DNA from: Zygaena filipendulae
Taxonomy: Eukaryota > Arthropoda > Insecta > Lepidoptera > Zygaenidae
DNA length: 64,000 nucleotides
Assembly (NCBI GenBank): GCA_907165275.2
Contig: OU015658.1
Span: 1,500,501-1,564,500 of the forward strand
Direction: 5' to 3'
The position numbers were made by a program, and so were the translations under genes. Below the pieces are notes generated by a model. The model did no database searches, was not told the DNA's origin, and was given only the letters and a program-made list of their open reading frames with translations. Shown in pieces: positions 1 through 64,000 of the stretch (position 1 is the stretch's first letter; every line of letters begins with the position of its first letter).

Positions 1-105
1 AAAATTCAACCCCTAAGGGGATGAAAAGGGGTTGCAAAGTTTGTATGGAACAATTTCACAGGAGCTCCAAAATTATCACGGGTGAGACCGCGCGGGACAG
101 CTATA
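1..105 (+). mobile_element. Helitron 3' end, cut by window edge
   Basis: Carries the AACCCCTAAGGGGATGAAAA body of a longer Helitron subtype also found at 10254, 12472 and 25795, ending GCGCGGGACAGCTA. Confidence 0.7.
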
Positions 106-202
106 GTCAAGTATATAATAATAAAATACAAATATAATATATTACATCGCAGTAGCCCAGAGTAGAAAGCGGAACACTGTGTAGGTACATCACACAAAAT
201 CC

Positions 203-411
203 GTTCCGATACCCGCGGCACCCGCGATAATTTCGGAGTTCCCGCGGGAATTCCGGATTACAATATAGCCATGTTACTGAGGGATAATGTAGCTTACTAA
301 TGGTAAAAGAATTTTTTAAATCGGTCCAGTAGTTTTTGAGTTAAATCGTAACAAACAAACAAACAAACAAAAATTCAAATCTTTCCTCTTTATAATATTA
401 GCATCTATAGA
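203..411 (-). mobile_element. Helitron (TCTATAC type)
   Basis: Ends TTATAATATTAGCATCTATAG on the 5' side; the hairpin side is eroded (GATACCCGCGGCACCCGCG). Confidence 0.7.
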
Positions 412-1929
412 TTTAATAAATAACCATTTCGCAATTTCCACGTGCTCTGCACAAGCATAACAGTGAACATTCATCTTAAGGGTATAAATAACTGTTGTGG
501 GCAGTGTTACCCTTACCTTTACGCCTTCACCAGTCCCTTGTAATCCCCGAAGCTTACGTTTGGGGCGAACTCGCCCTTTGTTATTCCTTTTCATTGAATT
601 TCTTCGTGAAAAAGTATCTGATGCTCATTGTTTATTCAACGAACCAACTCCTCGAGTATTTGCTGAGCCCCGCACAGCTAATCCCGTTTAGTTCATCAAT
701 ACCTTACCCTGACAACTTTTCCAAATCCCGGTATTACAAATGTGAGTTTGTTTGATACGCTTGTACGATTTAATTACTCAATTTGTATCTAATTTTCCAT
801 ACAAGTTGTCAAGGATACAGAAATGAACATAGAGTACCTACTTTAATTTCGAAAAACCGCTTGGAACACCAAGATGCAATTTAAAAATGCAATGTGATAA
901 ACGCCTGCGTGTAGATTTTCACTTGCAGCACTCGTTTTAGGACCGAAATACGTTTGAAATTGCAGGGAAAAGATGAAATAGATGTTACTCTAAGATTTTT
1001 TGGAGAGATATAAACTATTTGAATAGACAGTATTTAGATAACTTTTCTGTTTTGTTTTGCCTTAAAATATCACGATCAAATCCTGCAAATTCCCTCGGCT
1101 CCACACCTAAGCCTTGATGATCAGGGTCGAGGGCAGTCACGTCAAATCGTTATTATAATTTCCCTAAGCTCGCCTTCCCCAAATTCTTTTATGGTTTACG
1201 TAAGGCCTATTTTTCTTCTATCTTGTAAAAGATAAAGGGCATAAAAGAAGAAACAGCGGTCTTATAAATACAACGTTCGACGCAATTCAAAAGAGTGTTC
1301 CGTTCCCGCTTTTTATAACTAAAGCCTGAATTCCCCTTATTTCTGGGATATATGGTAAATAACATAAATATTTTATTAGTAGAATCTTTTATTCAAATCC
1401 CTTCGGCTGTTTTACAAACTTTCACATTGAAAATATTTTTAGGATTGTTAGGTATTTAGGAATATCTGTTAGTCGGTATGTTTGAACACACATTACGCAA
1501 CAACAGTAACAGGACTGTTTGGAAAGAAACTTAGCAAGTAGATATAGCATAATATGTCTTAACTGAAGATATAGGACGGTTTTTATCTCCACAAGTCAAT
1601 ATTTTGCACGGGGAATTTCGAAATTCGGTCAAGTGAAACCGTTGGGAACTATTTGTACAAGCAATAACCCTTTCGTTTAACTTGTAACAAGCTAGCTTTG
1701 TCAACAAGAAGTTGATGCTTTGTGAATGTAGGATTGAATAAATTCCTTTGAAACCCATCAAGGATAGAATTTTAAATAAAACTTTCAAATTGCGCAAAGT
1801 TCTTTCAAAAAATTTAGGAAGTTTCTGAACAAATTATATTAGCGAAGTAATATCTAAAATATATTTATTGTTACATGCGTAAGTATCAGTTTGGGCTTCT
1901 CTATAGGCTTCCTCGATAAATATGTTATC
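412..1929. other. no gene or repeat recognised
   Basis: AT-rich sequence with only short chance frames. Confidence 0.6.
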
Positions 1930-2036
1930 TAACACTGAAAGAATTTTACAAATCGGACCAGTAAGTAGTTCCTGAGATTAACGCGTTCAAACAAACAAAG
2001 AAACAAACTCTTCAGCTTTATAATATTAGTATAGAC
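1930..2036 (-). mobile_element. Helitron 5' fragment
   Basis: Only the 5' half (TTTATAATATTAGTATAGA) and the AATCGGACCAGTA segment remain. Confidence 0.6.
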
Positions 2037-2801
2037 TATAGATGACACGCGTACCTCGACCATTCATCAAGTTTGCTTTTGTTTCTTCTTCTATTTCGCT
2101 TTCATAGCGCGCCCGAGGATTGTCGTAAACTATCAAATGTTGCAAAAGTAAATGTACCTAATGTTAATAAAATAACTTTCCGTGGGGCATTTTATGACGA
2201 GAAGGGTCCGCGCGAAGGAAAATACGTAAAAAGAAACTTTCTCAGGAACAGAGTGGTCTACTCGTTTCTGTCTCCCTAGTCTACCGATGTGGTTCACCAT
2301 GGATAGGTACACTTTTTATAGCTATCTATAAATAGGTAGGTTGCTAATAACCCACACACATCACACACTATCACTCTCACAAATACACCCATGCACATGG
2401 TAACATACAAAACTGTAATTCTCTATCCCGGTTTTACTTTCTTGTTTAGTTTGATTTCATTATGTTGCCTTGTTTAGTTGTTTTGTTTCTTGTTTGGTTT
2501 TATTTCATTATTCTTTATTTTGTTTTTTATTTGTTTTGTTATTATTTAATTGTTTTCATTTGAGTTGTTCTGTATGTGTTCATTTGTGTTGTGTTTCTCC
2601 TCTTGCTTGAATAAATTTTTATTTCTTTCTTTCTATTTTTATTTTATATTTTTCTATTTGTACCTATACTAATATTAATAATTTTTGAGATCGGGACCTG
2701 GAGACCAATAATACATGTTATCCTAGATTAGGCTCCAGATCTCCTACTTTCCTTATTTAAAACACATTTCATGTACTTTTGTGGAGACGAATAAATGATA
2801 T

Positions 2802-3048
2802 TATTATCTCAGACCAAAAAAAACTAAAGTCGGAACGCGTAGAACAAACAAGTGAAGCCAGGAAAAAGACACCATCGCCGTGCACGTACACAGAAACACG
2901 CACACACTTACAAGTAAAAGACACCATAAATCCTAAGTAAACTTTGCAAACATATACACTTTCCTAAGCACCACATGCATACGCAACCGCTTCACTTCGT
3001 TGTTCGAGACGTTCCGTCTTTAGTTATTATTTGGTCTGAGATTATTAT
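2802..3048. mobile_element. MITE with 55-60 bp TIRs
   Basis: ATTATCTCAGACCAAA at the left pairs with TTTGGTCTGAGATTATT at the right, and the pairing continues through GAACAA and GAAGTGAAGC with gaps. The interior is ACAC-rich. Confidence 0.7.
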
Positions 3049-3584
3049 TATTATTAATCTAAATTCTACAGATATTTATTATCACTATTTTTCAGGGTCC
3101 CGTGACCATTTGTCCAATACAAAACGGAAACCCTATATAATTTCAAGTCTGTGCGTATATTATTGGCACTATACCTGCTCGTAGATGAAATATGGCAGGC
3201 GAATTTTGGTATCTATTGGAAATACTGAAAAAAAAAAAAAAGTTGGTAATGTTTTTTTTTTAAAGGTAAAAACATTAGAATGTTACTTTGAAAAACTACT
3301 ATAGGATAGGTAAACAAAGACATATTGCCGAGTTCAACGCTGCCCTATTTCATATTCCTCCCGCGTCCCGGCCCTGCTGTGTTAAAGAGACATAACAAAG
3401 GATACCGCGGACAGCTATATAATGTTAGTCAGAAGGGTATTACAGTGTTCACGAGAATCAAAAAACATGCCAAAACTAAGATTTTCGTGTGTATACGATT
3501 AGATTCTAAGATTTACGCACGTTGGATCTCATTTTTTTTTGTCCCATTTCTCAGATATTACCTACCTACGTTTGGATCCAATTC

Positions 3585-3846
3585 TCGACGACCCGATCGG
3601 CGCAGTAGGTGACCACGCCAACCCGCTAATGAAAAGGTTCCGTGTTCGATTCCCGGTGGAGGTGGACTTTGTGTGATGAACACAGGGTTCCACTTTGCAG
3701 TCTGGGCGTGTTTATATACATATTTGTAGTAAGTATAATACATATGTAATTCTGTGTAGTATATACCAGGTTTGCTTGGTTTCCACGACACAAGCTAATA
3801 ATAGCTTAGTGTGGGATCGAGTAGAACTGTGTGTTGTGAAACGGAT
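3585..3846 (+). mobile_element. tRNA-headed SINE
   Basis: The head has an A-box-like GATCGGCGCAGTAGGTGACC and the B-box GTTCGATTCCCGG; the body runs GATGAACACAGGGTTCCACTT to GTGTGTTGTGAA. Four more copies occur in the window. Confidence 0.82.
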
Positions 3847-4197
3847 TATTAATATTCATTTATTTATATTAAATTGAGGCTTTTTAAAGTATAAATTTAG
3901 TAAATTTAATAATTATATTAATTTAATTTAATTTATTTATTATTATTATTATAACCATTGCCGTTACTCGTTCTTCAGTGTTATGCTATTCACAAAGTTG
4001 TCGCGAGAGGACGTTTTGCTAGCTACGGCAGCGACTGTTGTACTTTTAAATAACAAAAGAAAAACAAAAAAACCAAAGCTACTAAGTTGTATAACATGTT
4101 ATTATAACCTTCAGTGTCCACATTATCTGGAACATGTATGACATGTTATGTTATATACTTAGTCTGTACGCACCTTTATATACCTAGGTATTTAACC

Positions 4198-4670
4198 GCC
4201 GCACTCAGAGTCGACTTTAATGATTACTTAGTTAAGTATAGATTTTTAAAACAAAACTGCCGCAATCAGACAAGTTTAATAAATTAATGTTAATTGGCAT
4301 TTAACTAATTAAGTTACATCTCATTAACGGCCGCACTCAGAGTCGACTTTAATGATTACTTAGTTAAGTATAGATTTTTAAAACAAAACTGCTGCAATCA
4401 GAGACGTTCAGTAAATTAATGTTAATTGGCATTTAATGAGATGTAACTTAATTAGTCAAATGCCAATTAACACTAATTTATTAAACTTATCTGATTGCGG
4501 CAGTTTTGTTTTAAAAATCTATACTTAACTAAGTAATCATTAAAGTCGACTCTGAGTGCGGCGGTAAATTCCAATTAACATTAATTTACTGAACATCTCT
4601 GATTGCGGCAATTTTGTTTTAAAAATCCATACTTAACTAAGTAATCATTAAAGTCGACTCTGAGTGCGGC
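4198..4670. mobile_element. foldback MITE nested inside a copy of itself
   Basis: Outer copy arms are 4198-4328 and 4564-4670; the inner copy, about 4326-4563, sits at the centre of the outer one between TAA repeats. Ends are GCCGCACTCAGAGTCGAC and its complement. The 3-bp TTA/TAA flanks, seen also at 40535-40770, suggest a PIF/Harbinger-type MITE. Confidence 0.82.
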
Positions 4671-5032
4671 AATAAGTGTTATATTAAATTTAGAACCTCC
4701 TGTTCGACTTACACTACGTTAGGCTCAACACACGCCTACCTGCCCATTACTAGTGTACGTTTTGCCACCACTCCACACGCCGTGCACGGCGTCCCCGGAG
4801 GAATGGTTGTAACGCAATTTATTTAAGTGTAAGTTACATTACCCTCGTTAAATTGGTGTCTCTCGATGTTTAACCTTTGTTAGCAATTAAGTAAATAATC
4901 ATGTACTAATAAAGTCACTTTATCGGTATAATAAACCGTCTCGATTATTTACACTCAGCCACAGATAATATAATACTATACTACTCAGATGATGGTTGTT
5001 TCAGTTCGAAAAACAGTTTTACAAACGCGAAT

Positions 5033-5742
5033 AGGATAGTTTCCGGGGCACGGAAATCAAAATTCTATTTAGTCCGTCGGTATGATAATAAAAATTTATA
5101 GACACGTATTTTTTGCTTTTCCAAATTATTGAAAAAATGCGAAAACAAAACGCATTGAAGTTTAGGAGTGGGGGGCTCTTGACGTCATAATGTGCCTTGA
5201 ACCGTACTGAAATTTAATGTATCTCCGTTATTTTTCACTAGCTGCCCCCCGCGGTTTCACCCGCGTGAGTTTCGGAATTCCCGCAGGAACTTTTTTTTTT
5301 AAGTAGCCTAAGCCTTGTAACATCAACTATCTGCCAGTGAAAGTCCCGTTAAAATCCGTTTCAGTGATTAGCCGGAACAAACAGACAGATAGAAAGACAG
5401 ACAAAATTTTAAAAATAGATTTTTTTATGTAAGTACTTACCGTATATACTTATTAGAATACTAGCTGTGCCCTGCGGTTTCACCGCATTTCGGAGTTCCC
5501 GCGGAAATTTCGGGATAAAAAGTACCCTATGTACTTATCTGTATTCTGTATCCCTTATAACGTGCATGCCAAATTTCATCTAAATCCGTTCAGCCGTTTT
5601 TGCGTGATTGAGTAACAAACATCCACACTTTCACATTTATAATAGGTATTAGTAGGATTACGTAAAAATTAAAAAATACGTGTCCAATATTTTTTATAAA
5701 TTTACAAGACGGACTAAAAAGTAAAATTTGGTTGACAAGCCC
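5033..5742. mobile_element. AT-target MITE split by Helitrons
   Basis: Left half 5033-5237 and right half 5658-5742 belong to one copy. The join GTTATTTTTCA/TTACGTAAAAAT reproduces the uninterrupted sequence seen in other copies. Two Helitron segments (5238-5657) occupy the gap at an A/T junction, as Helitrons do. Confidence 0.85.
5238..5657 (-). mobile_element. two Helitron segments in tandem
   Basis: CTAG-type ends at 5238 and 5461. The left segment (5238-5460) has an unusual body with AGACAGATAGAAAGACAGAC; the right one is a TCC-type copy ending at 5657. Both sit inside the MITE at 5033-5742. Confidence 0.78.
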
Positions 5743-5935
5743 ATTTTGGATTTTTTTATAGGAAACTACCTACTTATGTATTTTTACCGGATTAAAAAAT
5801 ATCCCATATCACTTTCTGATCATCTGTCTTTGTGTAAAAAGTAGCTCTACACTATTGACTCTGGGCACGAAGAAACATAGGAATTAGAAAATTATCTAAC
5901 ATAAATTTTAATACTTGAACGAATTCAATATACGT

Positions 5936-6075
5936 TTTTTTTTTTATGTCATAGGGGGCAAACGGGCAAGTGGTACACCTGATGGTAAGTAATTACCGCC
6001 GCCCATAGACATCTGCAACACCAGAAGGCATGCAGGTGCGTTGCCGACCTGCAATGGGGATGGGAACTGACTTTC
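5936..6075 (+). repeat. ATAGGGGGCAAACGGGCAAG-type dispersed repeat
   Basis: CATAGGGGGCAAACGGGCAA, TACCGCCGCCCATAGACAT and GCAGGTGCGTTGCCGACCTG. Another common lepidopteran repeat; other pieces lie at 10910-10962 and 31925-32042. Confidence 0.75.
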
Positions 6076-6189
6076 AAGTGGGGCTCCCGGAACACACTGT
6101 TAGGTGCTTGGCGACAGATTTGCAACTTGATACCTACCTACCTATCGAACTCAAAAATCTAACATACAGAATTGTCATTACATTCAAAA

Positions 6190-6396
6190 CTAGTTCTGTT
6201 CCGCGCGGTTTCACGGTTCACCCGCGATAATTTCGGAGTTCCCGCGGGAATTCCGGATTACAATATAGCCTATGTTACTCAAGGATAATGTAGCTTTCTA
6301 ATGGTGAAAGAATTTTTCAAATCGGTGCAGTAGTTTTTGAGTTAAATCGTAACAAACAAAAAATCAAATCTATCCTCTTTATAATATTAGTATAGA
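6190..6396 (-). mobile_element. Helitron (TCTATAC type)
   Basis: Minus-strand start TCTATACTAATATTATAAAG; the interior differs from the TCC type (ATAGCCTATGTTACTC). The hairpin is partly duplicated (GGTTTCACGGTTCACCCGCG). Confidence 0.8.
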
Positions 6397-6431
6397 TTTA
6401 TAAATCCCGAGGGAATCTCGAATGTACGAGA

Positions 6432-6854
6432 GTGAATTCGCGGGAGCGGCTAGTTAATGATGTTGTGAATGACCTTTCCGGTCTGAATAGAATTCGATTC
6501 GCTAATTGTGGAGTCACCTTTACCGATATTCCAAAAAAAACCGTACGTAGGTACTTTACTGCCTACAAATGGATTACGTATATTTCGCGTAGTGGTCGGG
6601 CACACGATCGCCGTGAGGTGAGTTTTGTGGGTGTCGCTCAAAAATGGATCCGCAGCCGCACACAAAAGAATCAATTTTCCGCGCCTATTGTGACCCCATT
6701 TGCAAAACGAGCCCATTGTTCGATTTTGATGGATCATTGTATACGCCTTGTTTTGGTGGAAGTAACTGATAACTGTAGAGTTGATGTATTACGGTACGGA
6801 CCCTCGGATAGGCTTATTTTTATCTTAAGCGTATATTGTGTTAGGTACTCGTAG
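6432..6854 (+). other. unassigned 140-codon frame
   Basis: A frame starting MNSRERLVNDVVNDLSGLN in sequence somewhat richer in G+C than its surroundings (6410-6860). I recognise no domain, and a 95-codon frame exists on the opposite strand. It could be a decayed retroelement or exon fragment. Not called as a gene. Confidence 0.15.
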
Positions 6855-7005
6855 CCTAATCTTAAATTTCAATGTATTTTTTTATCCACAAATATACAAT
6901 GTGACTTAAATATCGCCAACCTATAAATAGTTTCCCTCTAATAGTTACCGAATCGACGCGATCAGAGTTAAGAGAACCATAGAAACCGCTGTGATAACCG
7001 CATAG

Positions 7006-7190
7006 AAACTCCCACTCCTCATTTATTTATATCCTCCCTCAAACTCCCACTCCTCATTTATTATCCACCCTCAAACTCCCACTCCTCATTTATTATCCTC
7101 TCTCAAACTCCCACTCCTCATTTATTATCCTCCCTGAAACTCCCACTCCTCATTTATGATCCTCCCTGAAACTCCCACGCCCCATTTATT
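7006..7190 (+). repeat. 32-bp minisatellite, about 6 copies
   Basis: Unit AAACTCCCACTCCTCATTTA plus TTATCCTCCCTC with small changes; the first unit has an extra TTTA. Confidence 0.92.
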
Positions 7191-7211
7191 TTAACCCACA
7201 CTTTTAAGATA

Positions 7212-7372
7212 CTAGCTAATCCTGCCGCAGTTCCACCAGCACGAATTCCGGTATACACGCGGGAGTTCCCAGATAAAAGAATCTTATATCACTTAGGGAT
7301 ACTCATTATATCGGTGAAAGAATTTTTTGGATCGGTTCAGTAGTACAAATATATAAAAAGATCAAATCTTCA
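7212..7372 (-). mobile_element. Helitron, degraded
   Basis: CTAGCTAATCCTGCCGCAG end and the GTGAAAGAATTTTTTGGATC segment are recognisable. Confidence 0.6.
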
Positions 7373-7719
7373 AAAAAAATAAGTTCGTATTTCTATTGAA
7401 TTTTATGAAAAATCGTTCAGCTTTTACGGAAATGATCGGTAAAACATATACCTATATTATATAGATAAAAGCGAACACATATTTATAATCTTTTGCATTT
7501 ATTAGTTCCAACTGTAAGCAAACACAGTAGCACAATAAAATTGATGGAACAAAAGTCAAAAATATTCATAAAAATTGAAAATAATAAAAAAAATTGAAAT
7601 TTAAAGTAATTTTGCAGAAGAGTTATTACTATTATTATTATTACGTAAGTAATATCTACACAGATAACATTTAATTTCAAGTTATTTTTGTGTTCACCTC
7701 TTTGTATTCTAGGTACATC

Positions 7720-7922
7720 TATTATTACTTATATTAAAAAGAGGAATGATTTGAGTTTTTGTTTGTTTGTTACGATTTACCCAAAAACTACTGGACCGAT
7801 TTCAAAAATTCTTTCACGATTAGAAAGCTACATTATCCCTAAGTAAGATAGACTATATTGTAATCTGAATTTCCCACGGGAACTTCAAAATTATTGCGGG
7901 TGAAACCGCGCGGGACAGCTAG
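7720..7922 (+). mobile_element. Helitron
   Basis: Ends GCGGGTGAAACCGCGCGGGA then CAGCTAG, a few bases left of the mariner target site. Confidence 0.78.
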
Positions 7923-7929
7923 CCTTATA

Positions 7930-9220
7930 CGTGGGGCGCACTATAAGTTTCCGGAATGAATATGAAAAAATACTATTAAAGGTACAAAATTAATTTATTG
8001 TTTTTCAAAATAATCTCCCTTGGCGTCTATGCACTTTTTCATTCGATGAAACCAGTTTTGAAAACTTTTGTGCCAATCCTCTGTGGTGACCTCTGAAACG
8101 TGTTTTTCATACTCCTCGACAGCCTCTTCTGGTGATGAAAATCGTTGACCGCGTAATTGGTTCTTAATTTTTGGGAACAGAAAAAAGTCACAAGGTGCCA
8201 GGTCGGGACTGTATGCAGGATGACTCATGAGTTCTACATTTTTCGCCTTCAAAAAGTCGTTTGTCTGTCTGGCCGTGTGAGAACTAGCATTGTCGTGGTG
8301 CAGGATGATACGGCGTTTACGGTTATTTTTACGGAGTTCGTCAATAACTTCCGGCAAACAAATGGTCGTGTACCAGTCACTATTCACTGTACGACGATTC
8401 TCTAAAGCAACAGTAGCCACGTGTCCAGTTTTATTAAAAAAAGAAGCAATCATCCGCTTAGATGCACTTTTCACGCGCGCCACTTTGGTTGGTTTCGGCT
8501 CATCTTGAAAGACCCATACGCTCGATTGCTGCTTTGTTTTGGGATCGTAGCAATAAATCCATGTTTCGTCACCTGTTACTATGTCTCACACCAAATTTGA
8601 CGCACCTTCGTTGAATCTGGTAAGCATGGCACTGCACCAAGTGACGCGGTCCGTTTTTTGAGCCTCGGTCAAGTTGTGTGGGATCCACCGCGAGCACAGC
8701 TTTCTCACACCCAAATGTTTGTGTAGGATTAATTGTATTTGACTCATGCCTATTTCTAAGGATGCGCGAATTTCATGGTAGGTCACATGCCTGTCTGTTT
8801 CAATCATACGGCGCACAGCATCGATGTTTTTGTTGGTCACAGCGGTGGACGGCCGACCATCGCGAGATTCGTCACTGAGATTGATACGACCACGCTTGAA
8901 TTCTGCAAACCAGCTATAAACAGTTGTCTTGCATGGTGCTTCATTGCCAAAAGCTGTTTCAAGCCGAGCGATGCTCTGTTGAGCTGTCAAATTACACTTA
9001 AAATCGTAGAAAATCATACTACGAAAATTTTCCCGAGTTAAATCCATGTTGATGCAGACACACAATTTTTTAAATGGCGCCACAAGGTAAAAACAAAAGA
9101 CAGTCAGATGAAACAAACTGCATTCTACAGCCAAAGAGTTCTATTTTCAAATGTTGCAATACATTTTTAAATATTGTTTATGTAAGTGGCCAGTTCCGGA
9201 AACTTACAGTGCGCCCTATG
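7930..9220 (-). mobile_element. complete mariner-family DNA transposon
   Basis: The element is 1291 bp, the normal size for mariner, and lies between TA target duplications (7928-7929 and 9221-9222). Its terminal inverted repeats pair well: the left end begins CGTGGGGCGCACTATAAG and the right end, read on the minus strand, begins CATAGGGCGCACTGTAAG, both continuing into TTTCCGGAA. The transposase frame fills the interior on the minus strand. A Helitron ends about 6 bp to the left (7922). The termini and the coding frame are well preserved, which suggests a fairly recent insertion. Confidence 0.95.
7995..9047 (-). pseudogene. mariner transposase, one in-frame stop
   Basis: This frame encodes the transposase that would cut and paste the surrounding element. 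I start at the Met beginning MDLTRENFRS (9047), because the upstream Met at 9134 adds residues unlike the family. The frame is 351 codons including both stops, matching the usual 345-350 residues. An N-terminal helix-turn-helix region precedes the catalytic part. The acidic triad is visible: D in TGDETW, D in LHHDNASSHTA, and D in SPDLAPCDFFLF, with exactly 34 residues between the second and third, the mariner D,D34D signature. The frame is broken once, by TGA at 8586-8588 between GASNLV and DIVTGDETW, just before the first catalytic Asp. No frameshift is needed. It is therefore probably inactive unless the stop is read through or is a sequencing error. Confidence 0.93.
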
Positions 9221-9950
9221 TATAAAATAAATAAAAATAAAAATTTTCAGACAAGTTGCGTCCATAGATGTCAGTGAAATATACTTTGATTTAACTATGT
9301 TTACTGCAGGCTGAAATATTCTGCGCAGTTTTGTGAGTGAATAAAAAAGTATCTATATCTAGAACAACAAAGTTAAATTGCTACATTATTTATGTGTACT
9401 TTTACCGATCACTTTTCCATACTACGTGACTTTGAGCCTGATGGATCATAAAACACAACTTTCCCCTAACAAGCCACTAGAAGATGCTTTTTCTTAAACG
9501 AAGTTTATAGTAGGGTCGATTTATTTTATTGAACAATCGATAAAGTCAATTTATGCTGTGGATCGATCGTTAGAAGTTAGAACCAATTTTATTAGACTAT
9601 CAATCCACCTTCACTGCAAAAACGATGCTTACTTAATTGGGAAAAATAACGCCCTAACCCTATACGAGTAGATGCAATCGAATAACAAGAACGCAGTTCA
9701 TTGATTAATTATTCATTTCATCACGCAACAAACCCTTACCTACAGTAAAAGATAAATCATTTCTGACAATACTTGTGTTGGGGTGCGTATAATATGAGAA
9801 GCAATCATTTTGCCGGTTCAACTCATAGGTGAGTACGGGCTGCACGAAAATTTTAATAAACGGATGTAAAATCTCTAGTAAACTTGCTTTTTAAATAAAT
9901 TGGTGAGTGTACATACAGTATACGCCGAAAAAATAAACAGTTGGAGGTTT

Positions 9951-10212
9951 AAAGCGGCTACACACGGCCCTAAAATCAGAGGTGATATCGGGCGTAATAT
10001 TGCCAGGTTGCAAAACCTAATAGCAGGACAGACCAGCCAGCAAAAAGGCCTTATAATCCTCAATAATTTAGTGCATCCGTAATAATGTGGATTCGGCCTT
10101 TTAACTCAAATGTCCGGCCAAACTGGCTGATCTGTTCCGCTATTAGGTTTGACGCTGGCAACATTACTCCCGATATCGCCTCTGATTTTAGGGCCGAGTG
10201 TAGCCACTTTTA
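9951..10212. mobile_element. foldback MITE with ~110-bp arms
   Basis: AAAGCGGCTACACACGGCCC pairs with GGGCCGAGTGTAGCCACTTT, and the arms remain similar through CCTAATAGC and CAGCCAG. Non-coding; short frames on both strands come from the arms. Confidence 0.78.
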
Positions 10213-10253
10213 TTCTAATATAACCGCTTTGCACAACATTATTATTACCGTAA

Positions 10254-10512
10254 ACAGTAAATCTATACAGTATATAAAATGCTTTGTCTCGAATGACTGA
10301 CCGCCGAATCAACGCACAGCCTAAACCGCTGATCGTGGAGACCTGAAACTTGGAGGGTGTGTTCTTTGTATGACGTAGGCATCCGATAAGAAAGGATTTT
10401 TGAAAATTCAACCTCTAAGGGGATGAAAATGATAAGGGGTTGCAAAGTTTGTATGGAAAAATTCCGCGGGAACTTCGAAATTATCGCGGGTGAAACCGCG
10501 CTGGGAGAGCCA
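10254..10512 (+). mobile_element. Helitron, long subtype
   Basis: Begins near ATATAAAATGCTTTGTCTCG, contains CTTGGAGGGTGTGTTCTTTG and the GGGGATGAAAA body, and ends with the hairpin; the CAGCTAG terminus is mutated. Confidence 0.72.
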
Positions 10513-10782
10513 GTGTTACTATAAAAAAAAAACAATTAGGACTCTACCTATACGCAATATTTTAGATGACGTCTTGACAGTAAATTTAACTTCTTTCCTG
10601 ATAATAGTAATACTGTTAATACTGTTAAGTAATACTGTTTCGGTTCTCATAATAATAATACTGCACCAGTCCAACTTTTTTTTTATTTACTTATTCAGTT
10701 TAAATCAGTTTTCCGGTACCTATCAATAGTACAAATTCAGCTTAGTTTGAGACCAGGTAGCGCTGTGTGATATCATAAAGTA

Positions 10783-11166
10783 TTTTTCATTACTCATACT
10801 CGGAAAGTACGTCTGAAGTTGCCTGAGAAGCGGGTTGAAAGTAACACTTTTTAGCCCTAGGGAGAATCGCTTTCAACTGACAGCTGGATACTGCAGAAAC
10901 TCAAGTTTTTTTTTATGTCATAGGGGGCATACTTACTGGCCAGTAGCACACCTAATGGTTGATTTATGTAAAATAAAATTCACTCAGTTTTTTCTTTAGC
11001 TAATTCCTATTTTTATTTTAACTTTCCTTGCATTCGTAATGAAAAGCACAGTGTTCTCCTCGGGATAAAGACTTATTTAGTCCCTCGAACTGTTGGCTCA
11101 CTACGCTCGGGCGCAGTGAGGGGCAGTAAATAAGTTACTTTCATCCCTAGGATAACAATGTACTAT
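10783..11166 (+). repeat. dispersed repeat also at 38551-39136
   Basis: Shares TTTCATTACTCATACTCGG, GAGAATCGCTTTCAACTGAC, CTTTCCTTGCATTCGTAATG and CCTAGGATAACAATGTACTA in the same order as the second copy. Confidence 0.8.
10910..10962 (+). repeat. ATAGGGGGC repeat, start only
   Basis: TTTATGTCATAGGGGGCATA to CACACCTAATGG, inside the repeat at 10783-11166. Confidence 0.7.
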
Positions 11167-11177
11167 TTATAATATTT

Positions 11178-11343
11178 ATGGATAAAAGTAGGTGCCCTAT
11201 GTTCTTTTCTGTACCCCTGACAACGTGTATAAAAAATTTCATGAGGAGCGGTTAGGTAGTTATGCTCACCCGATCATCATGAAATTTTGGCATTAAAGCG
11301 TAACAAACTAACGAACTCACATTTTATACGTATATATTAGTAC
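11178..11343 (-). mobile_element. Helitron, degraded
   Basis: GTACCCCTGACAACGTGTAT and the GCGTAACAAACTAACGAAC segment place it in the family; the hairpin is lost. Confidence 0.6.
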
Positions 11344-11874
11344 TAGCTGTTGGCCGCGGTTTGATCTAGAGACAGACAGACCGACAGAAAGAAAGAAAAC
11401 CGTGTTGCTTTCGCATTAATAGTATTAGTGTGGATTGTTGGTCTGTTTTCAGTGGAATAAGCAGTGAGCAGTTTAGCTTACCACTTATTTCACTGTGCAC
11501 AGTGTAGCACGGAGGTTTCCGTGACAACGGTATCGCGTGCGGAGCTGGGGCGGAAGTTGGAATCGTTCCTCGTTAATAGCGGCGGAGCTTCGGGCTTCGG
11601 GCTAGATAATAGTGGTACAGAGCACCGCACGTTTGTACTGTCAGTTAACAAAAACTAGGGTTGTTACAGAGCTTCGACTCCGATTTCGAAAAGTCGCAAC
11701 TTCCAACTGATATCGCACCTCCGGTTCCGACTTCGGCTTAGAGAGTTTTATTCGGAGATTTATGCGTCACGCACGATGAACCTCCCCACGTACTTTCTGT
11801 AGTCGATTACTCTTTTATTATACGCAGTACGAATGATATAAGGTTAATTATTTACAAATCTTCTTCTGCCACCA

Positions 11875-11950
11875 CCTCCGACTCCGATTCCAGTTCCGAC
11901 TCCGACAAACCAAACTTCGATTCCGACTTCAGTTCCGATAAAACTACCTC
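11875..11950 (+). repeat. degenerate TCCGAC repeat
   Basis: CTCCGACTCCGATTCCAGTT and similar hexamer derivatives; weaker traces extend left to 11666. Confidence 0.7.
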
Positions 11951-12471
11951 CGTAGCATCCCTACCAAATACCTGTGCGCTCACAAGAATGCGCTTAAAGG
12001 ACGTGGCACCTAAACTGCTCTGCTCGACTTTGTCGGTGGCCTGTTAAGTGCTGGGAACCTAGCCTAAGATCAGAACAGAAAATAACAGATAGAAGGGACT
12101 AGTTTAAATCAACTTAGTTTAGTATGAAAACAGATGAATACCAGTGTCGCCGGGTGATTTTCGCACACAAAACTATTCATCACGCACTAAAACATTCATT
12201 AACGTAAAGAAATGTATTAAACGCTTTATGGTTATGTATTTACTTAGTCACTGTTTTCGAAACAGTTTTGGGAATATTGTGGTAAATATAGGTACTTTTG
12301 GAATCATCGGGAAGATATTACACGATGAAATATTTCATACGTTTTTAAGTCCGCATTAATAAACTCTACGCAAGAACCGTTAGAATACAAACCGAAACAT
12401 GACGTAAGCGTAAATAACCTTTATTTAATACGAGACTTAAAATTGCAATAGTCTAACCAAGGAATACAGAA

Positions 12472-12697
12472 TCTATACATATAAAATGCTTTGTTCTCAA
12501 TTGGCTGATGGATCAACGCACAGCCTGAACCGCTGATCGTATAGAGACCTGAAACTTGGAGGGTGTGTTCTTTGTGTGACTGAGGCATCCGATCAGAAAG
12601 AATTTTTGAAAATTCAACTTCTAAGGGGATGAAAAGGGGTTGCAAAGTTTGTATGGAACAATTCCGTGGGACTTTCGAAATTATCGCGGGTGAAACG
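12472..12697 (+). mobile_element. Helitron, long subtype, 3' truncated
   Basis: Matches 10254-10512 up to ATTATCGCGGGTGAAAC, then stops before the CTAG end. Confidence 0.7.
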
Positions 12698-12954
12698 ACA
12701 CTCTCCGTCTCCTACCAATTCCATGCCTATGTATATCATATAAAAAAGGTTTTTCAATCGGCGTGCAAATCTCGTAACAAAAAAACAACCTGGTAAGATC
12801 AATTAATACATTTTGCGTTTAGGGGACGATTAATTAATTGTATATCATTCGTCCATTTAGTGGACGACTAGCAACATCGACCATCTTTTTTGGTATTCGT
12901 ACTTAAAGACGACGAATAACAAATCAAAATTTGTCCTATTATTATGGGACGAAT

Positions 12955-13110
12955 CCATACTAATATTATAAAAGCGAAAGTAACTGTCTATCTGTCTACC
13001 TGTCTGCTATTTTTTACATACCTACACATTGTCAGGGGTACAGAAAAAGACTTTTTAATCCGGAAACTTTTTAATCCGGGAACTCCGGGATTAAAAGTAC
13101 CTCTTGTCCT
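12955..13110 (+). mobile_element. Helitron 5' part
   Basis: CATACTAATATTATAAAAGC start and TTGTCAGGGGTACAGA; an AATCCGG segment is locally duplicated and the 3' end is missing. Confidence 0.55.
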
Positions 13111-15799
13111 TTTCTAGTTAATATATTCATATAATTATTATATACATAGGACGTAGGTATAATAGAAATTAGTTTGAACGTTGGAAATTGTAATTTGTGC
13201 TCTATCTTTCTAATTAAAAATTATATCTTTCCGTTTTTCCAATTTTCTCTTTTAAAAAGCACCTTTTACCATCTCATTTTTTGCAACATTCAGGTAGACC
13301 CCTGCCGGGAGAATATATTGACATTCCCTGCCCATAATACGCAGGATCCTCTTTCCAGGTGTGTTTTCGAAGCTCAAACGTTTTCATTTCAACTAAGATA
13401 AACATTTCTTAAAATTTTAACGGAAACCAGGTCTGTGGAGCATTTACACGACAGAAATTGATCGGAATTTATTTTTTAAACCCAACCCTCCGTAGGTAAA
13501 CAGAACAATTTGGCGTTGAAAAATATAAAGTATAAATATCAAGTTTTCGCGCTTTCGAAGGCTCGCAGCGTCGAAGTTCCTACGTGACTGGCGAGCTATT
13601 AACGCGAGGCTTCCCCTAATAGAGCTTATACGCACAAAGAACACTCAAATTACTTACTCACAGTACGTAATAAAGTTACCGAGGATTCGGCGTGGAAATT
13701 AGGCATTAATTAGGTACTTACCTATCGACATAAATCACTGGAAGTTAACCTGACTTCTTAAAACAGTAGATCATTATCCACGTATTATCTTCAAGGTTAG
13801 CCGCCGTCGCAAAGACGTTTTTCATTTCAAAAATAAAATTAGATTTTTGAGCTTAGTTTGAAATAAGTTTTGATACGCATTAAAAAAACATTAATACCTA
13901 ACTGTTAAAGTTTTAGTAATAAATTACTAGCTGTTCCAAAAGGGTTCACTGATTTAGGTCCTTTTAGGAGTTCCCGTAGGAACTCCGTGAAATCCGTACA
14001 TACCTAACTGACCTCACATCGGTCACGTAGTTTTCGAGATTCGGTGAATCAATGACCTTTCGCTTTTATATTACAGTCGATGGTCGGAAATTTCACCCGC
14101 GTCAATTTCGGGATCGTGCGAATTCCGGGACAAAAAGTACAATGTCACTCACATAGGTTTGTTTGTTTCTTCGTTAGTTTGTTTGTATACTTTATTCACT
14201 TTATTTACTTTTACAAATTGTACAAATACAATAGGTATTAAGTATCTATTATTTACTAACAACTATTGTTTTTATATTGTTTGTAAGGTATTATGGGCCT
14301 ATGTTGCCAGCCAACAAAACAAATTAAAAAAAACACACTTATACTTAAGTAAAAAAAAAAAATCGGTCGAGTAGTTTTTGGTATAGAACTAAGTATAGAT
14401 CCATGGTATACTATAGACTATAGATAGACTAGTTGTATTTTGAGCATGAAGTAAGTTTCCAGACTATTGTAATAACGTTGAAGTTTGCTTGATTTCATGA
14501 TATCCTCTATCGTCTGTTGTCTCTGCCCAGCAAAGAGGCAGACTGGCGTGCCTCTAGTACACATATAATGCGGTAGGTAAGTAAAATTTTCAAGGGCAGC
14601 TCGTCTCACAATATAATAATAATTTATAGTTTTCTACCTACTACAAGTTTAATTTCTATGGATAGCGATGAATATTGCATTAAGTAATTCCATTGACTGG
14701 AGCCGTTTTTAATTTATTAATTAATTCTATTTGTTTTCGTGTCCTAAACTCACAGCTCCCAAGCGGCTCTTTCACAAGCGCCCTCTATCTACTCAACTTA
14801 ATTACTAACTAGATGTACAGTCTGCGTAAGAAATATGTGATAAATTTTGACAATCTTACCGCCAAAGATATTGAAAGAGAATAGATAGATAATACGCTCG
14901 GCCGCTAAGCTTACCCCTTGAACCACGCAGTGGTCAAATGATCTTATGCTAACAAAATGCCGTTGGCTAGCAGAGACTATTGTCAATTGACGGAAAGCGA
15001 TGTGATTGGCTATTTAAAATGTACTTTGTGGTGACTGGTACTTGAAAGCGTCGCAACGATATGATTGGTTTTATTTTGGTCATTTCCTCCGCAAAAATTG
15101 GTTGACGTGGATTGTATAGTAAAAGTTCGTATTGTTCGTCACTCCATACGAATGAACTCATCTAACTACTTTCTCACAAGTAAAAACGGCCGGCTTGTAC
15201 GTACACGTGTAGGTATGCGTTCCGTGGGTTTGGGCGCAGTTGTTTGGTTAAAATTTCACTCGTTTGAGTTGCAACCAAGCCACAGAACGATCGAGATGTT
15301 TTTATAACCTCAAAACATTTGAAATTTCAGGCGCCATTTGTTTTCTCTCAACTCACATTGCGAATAAGACTGTTTTACATCCAATTATAAACTTTTTATG
15401 ACTTTGACACCTCCCCTTTGTTCGTAAGAATTCCGATTGATTTATTTTTCAATGAATCCGGTTTTCGGCGCAAACTTTGACACTTCTTAAACAATACATA
15501 GCTGTCAGAGTGAAAATTAACCTGCTTCGGAGATGGTTGTTTGGTTGCTGCACTCTGAGCCACGGAACGGGTGAAACTACGCTCTGACAGTTGTCAGAGT
15601 AAAATTTCACCAAGTCACAGAACGGGTTCAGAGCGCGCTCGAGTGCGATCGAGTGCATTCGTGCGAAGCCACGGAACGCACACTAGTGTGTGCGAGTGTG
15701 CGTATCGTAAGGTTGACAGTGAGTTAACAGTAACTGTCAGCTGTCAGTGAACAATTGTCACATGTAAATTCTACATGTGACAAACTTTCCCTGGATCTA
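13111..15799. other. intergenic; unassigned G+C-richer patch
   Basis: Apart from Helitron remnants (13927-14140), the only texture is 15180-15720, which is richer in G+C and repeats GCCACGGAACG-like words and TCGAGTGCGATCGAGTGC. No coding frame is convincing. Confidence 0.5.
13927..14140 (-). mobile_element. Helitron remnants
   Basis: Two eroded CTAGCTGTTCC/GTTCCCGTAGGAACTCC and TTTCACCCGCGTCAATTTCG pieces. Confidence 0.5.
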
Positions 15800-16221
15800 A
15801 CCCACAAGCTTTCGCGGGGTATGAAATCGTTAATTTCGGAGATCCCGCGGGAAATCCGGGATAAAAGAACTATATGTGTTAATCTGATATTATTGTATAT
15901 ATTATTGTAAAGTTTCATTTAAATCCATTCAGTAGTTTTTGCGTGAAATAGTAACAAACATTAATCCATCCATACATACTTACAAACTTTCGCGTTTATA
16001 ATATTACTAGCTGTACCCCGCGGTTTCACCCGCGGTAATTTCGGAGTTTCCGCGGGAATTCCGGGATAATAAGTACCCTATGTCCTTCTCTGTACCCCTG
16101 ACAACGTGCATGCCAAATTTCATCCAAATCCGCTGAGCCGTTTTTGCGTGATTGAGTAACAAACATCCAAACATCTAAACATCCAAACCTCCACACTTTC
16201 ACATTTATTATATTAGTAGGA
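15800..16221 (-). mobile_element. two Helitrons in tandem
   Basis: A diverged copy (15800-16004) abuts a well-preserved TCC-type copy (16007-16221) with host A at 16006 and T at 16222. Confidence 0.8.
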
Positions 16222-17118
16222 TCGTAGGATTAGTAAGGATAAGGATTCTTTGGTAATAAAGTTCAATGACTGACAAAAGTAGATATTATGTATCTACATA
16301 TTTTTGATGCTGACTATAACCCCGTTCCCACTGGTGGTATTTGGAAGATTCATATCCGTCTCTACTATTTAGTAACTAGGTAAGTTTGTGAAGTACCCCA
16401 AAGAAGTAATCACAATTGTTTTTAAATTTTAAGTTCTAATTGCTACAATATTTGCATTCATATTTTATCCAAACAAATTCTTGTTTTTGCATTTTCCGAA
16501 TATAACACTAGGTAATTTTACTTGCATGCATTTCATTATGAAAATTAATAGGTACCTACTTGTTACTTTATAGGTACTTTAATTTTGAAGTGTTCCCAAA
16601 AGAATTTCAAAACACGCAAAAGACCAGCGGTATCAAAATTCTAACTAATTTTAATTAAATGCTAATGTGAATTTACGCTTACCTACTCGCTTTTACTAAT
16701 CAACAAATCATCATAGCGTACCAACACCTTGTCGGGGTAACAGAAAAGGTAGGTACATTACTATCCCAGAATTCCCGCGGGAACTCCAAAATTAACACGG
16801 TAGAAATTAGAGTTCAGAAGTTTACAAAAATGTTCAGAAAATTGCGACCACATTTTTATACTTCGCTGAGCAATTCTTCAAATGCCCGCCTTAAAGTCTC
16901 GAGTTTGACTAATCTATTCCGAACACTTATTACAAAATAAATCTCCCTCAAGATAAGTACAGCTACTATGTGTAACGAGTAACGACCGTTATATTGAGGC
17001 GCCATTAAAAAAGAATTTGCTCGAAATAAATGTCAAAGGCTGAGCTTCAAGTCTTTGGTGAGCTTCAAATTGGTCTTAGCGATAATCAAATCGCCTGTTG
17101 TTACACTAAATTATACAG
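16222..17118. other. intergenic, nothing recognised
   Basis: AT-rich; a small Helitron-like scrap (CCCGCGGGAACTCC) at 16770-16800. Confidence 0.5.
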
Positions 17119-17358
17119 TTGAAAAAAACGTTTTTGCTCATTAAATCTATGTTCTTTTATATTTTTTTAATCATGTATTTTGTGAGTTTATCCGTGGAAA
17201 AATGTGAACAATATTTAAAAAACTCTTCTAAAATATTTTACACAGTACCTATTAAAAATACTGAAATAAATAAAGTTATAGAACTAAAAAAATTTCAATT
17301 CAGTTTAAAATATTGTAATTCTACATTTGAATTTTGTTTCAATACGAATATACCGTGA
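17119..17358 (+). CDS. small hypothetical ORF with hydrophobic N-terminus
   Basis: A 79-residue open frame starting MKKTFLLIKSMFFYIFLIMY, which could be read as a signal peptide. The rest is Lys/Asn/Phe-rich with three Cys. It sits in AT-rich DNA where chance frames of this length and bias are common, and I see no splice sites, polyA signal or homologue that I recognise. It is listed only because a signal-peptide-like start is unusual among the chance frames here. Confidence 0.12.
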   Translation: MKKTFLLIKSMFFYIFLIMYFVSLSVEKCEQYLKNSSKIFYTVPIKNTEINKVIELKKFQFSLKYCNSTFEFCFNTNIP

Positions 17359-17495
17359 AAATGAAGTTTATTTTAGGCCTGTATTATTAAACATTGCACT
17401 CAAACTGGATAAGCTTTCAAGCTGTGCTTTCAGGCTGTGCTTCCAAGTATATAAATGTTATAGGTAGGTATTCTCTTTTAAATAAGTAAGTGATA

Positions 17496-17839
17496 TACAA
17501 CGTGTTAATGAATTAACTGAAAACCTGATACACCCCATTTAAAAAAATAAACAATATTAAGAATAAAATATGTCGAAAAAATTTATACTTTAAAAGTTAT
17601 TCAACATTAGTTTGGAGGTGACCGATCTACGAAATTCCAAGCGCTACGCCCGCGCCTACCGGTTCGAATTTTTTTGCTGCGGGCGGCGTACGCGCCTAAT
17701 ATTGTATTATAAATAATTTAGACATGGGCTAGTAAAAATGAAAAAATATAACCTATATTAAAACATAGTGCGATTGATTCGCTAGTCAGTTCTGAGCAAA
17801 CTACTTTCTAGTTTTCAGTTAATTCATTAACACGTTGTA
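17496..17839. mobile_element. MITE with perfect 29-bp TIRs (copy 1)
   Basis: A 344-bp element bounded by perfect 29-bp inverted repeats starting TACAACGTGTTAATGAATTA. It is flanked by the direct repeat GTGATA (17490-17495 and 17840-17845), a likely 6-bp target duplication. The interior holds a GC-rich core (17640-17700) in an AT-rich body. A second copy lies at 48856-49202. No coding capacity; the superfamily is not assigned. Confidence 0.88.
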
Positions 17840-17904
17840 GTGATAGTATAGATAAGGCAACGCCTCCAAAACACCAAAACTTAAACAGAGTAAAACCCAC
17901 TCAC

Positions 17905-18376
17905 CGTCATACACGACGCCTCGCACCAACTCATCGGCTTCAAACACTGGATGGCTTACTGTCAGGTTCACATCACTATCCGTGTCACTGAGTGTCACAA
18001 CCCTATCACTGTCACTGGGGATCCTCGCAAAGGCACAAGCATTACCAACTATCTCATCACTACTGTCAACAACCTCCGTTGTCGTGTCAACTACGTCATC
18101 GTTTGTTGTAGTTTCATCATACACTGTTGTTTCTGGATCGTCGTTGCTCTCCGCTTTGTCTTGGATTTGTTGGACTTCATTATTTATGTTGTTTTTATTG
18201 AATTTATCGACTTCAGGAGGTCCCGGTGACCTGCCCGGGGCGGGGTCACCTCTAGGAAGGCTCAAAGAGGTGCTATAAGGCAAGAAATCCAGTATTACGA
18301 GTGTCATTAAGAACATTAGAGAACACCTGTTCATTTTGATTCGGATTACATTCTTAGAGGAATGAATGTTAGTCAT
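17905..18376 (-). CDS. first exon of a probable secreted acidic protein
   Basis: I do not recognise the family. The frame opens at 18376, but a better start is the Met of MNRCSLMFLMTLVILDF at 18334, which gives a clear hydrophobic signal peptide ending near STSLS. It continues with a Pro/Gly stretch and then an acidic, Thr/Asp-rich low-complexity segment (ETTVYDETTTNDDVVDTTTE), followed by a more ordered tail with one possible N-glycosylation site (NLT). A good donor (G|GTGAGT) follows VVYDG, so I end the exon at 17905. The open frame continues to 17819, but its last residues come from the terminal repeat of a MITE at 17496-17839. Downstream exons should lie at lower coordinates; I found none I can support. 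A secreted or membrane-tethered protein is likely; the function is unknown. Confidence 0.5.
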
Positions 18377-18727
18377 TATTTTATTGATTCCATGACTCCG
18401 TGTACTGCGCGGACAGGTTCTTTGAAATCATTGTTGATTAACATCCAAACTGTTTGCAGACCGATACTGGGTGCTTCTAGATTGTTTCATACCGGTTCGT
18501 TTGGAGATATTTCGATTATCTGTAAAGAATAAATGTACACTTTATGATTGATATCCATAGACATATTTACATTGGCTATTTAGACCCTAAATAACTGGTA
18601 GCACAAATTGGTACTAGATCTTTTTAGCGTAACTTGAAATGGCTTCACTCTACTTGCGCCCTATCATTCTATGCCTTTTAATTCTTAAGTCTTTGTTGTA
18701 TGAAATGTTTTTTTTATTCTGTGTATA
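18377..18727. other. 5' flank of the secreted-protein exon
   Basis: Upstream of the minus-strand exon at 17905-18376. I see no clear TATA box or initiator. Confidence 0.4.
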
Positions 18728-18729
18728 AT

Positions 18730-19099
18730 AGGTTTCCGGGGTATGAAAATCAGAATTCTATTAAGTCTATAAAAAAATTATAGACACTTATATTTTGGTT
18801 TTTCAAATTGATGAAAAAATACTTAGATAAAGTGCATCGAAAGTTAGAAGTCTAGTGACGTCATAACGTCGGATAAACTGTAGCGTGACGTCACGCGCCA
18901 TTTCGACTTAATGTATCTCCGTTATTTTTTGATTGCGTAAAAAATTAAATAAATACATGTTCACGAAAAAGGATAGTATGTTTATTTCATATGAAAATTA
19001 GTCATTACAATGTTCTATATTTGTTCTATATTCAATACGTGTTCTATATTTTATTTATCTACATGACGGAGTAAAAACTAAAATTTATTCAACTTGCCT
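18730..19099. mobile_element. AT-target MITE with internal extra sequence
   Basis: Ends AGGTTTCCGGGG and ATTCAACTTGCCT, flanked by AT. About 80 bp rich in GTTCTATATT has been added near the right end (18961-19060). Confidence 0.8.
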
Positions 19100-19638
19100 A
19101 TTGTAGCCGTGTGTTTCCCTTGATGGATAAATTAATAAATCACGCCTACGGCCTACCCTATTCCCCTAAACACCGGCAAAGTTGCCAGTTAATTACATTT
19201 TCCAGATCAACACCACTTCAATCCGTAGCAATACTCCTAACATCAATCATAAGTGTTGTCGCAAACATGTTTTCAAAGAGGCCCGACTAAAAAATACCGA
19301 TATAATATTTTCCTCGGAGCAAAAGCTTTGGTACAATCCGCCTAATAGATTGCTTTCTCCTGTTTCTATGTTGTCGAGCTTCCGTCCCAAGACCTTATTT
19401 TCTACGTTATAAGGTGACTGAGACTACGTTCCATTGATGTCGCTGAGCTATGCGTTGCGGTATTCGGCTCTGGTTTCAAATATCTAAAGATAGGTATAAT
19501 ATACGTTCATTGTTTACTTATTATCCATAAAAAAATAAGTGTTCATGAAAATTGAGCCCACAAGTTGTCGAGATGTTGATAGGTCATTTAAAGTATACGT
19601 ATGCTGTACATCTTTGTGTTGTGTCAAATAAAGTTTAT

Positions 19639-19703
19639 CAATTCAATTCAATTCAATTCAATTCAATTCAATTCAATTCAATTCAATTCAATTCAATTCA
19701 ATA
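19639..19703 (+). repeat. (ATTCA)n microsatellite, ~13 copies
   Basis: A pure pentanucleotide run after GTCAAATAAAGTTTATC, which may be the tail of a retroelement. Confidence 0.95.
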
Positions 19704-20190
19704 AAGCCCCTTTCCTCTGTATTGCGCTGACGTGCCGACAAATCATAGAACAGATAAGTATCATATAATTATAGAAAACCAAATAAATGCGGGTGACATA
19801 ATAATATACTTTATTTGGTATGCTCTGTGATTGATCAGGTTTTTTTTTTCTATATTTTCATTATTTACATATAACCATGTAACTCAGTCGGGTCTTGAAC
19901 ATACTTCGTTAAATTTAGGTATTTTAAGAACTTTGAGTATTCAAATATCGCACTAAAATATTCAGTCTAGCATCGCTTAAAGTTTTCAGTGTATCTTAAG
20001 CATTAGCGAAGCGAGATGATGAGACACGGCCGATACGCCCAAGAGTCGAAGGTTCCGGTGACTCTACTATAGCCATGAGTGAGGTAGGTATGTACGTATA
20101 CAAGTTGATGATCCCTTTTTATGTGAGATACCTCGCAATTTCCCTTTCAATTCACTATGCATATTATTTTGATATGGAAATTATTTATTT

Positions 20191-20353
20191 ACTAGCTGTA
20201 CCCCGCGGTTTCATCTGTGTTAATTTCGCAATTCCTTCTGGAGTTGCGGGACGAACAGTACCCTATGTCCTTCTCTGTAGTAACTTGTAGTAACTTTGGA
20301 GTCCCTGCGGGAATTCCGAAATTAACGCGAATGAAACCGCGGGGCACAGCTAG
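20191..20353. mobile_element. two Helitron 3' ends head to head
   Basis: Starts CTAGCTGTACCCCGCGG and ends CCGCGGGGCACAGCTAG, so both outer ends are Helitron 3' termini and the 5' parts are gone. An imperfect 160-bp palindrome. Confidence 0.75.
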
Positions 20354-20366
20354 TTAGTAATATAAT

Positions 20367-20686
20367 GGGCATGTTGACTATTTTTTTTGGTCCGTCTTGT
20401 AGATTAATAAAAAATATTGGACACGTTTTTTTTCTTTTTTTTACGTAATCAAAAAATAACGGCGATACATTCAGTTGAAATTTCGCGTGACGTCACTATT
20501 CTGACAGTTTGTATGGCGGTTTTAGCGATTAGTGACGTCACGACCCCCTCACCCTAAACTGTAATGCGCTTTATCTCAGTATATTTTAATTTATTTGAAA
20601 AAGCAAAAAATACGTGTCTATTGTTTTTTATTTTCTTACTGACGGACTATTTAGAATTTTGATTTTCAAAAATTGTCAACATCCCC
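20367..20686. mobile_element. AT-target MITE, full copy
   Basis: The best short member of the family. Ends GGGCATGTTGAC and TGTCAACATCCCC, with AT at both flanks (20365-20366 and 20687-20688). Inside are AAAAATACGTGTC and ACGGACTA near both ends in opposite orientation, and two TGACGTCA palindromes in the middle. No coding capacity. Confidence 0.88.
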
Positions 20687-20858
20687 ATTAGGATCATAGG
20701 TATTTGTGCTAAAGATGACAACATTACTGTCATTTTAATGGCAATAGATGTGAATACCTACTCACTTAGGTTATGCCCGAGGTGATAATAGGTGGTTTAT
20801 TAACGTAAGAGATAAAGACGCGTAATAATTAAAGCATTATTGTTTTTTTATCATTCGC

Positions 20859-21238
20859 ACGTCGACGCCCCCAAGGGAATAAACCGGTAAAAGGCTATTA
20901 CGGGGTTCTCCATGTTATGCCAAATCTGGCATCTAGAGCTTGGAATAAATACACTTTGTAATTTTTTTCTAGAATTTTTCCATTGAAATTACGAAAGATA
21001 CGAAATAATAAGGGTTTTTTTTGTAGAACCGTAAGTAGGTAATACTTTCATTTTAACGAATAATTGAAATATCAAATAAGAACCATATTATTCGTTATAT
21101 TATTATAGTATTCATTTCAAAAACGGGGCTTAACCCCCTAAACTTGTTTTGAGAAAAGTTATGAATGAAAAATGATTTTTTTTTCCTGTAAAATTTGAAT
21201 TTTGACGTTACCGGTTTATTCCCTGGGGCCGTCGACGT
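20859..21238. mobile_element. MITE with ~32-bp TIRs
   Basis: Ends ACGTCGACGCCCCCAAGGG and CCCTGGGGCCGTCGACGT, pairing on through AATAAACCGGTAA. The interior is AT-rich and non-coding. Confidence 0.78.
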
Positions 21239-21862
21239 AGTAATCGACTTATTAAAGTATGTATGTATAATGTTTCGTTAGGCTTCATTTATATCAAACG
21301 TTACCCAGACAGAACTGATTTGAACTGTAGTGTTCACTTACCTACTCTATCAAAAAATTTGACTGTAATATTGTCGACGATGCGCTGACAAATTTTACTA
21401 ACCGACTTCCAAAAAGGAGGAGGTTATGCATCCGATTGTATGTATGTTTTTTTTTTATGATGCTTAAAAGTCTTTAACCCACATTTATTCGCGTTTTGGC
21501 TACATGGCCTTCTATGATTTAGTAATGATTTTTTGTTGCCTTTTTGTTTATTTACTTGTAAGCATGTAGTAATCATGAACATGAAATACGACCTTCGGTA
21601 AGCCGTTAAGCTTTATTAAATTAAAAGAGGGAAGGAAAAATTTTATAGACCAATGAAAAATATAATATTTTCAAATCAATCCATAATTACTAAAAAATAG
21701 ATACGTTATGTGCACTGAGCTTTAACTTCCAGGGTTCCAGTCACAATAACGCAACATACTATATAGATGAGATAATATAAAAACAACAGTCAATGTGTAA
21801 TCTTGCGCTTGTCGAGTAATAGAACCCTTTGTGACACTATCTCAGGACCGTTCAATTAAATA
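21239..21862. other. 5' flank of the CHK kinase-like gene
   Basis: Contains CCGACTTCCAAAAAGGAGGA (21402-21421), a dispersed-repeat word in moths. No promoter element can be defended. Confidence 0.4.
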
Positions 21863-23624
21863 ATGGAGACCAGCAAAGACGTAGTACTTCCTCTAAGAAT
21901 AGAAGAACGTTTGAAGGAGATTATAACAAATGAAGGCTACAAACAATTCAACATCCACGTTGACATATTGCCGCCTGACGGGGGTAACTACTTAGGCATA
22001 CTCTACGAGATCACTGCGGACGGGATAGCATTCGATGGCTTGAAGAAACGCACACACTTCTTCATTAAACATTTAGGAGACTGTCGTTTGATTTTCGTCT
22101 CCGTGAAAGAAGCTTATATGAGAGAAATTTTCGCTTACAGTCATATTTTCAAGTATTTCCACGAGCTCGAAACGGAAGCTAACATACCAGTGGAAGAGCG
22201 ATACAAAACACCAAAATTTTACGGAGTAGTCGACGATAGTGCAATTATTATGGAAAATTTAACAAAGAGAGGCTTCAAAGTACCCAATAGAATGGATACC
22301 GTACCATTAAAGCTGGCAGAGTTGGCAGTAGAAAACATGGCCAAATTTCACAGCCTCGCGTTCGCTTTAGAAAAGAAACATCCGGAATTCGTCAAAAACA
22401 ACCTGCGAGATCTGGACATACTCTTCAATTTCAGTGACGAAATGAGACAGTACATGGAGAATGCCAGCAAGTATATAACGCCGTATCTGGACGAGAATAG
22501 TCGGACGAAAGTGAAGAGTTACGACGGCAAAATTTTTGACAAGTTCCGTCAAGGCTGGTTTAAGCCAACATCGGTGTCTTGTTTGTGTCATGGTGACTTC
22601 AGGCTGAGTAATATTCTTATGAGAGAAACCGTAAGTATTATATATCAGTCATGTACGATACTTCCTTTCAAGTTTCTTAGTTCAACCCAAAGTTCAGTAT
22701 GATATGATAAAGTTCAAATTATTGTTGCCATTTAACTACGTTTGTGGCGAAATAAACTTTATTATGTACTAGCTGTCCTCCGCGGTTTCACCCGCGGTAA
22801 TTTTATTTTCCCGCAGGAATTCCAGGATAAAAAGTACCCTATATCACTCAAGATCACTGTAGCTTCCTATAAGTAAAAGAATTTTCAAAATCGGTGCAGT
22901 AGATTCAGAGATTCAAAAAATTCAAAAATTCAAAAATTCAAAAATAAAAAATGATGTTAATAACAAAATTGATCCATGTCCATGGTCGAATTAAATTAAA
23001 TTAATTTATTTATTTATTAGTATTAAGTATCAAAATATCATTGTCCGCACCTCAAAAAATGCATACTAACAAAAAATGTGTTCACTTTGCTTGCAATCCT
23101 GTCGTTCTATGCCTGCTGATTCTATGACTTTTATTTTTTATTAGTATTATAATTATTATTAATAGTTGAATAGTTTTATAGGTCACAGCCGGAGTTAAAC
23201 AATAACCTTTTCATTTCAGAACGGTAAAATTGCGGACGCCATTGTAATCGACTATCAATTCATAAACTACGGCAGTCCGATGAACGATTTCTTTCTCATA
23301 ATATTCTCGTGCACAGACAAGGAATTCCGCAGAGACAACATGGAGAATTTGAAGAGGTTATACTACGGTTCCATGGAGAGATATCTGAAGTATTTGAATA
23401 TAGACGTTGAGTCTGTGTATCCAAGGGACGTGTTTGAGTCTGATTATAATGATAAGCTCGAGTTGGGGCTACCGATAGCCTTGTCGATGTCACCATTCAT
23501 TTACGTATGCAACGAAGATGCTAAGGATATCAACGACAGAGTGTTGTCCTTGAAAATGGACGACAGATACGTGGATAGGATGAGAGGAGTCATAGAAGAT
23601 TACATAGAGTGGGGATTTCTGTAG
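21863..23624 (+). CDS. CHK/ecdysteroid-kinase-like protein, two exons
   Basis: Coding exons are 21863-22630 and 23220-23624, joined in phase 0 across a GTAAGT donor (22631) and a TTTCAG acceptor. The product is 390 aa, close to the usual 400 or so for the insect EcKinase/CHK kinase-like family. These enzymes phosphorylate small molecules; in moths one member phosphorylates ecdysteroids at C-22, and others are linked to detoxification. Visible motifs are an N-lobe with KEAYMREIFAY, the hinge-like IIMENL, the Brenner loop HGDFRLSNIL (H243, D245, N250) and the metal-binding VIDYQ (D267), which is encoded just after the splice. No signal peptide, so it is cytosolic. The single intron holds a Helitron fragment. 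AATAAA at 23679 is a candidate polyA signal. The substrate cannot be deduced; the enzyme looks intact. Confidence 0.93.
22631..23219 (+). other. intron of the CHK kinase-like gene
   Basis: GT-AG intron of 589 bp. It contains a minus-oriented Helitron 3' part (22768-22916) followed by a run of degenerate AATTC/AAAAT repeats (22905-22946). Confidence 0.85.
22768..22916 (-). mobile_element. Helitron 3' part in the kinase intron
   Basis: CTAGCTGTCCTCCGCGG hairpin end through AATCGGTGCAGTAG; the 5' end is replaced by short tandem AATTC-type sequence. Confidence 0.75.
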
Positions 23625-23888
23625 TCAGGATAAAAAGAATTTGTCAATGGGAGTTTAACCCAACTTAAACACCATACAAATAAATGGAACACTAGCGAAT
23701 TCAAAATATTGTAACGTAACGCGTAATGTTACTAAAGATTCACCTCGTAATGTTATAGTTGTTTTATATACATTATATATATAGATTTACTATCTATTTA
23801 GGTAATTGAGATCGTAATATTATATTATATTTTATCAATAGGCTAGGTGAATAAGTTTTATTATATTTTATTCGTTTATGCAACTCCG

Positions 23889-24142
23889 CATGCATAATAT
23901 TCAATAAAAAATATTAGACGCAATTTTTTTCTTTTTTGTTTACGTATTTAAAAATATTGAGTCGAAATATTGCGTGACGCCACTATGCGGTACAGTTTAT
24001 GACATCACGAGCCCCTATATATTGTCAACTTTATTGCGCTTTAGCCAAGTATTTTTTTCATTTAATTTGAAAAAAATACGTGTCAATTAGATATTGTTTC
24101 ATTATCTAACTGATGGAACAAATAGAATTTAAATTTTTATAC
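23889..24142. mobile_element. AT-target MITE, degraded copy
   Basis: The core resembles the family (TATTAGACGC, GCGTGACGCCACT, AAAATACGTGTCAATT) but the ends are eroded. It lies just 3' of the CHK kinase-like gene. Confidence 0.6.
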
Positions 24143-24812
24143 TCCGCCACCATACCTATGTTGAAGGTCAATAATTTTATTAGAATATTTCACGTCAAAC
24201 GGGATCAGCTGCAAATCGCTTTGTCCGTTCACAAACGACGTCATTAGTCAGGCAAATACTAGACTAATTACTTAGACTAACATAGTTATTACATTACAAC
24301 TACATTAAAAGAATAAAGTACCATATAGAATGACATACGATATAGAAGTACCTATGTAATATAAATGGAAGAAAAAAACCAACCTAATCTTTACGAAAGT
24401 ATCCATAAACACTAAATCCAAATTAGAATTTCACAAAGTTACGTAGGTATGTGCGTATTTGACTCAACCCTATGTATTCATCATTTATTTACTGCTTTAC
24501 AACTTTCCAATTCCCTGCGGTGTCTACACGCGCAATTATTTAAGTACCTACATAGAATTAACTTTGTATTTTATAGACTATTTTCGGTTTATAGAGGTAA
24601 CCTTGATGGTCGAGTCGATTAGCGTTAAAAATTTGTTGTTGCAAAGTCATTGCGAACGTAGGCCTTGACGGGGTTCACTATGAAAATTATGATCACGCAA
24701 TAATACGAGTAATGACCCTGTGCACTGTACCCTATGGGAATGTCACGGTTTATAAGTTGCTTTGTTATCACACGTCCATGAGCCATTTCCTCTTTTTTGG
24801 TTTTCTTGTATT

Positions 24813-25150
24813 TGGTCATCATAATCATTGTCATATCAGCCGAAAGACGTCCACTGTTGGACAAAGGCCTCCCCCAAGAGTGGGGATGTTGACTACTTTT
24901 GAAAATCAAAATTCTGATTAGTCCGTCAGTTAGAAAATAAAAAAACAATAGACACGTATTTTTTGGTTTTTCAAATAAAAAAAAAATTGTCAACATGCCC
25001 ATTGTCACATAGACCGATCCTGAGCTTCCCGCATCGAATGGCGTCCCGCGAACTTCACCACGTCATCGGTCCACCAGCAACCTTGTAGGACCTACCCACG
25101 CCGCGTCTTCCGGAGCGTGGTCGCCACTTGAGAACTTTCTCGCTCCATCG
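24813..25150 (+). repeat. GACGTCCACTG-type dispersed repeat with MITE inside
   Basis: CAGCCGAAAGACGTCCACTG and GGCCTCCCCCAAGAG precede the MITE; GAATGGCGTCCCGCGAACTT and GCGTCTTCCGGAGCGTGGTC follow it. Both halves belong to one widespread lepidopteran repeat. Confidence 0.75.
24884..25003. mobile_element. AT-target MITE, 120-bp deletion derivative
   Basis: Both ends are present (GGGGATGTTGACTAC and TTGTCAACATGCCC) but nearly the whole interior is missing. It interrupts the GACGTCCACTG repeat at 24813-25150. Confidence 0.8.
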
Positions 25151-25299
25151 ATCATCAGTTTTTCGAGCGATTGTATATTTTGTAGTAACTCTCTAAATAG
25201 TTAAATAGTTTTAGGTTTGTTTTATTTTATTCTATTCGAGTACCTATTAATTTAGTTCTAATGGGGGGTAAATGCACCCACTGCCCGTAGATCCGCGCC

Positions 25300-25392
25300 C
25301 TCATGGGTGCTGTCACAATAACTGTAATTATATTGACGTCAAAAAGAGCCACATTATGGGCCAAATTTGAATAAAGGATTTCACTTTGACTT
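25300..25392 (+). repeat. LINE-like 3' end
   Basis: TTGACGTCAAAAAGAGCCAC, then AATTTGAATAAAGGA and a CACTTTGACTT tail. Related ends: 51600-51705 (minus) and 63145-63205 (plus). Confidence 0.55.
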
Positions 25393-25794
25393 CTAACGTA
25401 ATTAATTAACCGAAAAACCTATTGTTTCTAATTGAAATCGAAAAATTATAGCAACAAAATGTAAATGTAATATAATTTTTTATGTTGCAATTAAGAAAGC
25501 TTATCATAGCCAAATTCAATATTTACGAATTAGCCTTTCGTGCTGTTCACTATTATTATAATGAAAGTTGTGTAAAATTTTCCGCCCCTATAAAGTTTTC
25601 TAACCTGCCTACGCATAATTTTGTTTCCTGCCAGTGACGACATGCTGAAACTTTGCTAGTAAGCTAAGTAGGCAGGAACTACATAATATAAAGGTATTCA
25701 TATCACACATAGAGCGATAGTTTCATTCAAAATTCCGTTCAAAATTGAGACGCAAAAACGACTGAATGAGCATGGGGCGGCGCATATTCTATCT

Positions 25795-26011
25795 ATTTTA
25801 TATATATAAAATGCTTTGTCCTGAATGACTGATGGATCAACGCACAGCCCAAACCGCTGATCGTAGAGACCTGAAACTTGGAGGGTGTGTTCTTTGTATG
25901 ACGTAGGCATCCGATAAGAAAGGATTTTTGAAAATTCAACCCCTAAGAGGATGAAAAGGGGTTGCAAAGTTTTTATGGAACGATTCCGCGGGAACTTCGA
26001 AATTATACAGC
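25795..26011 (+). mobile_element. Helitron, long subtype
   Basis: Same body as 10254-10512. The hairpin has been deleted (AAATTATACAGCTAATAAG). Confidence 0.7.
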
Positions 26012-26258
26012 TAATAAGTACATAATATACTCGAGAAAGACGTAGTCATCGTCAATCTCTAGTTGTTCAACCACACTTTCAGTCATTTTTAAGGGCAGCG
26101 GATTTGGAGTCAAAGTACAATCTTAACTTAATCATTGCATTGTTAAAATAATCTAGGAATTCACTCACCGATCTCCTAGTTCACAATCATACCGCGATGT
26201 AATTAGGACGATAGTGCTTTAATCAAAAAGTTAGAATTTCATTGACAAAAATATTTAA

Positions 26259-26432
26259 TCTATGATATTATAAATGCGGAAGTGAGTTTGTTTGATTGTT
26301 TGTTACGCTATCACGCCTTAACGGGTCAATCGATCATCATGAAAATTTGCATGCACGTTGTCAGGGGTACAGAGGACATAGGTACTGTATTATCCCGAAA
26401 TAACCGCGGGTGAAACCGTGGGGGACAGCTAG
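26259..26432 (+). mobile_element. Helitron, complete
   Basis: TCTATGATATTATAAATGCG start, hairpin GCGGGTGAAACCGTGG and CAGCTAG end, with host A and T. Confidence 0.8.
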
Positions 26433-26549
26433 TGCTAATATATTTTTTTGTAATCTATTCTAGGTATATGGACCTACATAAGAAGAAAAAAAAGAAAATG
26501 GTTCTAAAACGATCTCTTGGCTTCTTTCTTTTTACTCTTACTGACTCAC

Positions 26550-26757
26550 TCAGAGTCGGCTTTAATGATTTTTTAAAACAGTTTTGTTTTCAGAGAAGTT
26601 CAGTAAATTAATGTTAATTGGCATTCAATGAGATGTAACTTAATTAGTTAAATGCCGACTATCATTAATTTACTCTAATTTCTCTGATTGTGGCAGTTTT
26701 GTTTTAAAAATCTATACTTAACTAAGTAATAATTGAAGTCGACTCTGAGTGCGGCGG
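26550..26757. mobile_element. Harbinger-like foldback MITE
   Basis: The right end GTCGACTCTGAGTGCGGC is intact, the left end is shortened; flanked by TTA. Confidence 0.72.
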
Positions 26758-26809
26758 TTATACAGTGAAAATATGATATAACACATAAGATAGGAAAACT
26801 ATTAATATA

Positions 26810-26945
26810 AGTATGCGTGGAACGGTGCAAAATTACAATCGTGCCGCAAGGCGTAGGTAAGTAAGTTTGTTCCACCACCTGTGTGAAATTACATCACTTT
26901 GGGAACGCTGAATGCTGTTCTATGCCTATTAATTCTATGAGCTCT
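26810..26945 (+). repeat. dispersed repeat with CTATGCCTATTAATTCTATG
   Basis: GTGGAACGGTGCAAAATTAC through TTCTATGCCTATTAATTCT. The related sequence at 37441-37570 sits just before member A and explains its spurious N-terminal extension. Confidence 0.65.
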
Positions 26946-26978
26946 TAGAATAAATTACTTCATTCGCCTGTATTTGTA

Positions 26979-27190
26979 ACCGCGGTTTCACCCGCTGTAT
27001 TTTCGGAGTTCCCGTGGGAATTTGGGGATAAAAAGTACCCTATGTCACTTATAGGACTACCGTAGCTTTCTATAAGTAAAAGAATTTTTAAAATCGGTTC
27101 AGTAGGTCCAAAGTTTACCCCCTACAACGACACAAACTCACAAACTCACTATTCACAAACTTTACCTCTTTATAATAGGTATTGTATAGA
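26979..27190 (-). mobile_element. Helitron
   Basis: Hairpin CCGCGGTTTCACCCGC at the left; the 5' end (TTGTATAGA) is at the right. Confidence 0.72.
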
Positions 27191-27193
27191 TAA

Positions 27194-27433
27194 CAGTTCA
27201 CAACACAGATCTACCTGATCCCACACTAAGCTATACCTAAGCTTGTGTTGTGAAAACCAAGCAAAACGTGGTATATACCAGATATTATTATAGTAGAGAT
27301 ATACCTATAGACAAGACCCGACTGGAAATTGGAACCGTGTGATCATCACAGAAAGTCCACCGCTACCGGGAATCGAACCCGATATCTCTTGATTAGCGAG
27401 TAGGCATCGTGACCTACTGCGCCAATCCGATCC
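27194..27433 (-). mobile_element. tRNA-headed SINE
   Basis: Head at the right (GGGAATCGAACCC B-box complement); tail at the left with CACAACACAGATCTACCTG. Confidence 0.82.
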
Positions 27434-27437
27434 TGGG

Positions 27438-27901
27438 GATCGATTTTTGAATCGCTCGAATTGCTATTCACACACGGAATCGCAAGATTCACATGCGAAT
27501 GCGTGAAATTGTATTTTTGAAATTTCATTGCACTTGAATTCTGCAACGAGTTGGTCGGACCCTCAGAAGAAGGTCGGACCACTCTTATTTGAATTCATCG
27601 ATCGAAAGTTTGACGTTTAATGGTATAATGTCATTTTCATAATTTGACATGATTGATAGTTTGACAACATCAAGAACGTTTCGTTTTAAGTCCGATTAAG
27701 TACCGTTTTATGAAAATCTATGAAAGTTACCTTCCGGTTTTTAAATATTCTGCGTCAAATGAAACAAATCTAAAGGAGTGTCAGAAAACAGCAACACCGT
27801 ATTCGAATGATTCAAAAATATGACAAAATGGGATTCAGTGAATTGAATTTCACATTTGAATTGATTTCACTTAAGATATTCGAGCGATTCAAAAATCGAT
27901 C
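27438..27901. mobile_element. MITE with perfect 23-bp TIRs
   Basis: GATCGATTTTTGAATCGCTC starts the left end and its exact complement closes the right. TCCTG occurs just outside both ends. It abuts a SINE head at 27433. Confidence 0.8.
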
Positions 27902-28427
27902 TCCTGTAGTCGAAGTTGACACCCCCAGCGGCTCCAGCCACTATATTGTTTTAGTTTGTAGTGTATGATAAATATCACAGCACGTGTCTAACCCTTTCAG
28001 CGTCGTTCGGGGTAAAAATGTAAAGATAACGCGACGTTATCCAATAAGCCGGTAAGTGGGTGCCGGGGTCGCGGGCGGTCGATCGAGCCAAGGTCGGAAT
28101 GGGCACGGACCATGAGGTAATAATCGGCACGATAAACGTATTATAGCTAACCACCTTCAAAAGCCAACTTTCCAAAGTACAGATATTTGTACCTACGTAT
28201 ACATAGTCTGAAGGAGTGAAGATGAAATCTTCCTTGATAAAATTATTAATGTAAAGAGGAAAAGTTTGTTGCACGTGATAATTTCAACTGTCTAGAAGTT
28301 CTGCCATTGATAGAAACCTGCACTATCCCTGTAATATTTATTTAAAAATTCTTTTCTCTCTAGAAAACTTTGAAGAGCGAACATTTTATGTCTTAAATAA
28401 GGCAGGGTTTACAAATTACATCTTCTA

Positions 28428-28715
28428 TCTATACTATAATAAATGAGTAGAATCCGCGATTCTGTACATTGAATATTTTTACCTAAAATTGATAAGAGTA
28501 ACCAAGCACAAAAAAAAGTTTTAAAATTCTTTTCTGTCTGTCTGTCTGTCTGTCTGTTTGCGATAATCTCCGAATCTACTGAACAGATTGTCATGCGGTT
28601 TTCACAGGTAGATTAAGCTTAGCCTGGAGCTACATATAGGCTTCGTTTCGGGAAAACAAATTGTTGTATAAAAACCTTTAGCGCGGGTGAAACCGCAGGG
28701 CACACACACAGCTAT
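28428..28715 (+). mobile_element. Helitron with GTCT microsatellite
   Basis: Starts TCTATACTATAATAAATGAG, contains a (GTCT)n run at 28536-28557, and ends GCGGGTGAAACCGCAGGGCA with a short CA expansion before AGCTA. Confidence 0.72.
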
Positions 28716-29466
28716 TTAGTGGCAAGAGAGGTGAATCTGTACAAAACAGTATTGATAAGAACACAATTTATATTCATGTATCACTAGGCAAACGAGATTT
28801 TTTGGCATCACGCAGAAACTACATACTACTGCACGAAATTCAGCCGGGTTTTCACAATCGTTTTACTGACTTGTATTATAAGTATCACTTAGGACACAAT
28901 GAAATAAAGACAAGAGGACAACTTTAAAGCGTAAAGTACCTACTGTGAGCACGCTGCATAACAAATCACAACCTTCAATGCGAATATTACAAAGGTTTTT
29001 TAATATATTTAAAGTACAAAATACGCATATAGGCACCTACAATATCGTACACGTATCTATTTCATTTATAATTTCCTTCGTCATAATTACAAACTCGTTT
29101 ATTGAACATGTTTGAACAAAGTTCGTGCTGAAATCTTTATCATAGAAACTCTGCTCTGGAATTGATAAACAGTCAAACAGGAGCGGGGTTAAAATTTAAT
29201 TGAAAATTTCGTAAACAAGAAACTTAAGATGCTTTGGTGTGCTTTGTTAACTGAGCAACCAAAGTACGCCTTGAGGCGACTGCACGTTTAATAAGAATTT
29301 GTGATGGATCTTCTTACAATTAGTACGAGTTGACTCCGCTCAACTCCGGTATGGTCACATTTCAGAAACCTAACCTAGCGAGTAGGGGTATGGCAAAACC
29401 TGGGCAATACCAACCGTTTACAAAGTAACTGTTTTTAAAATTTTACAGCAGCATATACATCTTAAC

Positions 29467-29981
29467 TTAGTATTAGTATAAAGCGGTAAAATTTGTAAGT
29501 TTGTGAGGTTGTAGGGGGTATGTGAATCTGATTTTGAAAATTCTTTTACCAACAGAAGGCCACGTTATTTGTGAGTGTCATAGGCTATATTGTACCCGGA
29601 ATAGGCTAGTTTCCTGGGTAAAAAAATCAAAATTCTATTTAGTCCGTCAGTTAGATAATAAAAAAATAAAAGACACGTATTTTTTGCTTTTTTAAAATAA
29701 TGGAAATATGCATAGATAAAGCGCATTAAAGTTTAGGGTGGGGGACTCGTGATGTCACAGCTCGCTATAACGTGCGAACAAACTGTAGCGAGGCGTGACG
29801 TCATGTGAAATTTCGACTTGATATATTTCCGTTATATTTTGGTTACATAAAAAATAAAAAAATACGTGTCCAATATTTTTTAATAATCTACAAAACGGAC
29901 TAAAAAAGAAAATTTAGGAAACTAGCCTATTCCCGCGGGTATTTCGAAATTACCGCAGGTGAAACCGCGGAGAACAGCTAG
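29467..29981 (+). mobile_element. Helitron split by a MITE
   Basis: 5' part 29467-29602 and 3' part 29929-29981 (ending GAACAGCTAG) surround the MITE at 29603-29928. Confidence 0.82.
29603..29928. mobile_element. AT-target MITE nested in a Helitron
   Basis: Ends AGGCTAGTTTCCT and AGGAAACTAGCCT. AT flanks at 29601-29602 and 29929-29930; deleting the element and one AT regenerates CCCGGAATTCCCGCGGG, the Helitron consensus. Confidence 0.9.
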
Positions 29982-30269
29982 TTAACATATACTGGAATTA
30001 CCGAAATTTTCAAATCGTCCCATTGATATACGAAGTGAATTAAGATGGAAAATGAATTGTGATTTTATCATGAGATACTCGAGGTCGGTGCTTGAGGCTC
30101 ACCAAGCGATCTCGTGATGCACGCCTCTTGGGAAGGGTGCTCGAGATGACGGTGCGTTGAGTGGACTGCCCACGATTGTCTTTTGCGATTGGTTCAACAG
30201 CCTGTCAAGTTTATAGGGTTACCTTTAGTCACTTAACAGGTAATACCGTCATACTACATAATCCTAAGT

Positions 30270-30625
30270 AATATTATTAATGTTTACGCGAGTTGAGTTT
30301 GTCTGTTTATCTGTAACGCTTTCATACCTAAACTATTCAACCGATCTGCATAATCTTTTGCATACGTCATGTTTTCAGTGGTATAGGACATAGTGTACAG
30401 TCACCAGCACCAATGTTATTACATTTTGGTCAGTATTTGAAATATATTACTATTGCAATAAGATTCAATGACTTTCAAAAATGTACGGTACGCTTCTCTC
30501 ATCTGGAAAAAGTACTATGTCTGTGTCCGTGAGATATAGTATAACTGATTGACAAAATCGGTTTATACGGAGTTGCCGTGGGAATTCCAAATTACACGCT
30601 GGCGAAAATGCAGGTAACAGCTAAT
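30270..30625 (+). mobile_element. Helitron remnants
   Basis: Eroded 5' (ATATTATTAATGTTTACGCG) and 3' (GGCGAAAATGCAGGTAACAG) parts separated by unrelated sequence. Confidence 0.5.
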
Positions 30626-31734
30626 AATATCACAAAATGTTGCATTGGTTTTTATAATCAGAAGCATTCCGCAAGCGGCAACAATGTAAATCTTGTGGCG
30701 CATACCTACTAGAGATATTGATGCAATACAAATAGGCTAAATCTTTGAGGTCATTAGGCAAAAAATAGATAATCGGGAAACACAATTTTTGAAACATACT
30801 CAATCTATTCAACATAATATTGTTTGAGAGAAACATATATTATTACTCGACCAACAAAGCTTGAACCACAGATAATATAAGAATACTATAGTAGTACTTG
30901 AACTAAGTGTTTTTGCGGCAACCAAACCGAGGAGGCTAGTGTCCAACGTTAATGGATTTCCGTTACCTATACTCATTGCCAGTTTCATTTCCACAAAATC
31001 GACGCTGGAAAATGGAACCTGTCATGAGAGGATAAAAGCTGAAACACAATAAATATTTTCCTTTTTAAATAATACCTACTTACTTTTTTTTGGCGCGTCG
31101 GAAGTAAAATTTTAGCAAGCAACGGAAGTGACGCGCACCACTAACGATAAATTTAATAATTCAGTATGGAATTGTGTGTTTGGATTTCAAATACACATCA
31201 AGGAAGTATAACTTCTGACGTATGCACATAAGTAGTTAAGTACACGTAAGGCTTTCTTCATTATTTCCTTTCCTACAACTTTGAATTCTTATGCATTCTG
31301 ATTAAAATTATAAAACAGCTATGTATTATGGTGGAACGCAAATATACCCAAACCGCGGGAATAATCATGGTTAACGCCATCTTTTGTACAACAAGTGAAC
31401 CAAGAAACAGTTCCTTGACCAATAAAGTTCATACTTTATGGTTCAGGGAAAATCATTTTCATTTTCATGCAAGACCATTAGTCGTATTATTATGAAATCA
31501 CTACATAGCACGTGCGAGTTGACGAATAACTCGTATAAAACAAAGTCGCTTCCCGCTGTCTGTCCCTATGCTTATAATAATATTAATAAATAATAAAATC
31601 GTTTAATTCAGGCACAGAACCCATATAAATTTTACAAATAAAGTACCTACTTTGATTTACAATAATAATATTATAATATACTTAAATTTAATCGAATTAA
31701 AATTATTAATATCCACTATCTTTAAACGAGCAAT
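30626..31734. other. intergenic, nothing recognised
   Basis: AT-rich with short frames on both strands. Confidence 0.5.
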
Positions 31735-31873
31735 TCTTGTACAGATTACAGCTTAGATTTTTAAAACTACGCAACAGATTTTGATGCGGTTTTTTTAATA
31801 GATAAAGTGGTTGAAGAGGAAGGTTTATACTATAGTTTATAATGATTCCCGCAAGAACCGCGGGGACAGCTAG
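31735..31873 (+). mobile_element. Helitron 3' part
   Basis: Ends CAAGAACCGCGGGGACAGCTAG; the preceding body matches the type with TTTTGATGCGGTTTTT. Confidence 0.65.
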
Positions 31874-31924
31874 TTAATAGATAAGTTTTATCCCAAATAG
31901 TGTGTGTTGGTACTCAATATGTTA

Positions 31925-32042
31925 TTTTTTAAATGTCATAGGGGGCAAACGGGCAAGTGCTAGACCTGAATTCTGATGGTAAGTGATTACCGCCGCCCAT
32001 TGACATCGGCAACACCCGACGGCATGCAGGTGCGTTGCCGTG
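31925..32042 (+). repeat. ATAGGGGGC repeat
   Basis: AATGTCATAGGGGGCAAACG through GGCATGCAGGTGCGTTGCCG. Confidence 0.75.
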
Positions 32043-32084
32043 ATTTTGTACTTGTTTGTTGATTTTGTTTTTTGACGTGATTTG

Positions 32085-32191
32085 GAACATTCTTTTAACA
32101 ATAGAAAGCCACGTTGTGAGTGTCATAGGCTATATTGCAACTGCGGGAACTCTGAAATTACCACAGGTGGCACCACGGGGGAATAGCTAGT
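32085..32191 (+). mobile_element. Helitron 3' part
   Basis: GTGTCATAGGCTATATTGCA through GGGGGAATAGCTAG; the left side is fused to another repeat. Confidence 0.62.
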
Positions 32192-32714
32192 TGGAAATAA
32201 AGATATGTATTTGTATTTTTCCAGCAACGCGATTGCCTCTTTTGGGTACCTACTAACAAAGGCAATTTGGGAAGTGCATTACAGGTGAGGCTGTGACATT
32301 AAAAAGGGGAAATTTATTGGCGCCAGGCGACGGGGGACATTCCGAGGGACCGTAACGACGGCGGACGCTAAAGCGTAATGGGAACGGCTTACACAGAGCA
32401 CCCTGTACGTGGCCAGAGAGATGATTAGGCGTGTTTTCGTATTTCCCAAGCTCAATTCTTTTTAACCTTTATAAGTATGATATAGGTACAGTACGAGAGT
32501 AGGTGAATTAAAATGGCTTTTGAGGTTTGTTTAAAGAATAATTTCCTTTTAACGTTACCATGTTAATGCCAGGCAGTGCCGGGCTTATTAATAATCCGCC
32601 ATTATGTCCTTTTCGTGAAATGGGTATAGGTACGAGTATGTACACACACTGGCACAATTAGCGGAACATTAAAAAATACAGTAGAGAAATATTATCGTAC
32701 TTTTATATGTATAT

Positions 32715-32892
32715 TAGCTGTCCCCCGCGATTTCATCCGCGGTATTTTCGGAGTTTCCGCGGGAATTCCGGGAAAAAAGTACTCATGTCCTTCTTTGTAG
32801 GTACCCCTGATAGTAGTTTACGGTGATAAGCAGTTCCCCGCATTAATTCCGGAGTTTCCGCGGGAATTCCGGGATAAAAACTATCCTATCTC
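32715..32892 (-). mobile_element. two Helitron 3' ends in tandem
   Basis: TAGCTGTCCCCCGCG at 32715 and AGCAGTTCCCCGCATTAATT at 32829 are successive eroded 3' ends in the same direction. Confidence 0.65.
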
Positions 32893-32984
32893 TTGTTGGA
32901 CCAAATACAACATAGTGACCAAATTACATCATGATCGATTCAGTACATTACATTACATCTTTTAACACTTTAATAAGTATATAT

Positions 32985-33235
32985 AATTAAATTTTATTAA
33001 AATTAATAAACAAAAAATAAAATAAAAACACTTTTTTCTCTATTTTGTGGGAAGTTGGGAACACAATGTTGCAAATTAAAGATTACTGTGATTTTAACAC
33101 TATATAAATGAAAGATTAATAACGTGTGTTTCCACCTCGTGCTCTAACTTTAATTTGCAACATTGTTTGTGTTCCCACAAAGTAGAGAAAACAATGTTTT
33201 TTTTTTATTATTTTTAATAAAATTTTATTAAATAC
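32985..33235. repeat. long inverted repeat
   Basis: TTTTATTAAAATTAATAA, CTCTATTTTGTGGGAA and ACACAATGTTGCAAATTAAA on the left are matched in reverse by CTTTAATTTGCAACATTG, GTTCCCACAAAGTAGAG and TAATAAAATTTTATTAAA on the right. Non-coding. Confidence 0.7.
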
Positions 33236-33309
33236 TTGTAAAAGTCGATTTTAAAAGATGTATATTGTATATTACCGAATGCCGTTTTGATAGGTAGGTA
33301 ATAATGGTA

Positions 33310-33353
33310 CGAAACCCTTCGTGCGCGAGTCCGACTCGCACTTGGCCGGTTTT
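33310..33353 (-). repeat. fragment of the GTGCGAGTCGGACTC repeat
   Basis: CGAAACCCTTCGTGCGCG to CACTTGGCCGG, facing the copy at 33616. Confidence 0.8.
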
Positions 33354-33615
33354 TTATCTATATTTTGAATCCCAGTTATTTAGGTATTATATCAATTTAA
33401 TATTTTTGACGTTGGATCCCAAATAACATTCCCTTTCATCCCATATATTAACACGTATGTATTTACACAAGTATTTACCTACCTACCTACTGTCAGTTAG
33501 CAGTTACTACTTACTAGGTAATAATAATAATTATACAGTTTGAAATTCAGATTTTGCAAAACAACTAGGTATGTATGTAGAGTTGGTCTTACCTGTCACC
33601 AACATTTGTAAACAA

Positions 33616-33870
33616 AAACCGGCCAAGTGCGAGTCGGACTCGCGCACGAAGGGTTCCGTACCATTATCTATAAAAAAATATTTTATTCTGGTTTTTAGTA
33701 TTTGTTATTGTAGCGGCAACAGAAATACATCATCTGTAAAAATTTCAACCGTCTAACTGACACGGTTCAGGAGATACAGCCTAGTGACAGACAGACAGAC
33801 AGACGGACGGATAGACAGCGGAGTCTTAGTAATAGGGTCCCGTTTTACCCTTTAGGTCCGGAACCCTAAA
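33616..33870 (+). repeat. GTGCGAGTCGGACTC-type dispersed repeat
   Basis: Begins CCGGCCAAGTGCGAGTCGG, includes a (GACA)n run and ends GGTCCGGAACCCTAAAAA. This is a common moth and butterfly repeat; I do not assign a class. An inverted fragment of its start lies at 33310-33353. Confidence 0.8.
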
Positions 33871-33929
33871 AATTGGTTTTAGTCGTTGGGATAAAAGGTG
33901 TAAGGAGAAATGTTGTTTGGTACCTGCTT

Positions 33930-34157
33930 ACGGCCACACTCAAGAGTCGTTTTAATGATTACTTTATTTTTAGTAAAGATTTTAAAACAACGTTGCCGCA
34001 CTTTCATTAAATTAATGTTACTTGGCATTTAACTAAACTTACCTTAATTATTTAAATGACAATTAACATTAATTTAATGAATAATGAGCGCGGCAGTTTT
34101 GTTTTCAAAATCTCTGCTTAAAATTAAGTAATCATTAAAACGACTGAGTGCGGCCGT
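33930..34157. mobile_element. Harbinger-like foldback MITE, diverged
   Basis: Ends CGGCCACACTCAAGAGTCG and CGACTGAGTGCGGCCG; internal symmetry is preserved with several changes. Confidence 0.75.
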
Positions 34158-36045
34158 AAAGTGCTCAATGTTGAGTGTTATTAAAGTTAAATATCGATAA
34201 ACCTAACCCTAGTTCAGCTATAAAAGGTATTAAGCTTGATTCGCAGTTTCATTTCAATAAACCAGGATTTAATTAGCTACTGTTGCATGCCACCAGCACA
34301 ATAACCAATGGTAGGAACTAATGGTAGGTATAACACGCAACATATTCACGTAGCAAACAGGTACCGTTACTAATTAAATTCCCCAAATTAACTACATAAT
34401 ATCTAGCTACCTAATTAATGAAAGGGTGAAAACTAGAAGTATCTACATAATTAAGCACAGCGCAACAGACAAGTTTTCATGTTATTCCCCTGCGGAAACA
34501 CCGACCCAAGGAGCGTTCGCGCACAATCAAGTCAGCATTCAGTTATTAATGATACAATGCATAAATTATAACCCACCAGCGATAACTCACCTAGCAGATT
34601 CACGGTATAATCACGCGGCTATTGTGCAGTGATCCTAACACCTAAGAGAAACGCATAGACGTAAGCAAATTTTGAATAACCGGTTCACCATGTAAATTAA
34701 AAACCCAAAAAAATAAAAAATAAACTTCGATTCCATTCAACAAACAATGGATCACTCGATTAGCGAGGTATTTCTCTCTTGATTTTCACATCGCGTGAGT
34801 TTCGTTATTAGTTATTAGAATCGCGTGTTAAGTTCACGTATTGCGATCGGGGTGGGTAGGCTACATTATTTATTTTGTGATATTATTTTCGTATTTATTT
34901 TATATTTGCAAGCTGAGGCGCCCGTTCGCTCGGGCCAGCCGCGTTTCACTGAGGCGAGGGGTGGACCCACCCCCTACGTTGCCGCGTTGTCTACTACGGG
35001 CCGAGCATAGACTACAGAATTGTAACGTTGATAATATGAAAAGTACCTAAATATCACAGTTCGACACATACGGCCGCACTCAGAGTCGTTTTATTTAATG
35101 ATTACCTATCTACCTTCTTAATTTTACGTAAAGATTATAAAAAACAAAACTGCCTATGCTATATACATAATATCACCGAACATAACGACGACAGCTGTTA
35201 ATAGTAGCATTTCAAGGATTCATTGTATATTTCATCTAAATACCAACCGTGTTTTGTATGAGAGTCAAAAGTACAACTGGACGCAGATAAGCAATAACAT
35301 GTTAACCCTCAAAATTAAGTTATTGATTCAGAACGATTTATTGAGTGTTAGGGAACGTTTTTTAATTACGTGTTTACCTTATTACATTGTTTAAATATGT
35401 AACTAAATATTGAACATAAAAAATGTTGACACAAAATGGCCTTATACTTTTAAAACACGATTTACTCAAAATTTCTCCAGTGTGGGTTAACACACTATTG
35501 CTTATCTATGTCCAACTATACTTATGCAAGAAATTAAAGATATATTTTTAAATTTACGAAATAATCGTCTAGACACCCTAAAAAGTTTCCACCTGTATAC
35601 TAAATTCTAGAAACAAAGTCCTATCTGTCTCAATATTCTTTGTCGTTTTCAGTCGCTGCGGAAAAGAGAAAATATATCAAAACTAAGCTTCAGAGGAAGA
35701 GAGAGGACAAATAGACACCTTGGTGCTTGCCGTATTTAAACAAACATTTCTTTTATTTCTTTTGTCGATATGACTTAGTTTATCCTTACGGTAAACGTCA
35801 AAAGCACGAGTAGGTTTGTCGGCGGTTTGAAAAGAAATGAAACTATAAGTTCTCGAGCCCGCTCCTGCACATTCACGCGAGAATCCTGCGAGAACGCGAG
35901 AAGACCACGAGAAACGGCGGATTTTTGTATTTAGAATATCTTTATTAGGTAAGTAGTAGGTACTTAACGAGATACTCTTAACTCGACCGGTCAGTAACAG
36001 CCGTTATAAGCCGACAATCCTATGTGTCGAAGTATTTCATCCACA
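34158..36045. other. intergenic; short G+C-rich patch
   Basis: A G+C-rich block at 34915-35010 (CGTTCGCTCGGGCCAGCC, then GGGTGGACCCACCCCC) stands out but has no coding support. A Harbinger-like end lies at 35072. Confidence 0.45.
35072..35156. mobile_element. Harbinger-like foldback MITE, left end only
   Basis: GGCCGCACTCAGAGTCG followed by TAATGATTACCTATC and AAAACAAAACTGCC. Confidence 0.65.
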
Positions 36046-36284
36046 TCGACGACCCGATTGGCGCAGTTTGTCACCATGCCTACCCGCTAATCAAGAGGTT
36101 TCGGGTTCGATTCCCGGTGGGAGTGGAATTCGTGTGATGAACACAGGGTTCCATTTTCCAGTGTGGACGCGAATATATATCTATAGTATAATATATATGT
36201 ACATATTATTATATGTACCTAGTATATATGTATACCTCATTTGCTTAGTATGGCATGGGATCAAGTAGATCTGTGTGTTATGTG
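36046..36284 (+). mobile_element. tRNA-headed SINE
   Basis: Best-preserved head: GATTGGCGCAGTTTGTCACC and GGGTTCGATTCCCGGTGGG. The body has expanded TATA-rich sequence. Confidence 0.85.
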
Positions 36285-36455
36285 TATTATTATTAGGTTG
36301 TAATTATTATTTTTCAATTTTTTCTTGCGATAATTAAATAATTTAAATTTATATGCTCTTAAAATGCATTTTACTGCCATTCTTATCGTAATCACTCATG
36401 TTTGAGGAGAGAAAACAATGTTATGGATTTGTTTCCGTGAGTATAGTAAGAAAAC

Positions 36456-36901
36456 ATCCCAACAAAAACATTTTCATGTAAAATGTTGCCAAGACGAGAC
36501 CATATGCCAGCACTTTCAAAAAGTTATCAGATCTTATGTAGAGCCAAGCTTCTAACTCTACACGCCTTAACTCTACAAGGTCTAACTTCACAAACTCTAC
36601 ACCTTAGTCAAAATATGTGGCTTGACCATTTCGCTACATTCACATGGCCCTTAGGCCCTAAGGTGAAAAATTGGTCCATTTTTCATTACTTTTCTGTTAT
36701 ATAATAATAGTTCACTGTAGTAACGAAACGGCCAAGCCACATATTTTGGCTAAGGTGTAGAGTTTGTGAAGTTAGACCTTGTAGAGTTAAGGCGTGTAGA
36801 GTTAGAAGCTTGGCTCTACATAAGATCTGATAACTTTTTGAAAGTGCTGGCATATGGTCTCGTCTTGGCAACATTTTACATGAAAATGTTTTTGTTGGGA
36901 T
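36456..36901. mobile_element. foldback element with near-identical ~165-bp arms
   Basis: Left arm 36456-36622 and right arm 36735-36901 are almost perfect complements (one visible C/G difference near the loop). Because of this, the same peptide frame appears on both strands. The loop is about 110 bp. Sequence to 37345, including a GGTAGTGCCC/GGGCACTACC pair (37285-37330), looks like part of a larger repeat. Confidence 0.82.
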
Positions 36902-37440
36902 TTCATTTCTTTTTGTAAGTAAAAATTGCAGAAGTCTCATACAAACTTCCATCCCCTAATTTAAGGGGTTGGGAGATAAAAGTTACAAGTTTTATAATTT
37001 TTTTGTTGTTTGTTTACTAATACTAGCTTACATACCAAATTTCAGCTTTCTAGGACATTTGGAAGTACCCTAAGAATTTTGATGATCATCAGTGAGTCAG
37101 TGACGAAATCGAGGTTTTTTAGATATCAATAAAATCTAAAGGATGGGAGCTATACAATTAAAACTTTATACATTTAATAAGTCTGCTATTGACAACATAT
37201 TCCGAAAATTTTGTTTATCTGGTATAATCCAGACCCAAGTTACAAGGGTTCAAAAAAACGACGAAACGCTTCGAGAAAAGGTAGGTAGTGCCCTTGCGCT
37301 TTGCTGGCTCGTCTTGGCGGGGGCACTACCGTGCCCCCAGATTCGTGCAGATAATATTATTTAGTAGTTACACATGGAGCTTTAGATTCATTCAAACTTC
37401 TCTTCGTAATTGGGACATGTACCTAATAAAAAAACTTCAT

Positions 37441-37570
37441 GTATGAATGGAACGGCACAAATGTAATGTTCGCGTCGGAAGCCTTCCAACAAACATGAAA
37501 TTCCATGACTTTGCGCGCTGAACGCTATTTTATGCCTATTATCTATCTCTTAATCTATTCTGCGAAGATA
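37441..37570 (+). repeat. dispersed repeat upstream of member A
   Basis: GAATGGAACGGCACAAATGT, CGCGCTGAACGCTATTTTATG. Pieces of the same repeat are seen near 18650 and 23090. Confidence 0.6.
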
Positions 37571-37681
37571 TTCTATTCTATTTTACCTTTAAAAAAAAAC
37601 ATTTTCAAATCTTTAACGAATTCCACATTAATTCCAGGAACTCTACCACTTCTTCTTGTTTTGGTCAATCTACTGTCGAAC

Positions 37682-38395
37682 ATGAAACTATTCGCTAAAT
37701 GCAAAGACGGCGACAAAGCATACGATAAACAATTCAAACTCCAGCGGTATGCGTTCAAAGATTATTTAAAAAAATTCGATCCGAGTACAGTTTACGAGAG
37801 GATAGACAGAAAAAGAAAAATCGACGGCATCACGATAAGTCCGGAGGAGGAGTTCCAACTGATGATGGAAGGCATAGACGAGACGGACGAACTCTTAGGT
37901 CTCGCAGTGAAAAATGGAAACGCTAAGATACATTTAAACAAAGACGGAAGACGATGGCGTGCGCAGCCGTCGCAGAACGAGGAGACCCTGGGATTTGACG
38001 TCTTCGATTGCAAACCGAGGCTAGAAGAGCTAATGAAAGCAGCTATATACCAGAGCAGATACAAAATGACCATAATGCAAGATCTAAGGAAGAAATATAG
38101 GAAGAGCTCGCTCTACAAAATGGGTTTTCTAATAAGCAAGCTGGACAATAAGTGCAAATCGTTTTACAAAGTGGCCAGGAGCGCGGTGAGGGCGTGCACT
38201 CTCGTCAAATACGACGTGTATTTGAACTATGCCCATATATCTCTGCACGTGCTGTCGACGAATGAAAGACTGGTAGGGCTCTGGTTCGAAATAGAGCTGT
38301 TGGTGGAGTTGTTGGAGAGAAACGATATAAAATGCAGGGAGTTTCTGGGCAACCTCACCACCGACCAAAAGATAGAGTTTGATTTTGAGGAATAA
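37682..38395 (+). CDS. uncharacterised tandem-family gene, member A
   Basis: I do not recognise a named family. I start at the Met of MKLFAKCKDGDKAYD (37682), giving 237 aa, the same length as member B. The frame is open back to 37505, but the sequence there matches a dispersed repeat also seen at 26810-26945, so the first 59 codons are unlikely to be native. The N-terminal half is charged, with an acidic patch (SPEEEFQLMMEGIDETDE). The C-terminal half is basic and predicted helical, carrying the family signature: an SRYKM motif, 21 residues, then GFLISKL and FYK. A second conserved helix follows. No signal peptide or clear membrane span, so a nuclear or cytoplasmic location is plausible. It appears intronless, with an in-frame TAA at the end. 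The function is unknown. Confidence 0.7.
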   Translation: MKLFAKCKDGDKAYDKQFKLQRYAFKDYLKKFDPSTVYERIDRKRKIDGITISPEEEFQLMMEGIDETDELLGLAVKNGNAKIHLNKDGRRWRAQPSQNEETLGFDVFDCKPRLEELMKAAIYQSRYKMTIMQDLRKKYRKSSLYKMGFLISKLDNKCKSFYKVARSAVRACTLVKYDVYLNYAHISLHVLSTNERLVGLWFEIELLVELLERNDIKCREFLGNLTTDQKIEFDFEE

Positions 38396-38550
38396 CTTCG
38401 TGAACAGGAAATTTGGTCATAAGCGCACTTATCTCATAGCCTAGTAAAGCCAAGTAAGATTTAAGTAGGTACGTATTGATATATTGTACTTACTTGATTT
38501 CGAAATACCTAATGATTAAAATATAATTGATAGCTAATGTACAAATATTA

Positions 38551-39136
38551 TTTTTCATTACTCATACTCGGAAAGTAGGTCTGAGAAGCGGGTTGAAAGT
38601 AACCCTTTTCAGCCCTAGGGAGAATCGCTTTCAACTGACAACTGTCAAATTATTAAAAAAAAACTAGGTCTATTTTCACATTTCTATTGAACCATGTTTC
38701 AACTTTCTATACAGCCAGCGCGATGTAAAATTGAAATAACGTAAAGTTTAAGTAGGTATTAATTAAAATAAAATTCACTCACTTTTTCTTAAGCTAATTC
38801 CTATTTATATTTTTTATTTTCTTTAATTAATAATTGAAGATAATATTTTTTTTAGGTCGCCAAAATGTAAATAAAAAATACTGGCTAGCTAGCCGGCCAA
38901 AGAAAAAGAAATAGGTGGGAAAGTGTCAAGCGACTATCCGATCTTCACTCATTTTTTCTTTAGCTAATTCCTATTTTTATTTTGACTTTCCTTGCATTCG
39001 TAATGAAAAGCAGTGTTACCCTCGGGAGAAAGACTTATTTAGTCCCGAGACGGGGTTTGGCGCCCGAGCGTAGCGAGGGCGCCAATAGATCGAGGACGAT
39101 CGATTACTTTCACCCCTAGGATAACAATGTACTATT
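38551..39136 (+). repeat. dispersed repeat, second copy
   Basis: Same blocks as 10783-11166 with about 200 bp more in the middle, including a repeated AATTCCTATTTTTAT block. It follows member A of the tandem family by 150 bp. Confidence 0.8.
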
Positions 39137-39218
39137 GTTACATAACGAGGTTTTTTTTTATTTTCTCGCATTACTATCTAATGTAGAGTGTTTAACTGGT
39201 GTAGGTGATCGATTACAA

Positions 39219-39424
39219 TCCTAACTATTATAAATGCGAAACTGTGTTTGTTTATTAAAATTTGTTCGTTGTTACGCTTTCACAACCGCTCAACCGACTA
39301 TCATGAAATTTTACATGTTGTCAGAGGTACAGTGAAGGACATGGGACAAAAAGTACCCACTTTTTGTCCCGGAATTCCCGCGGGAACTCCGAAATTTACG
39401 CAGGTGAAACCGCGGGGAACAGCC
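39219..39424 (+). mobile_element. Helitron
   Basis: TCCTAACTATTATAAATGCG start; the end reads GAACAGCCAC in place of CAGCTAG. Confidence 0.72.
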
Positions 39425-40534
39425 ACTAATAATTACAATGCCATAATTACCCTATATATTTAGGCACTTCTAGCCAATAAGACGATTGAAGTCGAGGGAA
39501 GCTTTAGGACTGACTGTGAGATTCTATTTTATTTAAAATTATTATCAAAATTTAATAACAAGAAAATAATATGGGTTGACAGGGTTCAGAACGAACCTAT
39601 CCTTAAAATATGTCATTCTTAGTCGCATAAAAATAATAAAATATATATATATATACAATGCCAGTAGGAAGGCTACAACGATATAGAGCGTGCCCCACTA
39701 AGCAAAGAAGTTTCAGTAACTTTGTCTATCACGAATTTGCAAGTTACAAAACAAACGTAGCAGTAACATTATGGTGATATCCAAATGCTACGTAAGCCTT
39801 TATTTTCGACTTTTCGGCAACGATCCTCACACTTGATAGGACTTTGCAAATGTACATTTGGAACATCCTCCCATTTGCGATGTTCAGCAATATTGTATAT
39901 TCTACATTGCTTAGTAGGTGCTTTTACTTTGAGACTTGTGATCACAAACTAGTAACAAATAAATAAATAAATAAATAAATAGAGCGTATTTGATCATCGC
40001 GAGTGCGAGGAAAAAGTTAATTAGGTATTTTTTTCGTGACTAATACACATATAGACTGTAATACCTCAGAGTAATAATATATACTACGTATCTATAACGA
40101 AACCCTATGGTAAACACCCTAATAAGGCCTCTTATTCACTATAACCAACAACATTCCTTGCCCATAACGCGCGTCCCAAAACGGATTTCCAAACGTTCTA
40201 AATGCCAAAATATAAAAAATTACTATTCTTTATGCCATAAGAAACGTTGTAAATTTATTTTTGAGGAGGAAAACTTCTTTGATTACAAGGGAAAGACAGT
40301 TTTTGCGGCGTCTTATCTTAACGCGGCGTGTTATGGTCATAGTGAATAAGGGCCAAGGTCACATTTGACTGCGACCGACAACATTCCATGCCCAACGCGT
40401 GCCTGTAACACGATCACAAAATATCGCAAATTACCCACATATGAGGTATAGGTAGTATTCTATTTGCAATAGGAAAGGCTATCTTTTTTTTTATTTGAAG
40501 AGACATTTCTTTGGACACGGGAAATAAATAGTTT
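39425..40534. other. intergenic, nothing recognised
   Basis: AT-rich, with an (AAAT)n run at 39956-39980. Confidence 0.5.
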
Positions 40535-40770
40535 TACCGTCGCACTCAGAGTCGACTTTAATGATTACTTAGCTAAGTAAAGATTTTAAAACAAAACTGC
40601 CCCAATCAGACTAGTTTAATAAATTAATGTTAATTGACATTTAACTAATTAAGTTACATCTCATTAAATGCCAATTTACATTAATTTACTGAACGTCTCT
40701 GATTGCGGCAGTTTTGTTTTAAAAATCTATACTTAACTAAGTAATCATTAAAGTCGACTCTGAGTGCGGC
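40535..40770. mobile_element. Harbinger-like foldback MITE, clean copy
   Basis: A single uninterrupted copy, flanked by TTA on both sides, which shows the structure expected for the outer copy at 4198-4670. Confidence 0.82.
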
Positions 40771-41934
40771 TCTTAGTCTTTGTAGCGTAGTGCAACCGAC
40801 CCGAAGCACATAAATCTTGATTTTCCTCAAAATATGAATACATAATAATTTACATGGGATAAGTAGTTGTGTAAAATTTTGCTATGACCGCTTCAACGTC
40901 TCCCATAGAGAATAATGAAATATACACTTCGCAATATATCGCAATACACTATCATTTATTTATTTATTTAAGCTTATTGCACATCAGAGTACAAAAGGCG
41001 GACTATCATATACTTAATATCCGATGTATTCAGTATTACCAACTCTTAAATAAATTTCATTTATTTATCTAACCAAAACAAAAGGAACATGGTGTTGGTA
41101 CACTAATTACATAAATACAAAATTAATAATAGTTCAGTTATAATAAAAATTCTCAGTTATTTTAATTTGTTTTATTTAATTCAATGCGAACGTTTTTTTG
41201 TACCTACAGCTTTGAAGCTTTTTTGCATTAAGCTACGGACCCCTGAAACACCAATCACGTCATAATAATTTATAGTTAGACTATATACCTACAGGGAGGT
41301 AACCAGGTAACCAGTTTCAAAAGTTTCTTTCGCGATTTTTCACGGTGCGCTTTACATAAGCTATAAAATTTAAAACGTGTTAATGACATAATAAAAATGG
41401 GAAACGCTATTATTCAATAAAAATTTAGTAGCGTAGTATAGAAAAGCCATGAAAGTAGAGTAAAGTGGGAACCACTTTACAACAACTGTTGTATCGTAAC
41501 TGCAGAAACGAGCGATAAACGAAAAAAATTGCAGCCCGTTTTAATAGTTGTTATTATTTAATATTGTCGTACCCTTATTAACAAATCAGGGTTTTATGCA
41601 AACAGTTTGATGTCACTGAAATTTTCAAAAGCATAACACGCAATGTTATGTTATTTTATGTTATTAGCATTATTGTGTGAGTATGTCGAACTGCTAGTGT
41701 CGGTAACTGGGCCGGACGGAGTCCTACTGTATTCTTTGAAATTCACCCAATAGTACCTATTTGTTAATAACTATTCGGTAATATTATATTCGGGGACTTT
41801 ATATTATAGATTTTAGAAAACACAAACGCCTACGTATTATAATTATTAGGACTCAGTAGGTATATTATAACTATGTCACGGGCAAAAAGTAAAAATTAAA
41901 AAAATAGTTATATCAGCCTGGGTATTAGGTATCA
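40771..41934. other. 5' flank of member B
   Basis: Includes a LINE-like tail (ATTTATTTAAGCTTATTGCA) at 40958. No promoter element can be defended. Confidence 0.4.
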
Positions 41935-42648
41935 ATGGAAAAAAAATCTAATTTTTCAGATATGCGTGTGTCGTCATCGGAAGACGACCGTTACGAACTG
42001 TCCTACGCTCTGTACGGCAACTTATCGACCATGGATGATATATTTCTCGAAGAGTTGAGCTCCAGTTCCAGCAGCGAGGAAGACGACGGCCCCGACAAAC
42101 CCACAACGAAACGCCCCCGACCACAATCGTGGTTCAAAAAAATCAACATCGATTCCATTAAAGAGATAGAATACGACGACACAAGCAGAAACCAAACGCT
42201 CTACGACCACGATCTGAGAGAGTTCAACGAAATCACCCGCGAGGTGAAAAACGTCACGAGACGAGCCTGGATCGAGGTGAATTACATGGACTATCAAGAG
42301 AGGTACGCGGATTTGGGCTTGACTATTGAAAACGAACTCATCAAGAAGAAAAAAATGATAGCCGTCAACCTGCAATTCCTCATTCACACCAGATACAAGG
42401 TTGTGTCGGCGTTGAAACAGAAAGATCTATGGAGAAATGCGAAAAGATACCGAATAGGATACTTGTTCAACAAGCTGAGGATTCTGAATAACCATCAGTT
42501 CAAATTCGTCCACATGATCTATGTCGAAGACGAGACGTACTATAGCAACCTCACAACACTGATTATGAATTACGAGAGAGTAGTCCGTATAGATATAGAC
42601 ATAAGGGATACAATCGACTACATTAAGGACATAAATAAAGAAAAATAA
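41935..42648 (+). CDS. uncharacterised tandem-family gene, member B
   Basis: The product is 237 aa from MEKKSNFSDMRVSSSEDD. The N-terminus is Ser/Asp-rich, with an acidic serine run (SSSSSSEEDDG) followed by a basic KRPRPQ stretch that resembles a nuclear-localisation signal. The C-terminal half holds the shared block TRYKV, then 21 residues, then GYLFNKLR, followed by a helix with NYERVVRIDIDI. The spacing of this block is identical to that in member A. There is no intron. It lies 3.5 kb downstream of A and 1.4 kb upstream of C, on the same strand. No enzymatic motif is visible. A role as a nuclear or protein-binding factor is a guess from composition only. Confidence 0.75.
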   Translation: MEKKSNFSDMRVSSSEDDRYELSYALYGNLSTMDDIFLEELSSSSSSEEDDGPDKPTTKRPRPQSWFKKINIDSIKEIEYDDTSRNQTLYDHDLREFNEITREVKNVTRRAWIEVNYMDYQERYADLGLTIENELIKKKKMIAVNLQFLIHTRYKVVSALKQKDLWRNAKRYRIGYLFNKLRILNNHQFKFVHMIYVEDETYYSNLTTLIMNYERVVRIDIDIRDTIDYIKDINKEK

Positions 42649-43492
42649 AATGATCCGTATATTAAATTTTGACATAAACAAAATAAAACGTAGGTAGGTA
42701 ATATGAAACCCGCAAAAGTGACACTTATGACACTTTTTATTTAAAAAAAATAATAATAATATGACGATTAATGACGACGTCAGAACAATAGTTATTCTTC
42801 TGAGATGACGACGGGTTGTTGACGAGTGAAAGCCGTATCAAAAACACGCGTGTCACGTATTTCGTTATTTCAGTCACTTTTCAGCATCTATTTTGGACCC
42901 TGAGCAGGAAACTGACTTTCAAAAAAGCCATGTTTTAACTTGGGAAACAATCTAACATTGTCATTGGCGATTCGCCATAATTGAAGAAGTAGATGAAGAG
43001 ATTGTTATTATTAAGAAACATTGTCATTGGCAAATTATAATTATAGACGCCATTATTAAAGAAGAAGAAGAAGAGATGACGACGTGCGACATCAATGTTG
43101 ACGAGAGTGTCGCATGCGTACTTTTTAGTTTGTAACACTTATCCGAGCGGAGCAACCGGCAAATGCTAGTTATAAATGTACCTAATTAAAACTCAATATC
43201 GTTTTTGCTGCTTTGCTAGGTAATTTTACTAATTAATGAACTGTTAAGTGCATGCATTTGGAATAAAGTACCTACCTACAGCTAGATAGCTGTAATAAAA
43301 AATTTTAATAAGAATATTATAATTATTTTTTTTTTGTCACAAAATTTTTCTTAAGCTTCCGTTTGATCATGGAGCGATTAATAGCGATTTTGAGTAAGTA
43401 AAAAGTTAATAATAATATTGAGGTATAGCTCTGCCCTTTAAAGAGGACAGAGGTGATGGTTTGAGTTCGAAATTCAAATTGTCTACTTATTT

Positions 43493-43640
43493 ACACACAG
43501 CAGCCATTGCTATTGCTATTGCCTACACACCTTTCATCTCTCGGCTGCGTTCATCACACAAGGTCCAAACCCACCGGGAATCGAACCCAGAAACTCTTAA
43601 TTAACGGGAAGGTGTCGTGACCTACTGAGTCCCGGTCATA
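43493..43640 (-). mobile_element. tRNA-headed SINE, short
   Basis: B-box complement CCGGGAATCGAACCC and the GATGAACG region are present; the tail is short. It lies between members B and C of the tandem gene family. Confidence 0.75.
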
Positions 43641-44063
43641 TGTCGCTTCGTTACGTAATAATAGTTCCCTGAGAGAAAAATACGGGCTTGATCGCTGAAG
43701 TTCGCGACCGAAAAGTTCCCTACCGAAGATTGGTCAACAGTATTTCTGGTACCGGTGTTCAGGTACCATACCATATGTGATCAGTAGGCATACTTTCCTG
43801 TAGTTTGCAAATTATTGACAACGTGCGGGGTCGGTCACTGATATTGTGTCGCCAACATATTATCCTTCAAGTACCTAACGAAGGGCGACCGAAACCTCTT
43901 CGGCCTGATAGATTTCTCTCCGTGATTTTTCTCTTAGTAGGTATAGGTATTCTTTGCCTACGTAATTAGGAGGTGGGCAGGTGAACAATGACTTCTACAT
44001 ACACCTACTTTAGCACATTTTCCATCAGTTCCAGTCCTCAACGTGTACCTCTGCTTGAGCCCG

Positions 44064-44741
44064 ATGGACGAAACGGACTTCATTTACCCCAACATAGACG
44101 ACCTGTTCGTTACGCTGACAGCGGACGAGCCCAGCAACATGACCCAGCCGCCGCTACCCGGCGTCATCACAAAGAACATATCGATCAACATTGAGAAACT
44201 TAACATGAACCGCTTCAGAAGGAAACTGCCAATGTTCAAAGAGTACATACTTGGCACCGCGAAGGATGACGTCAGCGTCATCCCGAATGTGACGCTGCCG
44301 TCGCGGCGGCAGACCCTGGGCTACCAGTCTAAATACTTGACGACCAGCCGAGACGTGTACCAACGGACCAAGGTGCTCGACATGATACTACACCTCATTT
44401 ACATGTCTCGACACAGGGTCCAGCAGATGATACACAGCGGGAAGATGACCAAATACAACATGGAGACGACGACGCCGTTCCGCATCGCGTACATCTACAG
44501 GCGGCTGAGGCCGATGCGTTTGCGCATACTCGATTTCTACTCGTCCATGGTATGGTGGTTCTGGCGCAAATCGTACATGCTCAGGCACTTCCTGTGGCAG
44601 TACCAGCAGGCTGTGCGGGTGCACACGGACTTCATATATTATTACAAGCTGGTGCTCAAACTGCATCATTTGCAGCAAACTAGGAATGAATACAACAATA
44701 CGTTGCCCACGGCGCTGTTCAAACGACCAAGGGGGCGTTGA
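44064..44741 (+). CDS. uncharacterised tandem-family gene, member C
   Basis: The product is 225 aa from MDETDFIYPNIDDLFVTL; the seven open codons before this Met lack an ATG. The N-terminus is acidic and the remainder is very basic. It carries the family block with a four-residue insertion (MSRHRV, 25 residues, then AYIYRRLR), then DFYSSM and a helix with YQQAVRVHTDF, which lines up with YERVVRIDIDI of member B. The coding sequence is visibly richer in G+C than A or B. A TTCCAG just before the Met (44030-44035) could be a splice acceptor if a 5' exon exists. The function is unknown. Confidence 0.7.
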   Translation: MDETDFIYPNIDDLFVTLTADEPSNMTQPPLPGVITKNISINIEKLNMNRFRRKLPMFKEYILGTAKDDVSVIPNVTLPSRRQTLGYQSKYLTTSRDVYQRTKVLDMILHLIYMSRHRVQQMIHSGKMTKYNMETTTPFRIAYIYRRLRPMRLRILDFYSSMVWWFWRKSYMLRHFLWQYQQAVRVHTDFIYYYKLVLKLHHLQQTRNEYNNTLPTALFKRPRGR

Positions 44742-45031
44742 CTTGGCTTCTACTTTTCTTCACTGTTTTTCTTTTTATTTATTTTTTCATCAATGGTAAA
44801 TCAGTCATGATATAAAAATAAATGTTCGAGGGGGCAGGGGTGTACCGCTGCATTTTGTTAACGTCCCTACTATCTACTTTTGTCGATAAAAGTTAACAAA
44901 AAGAACTTTTTGCCATTTGCAATACAATACAGGTATAAATTACTTTCAAAATAGCTATTGTATAATTAAAGAATTCCAATCTATCTGCTCATGTCACATG
45001 TAGGTAATATTAGTTCATATTTTTATTTAAA

Positions 45032-45228
45032 CTAGCTGTCCCCTGTGGTTTCACCCACGGTAATTTCGAAGTTCCCGCAGCAATTTCCATGATAAACTAT
45101 ATTATGTAAAAACCTTCCTTTTGAATCACTCTATTGGTGAAAACCGCATGAAAATCCGTTGAGTAGTTTTTAATTTTATCGCGATCTGACAGACAGACAG
45201 ACGCGGCGGATGGCTTTGTTTTATAATT
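45032..45228 (-). mobile_element. Helitron
   Basis: CTAGCTGTCCCCTGTGG end; the body contains CTGACAGACAGACAGACG like the copy at 28428. Confidence 0.7.
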
Positions 45229-45809
45229 AGGTACTATTAGGGATTAAATGATTAAACTCAAATAATGGCATATTTATTTAATTACTTATACATAATATTA
45301 TGTATAAATAAATAACTAAGTGTTATTAGTTAACTATTGTAACATAATACATATATTAAAAACTAAGAATAATGAATTTTTATTCTAAGAATAATCTATT
45401 TACTGAATCAATTTGAATAAATTAAAGCCTAACATACATTGTTCAGTGTAGATAATACTAAAAGCGCCGTTTCATAGATTCTTCAACAGTAGGTACCTAC
45501 TTATACTTACCTAATTGATTAAGAAATAAAGAGCAGACCCAAGTCCTATTTTCAGAGGACTTAATTTTATAAATAGGTACATAATTATGTCCCTATCACA
45601 CATAAAATAAGCACGATGCAATTTTTTTTTATTAAAACCAATGATATAACAACAAAATGCAATACAATAACCTAGGCAGGTATATTCTACTACACATATT
45701 GTAGTCAATACTGGGTGTTAATTTGCATTCTTGACAAAACTATAATGCTGATAATGAAGTAGGTACGTATAAATAAATAAAAAATATATCTGATACTAGC
45801 TGTTCCCCA

Positions 45810-47269
45810 TAGTACGGACCGCCAAGAGGGGATTTGTGGATTAGCTAAAGCGCGTCAGATGAACATAAGGGGGGTACCTTGCACCATGTTGAGTACCTCC
45901 ACCAAATATAGGCCCTCTACACTGGTGGGTGCGTCTAGAATAACCGATCAGATTAGTAAAAAAAAATCGATAACTCGAAATACTCGAGCGCGTCAGATTA
46001 AGATATGGTGGGTTAATTACATAGTGAGAAGTGTGTATATGAATAATCTGACCATTTGAACGTGACGTAAAGGAGTTAGAGGATCACAAACTTGCAAAAA
46101 AAAAACGCAACTTCGACATTCTCGAGCGCAGTTGATTTGTTTTTTATTTTAAAGTAAATAACTCAAGGATAGCGGGAAAAATATAATCTGCCGATTTTCA
46201 TAAGCCGAAGAAACAAAAATCGTCTTCGAATCGAACGAGCAGCTGCAGTGAAACATGTACCTATTCATATCTCTGTCTTTCTTTCCCTTTTACTTTTTCT
46301 CTATCTCTCACTCTCTCGCACCGTCCTCACACTACTTTCCGTCGCCATAACGTCATCACAGTATACCACGGCGCTAAACGTGTCGAATTATAACTTTTTT
46401 TGGTCGGTTAAAATACATATTAAAATAAGTTAAGGTAAGTATTACATCAAACTATAGGTTCACCTTTCACTTTAATGTAATTATATATATATATTATATA
46501 ATAAAGCTCATCACAAAACAACGCGTTCATGTTATTATATGTAAAACGAAATGGCTTGTTTGTGCTTTAAAGTTAGTTTTGTGAATAATATTTTGTGAGC
46601 TTTTACATATTTCATAGAAATATAAAGTGTGTTTTTTGTGAACAAGAAATAGCTCATAAAGTTATTAAACTTACATCAGAAATAAAAAAAAAATTAAAAA
46701 AATCATAATTTTTGTTTCTAGCAGTCAGATTAATAATATCCCTCAAAATTATTGTCAGATTTTAAGCCAACATAACTTGGACTGCAAGCTGAACCTTCTG
46801 TAAAATAATCTGACACGCTCGAGTATTTCAAAATTGAGATTTTTTTTTGCATTTTCAAAAATTCGCTACTACCTTGCGTCACCTCCAAATCGGCAGATTT
46901 TCGAAGGGGTGCATTTTTAAGGCTCACTTAACATCCCCTTTGAATATCTGACGCGCTCGAGTAAATGTTTTTTTTTTTTCATTTTCTCCCCTTCCGGATG
47001 GCCACCCCCACCACGCAAATGGGCAGATGAATATATTTTCGATATCAGAGACACCTTGGAGTATCTAAACTACAATATCTGACGCGCTCGAGTATTTCCA
47101 TTTTACTATTTTTTTTTACATTTTTGAAAGCCTGTAGAAGCTAAACCCACCGGTGAATGAAAAAATATCATATAACCTTATTTTGTTTATATCTCCTAAT
47201 CTTCAAAACCCAATAGGTCCCAACGACGCTCGAGTGTCTCCCGAATTAGCATCGGTATCTCCCGTACTA
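45810..47269. mobile_element. 1.46-kb DNA element with CTCGAG subterminal repeats
   Basis: Ends TAGTACGG and CCGTACTA, flanked by CCA on both sides (45807-45809 and 47270-47272). Inside, a CTGACGCGCTCGAGTA-like motif recurs: inverted (TACTCGAGCGCGTCAGA) near the left and direct near 46811, 46944, 47079 and 47225. This arrangement is typical of transposase-binding subterminal repeats. No open frame. Three-base duplications occur in CACTA/CMC and Harbinger elements; I do not assign one. Confidence 0.75.
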
Positions 47270-47372
47270 CCACGGTTTCACCCGCGGTAATTTCGAAGTT
47301 TCCGCGGGAATACCGGGTTACAATATAGCCTATGTTGTTCAAGGATATGTAGCATTCTAATGATGAAAGAAT

Positions 47373-47696
47373 TGGGATGTGGACTACTTTCGATAATCAA
47401 AATTCTGTCCGTCAGTTAGAAAATAAAAAAAACAATACACGTCGTATTTTTTGCTTTTTCAAATAAATTAAAATATACAGAGATAAAGCGCATTCAAGTT
47501 TAGGGTCAGGGGGCCGTGACGTCACTAACCGCTAAAACCGCCATACAAAGTGTCAGAATAGTGACGTCACGCGAAATTTCAACCAATATATTATCGCCGT
47601 TATTTTTTGATTACGTAAAAAAAGAAAAAATACGTGTCCAATATTTTTTAATAATCTACGAGACGGACTAAAAAATAAAAATTAGTCAACATGCCC
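47373..47696. mobile_element. AT-target MITE nested in a Helitron
   Basis: Full-length copy with two TGACGTCA palindromes. Deleting it with one AT restores GAAAGAATTTTTAAAATCGG of the Helitron at 45796-47785. Confidence 0.9.
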
Positions 47697-47925
47697 ATTT
47701 TTAAAATCGGTTCATTAGTTTTTGAGTAAAATCGCAACAAACAAAAAATCTAATTTTTCCTCTTTATAATATTATGTAGTATAGATACCTATTTAATTTT
47801 TTCGACATTATCATGAGGAAAACACTAAAATATAACTTGTATATGAAAAATAACTTTTAACCGAACTGCGCGTCAGCAAAAACAGGCGGCCGATCGCGCT
47901 ATTTTATAACGACATTACCAAAACA

Positions 47926-48147
47926 AAACCAAACGTCACACGTTTAAACGTCAAATTTTAAATTAATATTTGAAGCATATTTTGTATCGCGTTGATTACA
48001 TTTAAAAATAATAATACATTATTTTATAAATAAGAGTTGAATCGTCATCATTAAAATAATCAGCGCGATACGAAATATGGTTAAAATATTAATGTAAAAT
48101 TTGACGTTTAAACCTGACGTTTGGTTTTGTTTTGGTAATATAGTTAT
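47926..48147. repeat. inverted repeat 1 of a hairpin cluster
   Basis: ATTACCAAAACAAAACCAAA at the left is the complement of TTTGGTTTTGTTTTGGTAAT at the right; the arms extend through GTTTAAACGTCAAATTTTA. Confidence 0.8.
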
Positions 48148-48151
48148 GGAC

Positions 48152-48388
48152 CGGCAGTCTCGACAACTTTTTGACAACGTTATCGTATCGATCGTTAACT
48201 AGGGTCCCTAGAAACATAACGATCAACATCATTACAGTAGCCAACATTACATTAAACGCAAGCCTCGACTCAAAACTTGAAATTCACGTAATGTTGGTTA
48301 CTGTAATGATGGTGATCGTTATGATTTTTAGGTCCCTAGTTAACGATCGATACGATAACGTTGACAAAAAGTTGTCGAGACTGCCGGC
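48152..48388. repeat. inverted repeat 2 of a hairpin cluster
   Basis: CCGGCAGTCTCGACAACTTT pairs with AAAGTTGTCGAGACTGCCGG, and the arms stay similar for about 100 bp through GATCGTTAAC and CATTACAGTA. Confidence 0.85.
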
Positions 48389-48395
48389 CCAGCCG

Positions 48396-48526
48396 GGCTA
48401 AGATGCGCAACACGATAAAATTTTATCGAGCCATTTTATCGATTCTCGTCGACATATTGTATGGCTTTGTCGACGAGAATCGATAAAATGGCTCGATAAA
48501 ATTTTATCGTGTTGCGCATCTTAGCC
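48396..48526. repeat. inverted repeat 3, perfect 58-bp hairpin
   Basis: Arms 48396-48453 and 48469-48526 are exact reverse complements over 58 bp with a 15-bp loop. Each arm itself contains the palindrome CGATAAAATTTTATCG. Confidence 0.95.
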
Positions 48527-48855
48527 ACCCAGGTCATGTTTTATTCTAATATCATTGATTTTAGCGTTTTTGGCTTCGCTTTAGTAAGCACTTACAGTAC
48601 AATAAACCTGCTGTTACCTACTTAGATAAATCTATACGATGGAATGATGGATTCTTACCAGCTATTAACAACGACGTCAAATTATTAGATATTATCAAGT
48701 TGACTGGTAAAGAATACCTTTTGTACCATGTTTTGTAGTAAGTTGTAATAAGTTTTAAACAAGTTGACGTTGGCGGACCCCAGCTATTTGTCAAAAGACT
48801 ATATTAGGTTCGTTTCGCTATATAACAGCTTTTACTGGATTTTACACGAGCTCTA

Positions 48856-49202
48856 TACAACGTGTTAATAATTTAACAACCTGATACACCCCATTTAAAA
48901 AAATAAACAATAATATCATTAAAATATATTTTATGTCGAAAAAATTTATACTTTAAAAGTTATTCAACATTAGTTTCGAGGTGACCTATCTACGAAATTC
49001 CGAGCGCTACGCCCGCGCCTACCGGTTCGAATTTTTTGCTGCGGGCGGCGTACGCGCCAAATATTGTATTATAAATAATTTCGACATGGACTAGTAAAAA
49101 TAAAAAAAATATAATCTATATTTAAACATAGTGCGATCGATTCGCTAGTTGATTCTAAGCAAACTACTTTCTAGTTTTCAGTTAATTCATTAACACGTTG
49201 TA
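48856..49202. mobile_element. MITE with 29-bp TIR type (copy 2)
   Basis: 347 bp, closely similar along its whole length to 17496-17839, including the GC-rich core near 49010-49070. The left terminal repeat has small changes while the right one is intact. No clear target duplication is visible here. Confidence 0.85.
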
Positions 49203-49969
49203 TAGTTCGTCGTATAGTGCCTATTTGAGCATAGCATTTGTTAACTTTAGGAAATGGAAGTTTCTATTATCTATAATACGTTTGTATGTATCAACCCAGT
49301 GCTTCGGTTTAAACGCGATTTAAACCTGGGCATTTAGGGACTTTTATCGGGTTTTAACCCGAGCATCATCTATATGTATTTGTTTGCATTTATATATTTC
49401 AGAAACTACACAACCGATAATACTTATTTTATTGGAGTAATCAATAAAACTATGTAAAAGTTTCAGTTTACTTATTATGTAGTTTATACGTATGTAAATA
49501 TTTTGGGAGAACAATTGTTGGTTTTTTTGGAAGATAGTATTTATAGGACACCCTGTAGACTATTAGGAGAATTTTTATATGCAACAGACATGTTTTCGAC
49601 TTGGAGAAATATATTTAAGTACATGAAAATTGTTTACCATACTAAGATTGTACCTCGATTAAATAAGCTAATAATCTCTAAATTGAATTGATCCATATTA
49701 TTTTACAGCTAGACTCTAAAACAACCTGATTAATTGAAAACTAACACATCATCTACATTACAAACAATCTTATCTATCGTCACACAGGTTCATTTAAACT
49801 TAGTGAATTGCAATTTAAAATATCAAAACTAAATAATTATTATATGAAAACAATAATTCAGTAAATTAAAACTATAATATAAGTATAATACTTTACAATA
49901 TTCACATTTAAATTTAATCTAGGTAATTAATTTGTAACAGATATGACAGAACATATGTAACAGAACTCC
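49203..49969. other. intergenic, nothing recognised
   Basis: AT-rich. A TCGGGTTTTAACCCGA palindrome at 49349-49365 recurs in related form near 59798. Confidence 0.5.
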
Positions 49970-50139
49970 GTGTATGATAGTACAACAGACCTCAGACTCA
50001 CGTGCTCTCGGCTTTCTCCCGAAAGGGGCGAGCACTGCCCCATACCCAAGTCTCTCGCTTTTTTTCATATTAATTATATTCGTACAGTTTCGTTTTTCTT
50101 TTCAGTTAATGCTGAATTATTAAATAACAATGACTTCCG

Positions 50140-50700
50140 TCACAAGGCCGAGCATCCCTCGACCCGTTTCGCCGCTTCCCATGGTTACCGCCCCGCGTCC
50201 CACTCTCCAATTCCCACCGTCCCGCATCTCGCGGCCCACCGCCCCGCGTCCCACACCGCACTGCTCATCGTGCCACATCATACGGCTTCGCGTCCCACTC
50301 TATACCGCCTAGCATCCCACGCCCCATTCCTCACACTTCACGTCCCTCGCCCAACTCCTCACGTCTCACGCCCGACTCCTCACACCTCGCGTCCCGCACC
50401 CCACTCCTCACGCCTCACTCCTCACACCTCGCGTCGCAAGACCCACTCCTCACACCTCGCGCCCCACGCTCCACTCCTCACCTCCCACGCCCCACTCCTC
50501 ACACTTCGAGTCCCACGCCTCACTCCTCACACCTCGCGTCGCAAGACCCACTCCTCACACCTCGCGCCCCACGCTCCACTCCTCACCTCCCACGCCCCAC
50601 TCCTCACACTTCGAGTCCCACGCCTCACTCCTCACACCTTACGTCCCACATCCCACTCCTTACGTTCCACGCCCCACGTCTCACACCTCCCTACCCCTAG
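50140..50700 (+). repeat. C-rich minisatellite in the LPCAT 3' flank
   Basis: Degenerate ~24-bp units built on CCCCACTCCTCACACCTCGC, with a higher-order 105-bp duplication (50431 and 50536). It begins 24 bp beyond the LPCAT stop codon, so on the minus strand it would be the 3' untranslated region unless the transcript ends at once. The 264-codon plus-strand frame here is an artefact. Confidence 0.88.
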
Positions 50701-50723
50701 CCCGGATACCTGGAGTCAACGAC

Positions 50724-50812
50724 TCATTGGCTCTTTATCTTCCCGCTTGAGCCTTCGGTGGTGAACACGAATGCAAACTCCGGTCTCTTCTGCGCGTATG
50801 AGATGAATTCAT
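50724..50812 (-). CDS. LPCAT: LPCAT terminal exon
   Basis: Acceptor TTTGTTTGCAG. The G left from exon 8 plus AT makes an Asp codon, and the exon reads EFISYAQKRPEFAFVFTTEG, then SSGKIKSQ and a TGA. The PEFAFVFTT block matches the conserved C-terminal end of animal LPCAT proteins. It lacks a KKXX-type ER signal. Confidence 0.85.
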
Positions 50813-53800
50813 CTGCAAACAAAAAAATAATTCTTTATCATTTTGATGTAACCGTCATTATGACTTCTGAACGACAACTACATGATAGTGATACAAATTA
50901 GCGAACGCAGACAATAGCTACTTTAGAATCCTTTTATTATTATCACCATTTGTTACGCTTACGCCTTAACAACGCAACCGATCATCATGAAACGCTTACA
51001 CATAGTCGGAGGGACATGGGGTACTTTATATCTGGCAATAGGCATGTTGACTAATTTTGAAATCCCCTTTTATAATGCAGGTACACGTGTACTATTTCCG
51101 AAAAACTCATTATTTCAGCATTAGTTTATAGTTTTACCGCAAATTACTGCATTTTATTTTGTCTAATTTCAATTGTGCCCGAAAACAGTCGTGAGTGTCA
51201 TGGCGCCACTTGTGACGTCACAGTTCACACCTAAGTTCACGTTGCATTGTGTGTATGCTCGACGAACAAAGTCAACAATATATTTATTAAAAATTAATTC
51301 CAAAGTGTACCTACAAGTGGTGTGCGGTCCCTCTCTGTATCTAAAAACACATCAAAAGCATCACCTAATAAATTGTTTGCTCATGTTAATAACAAAAAAA
51401 AGTGAGAGATAAGCTTGCAAGGCGAAACCCAGCTGGTGTAGTTACAAATTCGGCAATTTATTTTTGTGAAGACCACTTTGATGACGGACTAATTTGGATT
51501 TTGATTTTCAAAAGTCTTCAAAATCCCTATTATTATAAACCAGTAAAATAAACTGAAAAACAAAACCAAGTAGGGTTCTAGGAATTTGGTTAGATAGATC
51601 AAAGTCTCAGTTAAAGTCAAATAATTTTATTCAACGTTGGTCCATAATGTGCTTCTTTTTGACGTCAATAAAATTACAATTATTATTATGACAGCACCCA
51701 TAAAATATCCACACAGCTTCCTAGTGCTATGGCCGAAGAGAAGCTACGCAACAAACTCGCCAGTAGCACGCTGTCAGTTTAAAGTTATATAATACTATTT
51801 TTTTACTGTAGGTATACATAATATAATACTAGTGATACAGGTGAAGCTAATATAAGAGTGTTAAAAACAAAAACATGTGCATTTTTATTTACTACTCCAT
51901 ACTTTATATAACAATGGATATATATAAGATTTCCAGAATTTAATTATGCTCTCAAGAAAATCTGATTCATATTTTTCATTAAATGTAACACATTAAATTT
52001 CTACATTTTACTGTAAAAATTTTCCTTCACTTTTAAGTTGCACATAACTTATGGCATCATCCCCATATTATGGTTGCGAGGACCTGAAATAAATAAAATT
52101 TATTATTATATAAATACATAAAGTGACAAGTCTGTAGTGTTTCTTCTTCTGTTAACTATCTTCGCAAATAGGTAAATTACCTAACTGACTTTAGATATTG
52201 AATTTATGGGTGTGGAGAGCAATGGTTTATACCTACTTGTTTGAAAGATAGGTTTGAATAATAATAACAATTTAGCGTTATTTCTAAATGAACCTGCGAA
52301 ACTGCATAACAGTTTATTGGCAGACAAATCACTCCCTTTATACTTGTTTTAATATGTACTGAACCAGCAAGTTTCAAGTACTTACAACACAATACAATAA
52401 TGCACCAAATATTTTTTCACCTAATTTAAAGCTCTTACAGGTTTTTAACAAAAACTTTTTATTTAGGAATGTGGCCTCACTAAAACTATTCTTATTTTTA
52501 AAGATATGTCATTCAAACATTTTGGGATTAAATATTTTCTGGTTCTTTGACCAAAGTAGATATTAAAAGTTATAATCAGGCAAACTCAATATGTTTTTAA
52601 GTTGATATATTTATTAATTATAATAATTGAAAGTTGTACATAATAGTACTTGTGGAGTTTTGAGAAAAGGTACCTACAAACCTAGTACTTAATAAAAAAA
52701 GTATTATTTTCTTGAACTGGGAATTAAGTAACCTCAAAAATAACCTATGACATACCTCGTTAAATTATTATAGCTTCTGCAAGTTTAATATACCTATTAA
52801 GTTAAATTTCATCAAAAAATACCTGCTATTTCACTTAGCACTAAAGATTAATAATAATGTTGTACTTACACGGAAGTTTTCACATTTTGAAACTCAGATG
52901 AAAGTCTGTGTTTGATGCAAGAAACTCTCCCAACATCAACAAATCAATTCTGAGCAAATTAGCGCTATTTGCCATAATGTAACCTTGTTCCATCGTTGAT
53001 GATACTTCGATATTGCACACAAACTACTTAGAGATACTAGCGTATATTGCATTTTAACACAAATTCTACTAATTAAATGATGCAGGAATCACTCGAAACG
53101 CGTAACAGACAATATGTAGACAATATGCACAGACGAATAAGAGAACATACAATATGACTGTCTAGTAACATGCACGGCGTTAACTTGACTGTGACGTCAT
53201 TCGCTGTGATTGGTGTTTCAGTAAACATGGCCGATTGCAGAATTTTATACTTTTATTTTAATGAAAATCTTATTAATCACAATTTTTAATTGAAAACTGA
53301 GTGACTTTTAAGAGTTCTTTTGACATATATTTTTCTCTAAAACAATTATTTCTTTGATTCTTTAATACTGTCAACATGCCTATTCCCGCGGAAACTCTGT
53401 AAATAACGCAAGCAAAACTGCGACGAACCGCTACAATAATACAAATACAAGTTTGTTCCTTTTCGAGATTTTCACGTCTAACTGCTCAACCGATCATGAT
53501 GAAACGTTGCATACACGCCGTCGGAGGTGCTCTATATCCGGCGATTCCCGCGGGAACTCCGTGAGTGAGGCGGGCGCGACTCACCGTAGCCGAGGTGCCC
53601 GCGGTCGCGGCGGTCCACCTGCCGGAACACGGCGGCCGCGTCCTCCTGGCACAGCGCCAGGCAGCGCGCGCACACCTCCTCGAAATCGGCTGCGCTCAGC
53701 CGCCCGCGCCCGCTGCTGTCGTACACCTGCACCAGTAACGTACTATAGTTCAGGTTCGTGTGGTGGCAGGGGTTCTTAGATCTCCGGCTTACTCTTGTTT

Positions 53801-56800
53801 TAGAAGATTAACAAGTAGTAATAATAGTGCGTGTAACTCCTACCTTGAAAGCGTAGACGAGCAGCTCGGCGAGCGGCGCCTGGTGCAGCGCGAGGAACGC
53901 CGCGCACACCAGGTAGTCGGGGAAGTACACCAAATTACTCGAACGCTGCAAAATAACACAGCATTTCACATTTCACATTCCGTCACACACATCATTAGAA
54001 CGAGCTAGGGGCAACTGTTTCTCAAAAATATATCAAATGCTTGTCGAGCGGCACGCCGAGCCGCCGCGCGAACTGCTCGCGCGTCACTCACCGCACCCCG
54101 CGTCACTAGTGGCTAGGGCAACTGACCCATGCGAATATGTCGAACAGCCGGCTGGCGTGCTCGTCGAGCGGCACGCCGAGCCGCCACGCCAACTGCTCGC
54201 GCGTCACTCACCGCACCCCGCGTCACTAGTGGCTAGGGCGACTGACCCGTGCGAATATGTCGAACAGCCGGCTGGCGTGCTCGTCGAGCGGCACGCCGAG
54301 CCGCCACGCCAACTGCTCGCGCGTCACTCACCGCACCCCGCGTCACTAGTGGCTAGGGCGACTGACCCGTGCGAATATGTCGAACAGCCGGCTGGCGTGC
54401 TCGTCGAGCGGCACGCCGAGCCGCCACGCCAACTGCTCGCGCGTCACTCACCGCACCCCGCGTCACTAGTGGCTAGGGCGACTGACCCGTGCGAATATGT
54501 CGAACAGCCGGCTGGCGTGCTCGTCGAGCGGCACGCCGAGCCGCCACGCCAACTGCTCGCGCGTCACTCACCGCACCCCGCGTCACTAGTGGCTAGGGCG
54601 ACTGACCCGTGCGAATATGTCGAACAGCCGGCTGGCGTGCTCGTCGAGCGGCACGCCGAGCCACCACGCCAACTGCTCGCGCGTCACTCACCGCACCCCG
54701 CGTCACTAGTGGCTAGGGCAACTGACCCGTGCGAATATGTCGAACAGCCGGCTGGCGTGCTCGTCGAGCGGCACGCCGAGCCGCCGCGCGAACTGCTCGC
54801 GCGTCACTCACCGCACCCCGCGTCACTAGTGGCTAGGGCAACTGACCCGTGCGAATATGTCGAACAGCCGGCTGGCGTGCTCGTTGAGCGGCACGCCGAG
54901 CCGCCGCGCGAACTGCTCGCGCGTCACTCACCGCACCCCGCGTCACTAGTGGCTAGGGCAACTGACCCGTGCGAATATGTCGAACAGCCGGCTGGCGTGC
55001 TCGTTGAGCGGCACGCCGAGCCGCCGCGCGAACTGCTCGCGCGTCACTCACCGCACCCCGCGTCACTAGTGGCTAGGGCAACTGACCCGTGCGAATATGT
55101 CGAACAGCCGGCTGGCGTGCTCGTTGAGCGGCACGCCGAGCCGCCGCGCGAACTGCTCGCGCGTCACTCACCGCACCCCGCGTCACTAGTGGCTAGGGCA
55201 ACTGACCCGTGCGAATATGTCGAACAGCCGGCTGGCGTGCTCGTTGAGCGGCACGCCGAGCCGCCGCGCGAACTGCTCGCGCGTCACCCACCGCGCCTCG
55301 CGCCCCGCGCCCCCGCCGGCGCTTGCCAGCTGCAGCTCCAGCTGGGACCGGTCCAGGCTACAACACACGATGCTAAACGTTAGCAGCACACACTCACAAT
55401 AAAACTGACGGTCGTTGCATCATATTGTTGCAATAATAAGTATATGTAAAGTGTGCATCCGTTGGATGAGGTAGGATTTTTCAATCTGGTACAGCGAATG
55501 ATAAGCAGCAAAGTGTTAAGAAAGATATCGTAAGTTATATTTTAGATTCTGATCTATAAAATATAACTGACGATATCTCTCTTGCTTTCTTTTTACACAG
55601 AAATGATCTGGCCTCTATCGACATCAGTTCACATCAGAAGCCGTGTCAATACACCTCAACCCGCCAATATAGCAGCAATACTGTCGAGTTACAGTCGTGT
55701 TGTCGAGTGTACAACAGTAATCCAGCGCTGGTATTTCCATACAAGCCCTAAAGCCCGACCGAATATAATATGTAATATGTAATATGTAATATGTAATATG
55801 TAATATGTAATATGTAATATGTAATATGTAATATGTAATATGTAATATGTAATATGTAATATGTAATATGTAATATGTAATATGTAATATGTAATATGTA
55901 ATATGTAATATGTAATATGTAATATGTAATATGTAATATGTGAATATTATATAAAGTGTTGTGTATGTGAATAAATATTTTAATAAGTATTCTCACCCCA
56001 GATGCGCGCGCAGGTCGGCGACCTCCATGGCGGCGGCGGCGCCGGGCACGCCCAGGTGCTTGGCGCGCGCCACCAGCCGGCAGTCGTCGTACGTGCAGTC
56101 CAGCACCGGCACGCCCAGCGCCCTGCGCCACGGGACGGGACACGACACGACGTGTCATTTATTATAAACTAGCTGTACCCCGCGGTTTCACCCGCGGTAA
56201 TTTCGGAGTTCCCGCGGGAATTCCGGAATAAAGAGTACCCTATGTCCTTCTCTGTACCCCTGACAACGTGCATGCCAAATTTCATCCAAATCCGTTTAGC
56301 CGTTTTTGCGTGATTGAGCAACAAACATCCAAACATCCAAATATCCAAACATCTAAACATCCAAACATCCACACTTTCACATTTATAATATTAGTAGGAT
56401 AATATATTAGGTATTGACACGGCACACGACACAACGTTTCAGGCACGGAACACGACACTACGTCTTAGGTACGGGACACGATACAACGTTGCATCATTTA
56501 TTTACTAGGTGTACCTATACGACTCCGCTTGCGGAGTTCCCGCGGGGATTCCGGGATAAAAGTAACCTATGTCCTTCTATATACCCCTGACAACGTGTAC
56601 GCGAAATTTTAGGATGATTGGTTAGTTATTAGTTAAGGTGTGAAAGCGTAACAAACAAATAAACTCACATTCGCATTTTTAAATGACATTAATTTTACTG
56701 CGAACTTTTTACCTTCAAAATTTCTCTCTGAATTTCAATGAGCTTGGGTGTTTCTTCATGAATAATCGAGAACTGGAATAAGTCCCTCGTTCAAAATTGC

Positions 56801-59800
56801 AATGTCTGTGTGTTGTATCGAAGTTTTTTAGCGGGAATCAAAGATGGCGGTTCGGTCATTTATTTTCGTGTCGATAAAAAATAGTTAAAATTATTTTTGT
56901 TGTGTTATAAGGTGCTGTATTAGTTTTTATGTGCTCAAGAAGATATCTATGACATTTCGAGCTGATTTCTTCGGTTTCCTCTAAGAGCTGCGAGAAAGTT
57001 TTTGCAAGCTATACCTAGTACCGTGGCTTGCAATTTCAAGCCGTACAACGAAGCATTTTAATAGAAAATAAATTAATCTAATTAATTTTACTTGAAATTG
57101 GCTAAATGCTTTATATGTGAAAATCCATAAAGAAGAAGAAAGAAAGAAAGTGTTTGTATCAAGTCATCAGAATAACGAAGAAAATTTAAACCAAAAGGCA
57201 TTTTACACAATACCCATAAGCCGTTTCTCCCATGACGTACTCACTTGGCCATGACGTCGCGCACGTTCCTCGCATACAGCTTGGGGTCTCTCTTCTCCTC
57301 TTCGCTGGGGTAGTACACCGGCAGGAACTCTATCTCGCACGAGCTGTGCACCTGAGTTAGAGTCAGCCAGAGAAGCTTCAAGCTGTAAACGAGAATGGGC
57401 ATGTTGACTAATTTTTATTTTTTAGTCCGTCTTGTAGATTATTAAAAAATATTGGACACGTATTTTTTCTTTTTTTTACGTAATCAAAAAATAACGGCGA
57501 TATATTGAGTTGAAATTCCGCGTGAGGTCACTATTCTGACAGTTTGTATGGCGGTTTTAGCGGTTAGTGACGTCACGACCCCCTCTTTAATGCGCTTTAT
57601 CTCTGTATATTTTAATTTATTAAAAAAATAAAAAAATACGTGTCTATTGTTTTTTTTATTTTCTAACTGACGGACTAATTAGAATTTTGATTTTCAAACG
57701 TAGTCCACATCCCCATTAATTTATTCACTAGCTTTTTTTCACAGGGTTTTATCCGCGTTAATTTCGATATTCCCGCAAGGATTTCGGGATAAAAAGTAAC
57801 CCATGTCCTTTCCTGTACCTTTGAAAACGTGTTACGAGAAATTTTATGATCATCGGTTAAGTATCCAAGGTGTGAAAGCGTAACAAACAAATAAACTCAC
57901 TTTCGCGTTTATAAAATTAAAGTAGGATTTATTTATTCACTAGCTGATCTCTCCGCAGCTTCATTCGTATGAATTTCGGTATTCCCGCGGGATTCCGAAA
58001 TACAAATATAAATCTACACATATAAATAAAATTGAAGTACCTATCATCTGTTTGTAATTCAAAATTAAACTGCTTTTCACTAAATGCATAATATGAAAGT
58101 ATAATATACGCTACTTACATAAGTCTTTTTTTTTTGTCTGTCTGTTTGTTTGTTCGGGCTCCAGATAGCTCCAGAATAGCTGATGTTATAAACCGCGAGG
58201 CACAGCTAGTTAAAATATATATATGTTATTCAGGGACACAGAATCGGTTCAGCAGTTTAAGAGTTTATCCATTCGAAATAAACGGACAAAATATTTACTG
58301 TGCATGTGTAGATGAAGGCTCAAATAAACAATGCTCGAAAAAACAAACAGCTATTAATCAAGTCATTGCTTTAGCAATTCACACGCCTAGAACTGTGGAG
58401 AACAATATTGGTCGCCACTGAAAATCAGCGTCGTGAGACTAGTTCCACGGCATATGCTAAGTGGCGGCCATTTTGGCACCTTGTCTATTTTAAAATTATT
58501 TGAGTTTGTGTTTCATTTTGGTAACAAATGAACTTCTATTTTATTCTATTTTGAATTCAATTATGTACGATTTATTTAGGTTTACAGTACTGCTATACAA
58601 CTACAACATCCCACAGACCACTCCATTAAAGTCCAACTGTGAAGAGTTGCTTACAGAAAATATAAATGCATCTCACCGATGTCCATATTTCAATGTAAAT
58701 AACTACAAAAAAGAAAAACACCTGACTCGGCTGTATGGACTTGGATACCTTTGCCATCCCCGAAAAAAAACTATAACACGACAATGGGACTCACGCGCCG
58801 GGCCCCTCCCAGGTCCAGGTGACGGTGTCCCTCGCGTTGGGGTACCGTATGGTGACCGGCTGCACGGGCACGCCCGGGTAGAAGCCGCCCGGCTTGAACG
58901 TGATCAGGCACGAGCGGTTCGTGCACGTGCCCTCGGGGAATATCAGCACCTGCAACGCGGCACACGGTTCGGTTTTAACGCAGTAGCATAATATTGTACT
59001 TAGTAGCAACAGAAATTGATACACTTTCGGCTAAGGTTGTCAACCGTACTTATATACATTACACATATAATACACTAGCTGTCCCCGCGCTAATGTCGGA
59101 GTTCCCGCGGGAATTCCGCGATAAAAAGTAACGTATGTCCCTTTCTGAACCCCTGAAAAGGTGCAGGTATCCAAAATTTAATGACGATCAGTCCAGCCGT
59201 TCACGCGTGATGCCGTGACCAAGATAAATAGGAAATCATCTTTATAATAACTAGCTGTGCCCCATGTGTGTGCGTGAGTTTCGGAATTCCTGCTGGAACT
59301 CCAAAGTAGCCGAAATTTAAAACATCAGCTAATTATTAGCGAAAGTCTCGTTAAAATCAGTCCAACCAGTCGCCACTCGCCATCAAGAGATTCCGAGTTT
59401 GATTCCAGGTTATTCATTTTGGACCAAGCTTATATCAGCACGCGCTGTGTAAGCAAAAGCTTGTATACGAATAATGTGGACCTGGCTTTATGCGTCAATT
59501 TTAAGTCTTTACCTGTGGCCAGTCTTCCTTCGAAGTCGCTCTTTCGATGATTTCTTTGATAGTATTCTGCCTAGAGTTTGGATCATCTCTCCACACGTAT
59601 ACTGGTTGAGTGTAGTTTATTAGTTCTGGAAGAATATTTAAAACTATCATTAGACAGGACTGCGGCTCAGAAATAACAGACGGGCTTGATGAAAGAAGTG
59701 CGTTGTTTTATAAGAAAACTCAAACAAAATATTCAAAATTATCAGTGTGTCATAGATGAGATATCGACCCGGCGCGGTGCTTGGGTTAAGGGTCCTTTAT

Positions 59801-61466
59801 CGGGTTTAAACCCGAAAACGGCAGGCTTTTGTCGAGTTTAATCCCAAACACCGGGTTGATTATTATTACAGCTAAATTAGATCATTACTATTTCTGAATG
59901 TCAAGTTGAAAACAAAAAGTTATGAGCCGAAAGGACCCCGCACAAAATGTAAGTAACTATAGAAGATGATATTAGCTTCAATTAAAATAGATCTCTGAAA
60001 TATACTGACAAACTAATTTAAAATGATAAACTAGAACAATGAAGCTGTTACAATGGCTATAGCATTGCATTATTAAAGCATGCATAAACAGAATGAATCA
60101 CAACAGTGCATGTCAGCCAAAAACTTATTCATTTTTAGCAAAAAATATTATTAGTGATTAGTTATGTAGGTACATCAATTATTATAAATATATAAAATTT
60201 TAAACATATATCTAAATTTCATATTAAATTTTATCACCTTAGGTAACGACCTAAAATGTTAGATATGTACCTACCGAAGAATCATAATTTAGGCACAATT
60301 TTTCAATAACATTTCATTAACAGTTATGGAAAGTAGGAGGCGGACGAATGTAGGTACTTACATACAATACATAAATATAATATTTCATTAGAAATAAAAC
60401 AATGCATACTCAATAAAGAAATGATTGCGTATCAGTAATATCGTAAATACCTATTTATTTAGCTCGCCGAATCAAAGAGTTAAAACAAGCGTTTCAACGA
60501 ACCAAACAAGTGAAACAAGCATAATGTTTCTATTATAACCATTTATCCACTGTAGTAACGTAACATGATAAAAAAAAATTATATTTGTAGTTGGTAGTAA
60601 AATTCAACTAGATCGATGGCCAAAAAATCGATTGATTTTTTTTGCTATGAAATCGATTCTAAAATCGTGAAACAAAATTTACCATATTTCCTTGCATGAA
60701 TGATATTTTTTTTTTTTAGACAAAAATATACGAAACTATTTCAACAGTTTATTTCTGTTCACGGTTACAGAGTTGGTGTTATAAACAGAAACGGCATAGA
60801 ATAATAATAGACGATGTTTGACCTTAATTTTTTTCCGTTAATCAAAAGTCTGTGATGTAAATCCATTACAACCTTCATAAAAAGGTTATGTAGCTATAGC
60901 CTATAACCCTCAAAAGTCTAAATCAATGTGGTGGAAGCCCTAGCGAATAGCGTGTAGTGAGTCTTGAGCATGTAAACGTTATGTAGAGATTTCGAGACGT
61001 ATTACTTTTGGCTAAATATAGAATGTATTTCGATCAGACCAAGACATGTGTTATAAAATTCCAATAGTTCCGTAAGCGATAGTAGTCACCTATATACATA
61101 CATACATACACGTATATATATAGGTCTCCCTGAAGTTTTATTACAAGTGTGCCAACAATTATTATTATACTCGCAAAACGTATAAGTACGTGTCTACATT
61201 ATAATAAAATGGCTAACTATATTTTTTAATTAATACATAAATCATTGTTTTTATTGTTAAGTTAGGTACAGGAGAAAAACTAATAATATCATTGTACAAA
61301 AAAAAACATTCATTAATTGTATTTTTGTGTTATAAATACACATAGATTTTCGATATACCTAATATGTACTACAAAAAAACAAGTTCTAGATAATCTAGAC
61401 TAAAATCTTTAAAAATTATTATTGAGTAAGTAATCTTTACATTTTACATAGTGTGAGTCTTTCGTA

Positions 61467-61519
<53 letters not shown>

Positions 61520-61909
61520 TGTGGGTGTGTGTGCCTGTGTGTGATGTACAAGAATAATAACCATTAAATATAATAGAATCACAAAAAAGTACACCCGGCA
61601 CCGTTAAAATATTATGTTTTTATACCTTTCACCAAATTAATGCAACCGACCCATCACCACCGGAGCGGCAAACTTAAAAAAAGAAAAATTTACCTACTTC
61701 CTACGTAATTGTCCATGCTCTCTTTTCTTACGATGACCGACGACATCCTGGTCGCGTACACGATGCAGCTGTCCAAAAACGAGGAGTGGGGCGCCACCAC
61801 CAGGATGGGCGCCTCTTTCCTGGATGCCTGCCGGCCCCTAACAGTGATCGCCATGCCCCCGGCCAGGTAAGACATTTTTCCAATGAAACATATTAGGGGC
61901 TTTAACGAC
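50724..61909 (-). CDS. LPCAT: lysophosphatidylcholine acyltransferase (LPCAT1/2-like), 5' part missing
   Basis: Nine coding exons join with matching phases into 408 residues ending in a stop: 61909-61698, 59625-59513, 58949-58795, 57382-57245, 56122-55997, 55357-55207, 53945-53844, 53726-53585 and 50812-50724. The family transfers an acyl group from acyl-CoA to lysophospholipids at ER or lipid-droplet membranes. The catalytic HX4D is APHSSFLDS (visible residues H41 and D46), the acceptor-binding block is FPEGTCTNRSCL (112-123), and degenerate EF-hands follow (about 290-380). The order of blocks matches the animal LPCAT1/2 proteins. Family members have about 100 more N-terminal residues including the membrane anchor; these should lie beyond 64000. 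The gene is inflated by transposons and by an exon-derived tandem array in intron 6. Confidence 0.93.
51303..51488 (+). pseudogene. decayed THAP zinc-finger domain in a DNA transposon
   Basis: One plus-strand frame reads YKWCAVPLC, then a stop-ridden stretch, then KVRDKLARRNPAGVV and TNSAIYFCEDHFDDG. These are the two conserved halves of a THAP domain: the first Cys pair (CXXXXC) with Pro, and the Cys/His pair in CEDHF. Five or so stops separate them in the same frame, so it is dead. THAP domains bind DNA in several transposases and in proteins derived from them. It lies inside the element at 51040-53381 and is followed directly by the right subterminal sequence of the related MITEs. Confidence 0.8.
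51600..51705 (-). repeat. LINE-like 3' end
   Basis: Minus-strand counterpart of 25300-25392, lying within the THAP-bearing element. Confidence 0.55.
53450..53572 (+). mobile_element. Helitron fragment beside LPCAT exon 8
   Basis: CAACCGATCATGATGAAACG through CCCGCGGGAACTCCGTGAG, stopping about 12 bp from the splice donor of LPCAT exon 8. Confidence 0.68.
53585..53726 (-). CDS. LPCAT: LPCAT visible exon 8 (EF-hand)
   Basis: Acceptor ACTGGTGCAG, donor G|GTGAGT. Encodes VYDSSGRGRLSAADFEEVCA. The loop keeps D at position 1, S at 3, G at 6, L at 8 and D at 12 but has Arg at 5, so calcium binding may be weak. It ends RGHLGY plus one base. Confidence 0.9.
53844..53945 (-). CDS. LPCAT: LPCAT visible exon 7
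   Basis: Acceptor TATTTTGCAG, donor AAG|GTAGGA, exactly 34 codons in phase 0. Encodes RSSNLVYFPDYLVCAAFLAL, then LLVYAFK. The EF-hand loop lacks the acidic calcium ligands. Confidence 0.9.
54037..55300 (-). repeat. 120-bp tandem array derived from LPCAT exon 6 and its donor
   Basis: A tandem array in intron 6 with a period of exactly 120 bp. Each unit contains, on the minus strand, the 3' part of exon 6 (EQLAWRLGVPLDEHASRLFD or close variants), the donor CGG|GTCAGT and about 35 bp of intron. Donor sites recur at 120-bp spacing from 54121 to 55201; the last is the real one. Two sequence types exist: five central units (54181-54661) share changes absent from the outer units, and units from 54889 on share a further T, so copies were gained in blocks. 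A partial copy ends at 54037. A 448-codon antisense frame runs through the array only because 120 is a multiple of three. Confidence 0.95.
55207..55357 (-). CDS. LPCAT: LPCAT visible exon 6 (parent of the 120-bp array)
   Basis: Acceptor TGTTGTAG, donor CGG|GTCAGT. Encodes LDRSQLELQLAS, a Gly/Ala linker, then VTREQFARRLGVPLNEHASR and LFDIFAR, which begins the EF-hand region. Its 3' 90 bp or so plus the donor are the sequence repeated downstream in the array at 54037-55300. Confidence 0.88.
55767..55941 (+). repeat. (AATATGT)n heptanucleotide array, ~25 copies
   Basis: An almost perfect 7-bp tandem array in LPCAT intron 5, ending 56 bp from exon 5. Antisense frames across it are artefacts. Confidence 0.97.
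55997..56122 (-). CDS. LPCAT: LPCAT visible exon 5
   Basis: Acceptor GTGGCGCAG, donor GGG|GTGAGA. Encodes ALGVPVLDCTYDDCRLVA and an Ala-rich helix. It is much more G+C-rich than the flanking introns. Confidence 0.9.
56169..56399 (-). mobile_element. Helitron, reference copy (TCC type)
   Basis: A non-autonomous Helitron. Read on the minus strand it starts TCCTACTAATATTATAAATG and ends with a CCGCGGGTGAAACCGCGG hairpin followed by GGTACAGCTAG, with host A before and T after, as rolling-circle elements show. There are no inverted repeats and no coding capacity. Many other copies in the window share this layout. It lies in LPCAT intron 4. Confidence 0.85.
56498..56690 (-). mobile_element. Helitron in LPCAT intron 4
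   Basis: CTAGGTGTACCTATACG end, then GGAGTTCCCGCGGGGATTCC; the 5' end is degraded. Confidence 0.65.
57245..57382 (-). CDS. LPCAT: LPCAT visible exon 4
   Basis: Acceptor CGTTTACAG, donor AA|GTGAGT. Encodes LKLLWLTLTQVHSSCEIEFL, then PVYYPSEEEKRDP and a helix ending RDVMA. A MITE lies 12 bp upstream of the acceptor end (57397-57714). Confidence 0.92.
57397..57714. mobile_element. AT-target MITE in LPCAT intron 3
   Basis: Full-length copy flanked by AT (57395-57396 and 57715-57716), immediately upstream of an LPCAT splice acceptor. One of its two palindromes is mutated (GTGAGGTCAC). Confidence 0.88.
57727..58010 (-). mobile_element. Helitron plus fragment in LPCAT intron 3
   Basis: A copy at 57728-57927 ending AAAGTAGGAT is followed by a second 3' end starting CTAGCTGATCTC at 57940. 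Confidence 0.68.
58795..58949 (-). CDS. LPCAT: LPCAT visible exon 3 (EGTCTNRS motif)
   Basis: Acceptor GCGTTGCAG, donor GC|GTGAGT. Encodes VLIFPEGTCTNRSCLITFKP and ends DTVTWTWEGPGA. This is the most conserved block of the gene. Confidence 0.95.
59074..59330 (-). mobile_element. two Helitron segments in LPCAT intron 2
   Basis: CTAGCTGTCCCCGCGC at 59074 and CTAGCTGTGCCCCATG at 59251; the second is short and lacks the hairpin. Confidence 0.68.
59361..59482 (+). mobile_element. tRNA-headed SINE, 5' truncated
   Basis: CCATCAAGAGATTCCGAGTT and GATTCCAGG mark the B-box half only. Confidence 0.55.
59513..59625 (-). CDS. LPCAT: LPCAT visible exon 2
   Basis: Acceptor ATTCTTCCAG, donor CAG|GTAAAG. 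Encodes LINYTQPVYVWRDDPNSRQN and EIIERATSKEDWPQ, the segment between the catalytic and substrate motifs of LPCAT. Confidence 0.92.
59626..61697 (-). other. LPCAT intron 1 (visible)
   Basis: 2.07-kb AT-rich intron. Contains the (GT)n run and no other coding exon that I can support. Confidence 0.75.
61469..61544 (+). repeat. (GT)n microsatellite
   Basis: Pure to about 61512 and interrupted beyond; in LPCAT intron 1. Confidence 0.97.
61698..61909 (-). CDS. LPCAT: LPCAT visible exon 1 (HX4D motif)
   Basis: Encodes SLKPLICFIGKMSYLAGG onward through the catalytic APHSSFLDS and ends NYVG plus one base. The acceptor is AATTATAG. Two donors are possible; GTAGGT is chosen over the nearby GTAAAT because only it keeps the frame into the next exon, making a Lys codon where the family has Lys/Arg. 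Confidence 0.85.
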
Positions 61910-62037
61910 CTATAATTGGATGAAACAGAAAAAATAACATTTGTGTAGGTATGTCGTTCGTTCGGATTCTAAAACTTAAAATTCTTAAAACTTAAACCCG
62001 CGCCAGCGATCCGCCATAATGTGAGTTTGAGTTATTC

Positions 62038-62943
62038 GTCAACTCGCGAGTGTAAAACTTACGAGTGCGCGCGAGTTAGCATCTTCCGTTTTTACCTATT
62101 TTTACTGTGTAAATATGTAGAGTGAGTTAAGAGTCAGTTTAGAAAATTTGTGATATACGTTTAAAATATGTACATATATGATAGGCAATTTTTTTTATTT
62201 ATGTATCATATTTCCTAAATACTACATCTATCTGCTACACTGCAAATCAGTTTAGGTATCGGCAGATGTTAAAATATTTTGTTGTTTTATTTCTATACTT
62301 ACAATAAAATAATATATATAATTTAGGATCCGATATGGAACCACATTCGTCACGGTAGGTTAGGTTAGAACATGTAAGACAATAAAGCGAGGAGCGAAAT
62401 GACGAGCGTCACTTAGCTTGACTGACTTCCCCCCTACTTTCCTATCGATTTCCGACTCCCCCCCCCCCTTCCCAGTAAATACGAAAGTATAACATGACAA
62501 CCTTAAAAATTCTACCTTTTACGTCTCGGATAGTACCCATCTCCGCGGGGAGAGTGGTACCGTGGGGTCGTGAATGTGGTGACGTTTTAACCGGTTTTGG
62601 CGCCATGAATTAGAAGGAGATAGCGCTATGACCTATAACAGCCAAGGTTTGCAAACTGCAATGCATCATCGACCGCATCCCCCCCTACCTCGCCTTATTC
62701 CGCACCTCCAATATAGGCTATATCGTATCGCTATCCCGAAATCAAAGCATCTGCTTTAATTGCGACTGTCTAGTCGGTACCTACTTATCCGAATCAGCCA
62801 GCCGGACAATATTTATTTATAGTTTTTGTTTCAAGCTTCATCTGACTGCACTTTACATGTGCAAACGAGTTGACGAAAAAAATAGGCAAAAACTGAAGGT
62901 GCCAACTCGCGCGCGCTCGCGAGTTTTACACTCACGAGTTGAC
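62038..62943. mobile_element. DNA element with ~70-bp TIRs
   Basis: GTCAACTCGCGAGTGTAAAA at the left pairs with TTTTACACTCACGAGTTGAC at the right; pairing continues through CGCGCGAGTT and TTTTTACCTATTTTT. The 906-bp element has a G+C-richer middle without a long open frame. It lies upstream of LPCAT visible exon 1. Confidence 0.75.
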
Positions 62944-64000
62944 ATAGGGGCTTTACCGACCTATAATGGGTATAATGACAAAGTATAAAAATCTAAATTT
63001 AAAACTTATGTTGAACAAAAATTAATTTCCGAGGCGTATTATAGTGTGATTGAGTACTTGGATGACCGGCAAGCATGGAATTAGGCCTGTTCTGGTCACT
63101 CTGATGCATTTCGTATTTTTTTTTATTATTTAACTTTATATAATATTATAATTGACGTGTAAAAGAGCCCATTGTGGCCTATTTACAAAATAAAAAAAAA
63201 TAAAAATCTATTTAGTCTGCCAGTTATTAAAAAAATAAACGTATTTTTTGCTTTTTCGAATTATTTTTGCTTTTTTTAGATTACTTTTTAAGTAATTAAT
63301 TTCGGTAAATAAAATAATTTGAGTAATAAAAAACGTTAAGTGTATCAGTATATACCTACATCCGCAAGAAAATAAACTTAAAAAAGATTGAAAGTTCTCA
63401 TGGAAACCATGCGGTTTGCACCGGCTTCCAAGAGGTCGTTAGCCTATAACTACCTGACAACAACTACAGTAAACTAATTTCATATACCCCAATCAAAACA
63501 TAATATAATATTACTAGTATAATAAGAGTGACACGTAGCCGTATTTTTTCCCTGGGCCCAAAGCGATTTCACTACAAAAATTATAATTATTAATTTTGGT
63601 GAAATATATATAAAATCAGCAGGGCTATTCGTTTATTCCAACCTAGTCCTACTAGTACATCGATGGTCGAACTGTTATGTAACTTTTATTGCTATCATAT
63701 TTCAGTTTCAATCGGGAAAATTACGATTTTGTGATTAGTTATACATATTTAGGCAGCTGCAACTTTTGAAGTAGGTATCTAGGTATGTTTATTTTGGTTG
63801 ATTGCTAGATATTGTAGGTGTCATAACGTGCATGTTGTAATCGCAAAACCACCATGTTTTGGATTGCAACCGAAAAATGATAGAAACAAAGCCCCTCGCT
63901 TTTTTAATAATATACCATCTTGCTAGATGGCAACTACTGACCTAGCTTTCCAAATACTCGTTTACGCTTCCGATCTTCTTAACAGAAAAAACAATTAAAA
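62944..64000. other. upstream LPCAT intron or flank
   Basis: No minus-strand segment resembles the missing LPCAT N-terminus. A MITE scrap and a LINE-like tail are present. Confidence 0.5.
63190..63262. mobile_element. AT-target MITE fragment
   Basis: Only one subterminal part (TCTATTTAGTCTGCCAGTTA, then ACGTATTTTTTGCTTTTTCG) is recognisable. Confidence 0.5.

Follow-up and report, generated by a model that had tools for sequence, protein, structure and literature searches.

Sperm nuclear basic proteins are strongly basic, K/R-rich, and testis-expressed. In lepidopteran sperm proteomes, an unexpectedly large number of proteins show scant homology, if any, beyond Lepidoptera, according to the excerpted text of PMC5712127. 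An orphan sperm gene, lushu, is described from Plutella in the excerpted text of PMC11290247. The genes characterized here resemble the Lepidoptera-specific sperm proteins (PMC5712127) and lushu, by analogy only, in being small-family, lineage-restricted, and fast-evolving. Their relative in the protein database, LOC114242214 of Bombyx mandarina (181 aa; P0001), is listed as "uncharacterized," its record carries no function, and no paper was found under its name in the literature searched. We analyzed a 64,000-nucleotide stretch of the Zygaena filipendulae genome (here called the window; C9:1500501-1564500, in a genome of 366 Mb and 56 contigs) that holds three neighboring ORFs, labeled A, B, and C. 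On balance, we lean toward the interpretation that these are the 3'-terminal coding exons of an undescribed helical-domain family, taken together with the intron and germ line components set out below.

The initial annotation listed ORFs of 237, 237, and 225 aa on one strand, and these are present as listed, head to tail on the plus strand within 7.1 kb (Table 1). ORF A is an inner start within a 296-aa ORF that opens at position 37505, and the 59 codons between that position and its ATG score as noncoding (-0.451). The GC3 values of A, B, and C (0.58, 0.59, and 0.77, respectively) exceed the GC content of the flanks (0.33 to 0.35), and their in-frame codon log-odds are positive (0.244, 0.276, and 0.352), compared with a mean of -0.31 and a 99th percentile of 0.20 for random windows. 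The remaining five frames of the three ORFs are negative, with a single exception in an antisense frame of C (0.287). Order-2 simulations of the 64-kb window (n = 60) gave a mean of 0.017 ORFs of 216 aa or longer. Given the GC3 values, the log-odds, and the simulations, A, B, and C are coding ORFs.

Table 1. Loci of the family and features of A, B, and C (positions without a contig name are those of the window)
Feature	Location	Strand	Basis
Gene A, ORF of 3'-terminal exon, 237 aa from ATG	37682..38395	+	ORF listing, codon use, leave-one-out profile
Possible exon start of A upstream of ATG, after attaattccag, phase 1	37638..37681	+	98.4th percentile; weak
Conserved domain of A, residues 111-216	38012..38329	+	nine-row alignment
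Gene B, ORF of 237 aa	41935..42648	+	ORF listing, codon use, leave-one-out profile
First eight codons of B ORF, probably intron tail	41935..41959	+	acceptor score
Conserved domain of B, residues 138-235	42346..42639	+	nine-row alignment
Gene C, ORF of 225 aa	44064..44741	+	ORF listing, codon use, leave-one-out profile
C, four competing phase-1 acceptors (exon starts 44014, 44029, 44035, 44098)	44014..44098	+	acceptor score
Conserved domain of C, residues 101-202	44364..44669	+	nine-row alignment
D, ~72 kb upstream of A	C9:1465031-1465681	same as A-C	query B, E 0.023
E, ~420 kb upstream of A	C9:1117725-1118267	same as A-C	query D, E 0.0047
F	C9:4249047-4249355	minus	query E, E 0.044
G	C21:5679093-5679368		query F, E 5.6e-6
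H	C16:132558-132743		query Bombyx mandarina protein, E 0.245
I, ~2.6 kb upstream of G	C21:5675918-5676229		query G, E 8.9e-4; one pairwise match only

Pairwise alignment is significant for B and C (Smith-Waterman score of 68; 0 of 2,000 shuffles as good) and nonsignificant for A and B (56 of 2,000) and for A and C (1,143 of 2,000). Taken alone, the latter two results would fit a chance similarity arising from a helical, K/R/Y-rich composition. Two proteins outside the window act as bridges: D scores 84, 114, and 64 when aligned with A, B, and C (0 of 2,000 shuffles in each case), and no shuffle in 2,000 matches the score of A against the B. mandarina protein; A is therefore tied to the family. 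The weaker pairs are A-E (41 of 2,000), B-E (52 of 2,000), and C with the B. mandarina protein (1 of 2,000). In leave-one-out tests, in which a profile built from five of the six core proteins (A to E and the B. mandarina protein) seeks the sixth, every member was recovered, with E values of 4.5e-9 (A), 6.2e-13 (B), 5e-7 (C), 7.7e-27 (D), 2.9e-16 (E), and 1e-28 (B. mandarina protein). The weakest member scored 27.4 bits, against a ceiling of 10.6 bits for shuffled sequences (1,000 per test) and 10.1 bits for the unrelated ORFs among 2,585 six-frame ORFs. An earlier round with domain profiles of A to D only was weaker (A, 1.9e-6; B, 3.5e-5; C, 0.035; D, 8e-8). These profiles contradict chance similarity, as do control sequences from the PDB, which give nothing below an E value of 0.13, and that explanation deserves almost no credence. 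On these sequence comparisons, A, B, and C prove homologous, as initially proposed, through a link made by members outside the window. The low identity noted at the outset is likewise borne out, with 10 to 46% domain identity between rows of a nine-row alignment.

The family extends well beyond the three members initially counted. An exon-by-exon genome search placed nine loci (A to I) on three contigs (C9, C21, and C16), and more may exist. With C as the query, E was found at 3.9e-7, and with E as the query, C was found at 7.3e-6; G retrieved F at 4.4e-6. The B. mandarina protein retrieved D (1.1e-27), B (4.7e-7), E (1.9e-4), A (0.0014), H (0.245), F (0.73), and G (1.2); C was absent from its genome matches, and exon 2 of H, used as a genome query, matched itself only. 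The more distant loci were recovered by the six-member profile (A to E plus the B. mandarina protein), with E values of 5.2e-9 (F), 1.5e-6 (G), 1.5e-8 (exon 2 of H alone), and 4.1e-12 (the two H exons joined). In every case, 0 of 2,000 shuffles scored as high, and F, G, and H each scored above all shuffles and all unrelated ORFs. A profile built from F and G only recovered exon 2 of H, A, D, E, and the B. mandarina protein and missed B (E value of 1.8) and C (E value of 32). Profiles built without the member in question thus recovered A to E, the B. mandarina protein, F, G, and H. G and I are neighbors on C21. Weak genome matches on C23 (E value of 1.8), C26 (0.42), C14 (1.44 and 3.27), C6 (3.6), and C15 (1.52) were left uncounted.

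The C-terminal block described in the initial annotation corresponds to a domain of about 100 residues (96 to 106) that is predicted to be helical. Its best columns read [YF]-[KR]-[IM]-[GAS]-[FY] (aromatic in 9 of 9 rows, I/M in 9 of 9, and G in 7 of 9), followed further on by [YF]-E-x-x-[VL]-R-x3-[DE] (E in 8 of 9 rows, D/E in 9 of 9, and R in 6 of 9). Of 895 six-frame ORFs of at least 60 aa (264 kb), only A, B, and C contain the motif first proposed, R-[YH]-[KR]...[GA]-[FY]-[LI]-x-x-[KR]-L, and shuffled sets contain it 0.005 times per set; since the pattern was derived from A, B, and C themselves, it is not independent evidence. Its first R is R in six of the nine rows. The spacers within it, reported as 21, 21, and 25 residues, count 19 (A), 19 (B), and 23 (C); the reported values are two too high, and the difference of 4 is right. 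A common charged or acidic N terminus is not found: the net charge of the N-terminal half is 0 in A, -9 in B, and +1 in C, and no convincing alignment of the members' N termini was obtained. AlphaFold models from shallow alignments of 3 or 4 rows contained helices only, at low confidence, and were not used as evidence of fold (parts of B, C, and A, pLDDT 50.3, pTM 0.31; B. mandarina protein first plus window parts, pLDDT 60.9, pTM 0.25, helices at 62-99 and 103-173). A Foldseek search of the PDB with a predicted model returned four matches, the best with an E value of 4.4.

Searches of Pfam-A with A to E and with parts of F, G, and H gave a best E value of 0.078, with all matches under the cut-off; NCBIfam searches with the domain parts of A to E gave a best E value of 0.21 and no match over a curated cut-off; and among 177,635 PDB sequences nothing was significant (best E value of 0.13). 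The initial impression of a family without a database match is therefore upheld for these three resources. No title or opening of an abstract in the literature search dealt with the family. As far as these searches reach, the nine loci appear to represent an undescribed family. Searches for Rfam families and tRNAs in the window found none. The genes do stand among mobile DNA: transposase ORFs and repeats surround them, and several members have recurring repeat-derived peptides upstream, a setting that would suit copies derived from a mobile element or virus that are now domesticated or decaying. Such an origin is very improbable, considering that viral contigs contain no match for A, B, or C, that A to H have no Pfam match, and that the copies are few, very divergent, and open in frame, with H bearing an intron.

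The three genes were initially described as intronless, a description that is probably wrong. Using a simple score of our own, we rated every AG between the point where the frame opens and the 30th codon after the start codon, and we expressed the results as percentiles relative to 13,312 AGs. The top acceptor is in phase 1 in all five of A to E, an outcome that random phases would give one time in 243. In A, the codon windows between the acceptor and the ATG are negative and turn positive at the ATG. In B, the best acceptor (ctaatttttcag/AT ATG; phase 1; 93.6th percentile; the best of three in the scanned stretch) falls inside the ORF, and the predicted exon would begin at 41960, the eight leading residues probably being intron. 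In C, the acceptor for 44098, also inside the ORF, scores best of the four candidates. The acceptors of D (atttaatattttacag/GT GCA) and E (ctccacttatag/GT GCG) are both in phase 1 and at the 99th percentile, and they are followed by 39 and 43 open codons, respectively, without Met before the first ATG. The codon scores of these two upstream stretches are raised without being decisive (387 and 199 of 3,000 random stop-free windows are as high). G has the same type of start (/GT GCC), which ranks third there, and the best site of F is in phase 2. H, by inspection, is split inside the domain, one exon carrying the first helix and a second exon the remainder. Its first piece, which follows cag at phase 1, ends at L043:293 with a GC-type donor (AAG/GCGAGT; an alternative GT donor lies about 40 bases on), and its second piece starts at L043:1486 in the first reading (C16:132543). 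With the first piece added, H scores 44.3 rather than 32.7 bits against the profile.

Because the phase-1 acceptors occur in five of five genes, the site of B lies inside its ORF, and the upstream stretches of D and E are open and free of Met, we consider it likely that a phase-1 intron precedes the ORF-bearing exon and that an upstream exon has been missed. The converse, in which A, B, and C genuinely lack introns, arose as tandem duplicates (retrocopy-derived or intron-lost), start at the listed ATGs, and have germline-biased expression, draws on the facts that each ORF has an ATG and a conserved domain complete in one exon, that the codon use of A changes at its ATG, and that the 181-aa LOC114242214 model starts at about residue 32 of D, so that no longer N terminus is annotated there. 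Set against the acceptors, the Met-free stretches, and the split in H, this alternative is distinctly unlikely. No 5' exon common to the members was identified upstream of A to H, where the search gave short, mostly repeat-like peptides. A coding-looking peptide upstream of G (L035 from 613) was not used, as no phase-1 donor was seen after it. The H exon at L043:1486-1776 (C16:132543-132833) has a GC3 of 0.99, and the preceding piece has one of 0.88, far above the 0.50 to 0.77 of A, B, C, D, F, and G.

A five-member domain profile matched LOC114242214 with an E value of 3.7e-22. This was the sole match at an E value of ≤1 among 591 candidates from 5.77 billion proteins, for a 116-residue query that admits candidates of about 64 to 203 residues only and leaves room for longer relatives. 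B alone gave no match at an E value of ≤1 among 369 candidates, and the six-row alignment gave none among 618, a result that is uninformative in that its own row P0001 was missed too. LOC114242214 shares the domain and most resembles D (67 identities over 140 aligned residues), next B (45 of 121), and then A (33 of 85); its alignment with C is poor (17 of 85). In the nine-row tree, B, D, and LOC114242214 join (80/90), as do C and E (84/89); none of the six inner branches reaches the strict support mark. LOC114242214 is likely a one-to-one orthologue of D, and, if this holds, the split between D and B would be older than the split from Bombyx.

Each protein pairs a variable N terminus with the conserved C-terminal domain of about 100 residues. 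We tentatively propose that these are small, soluble, mostly basic, intracellular assembly factors of the male germ line (sperm), which would use the helical domain to bind a protein, nucleic acid, or microtubule partner and whose copies would be specialized through their N termini. The proposed role is a guess by analogy with the abundance of lineage-specific proteins in lepidopteran sperm proteomes (PMC5712127). The initial annotation had argued for germ line bias from small, intronless, fast-evolving genes; since "intronless" is probably wrong, one support of that argument is doubtful. No 8-mer was common to at least four, and no 9- or 10-mer to at least three, of the five 300-bp stretches upstream of A to E. 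The pI values are 8.9 (A), 5.9 (B), 10.1 (C), 9.8 (D), 10.1 (E), and 9.8 (B. mandarina protein). With respect to sperm nuclear basic proteins, the pI is high in C, D, and E, but K+R amounts to only 15.6 to 19.9%, and B is acidic. Tpi is a Z marker of Lepidoptera, and the TIM family matches all fall on C54 (four of four) and never on C9. The contig carrying A to F is hence not the TIM contig, a difference from lushu, which is Z-linked (PMC11290247).

The main rival of the germ line assembly proposal is a secreted family, in which the missed upstream exon would encode a signal peptide ending at the phase-1 intron and the proteins would act in seminal fluid, hemolymph, or immunity. Phase 1 is common at signal-peptide junctions, and the predicted intron has this phase. 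Few cysteines are unusual for secreted insect proteins, and B, C, and E have none, D has one, and A has five; the search upstream of A to H, moreover, identified no such exon. We regard secretion as unlikely. Returning to assembly proteins of the germ line, a wider and rather doubtful scenario is that a lepidopteran helical domain arose from an H-like intron-bearing gene, expanded to form clusters on two or more chromosomes, and became part of lineage-specific reproduction, e.g., the formation of dimorphic sperm. Three anonymous ORFs have in any case become a defined family with a profile, a gene structure model, and a named silkmoth entry point, which opens the way to its annotation throughout Lepidoptera and to knockouts in Bombyx. 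As an orphan family, it is a familiar sort of thing rather than a new kind of system.

D and E lie on the strand of A to C without being adjacent to them, and the D-A interval contains transposase ORFs, an EcKL exon, and other ORFs. Within the window, positions 21863-22702 hold an exon of an ecdysteroid-kinase-like gene (Pfam EcKL; E value of 1.5e-26), and a long inverted repeat, foldback-like by eye, occupies 36430-36905 just upstream of A. A repeat at 4192-4670 and about 40540-40770 is related to the peptides SLKSTLSAALSLCSV and MPIYINLLNVSDCGSFVLKIYT, which recur upstream of B, D, and F, and is probably a dispersed nonautonomous element. A C-rich minisatellite of CACGCCCCACTCCTCACACC-like units (50315-50689) lies in a 2-kb block with a strong GC skew of -0.319. 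A GC-rich 120-bp tandem repeat (54038-55302; 10.5 copies; 98% matches) is open for 448 codons on the plus strand from 54037, and its weak Pfam matches look like repeat artifacts. Two minus-strand ORFs of 152 and 153 aa at 7995-9047 presumably represent halves of a mariner-type transposase.
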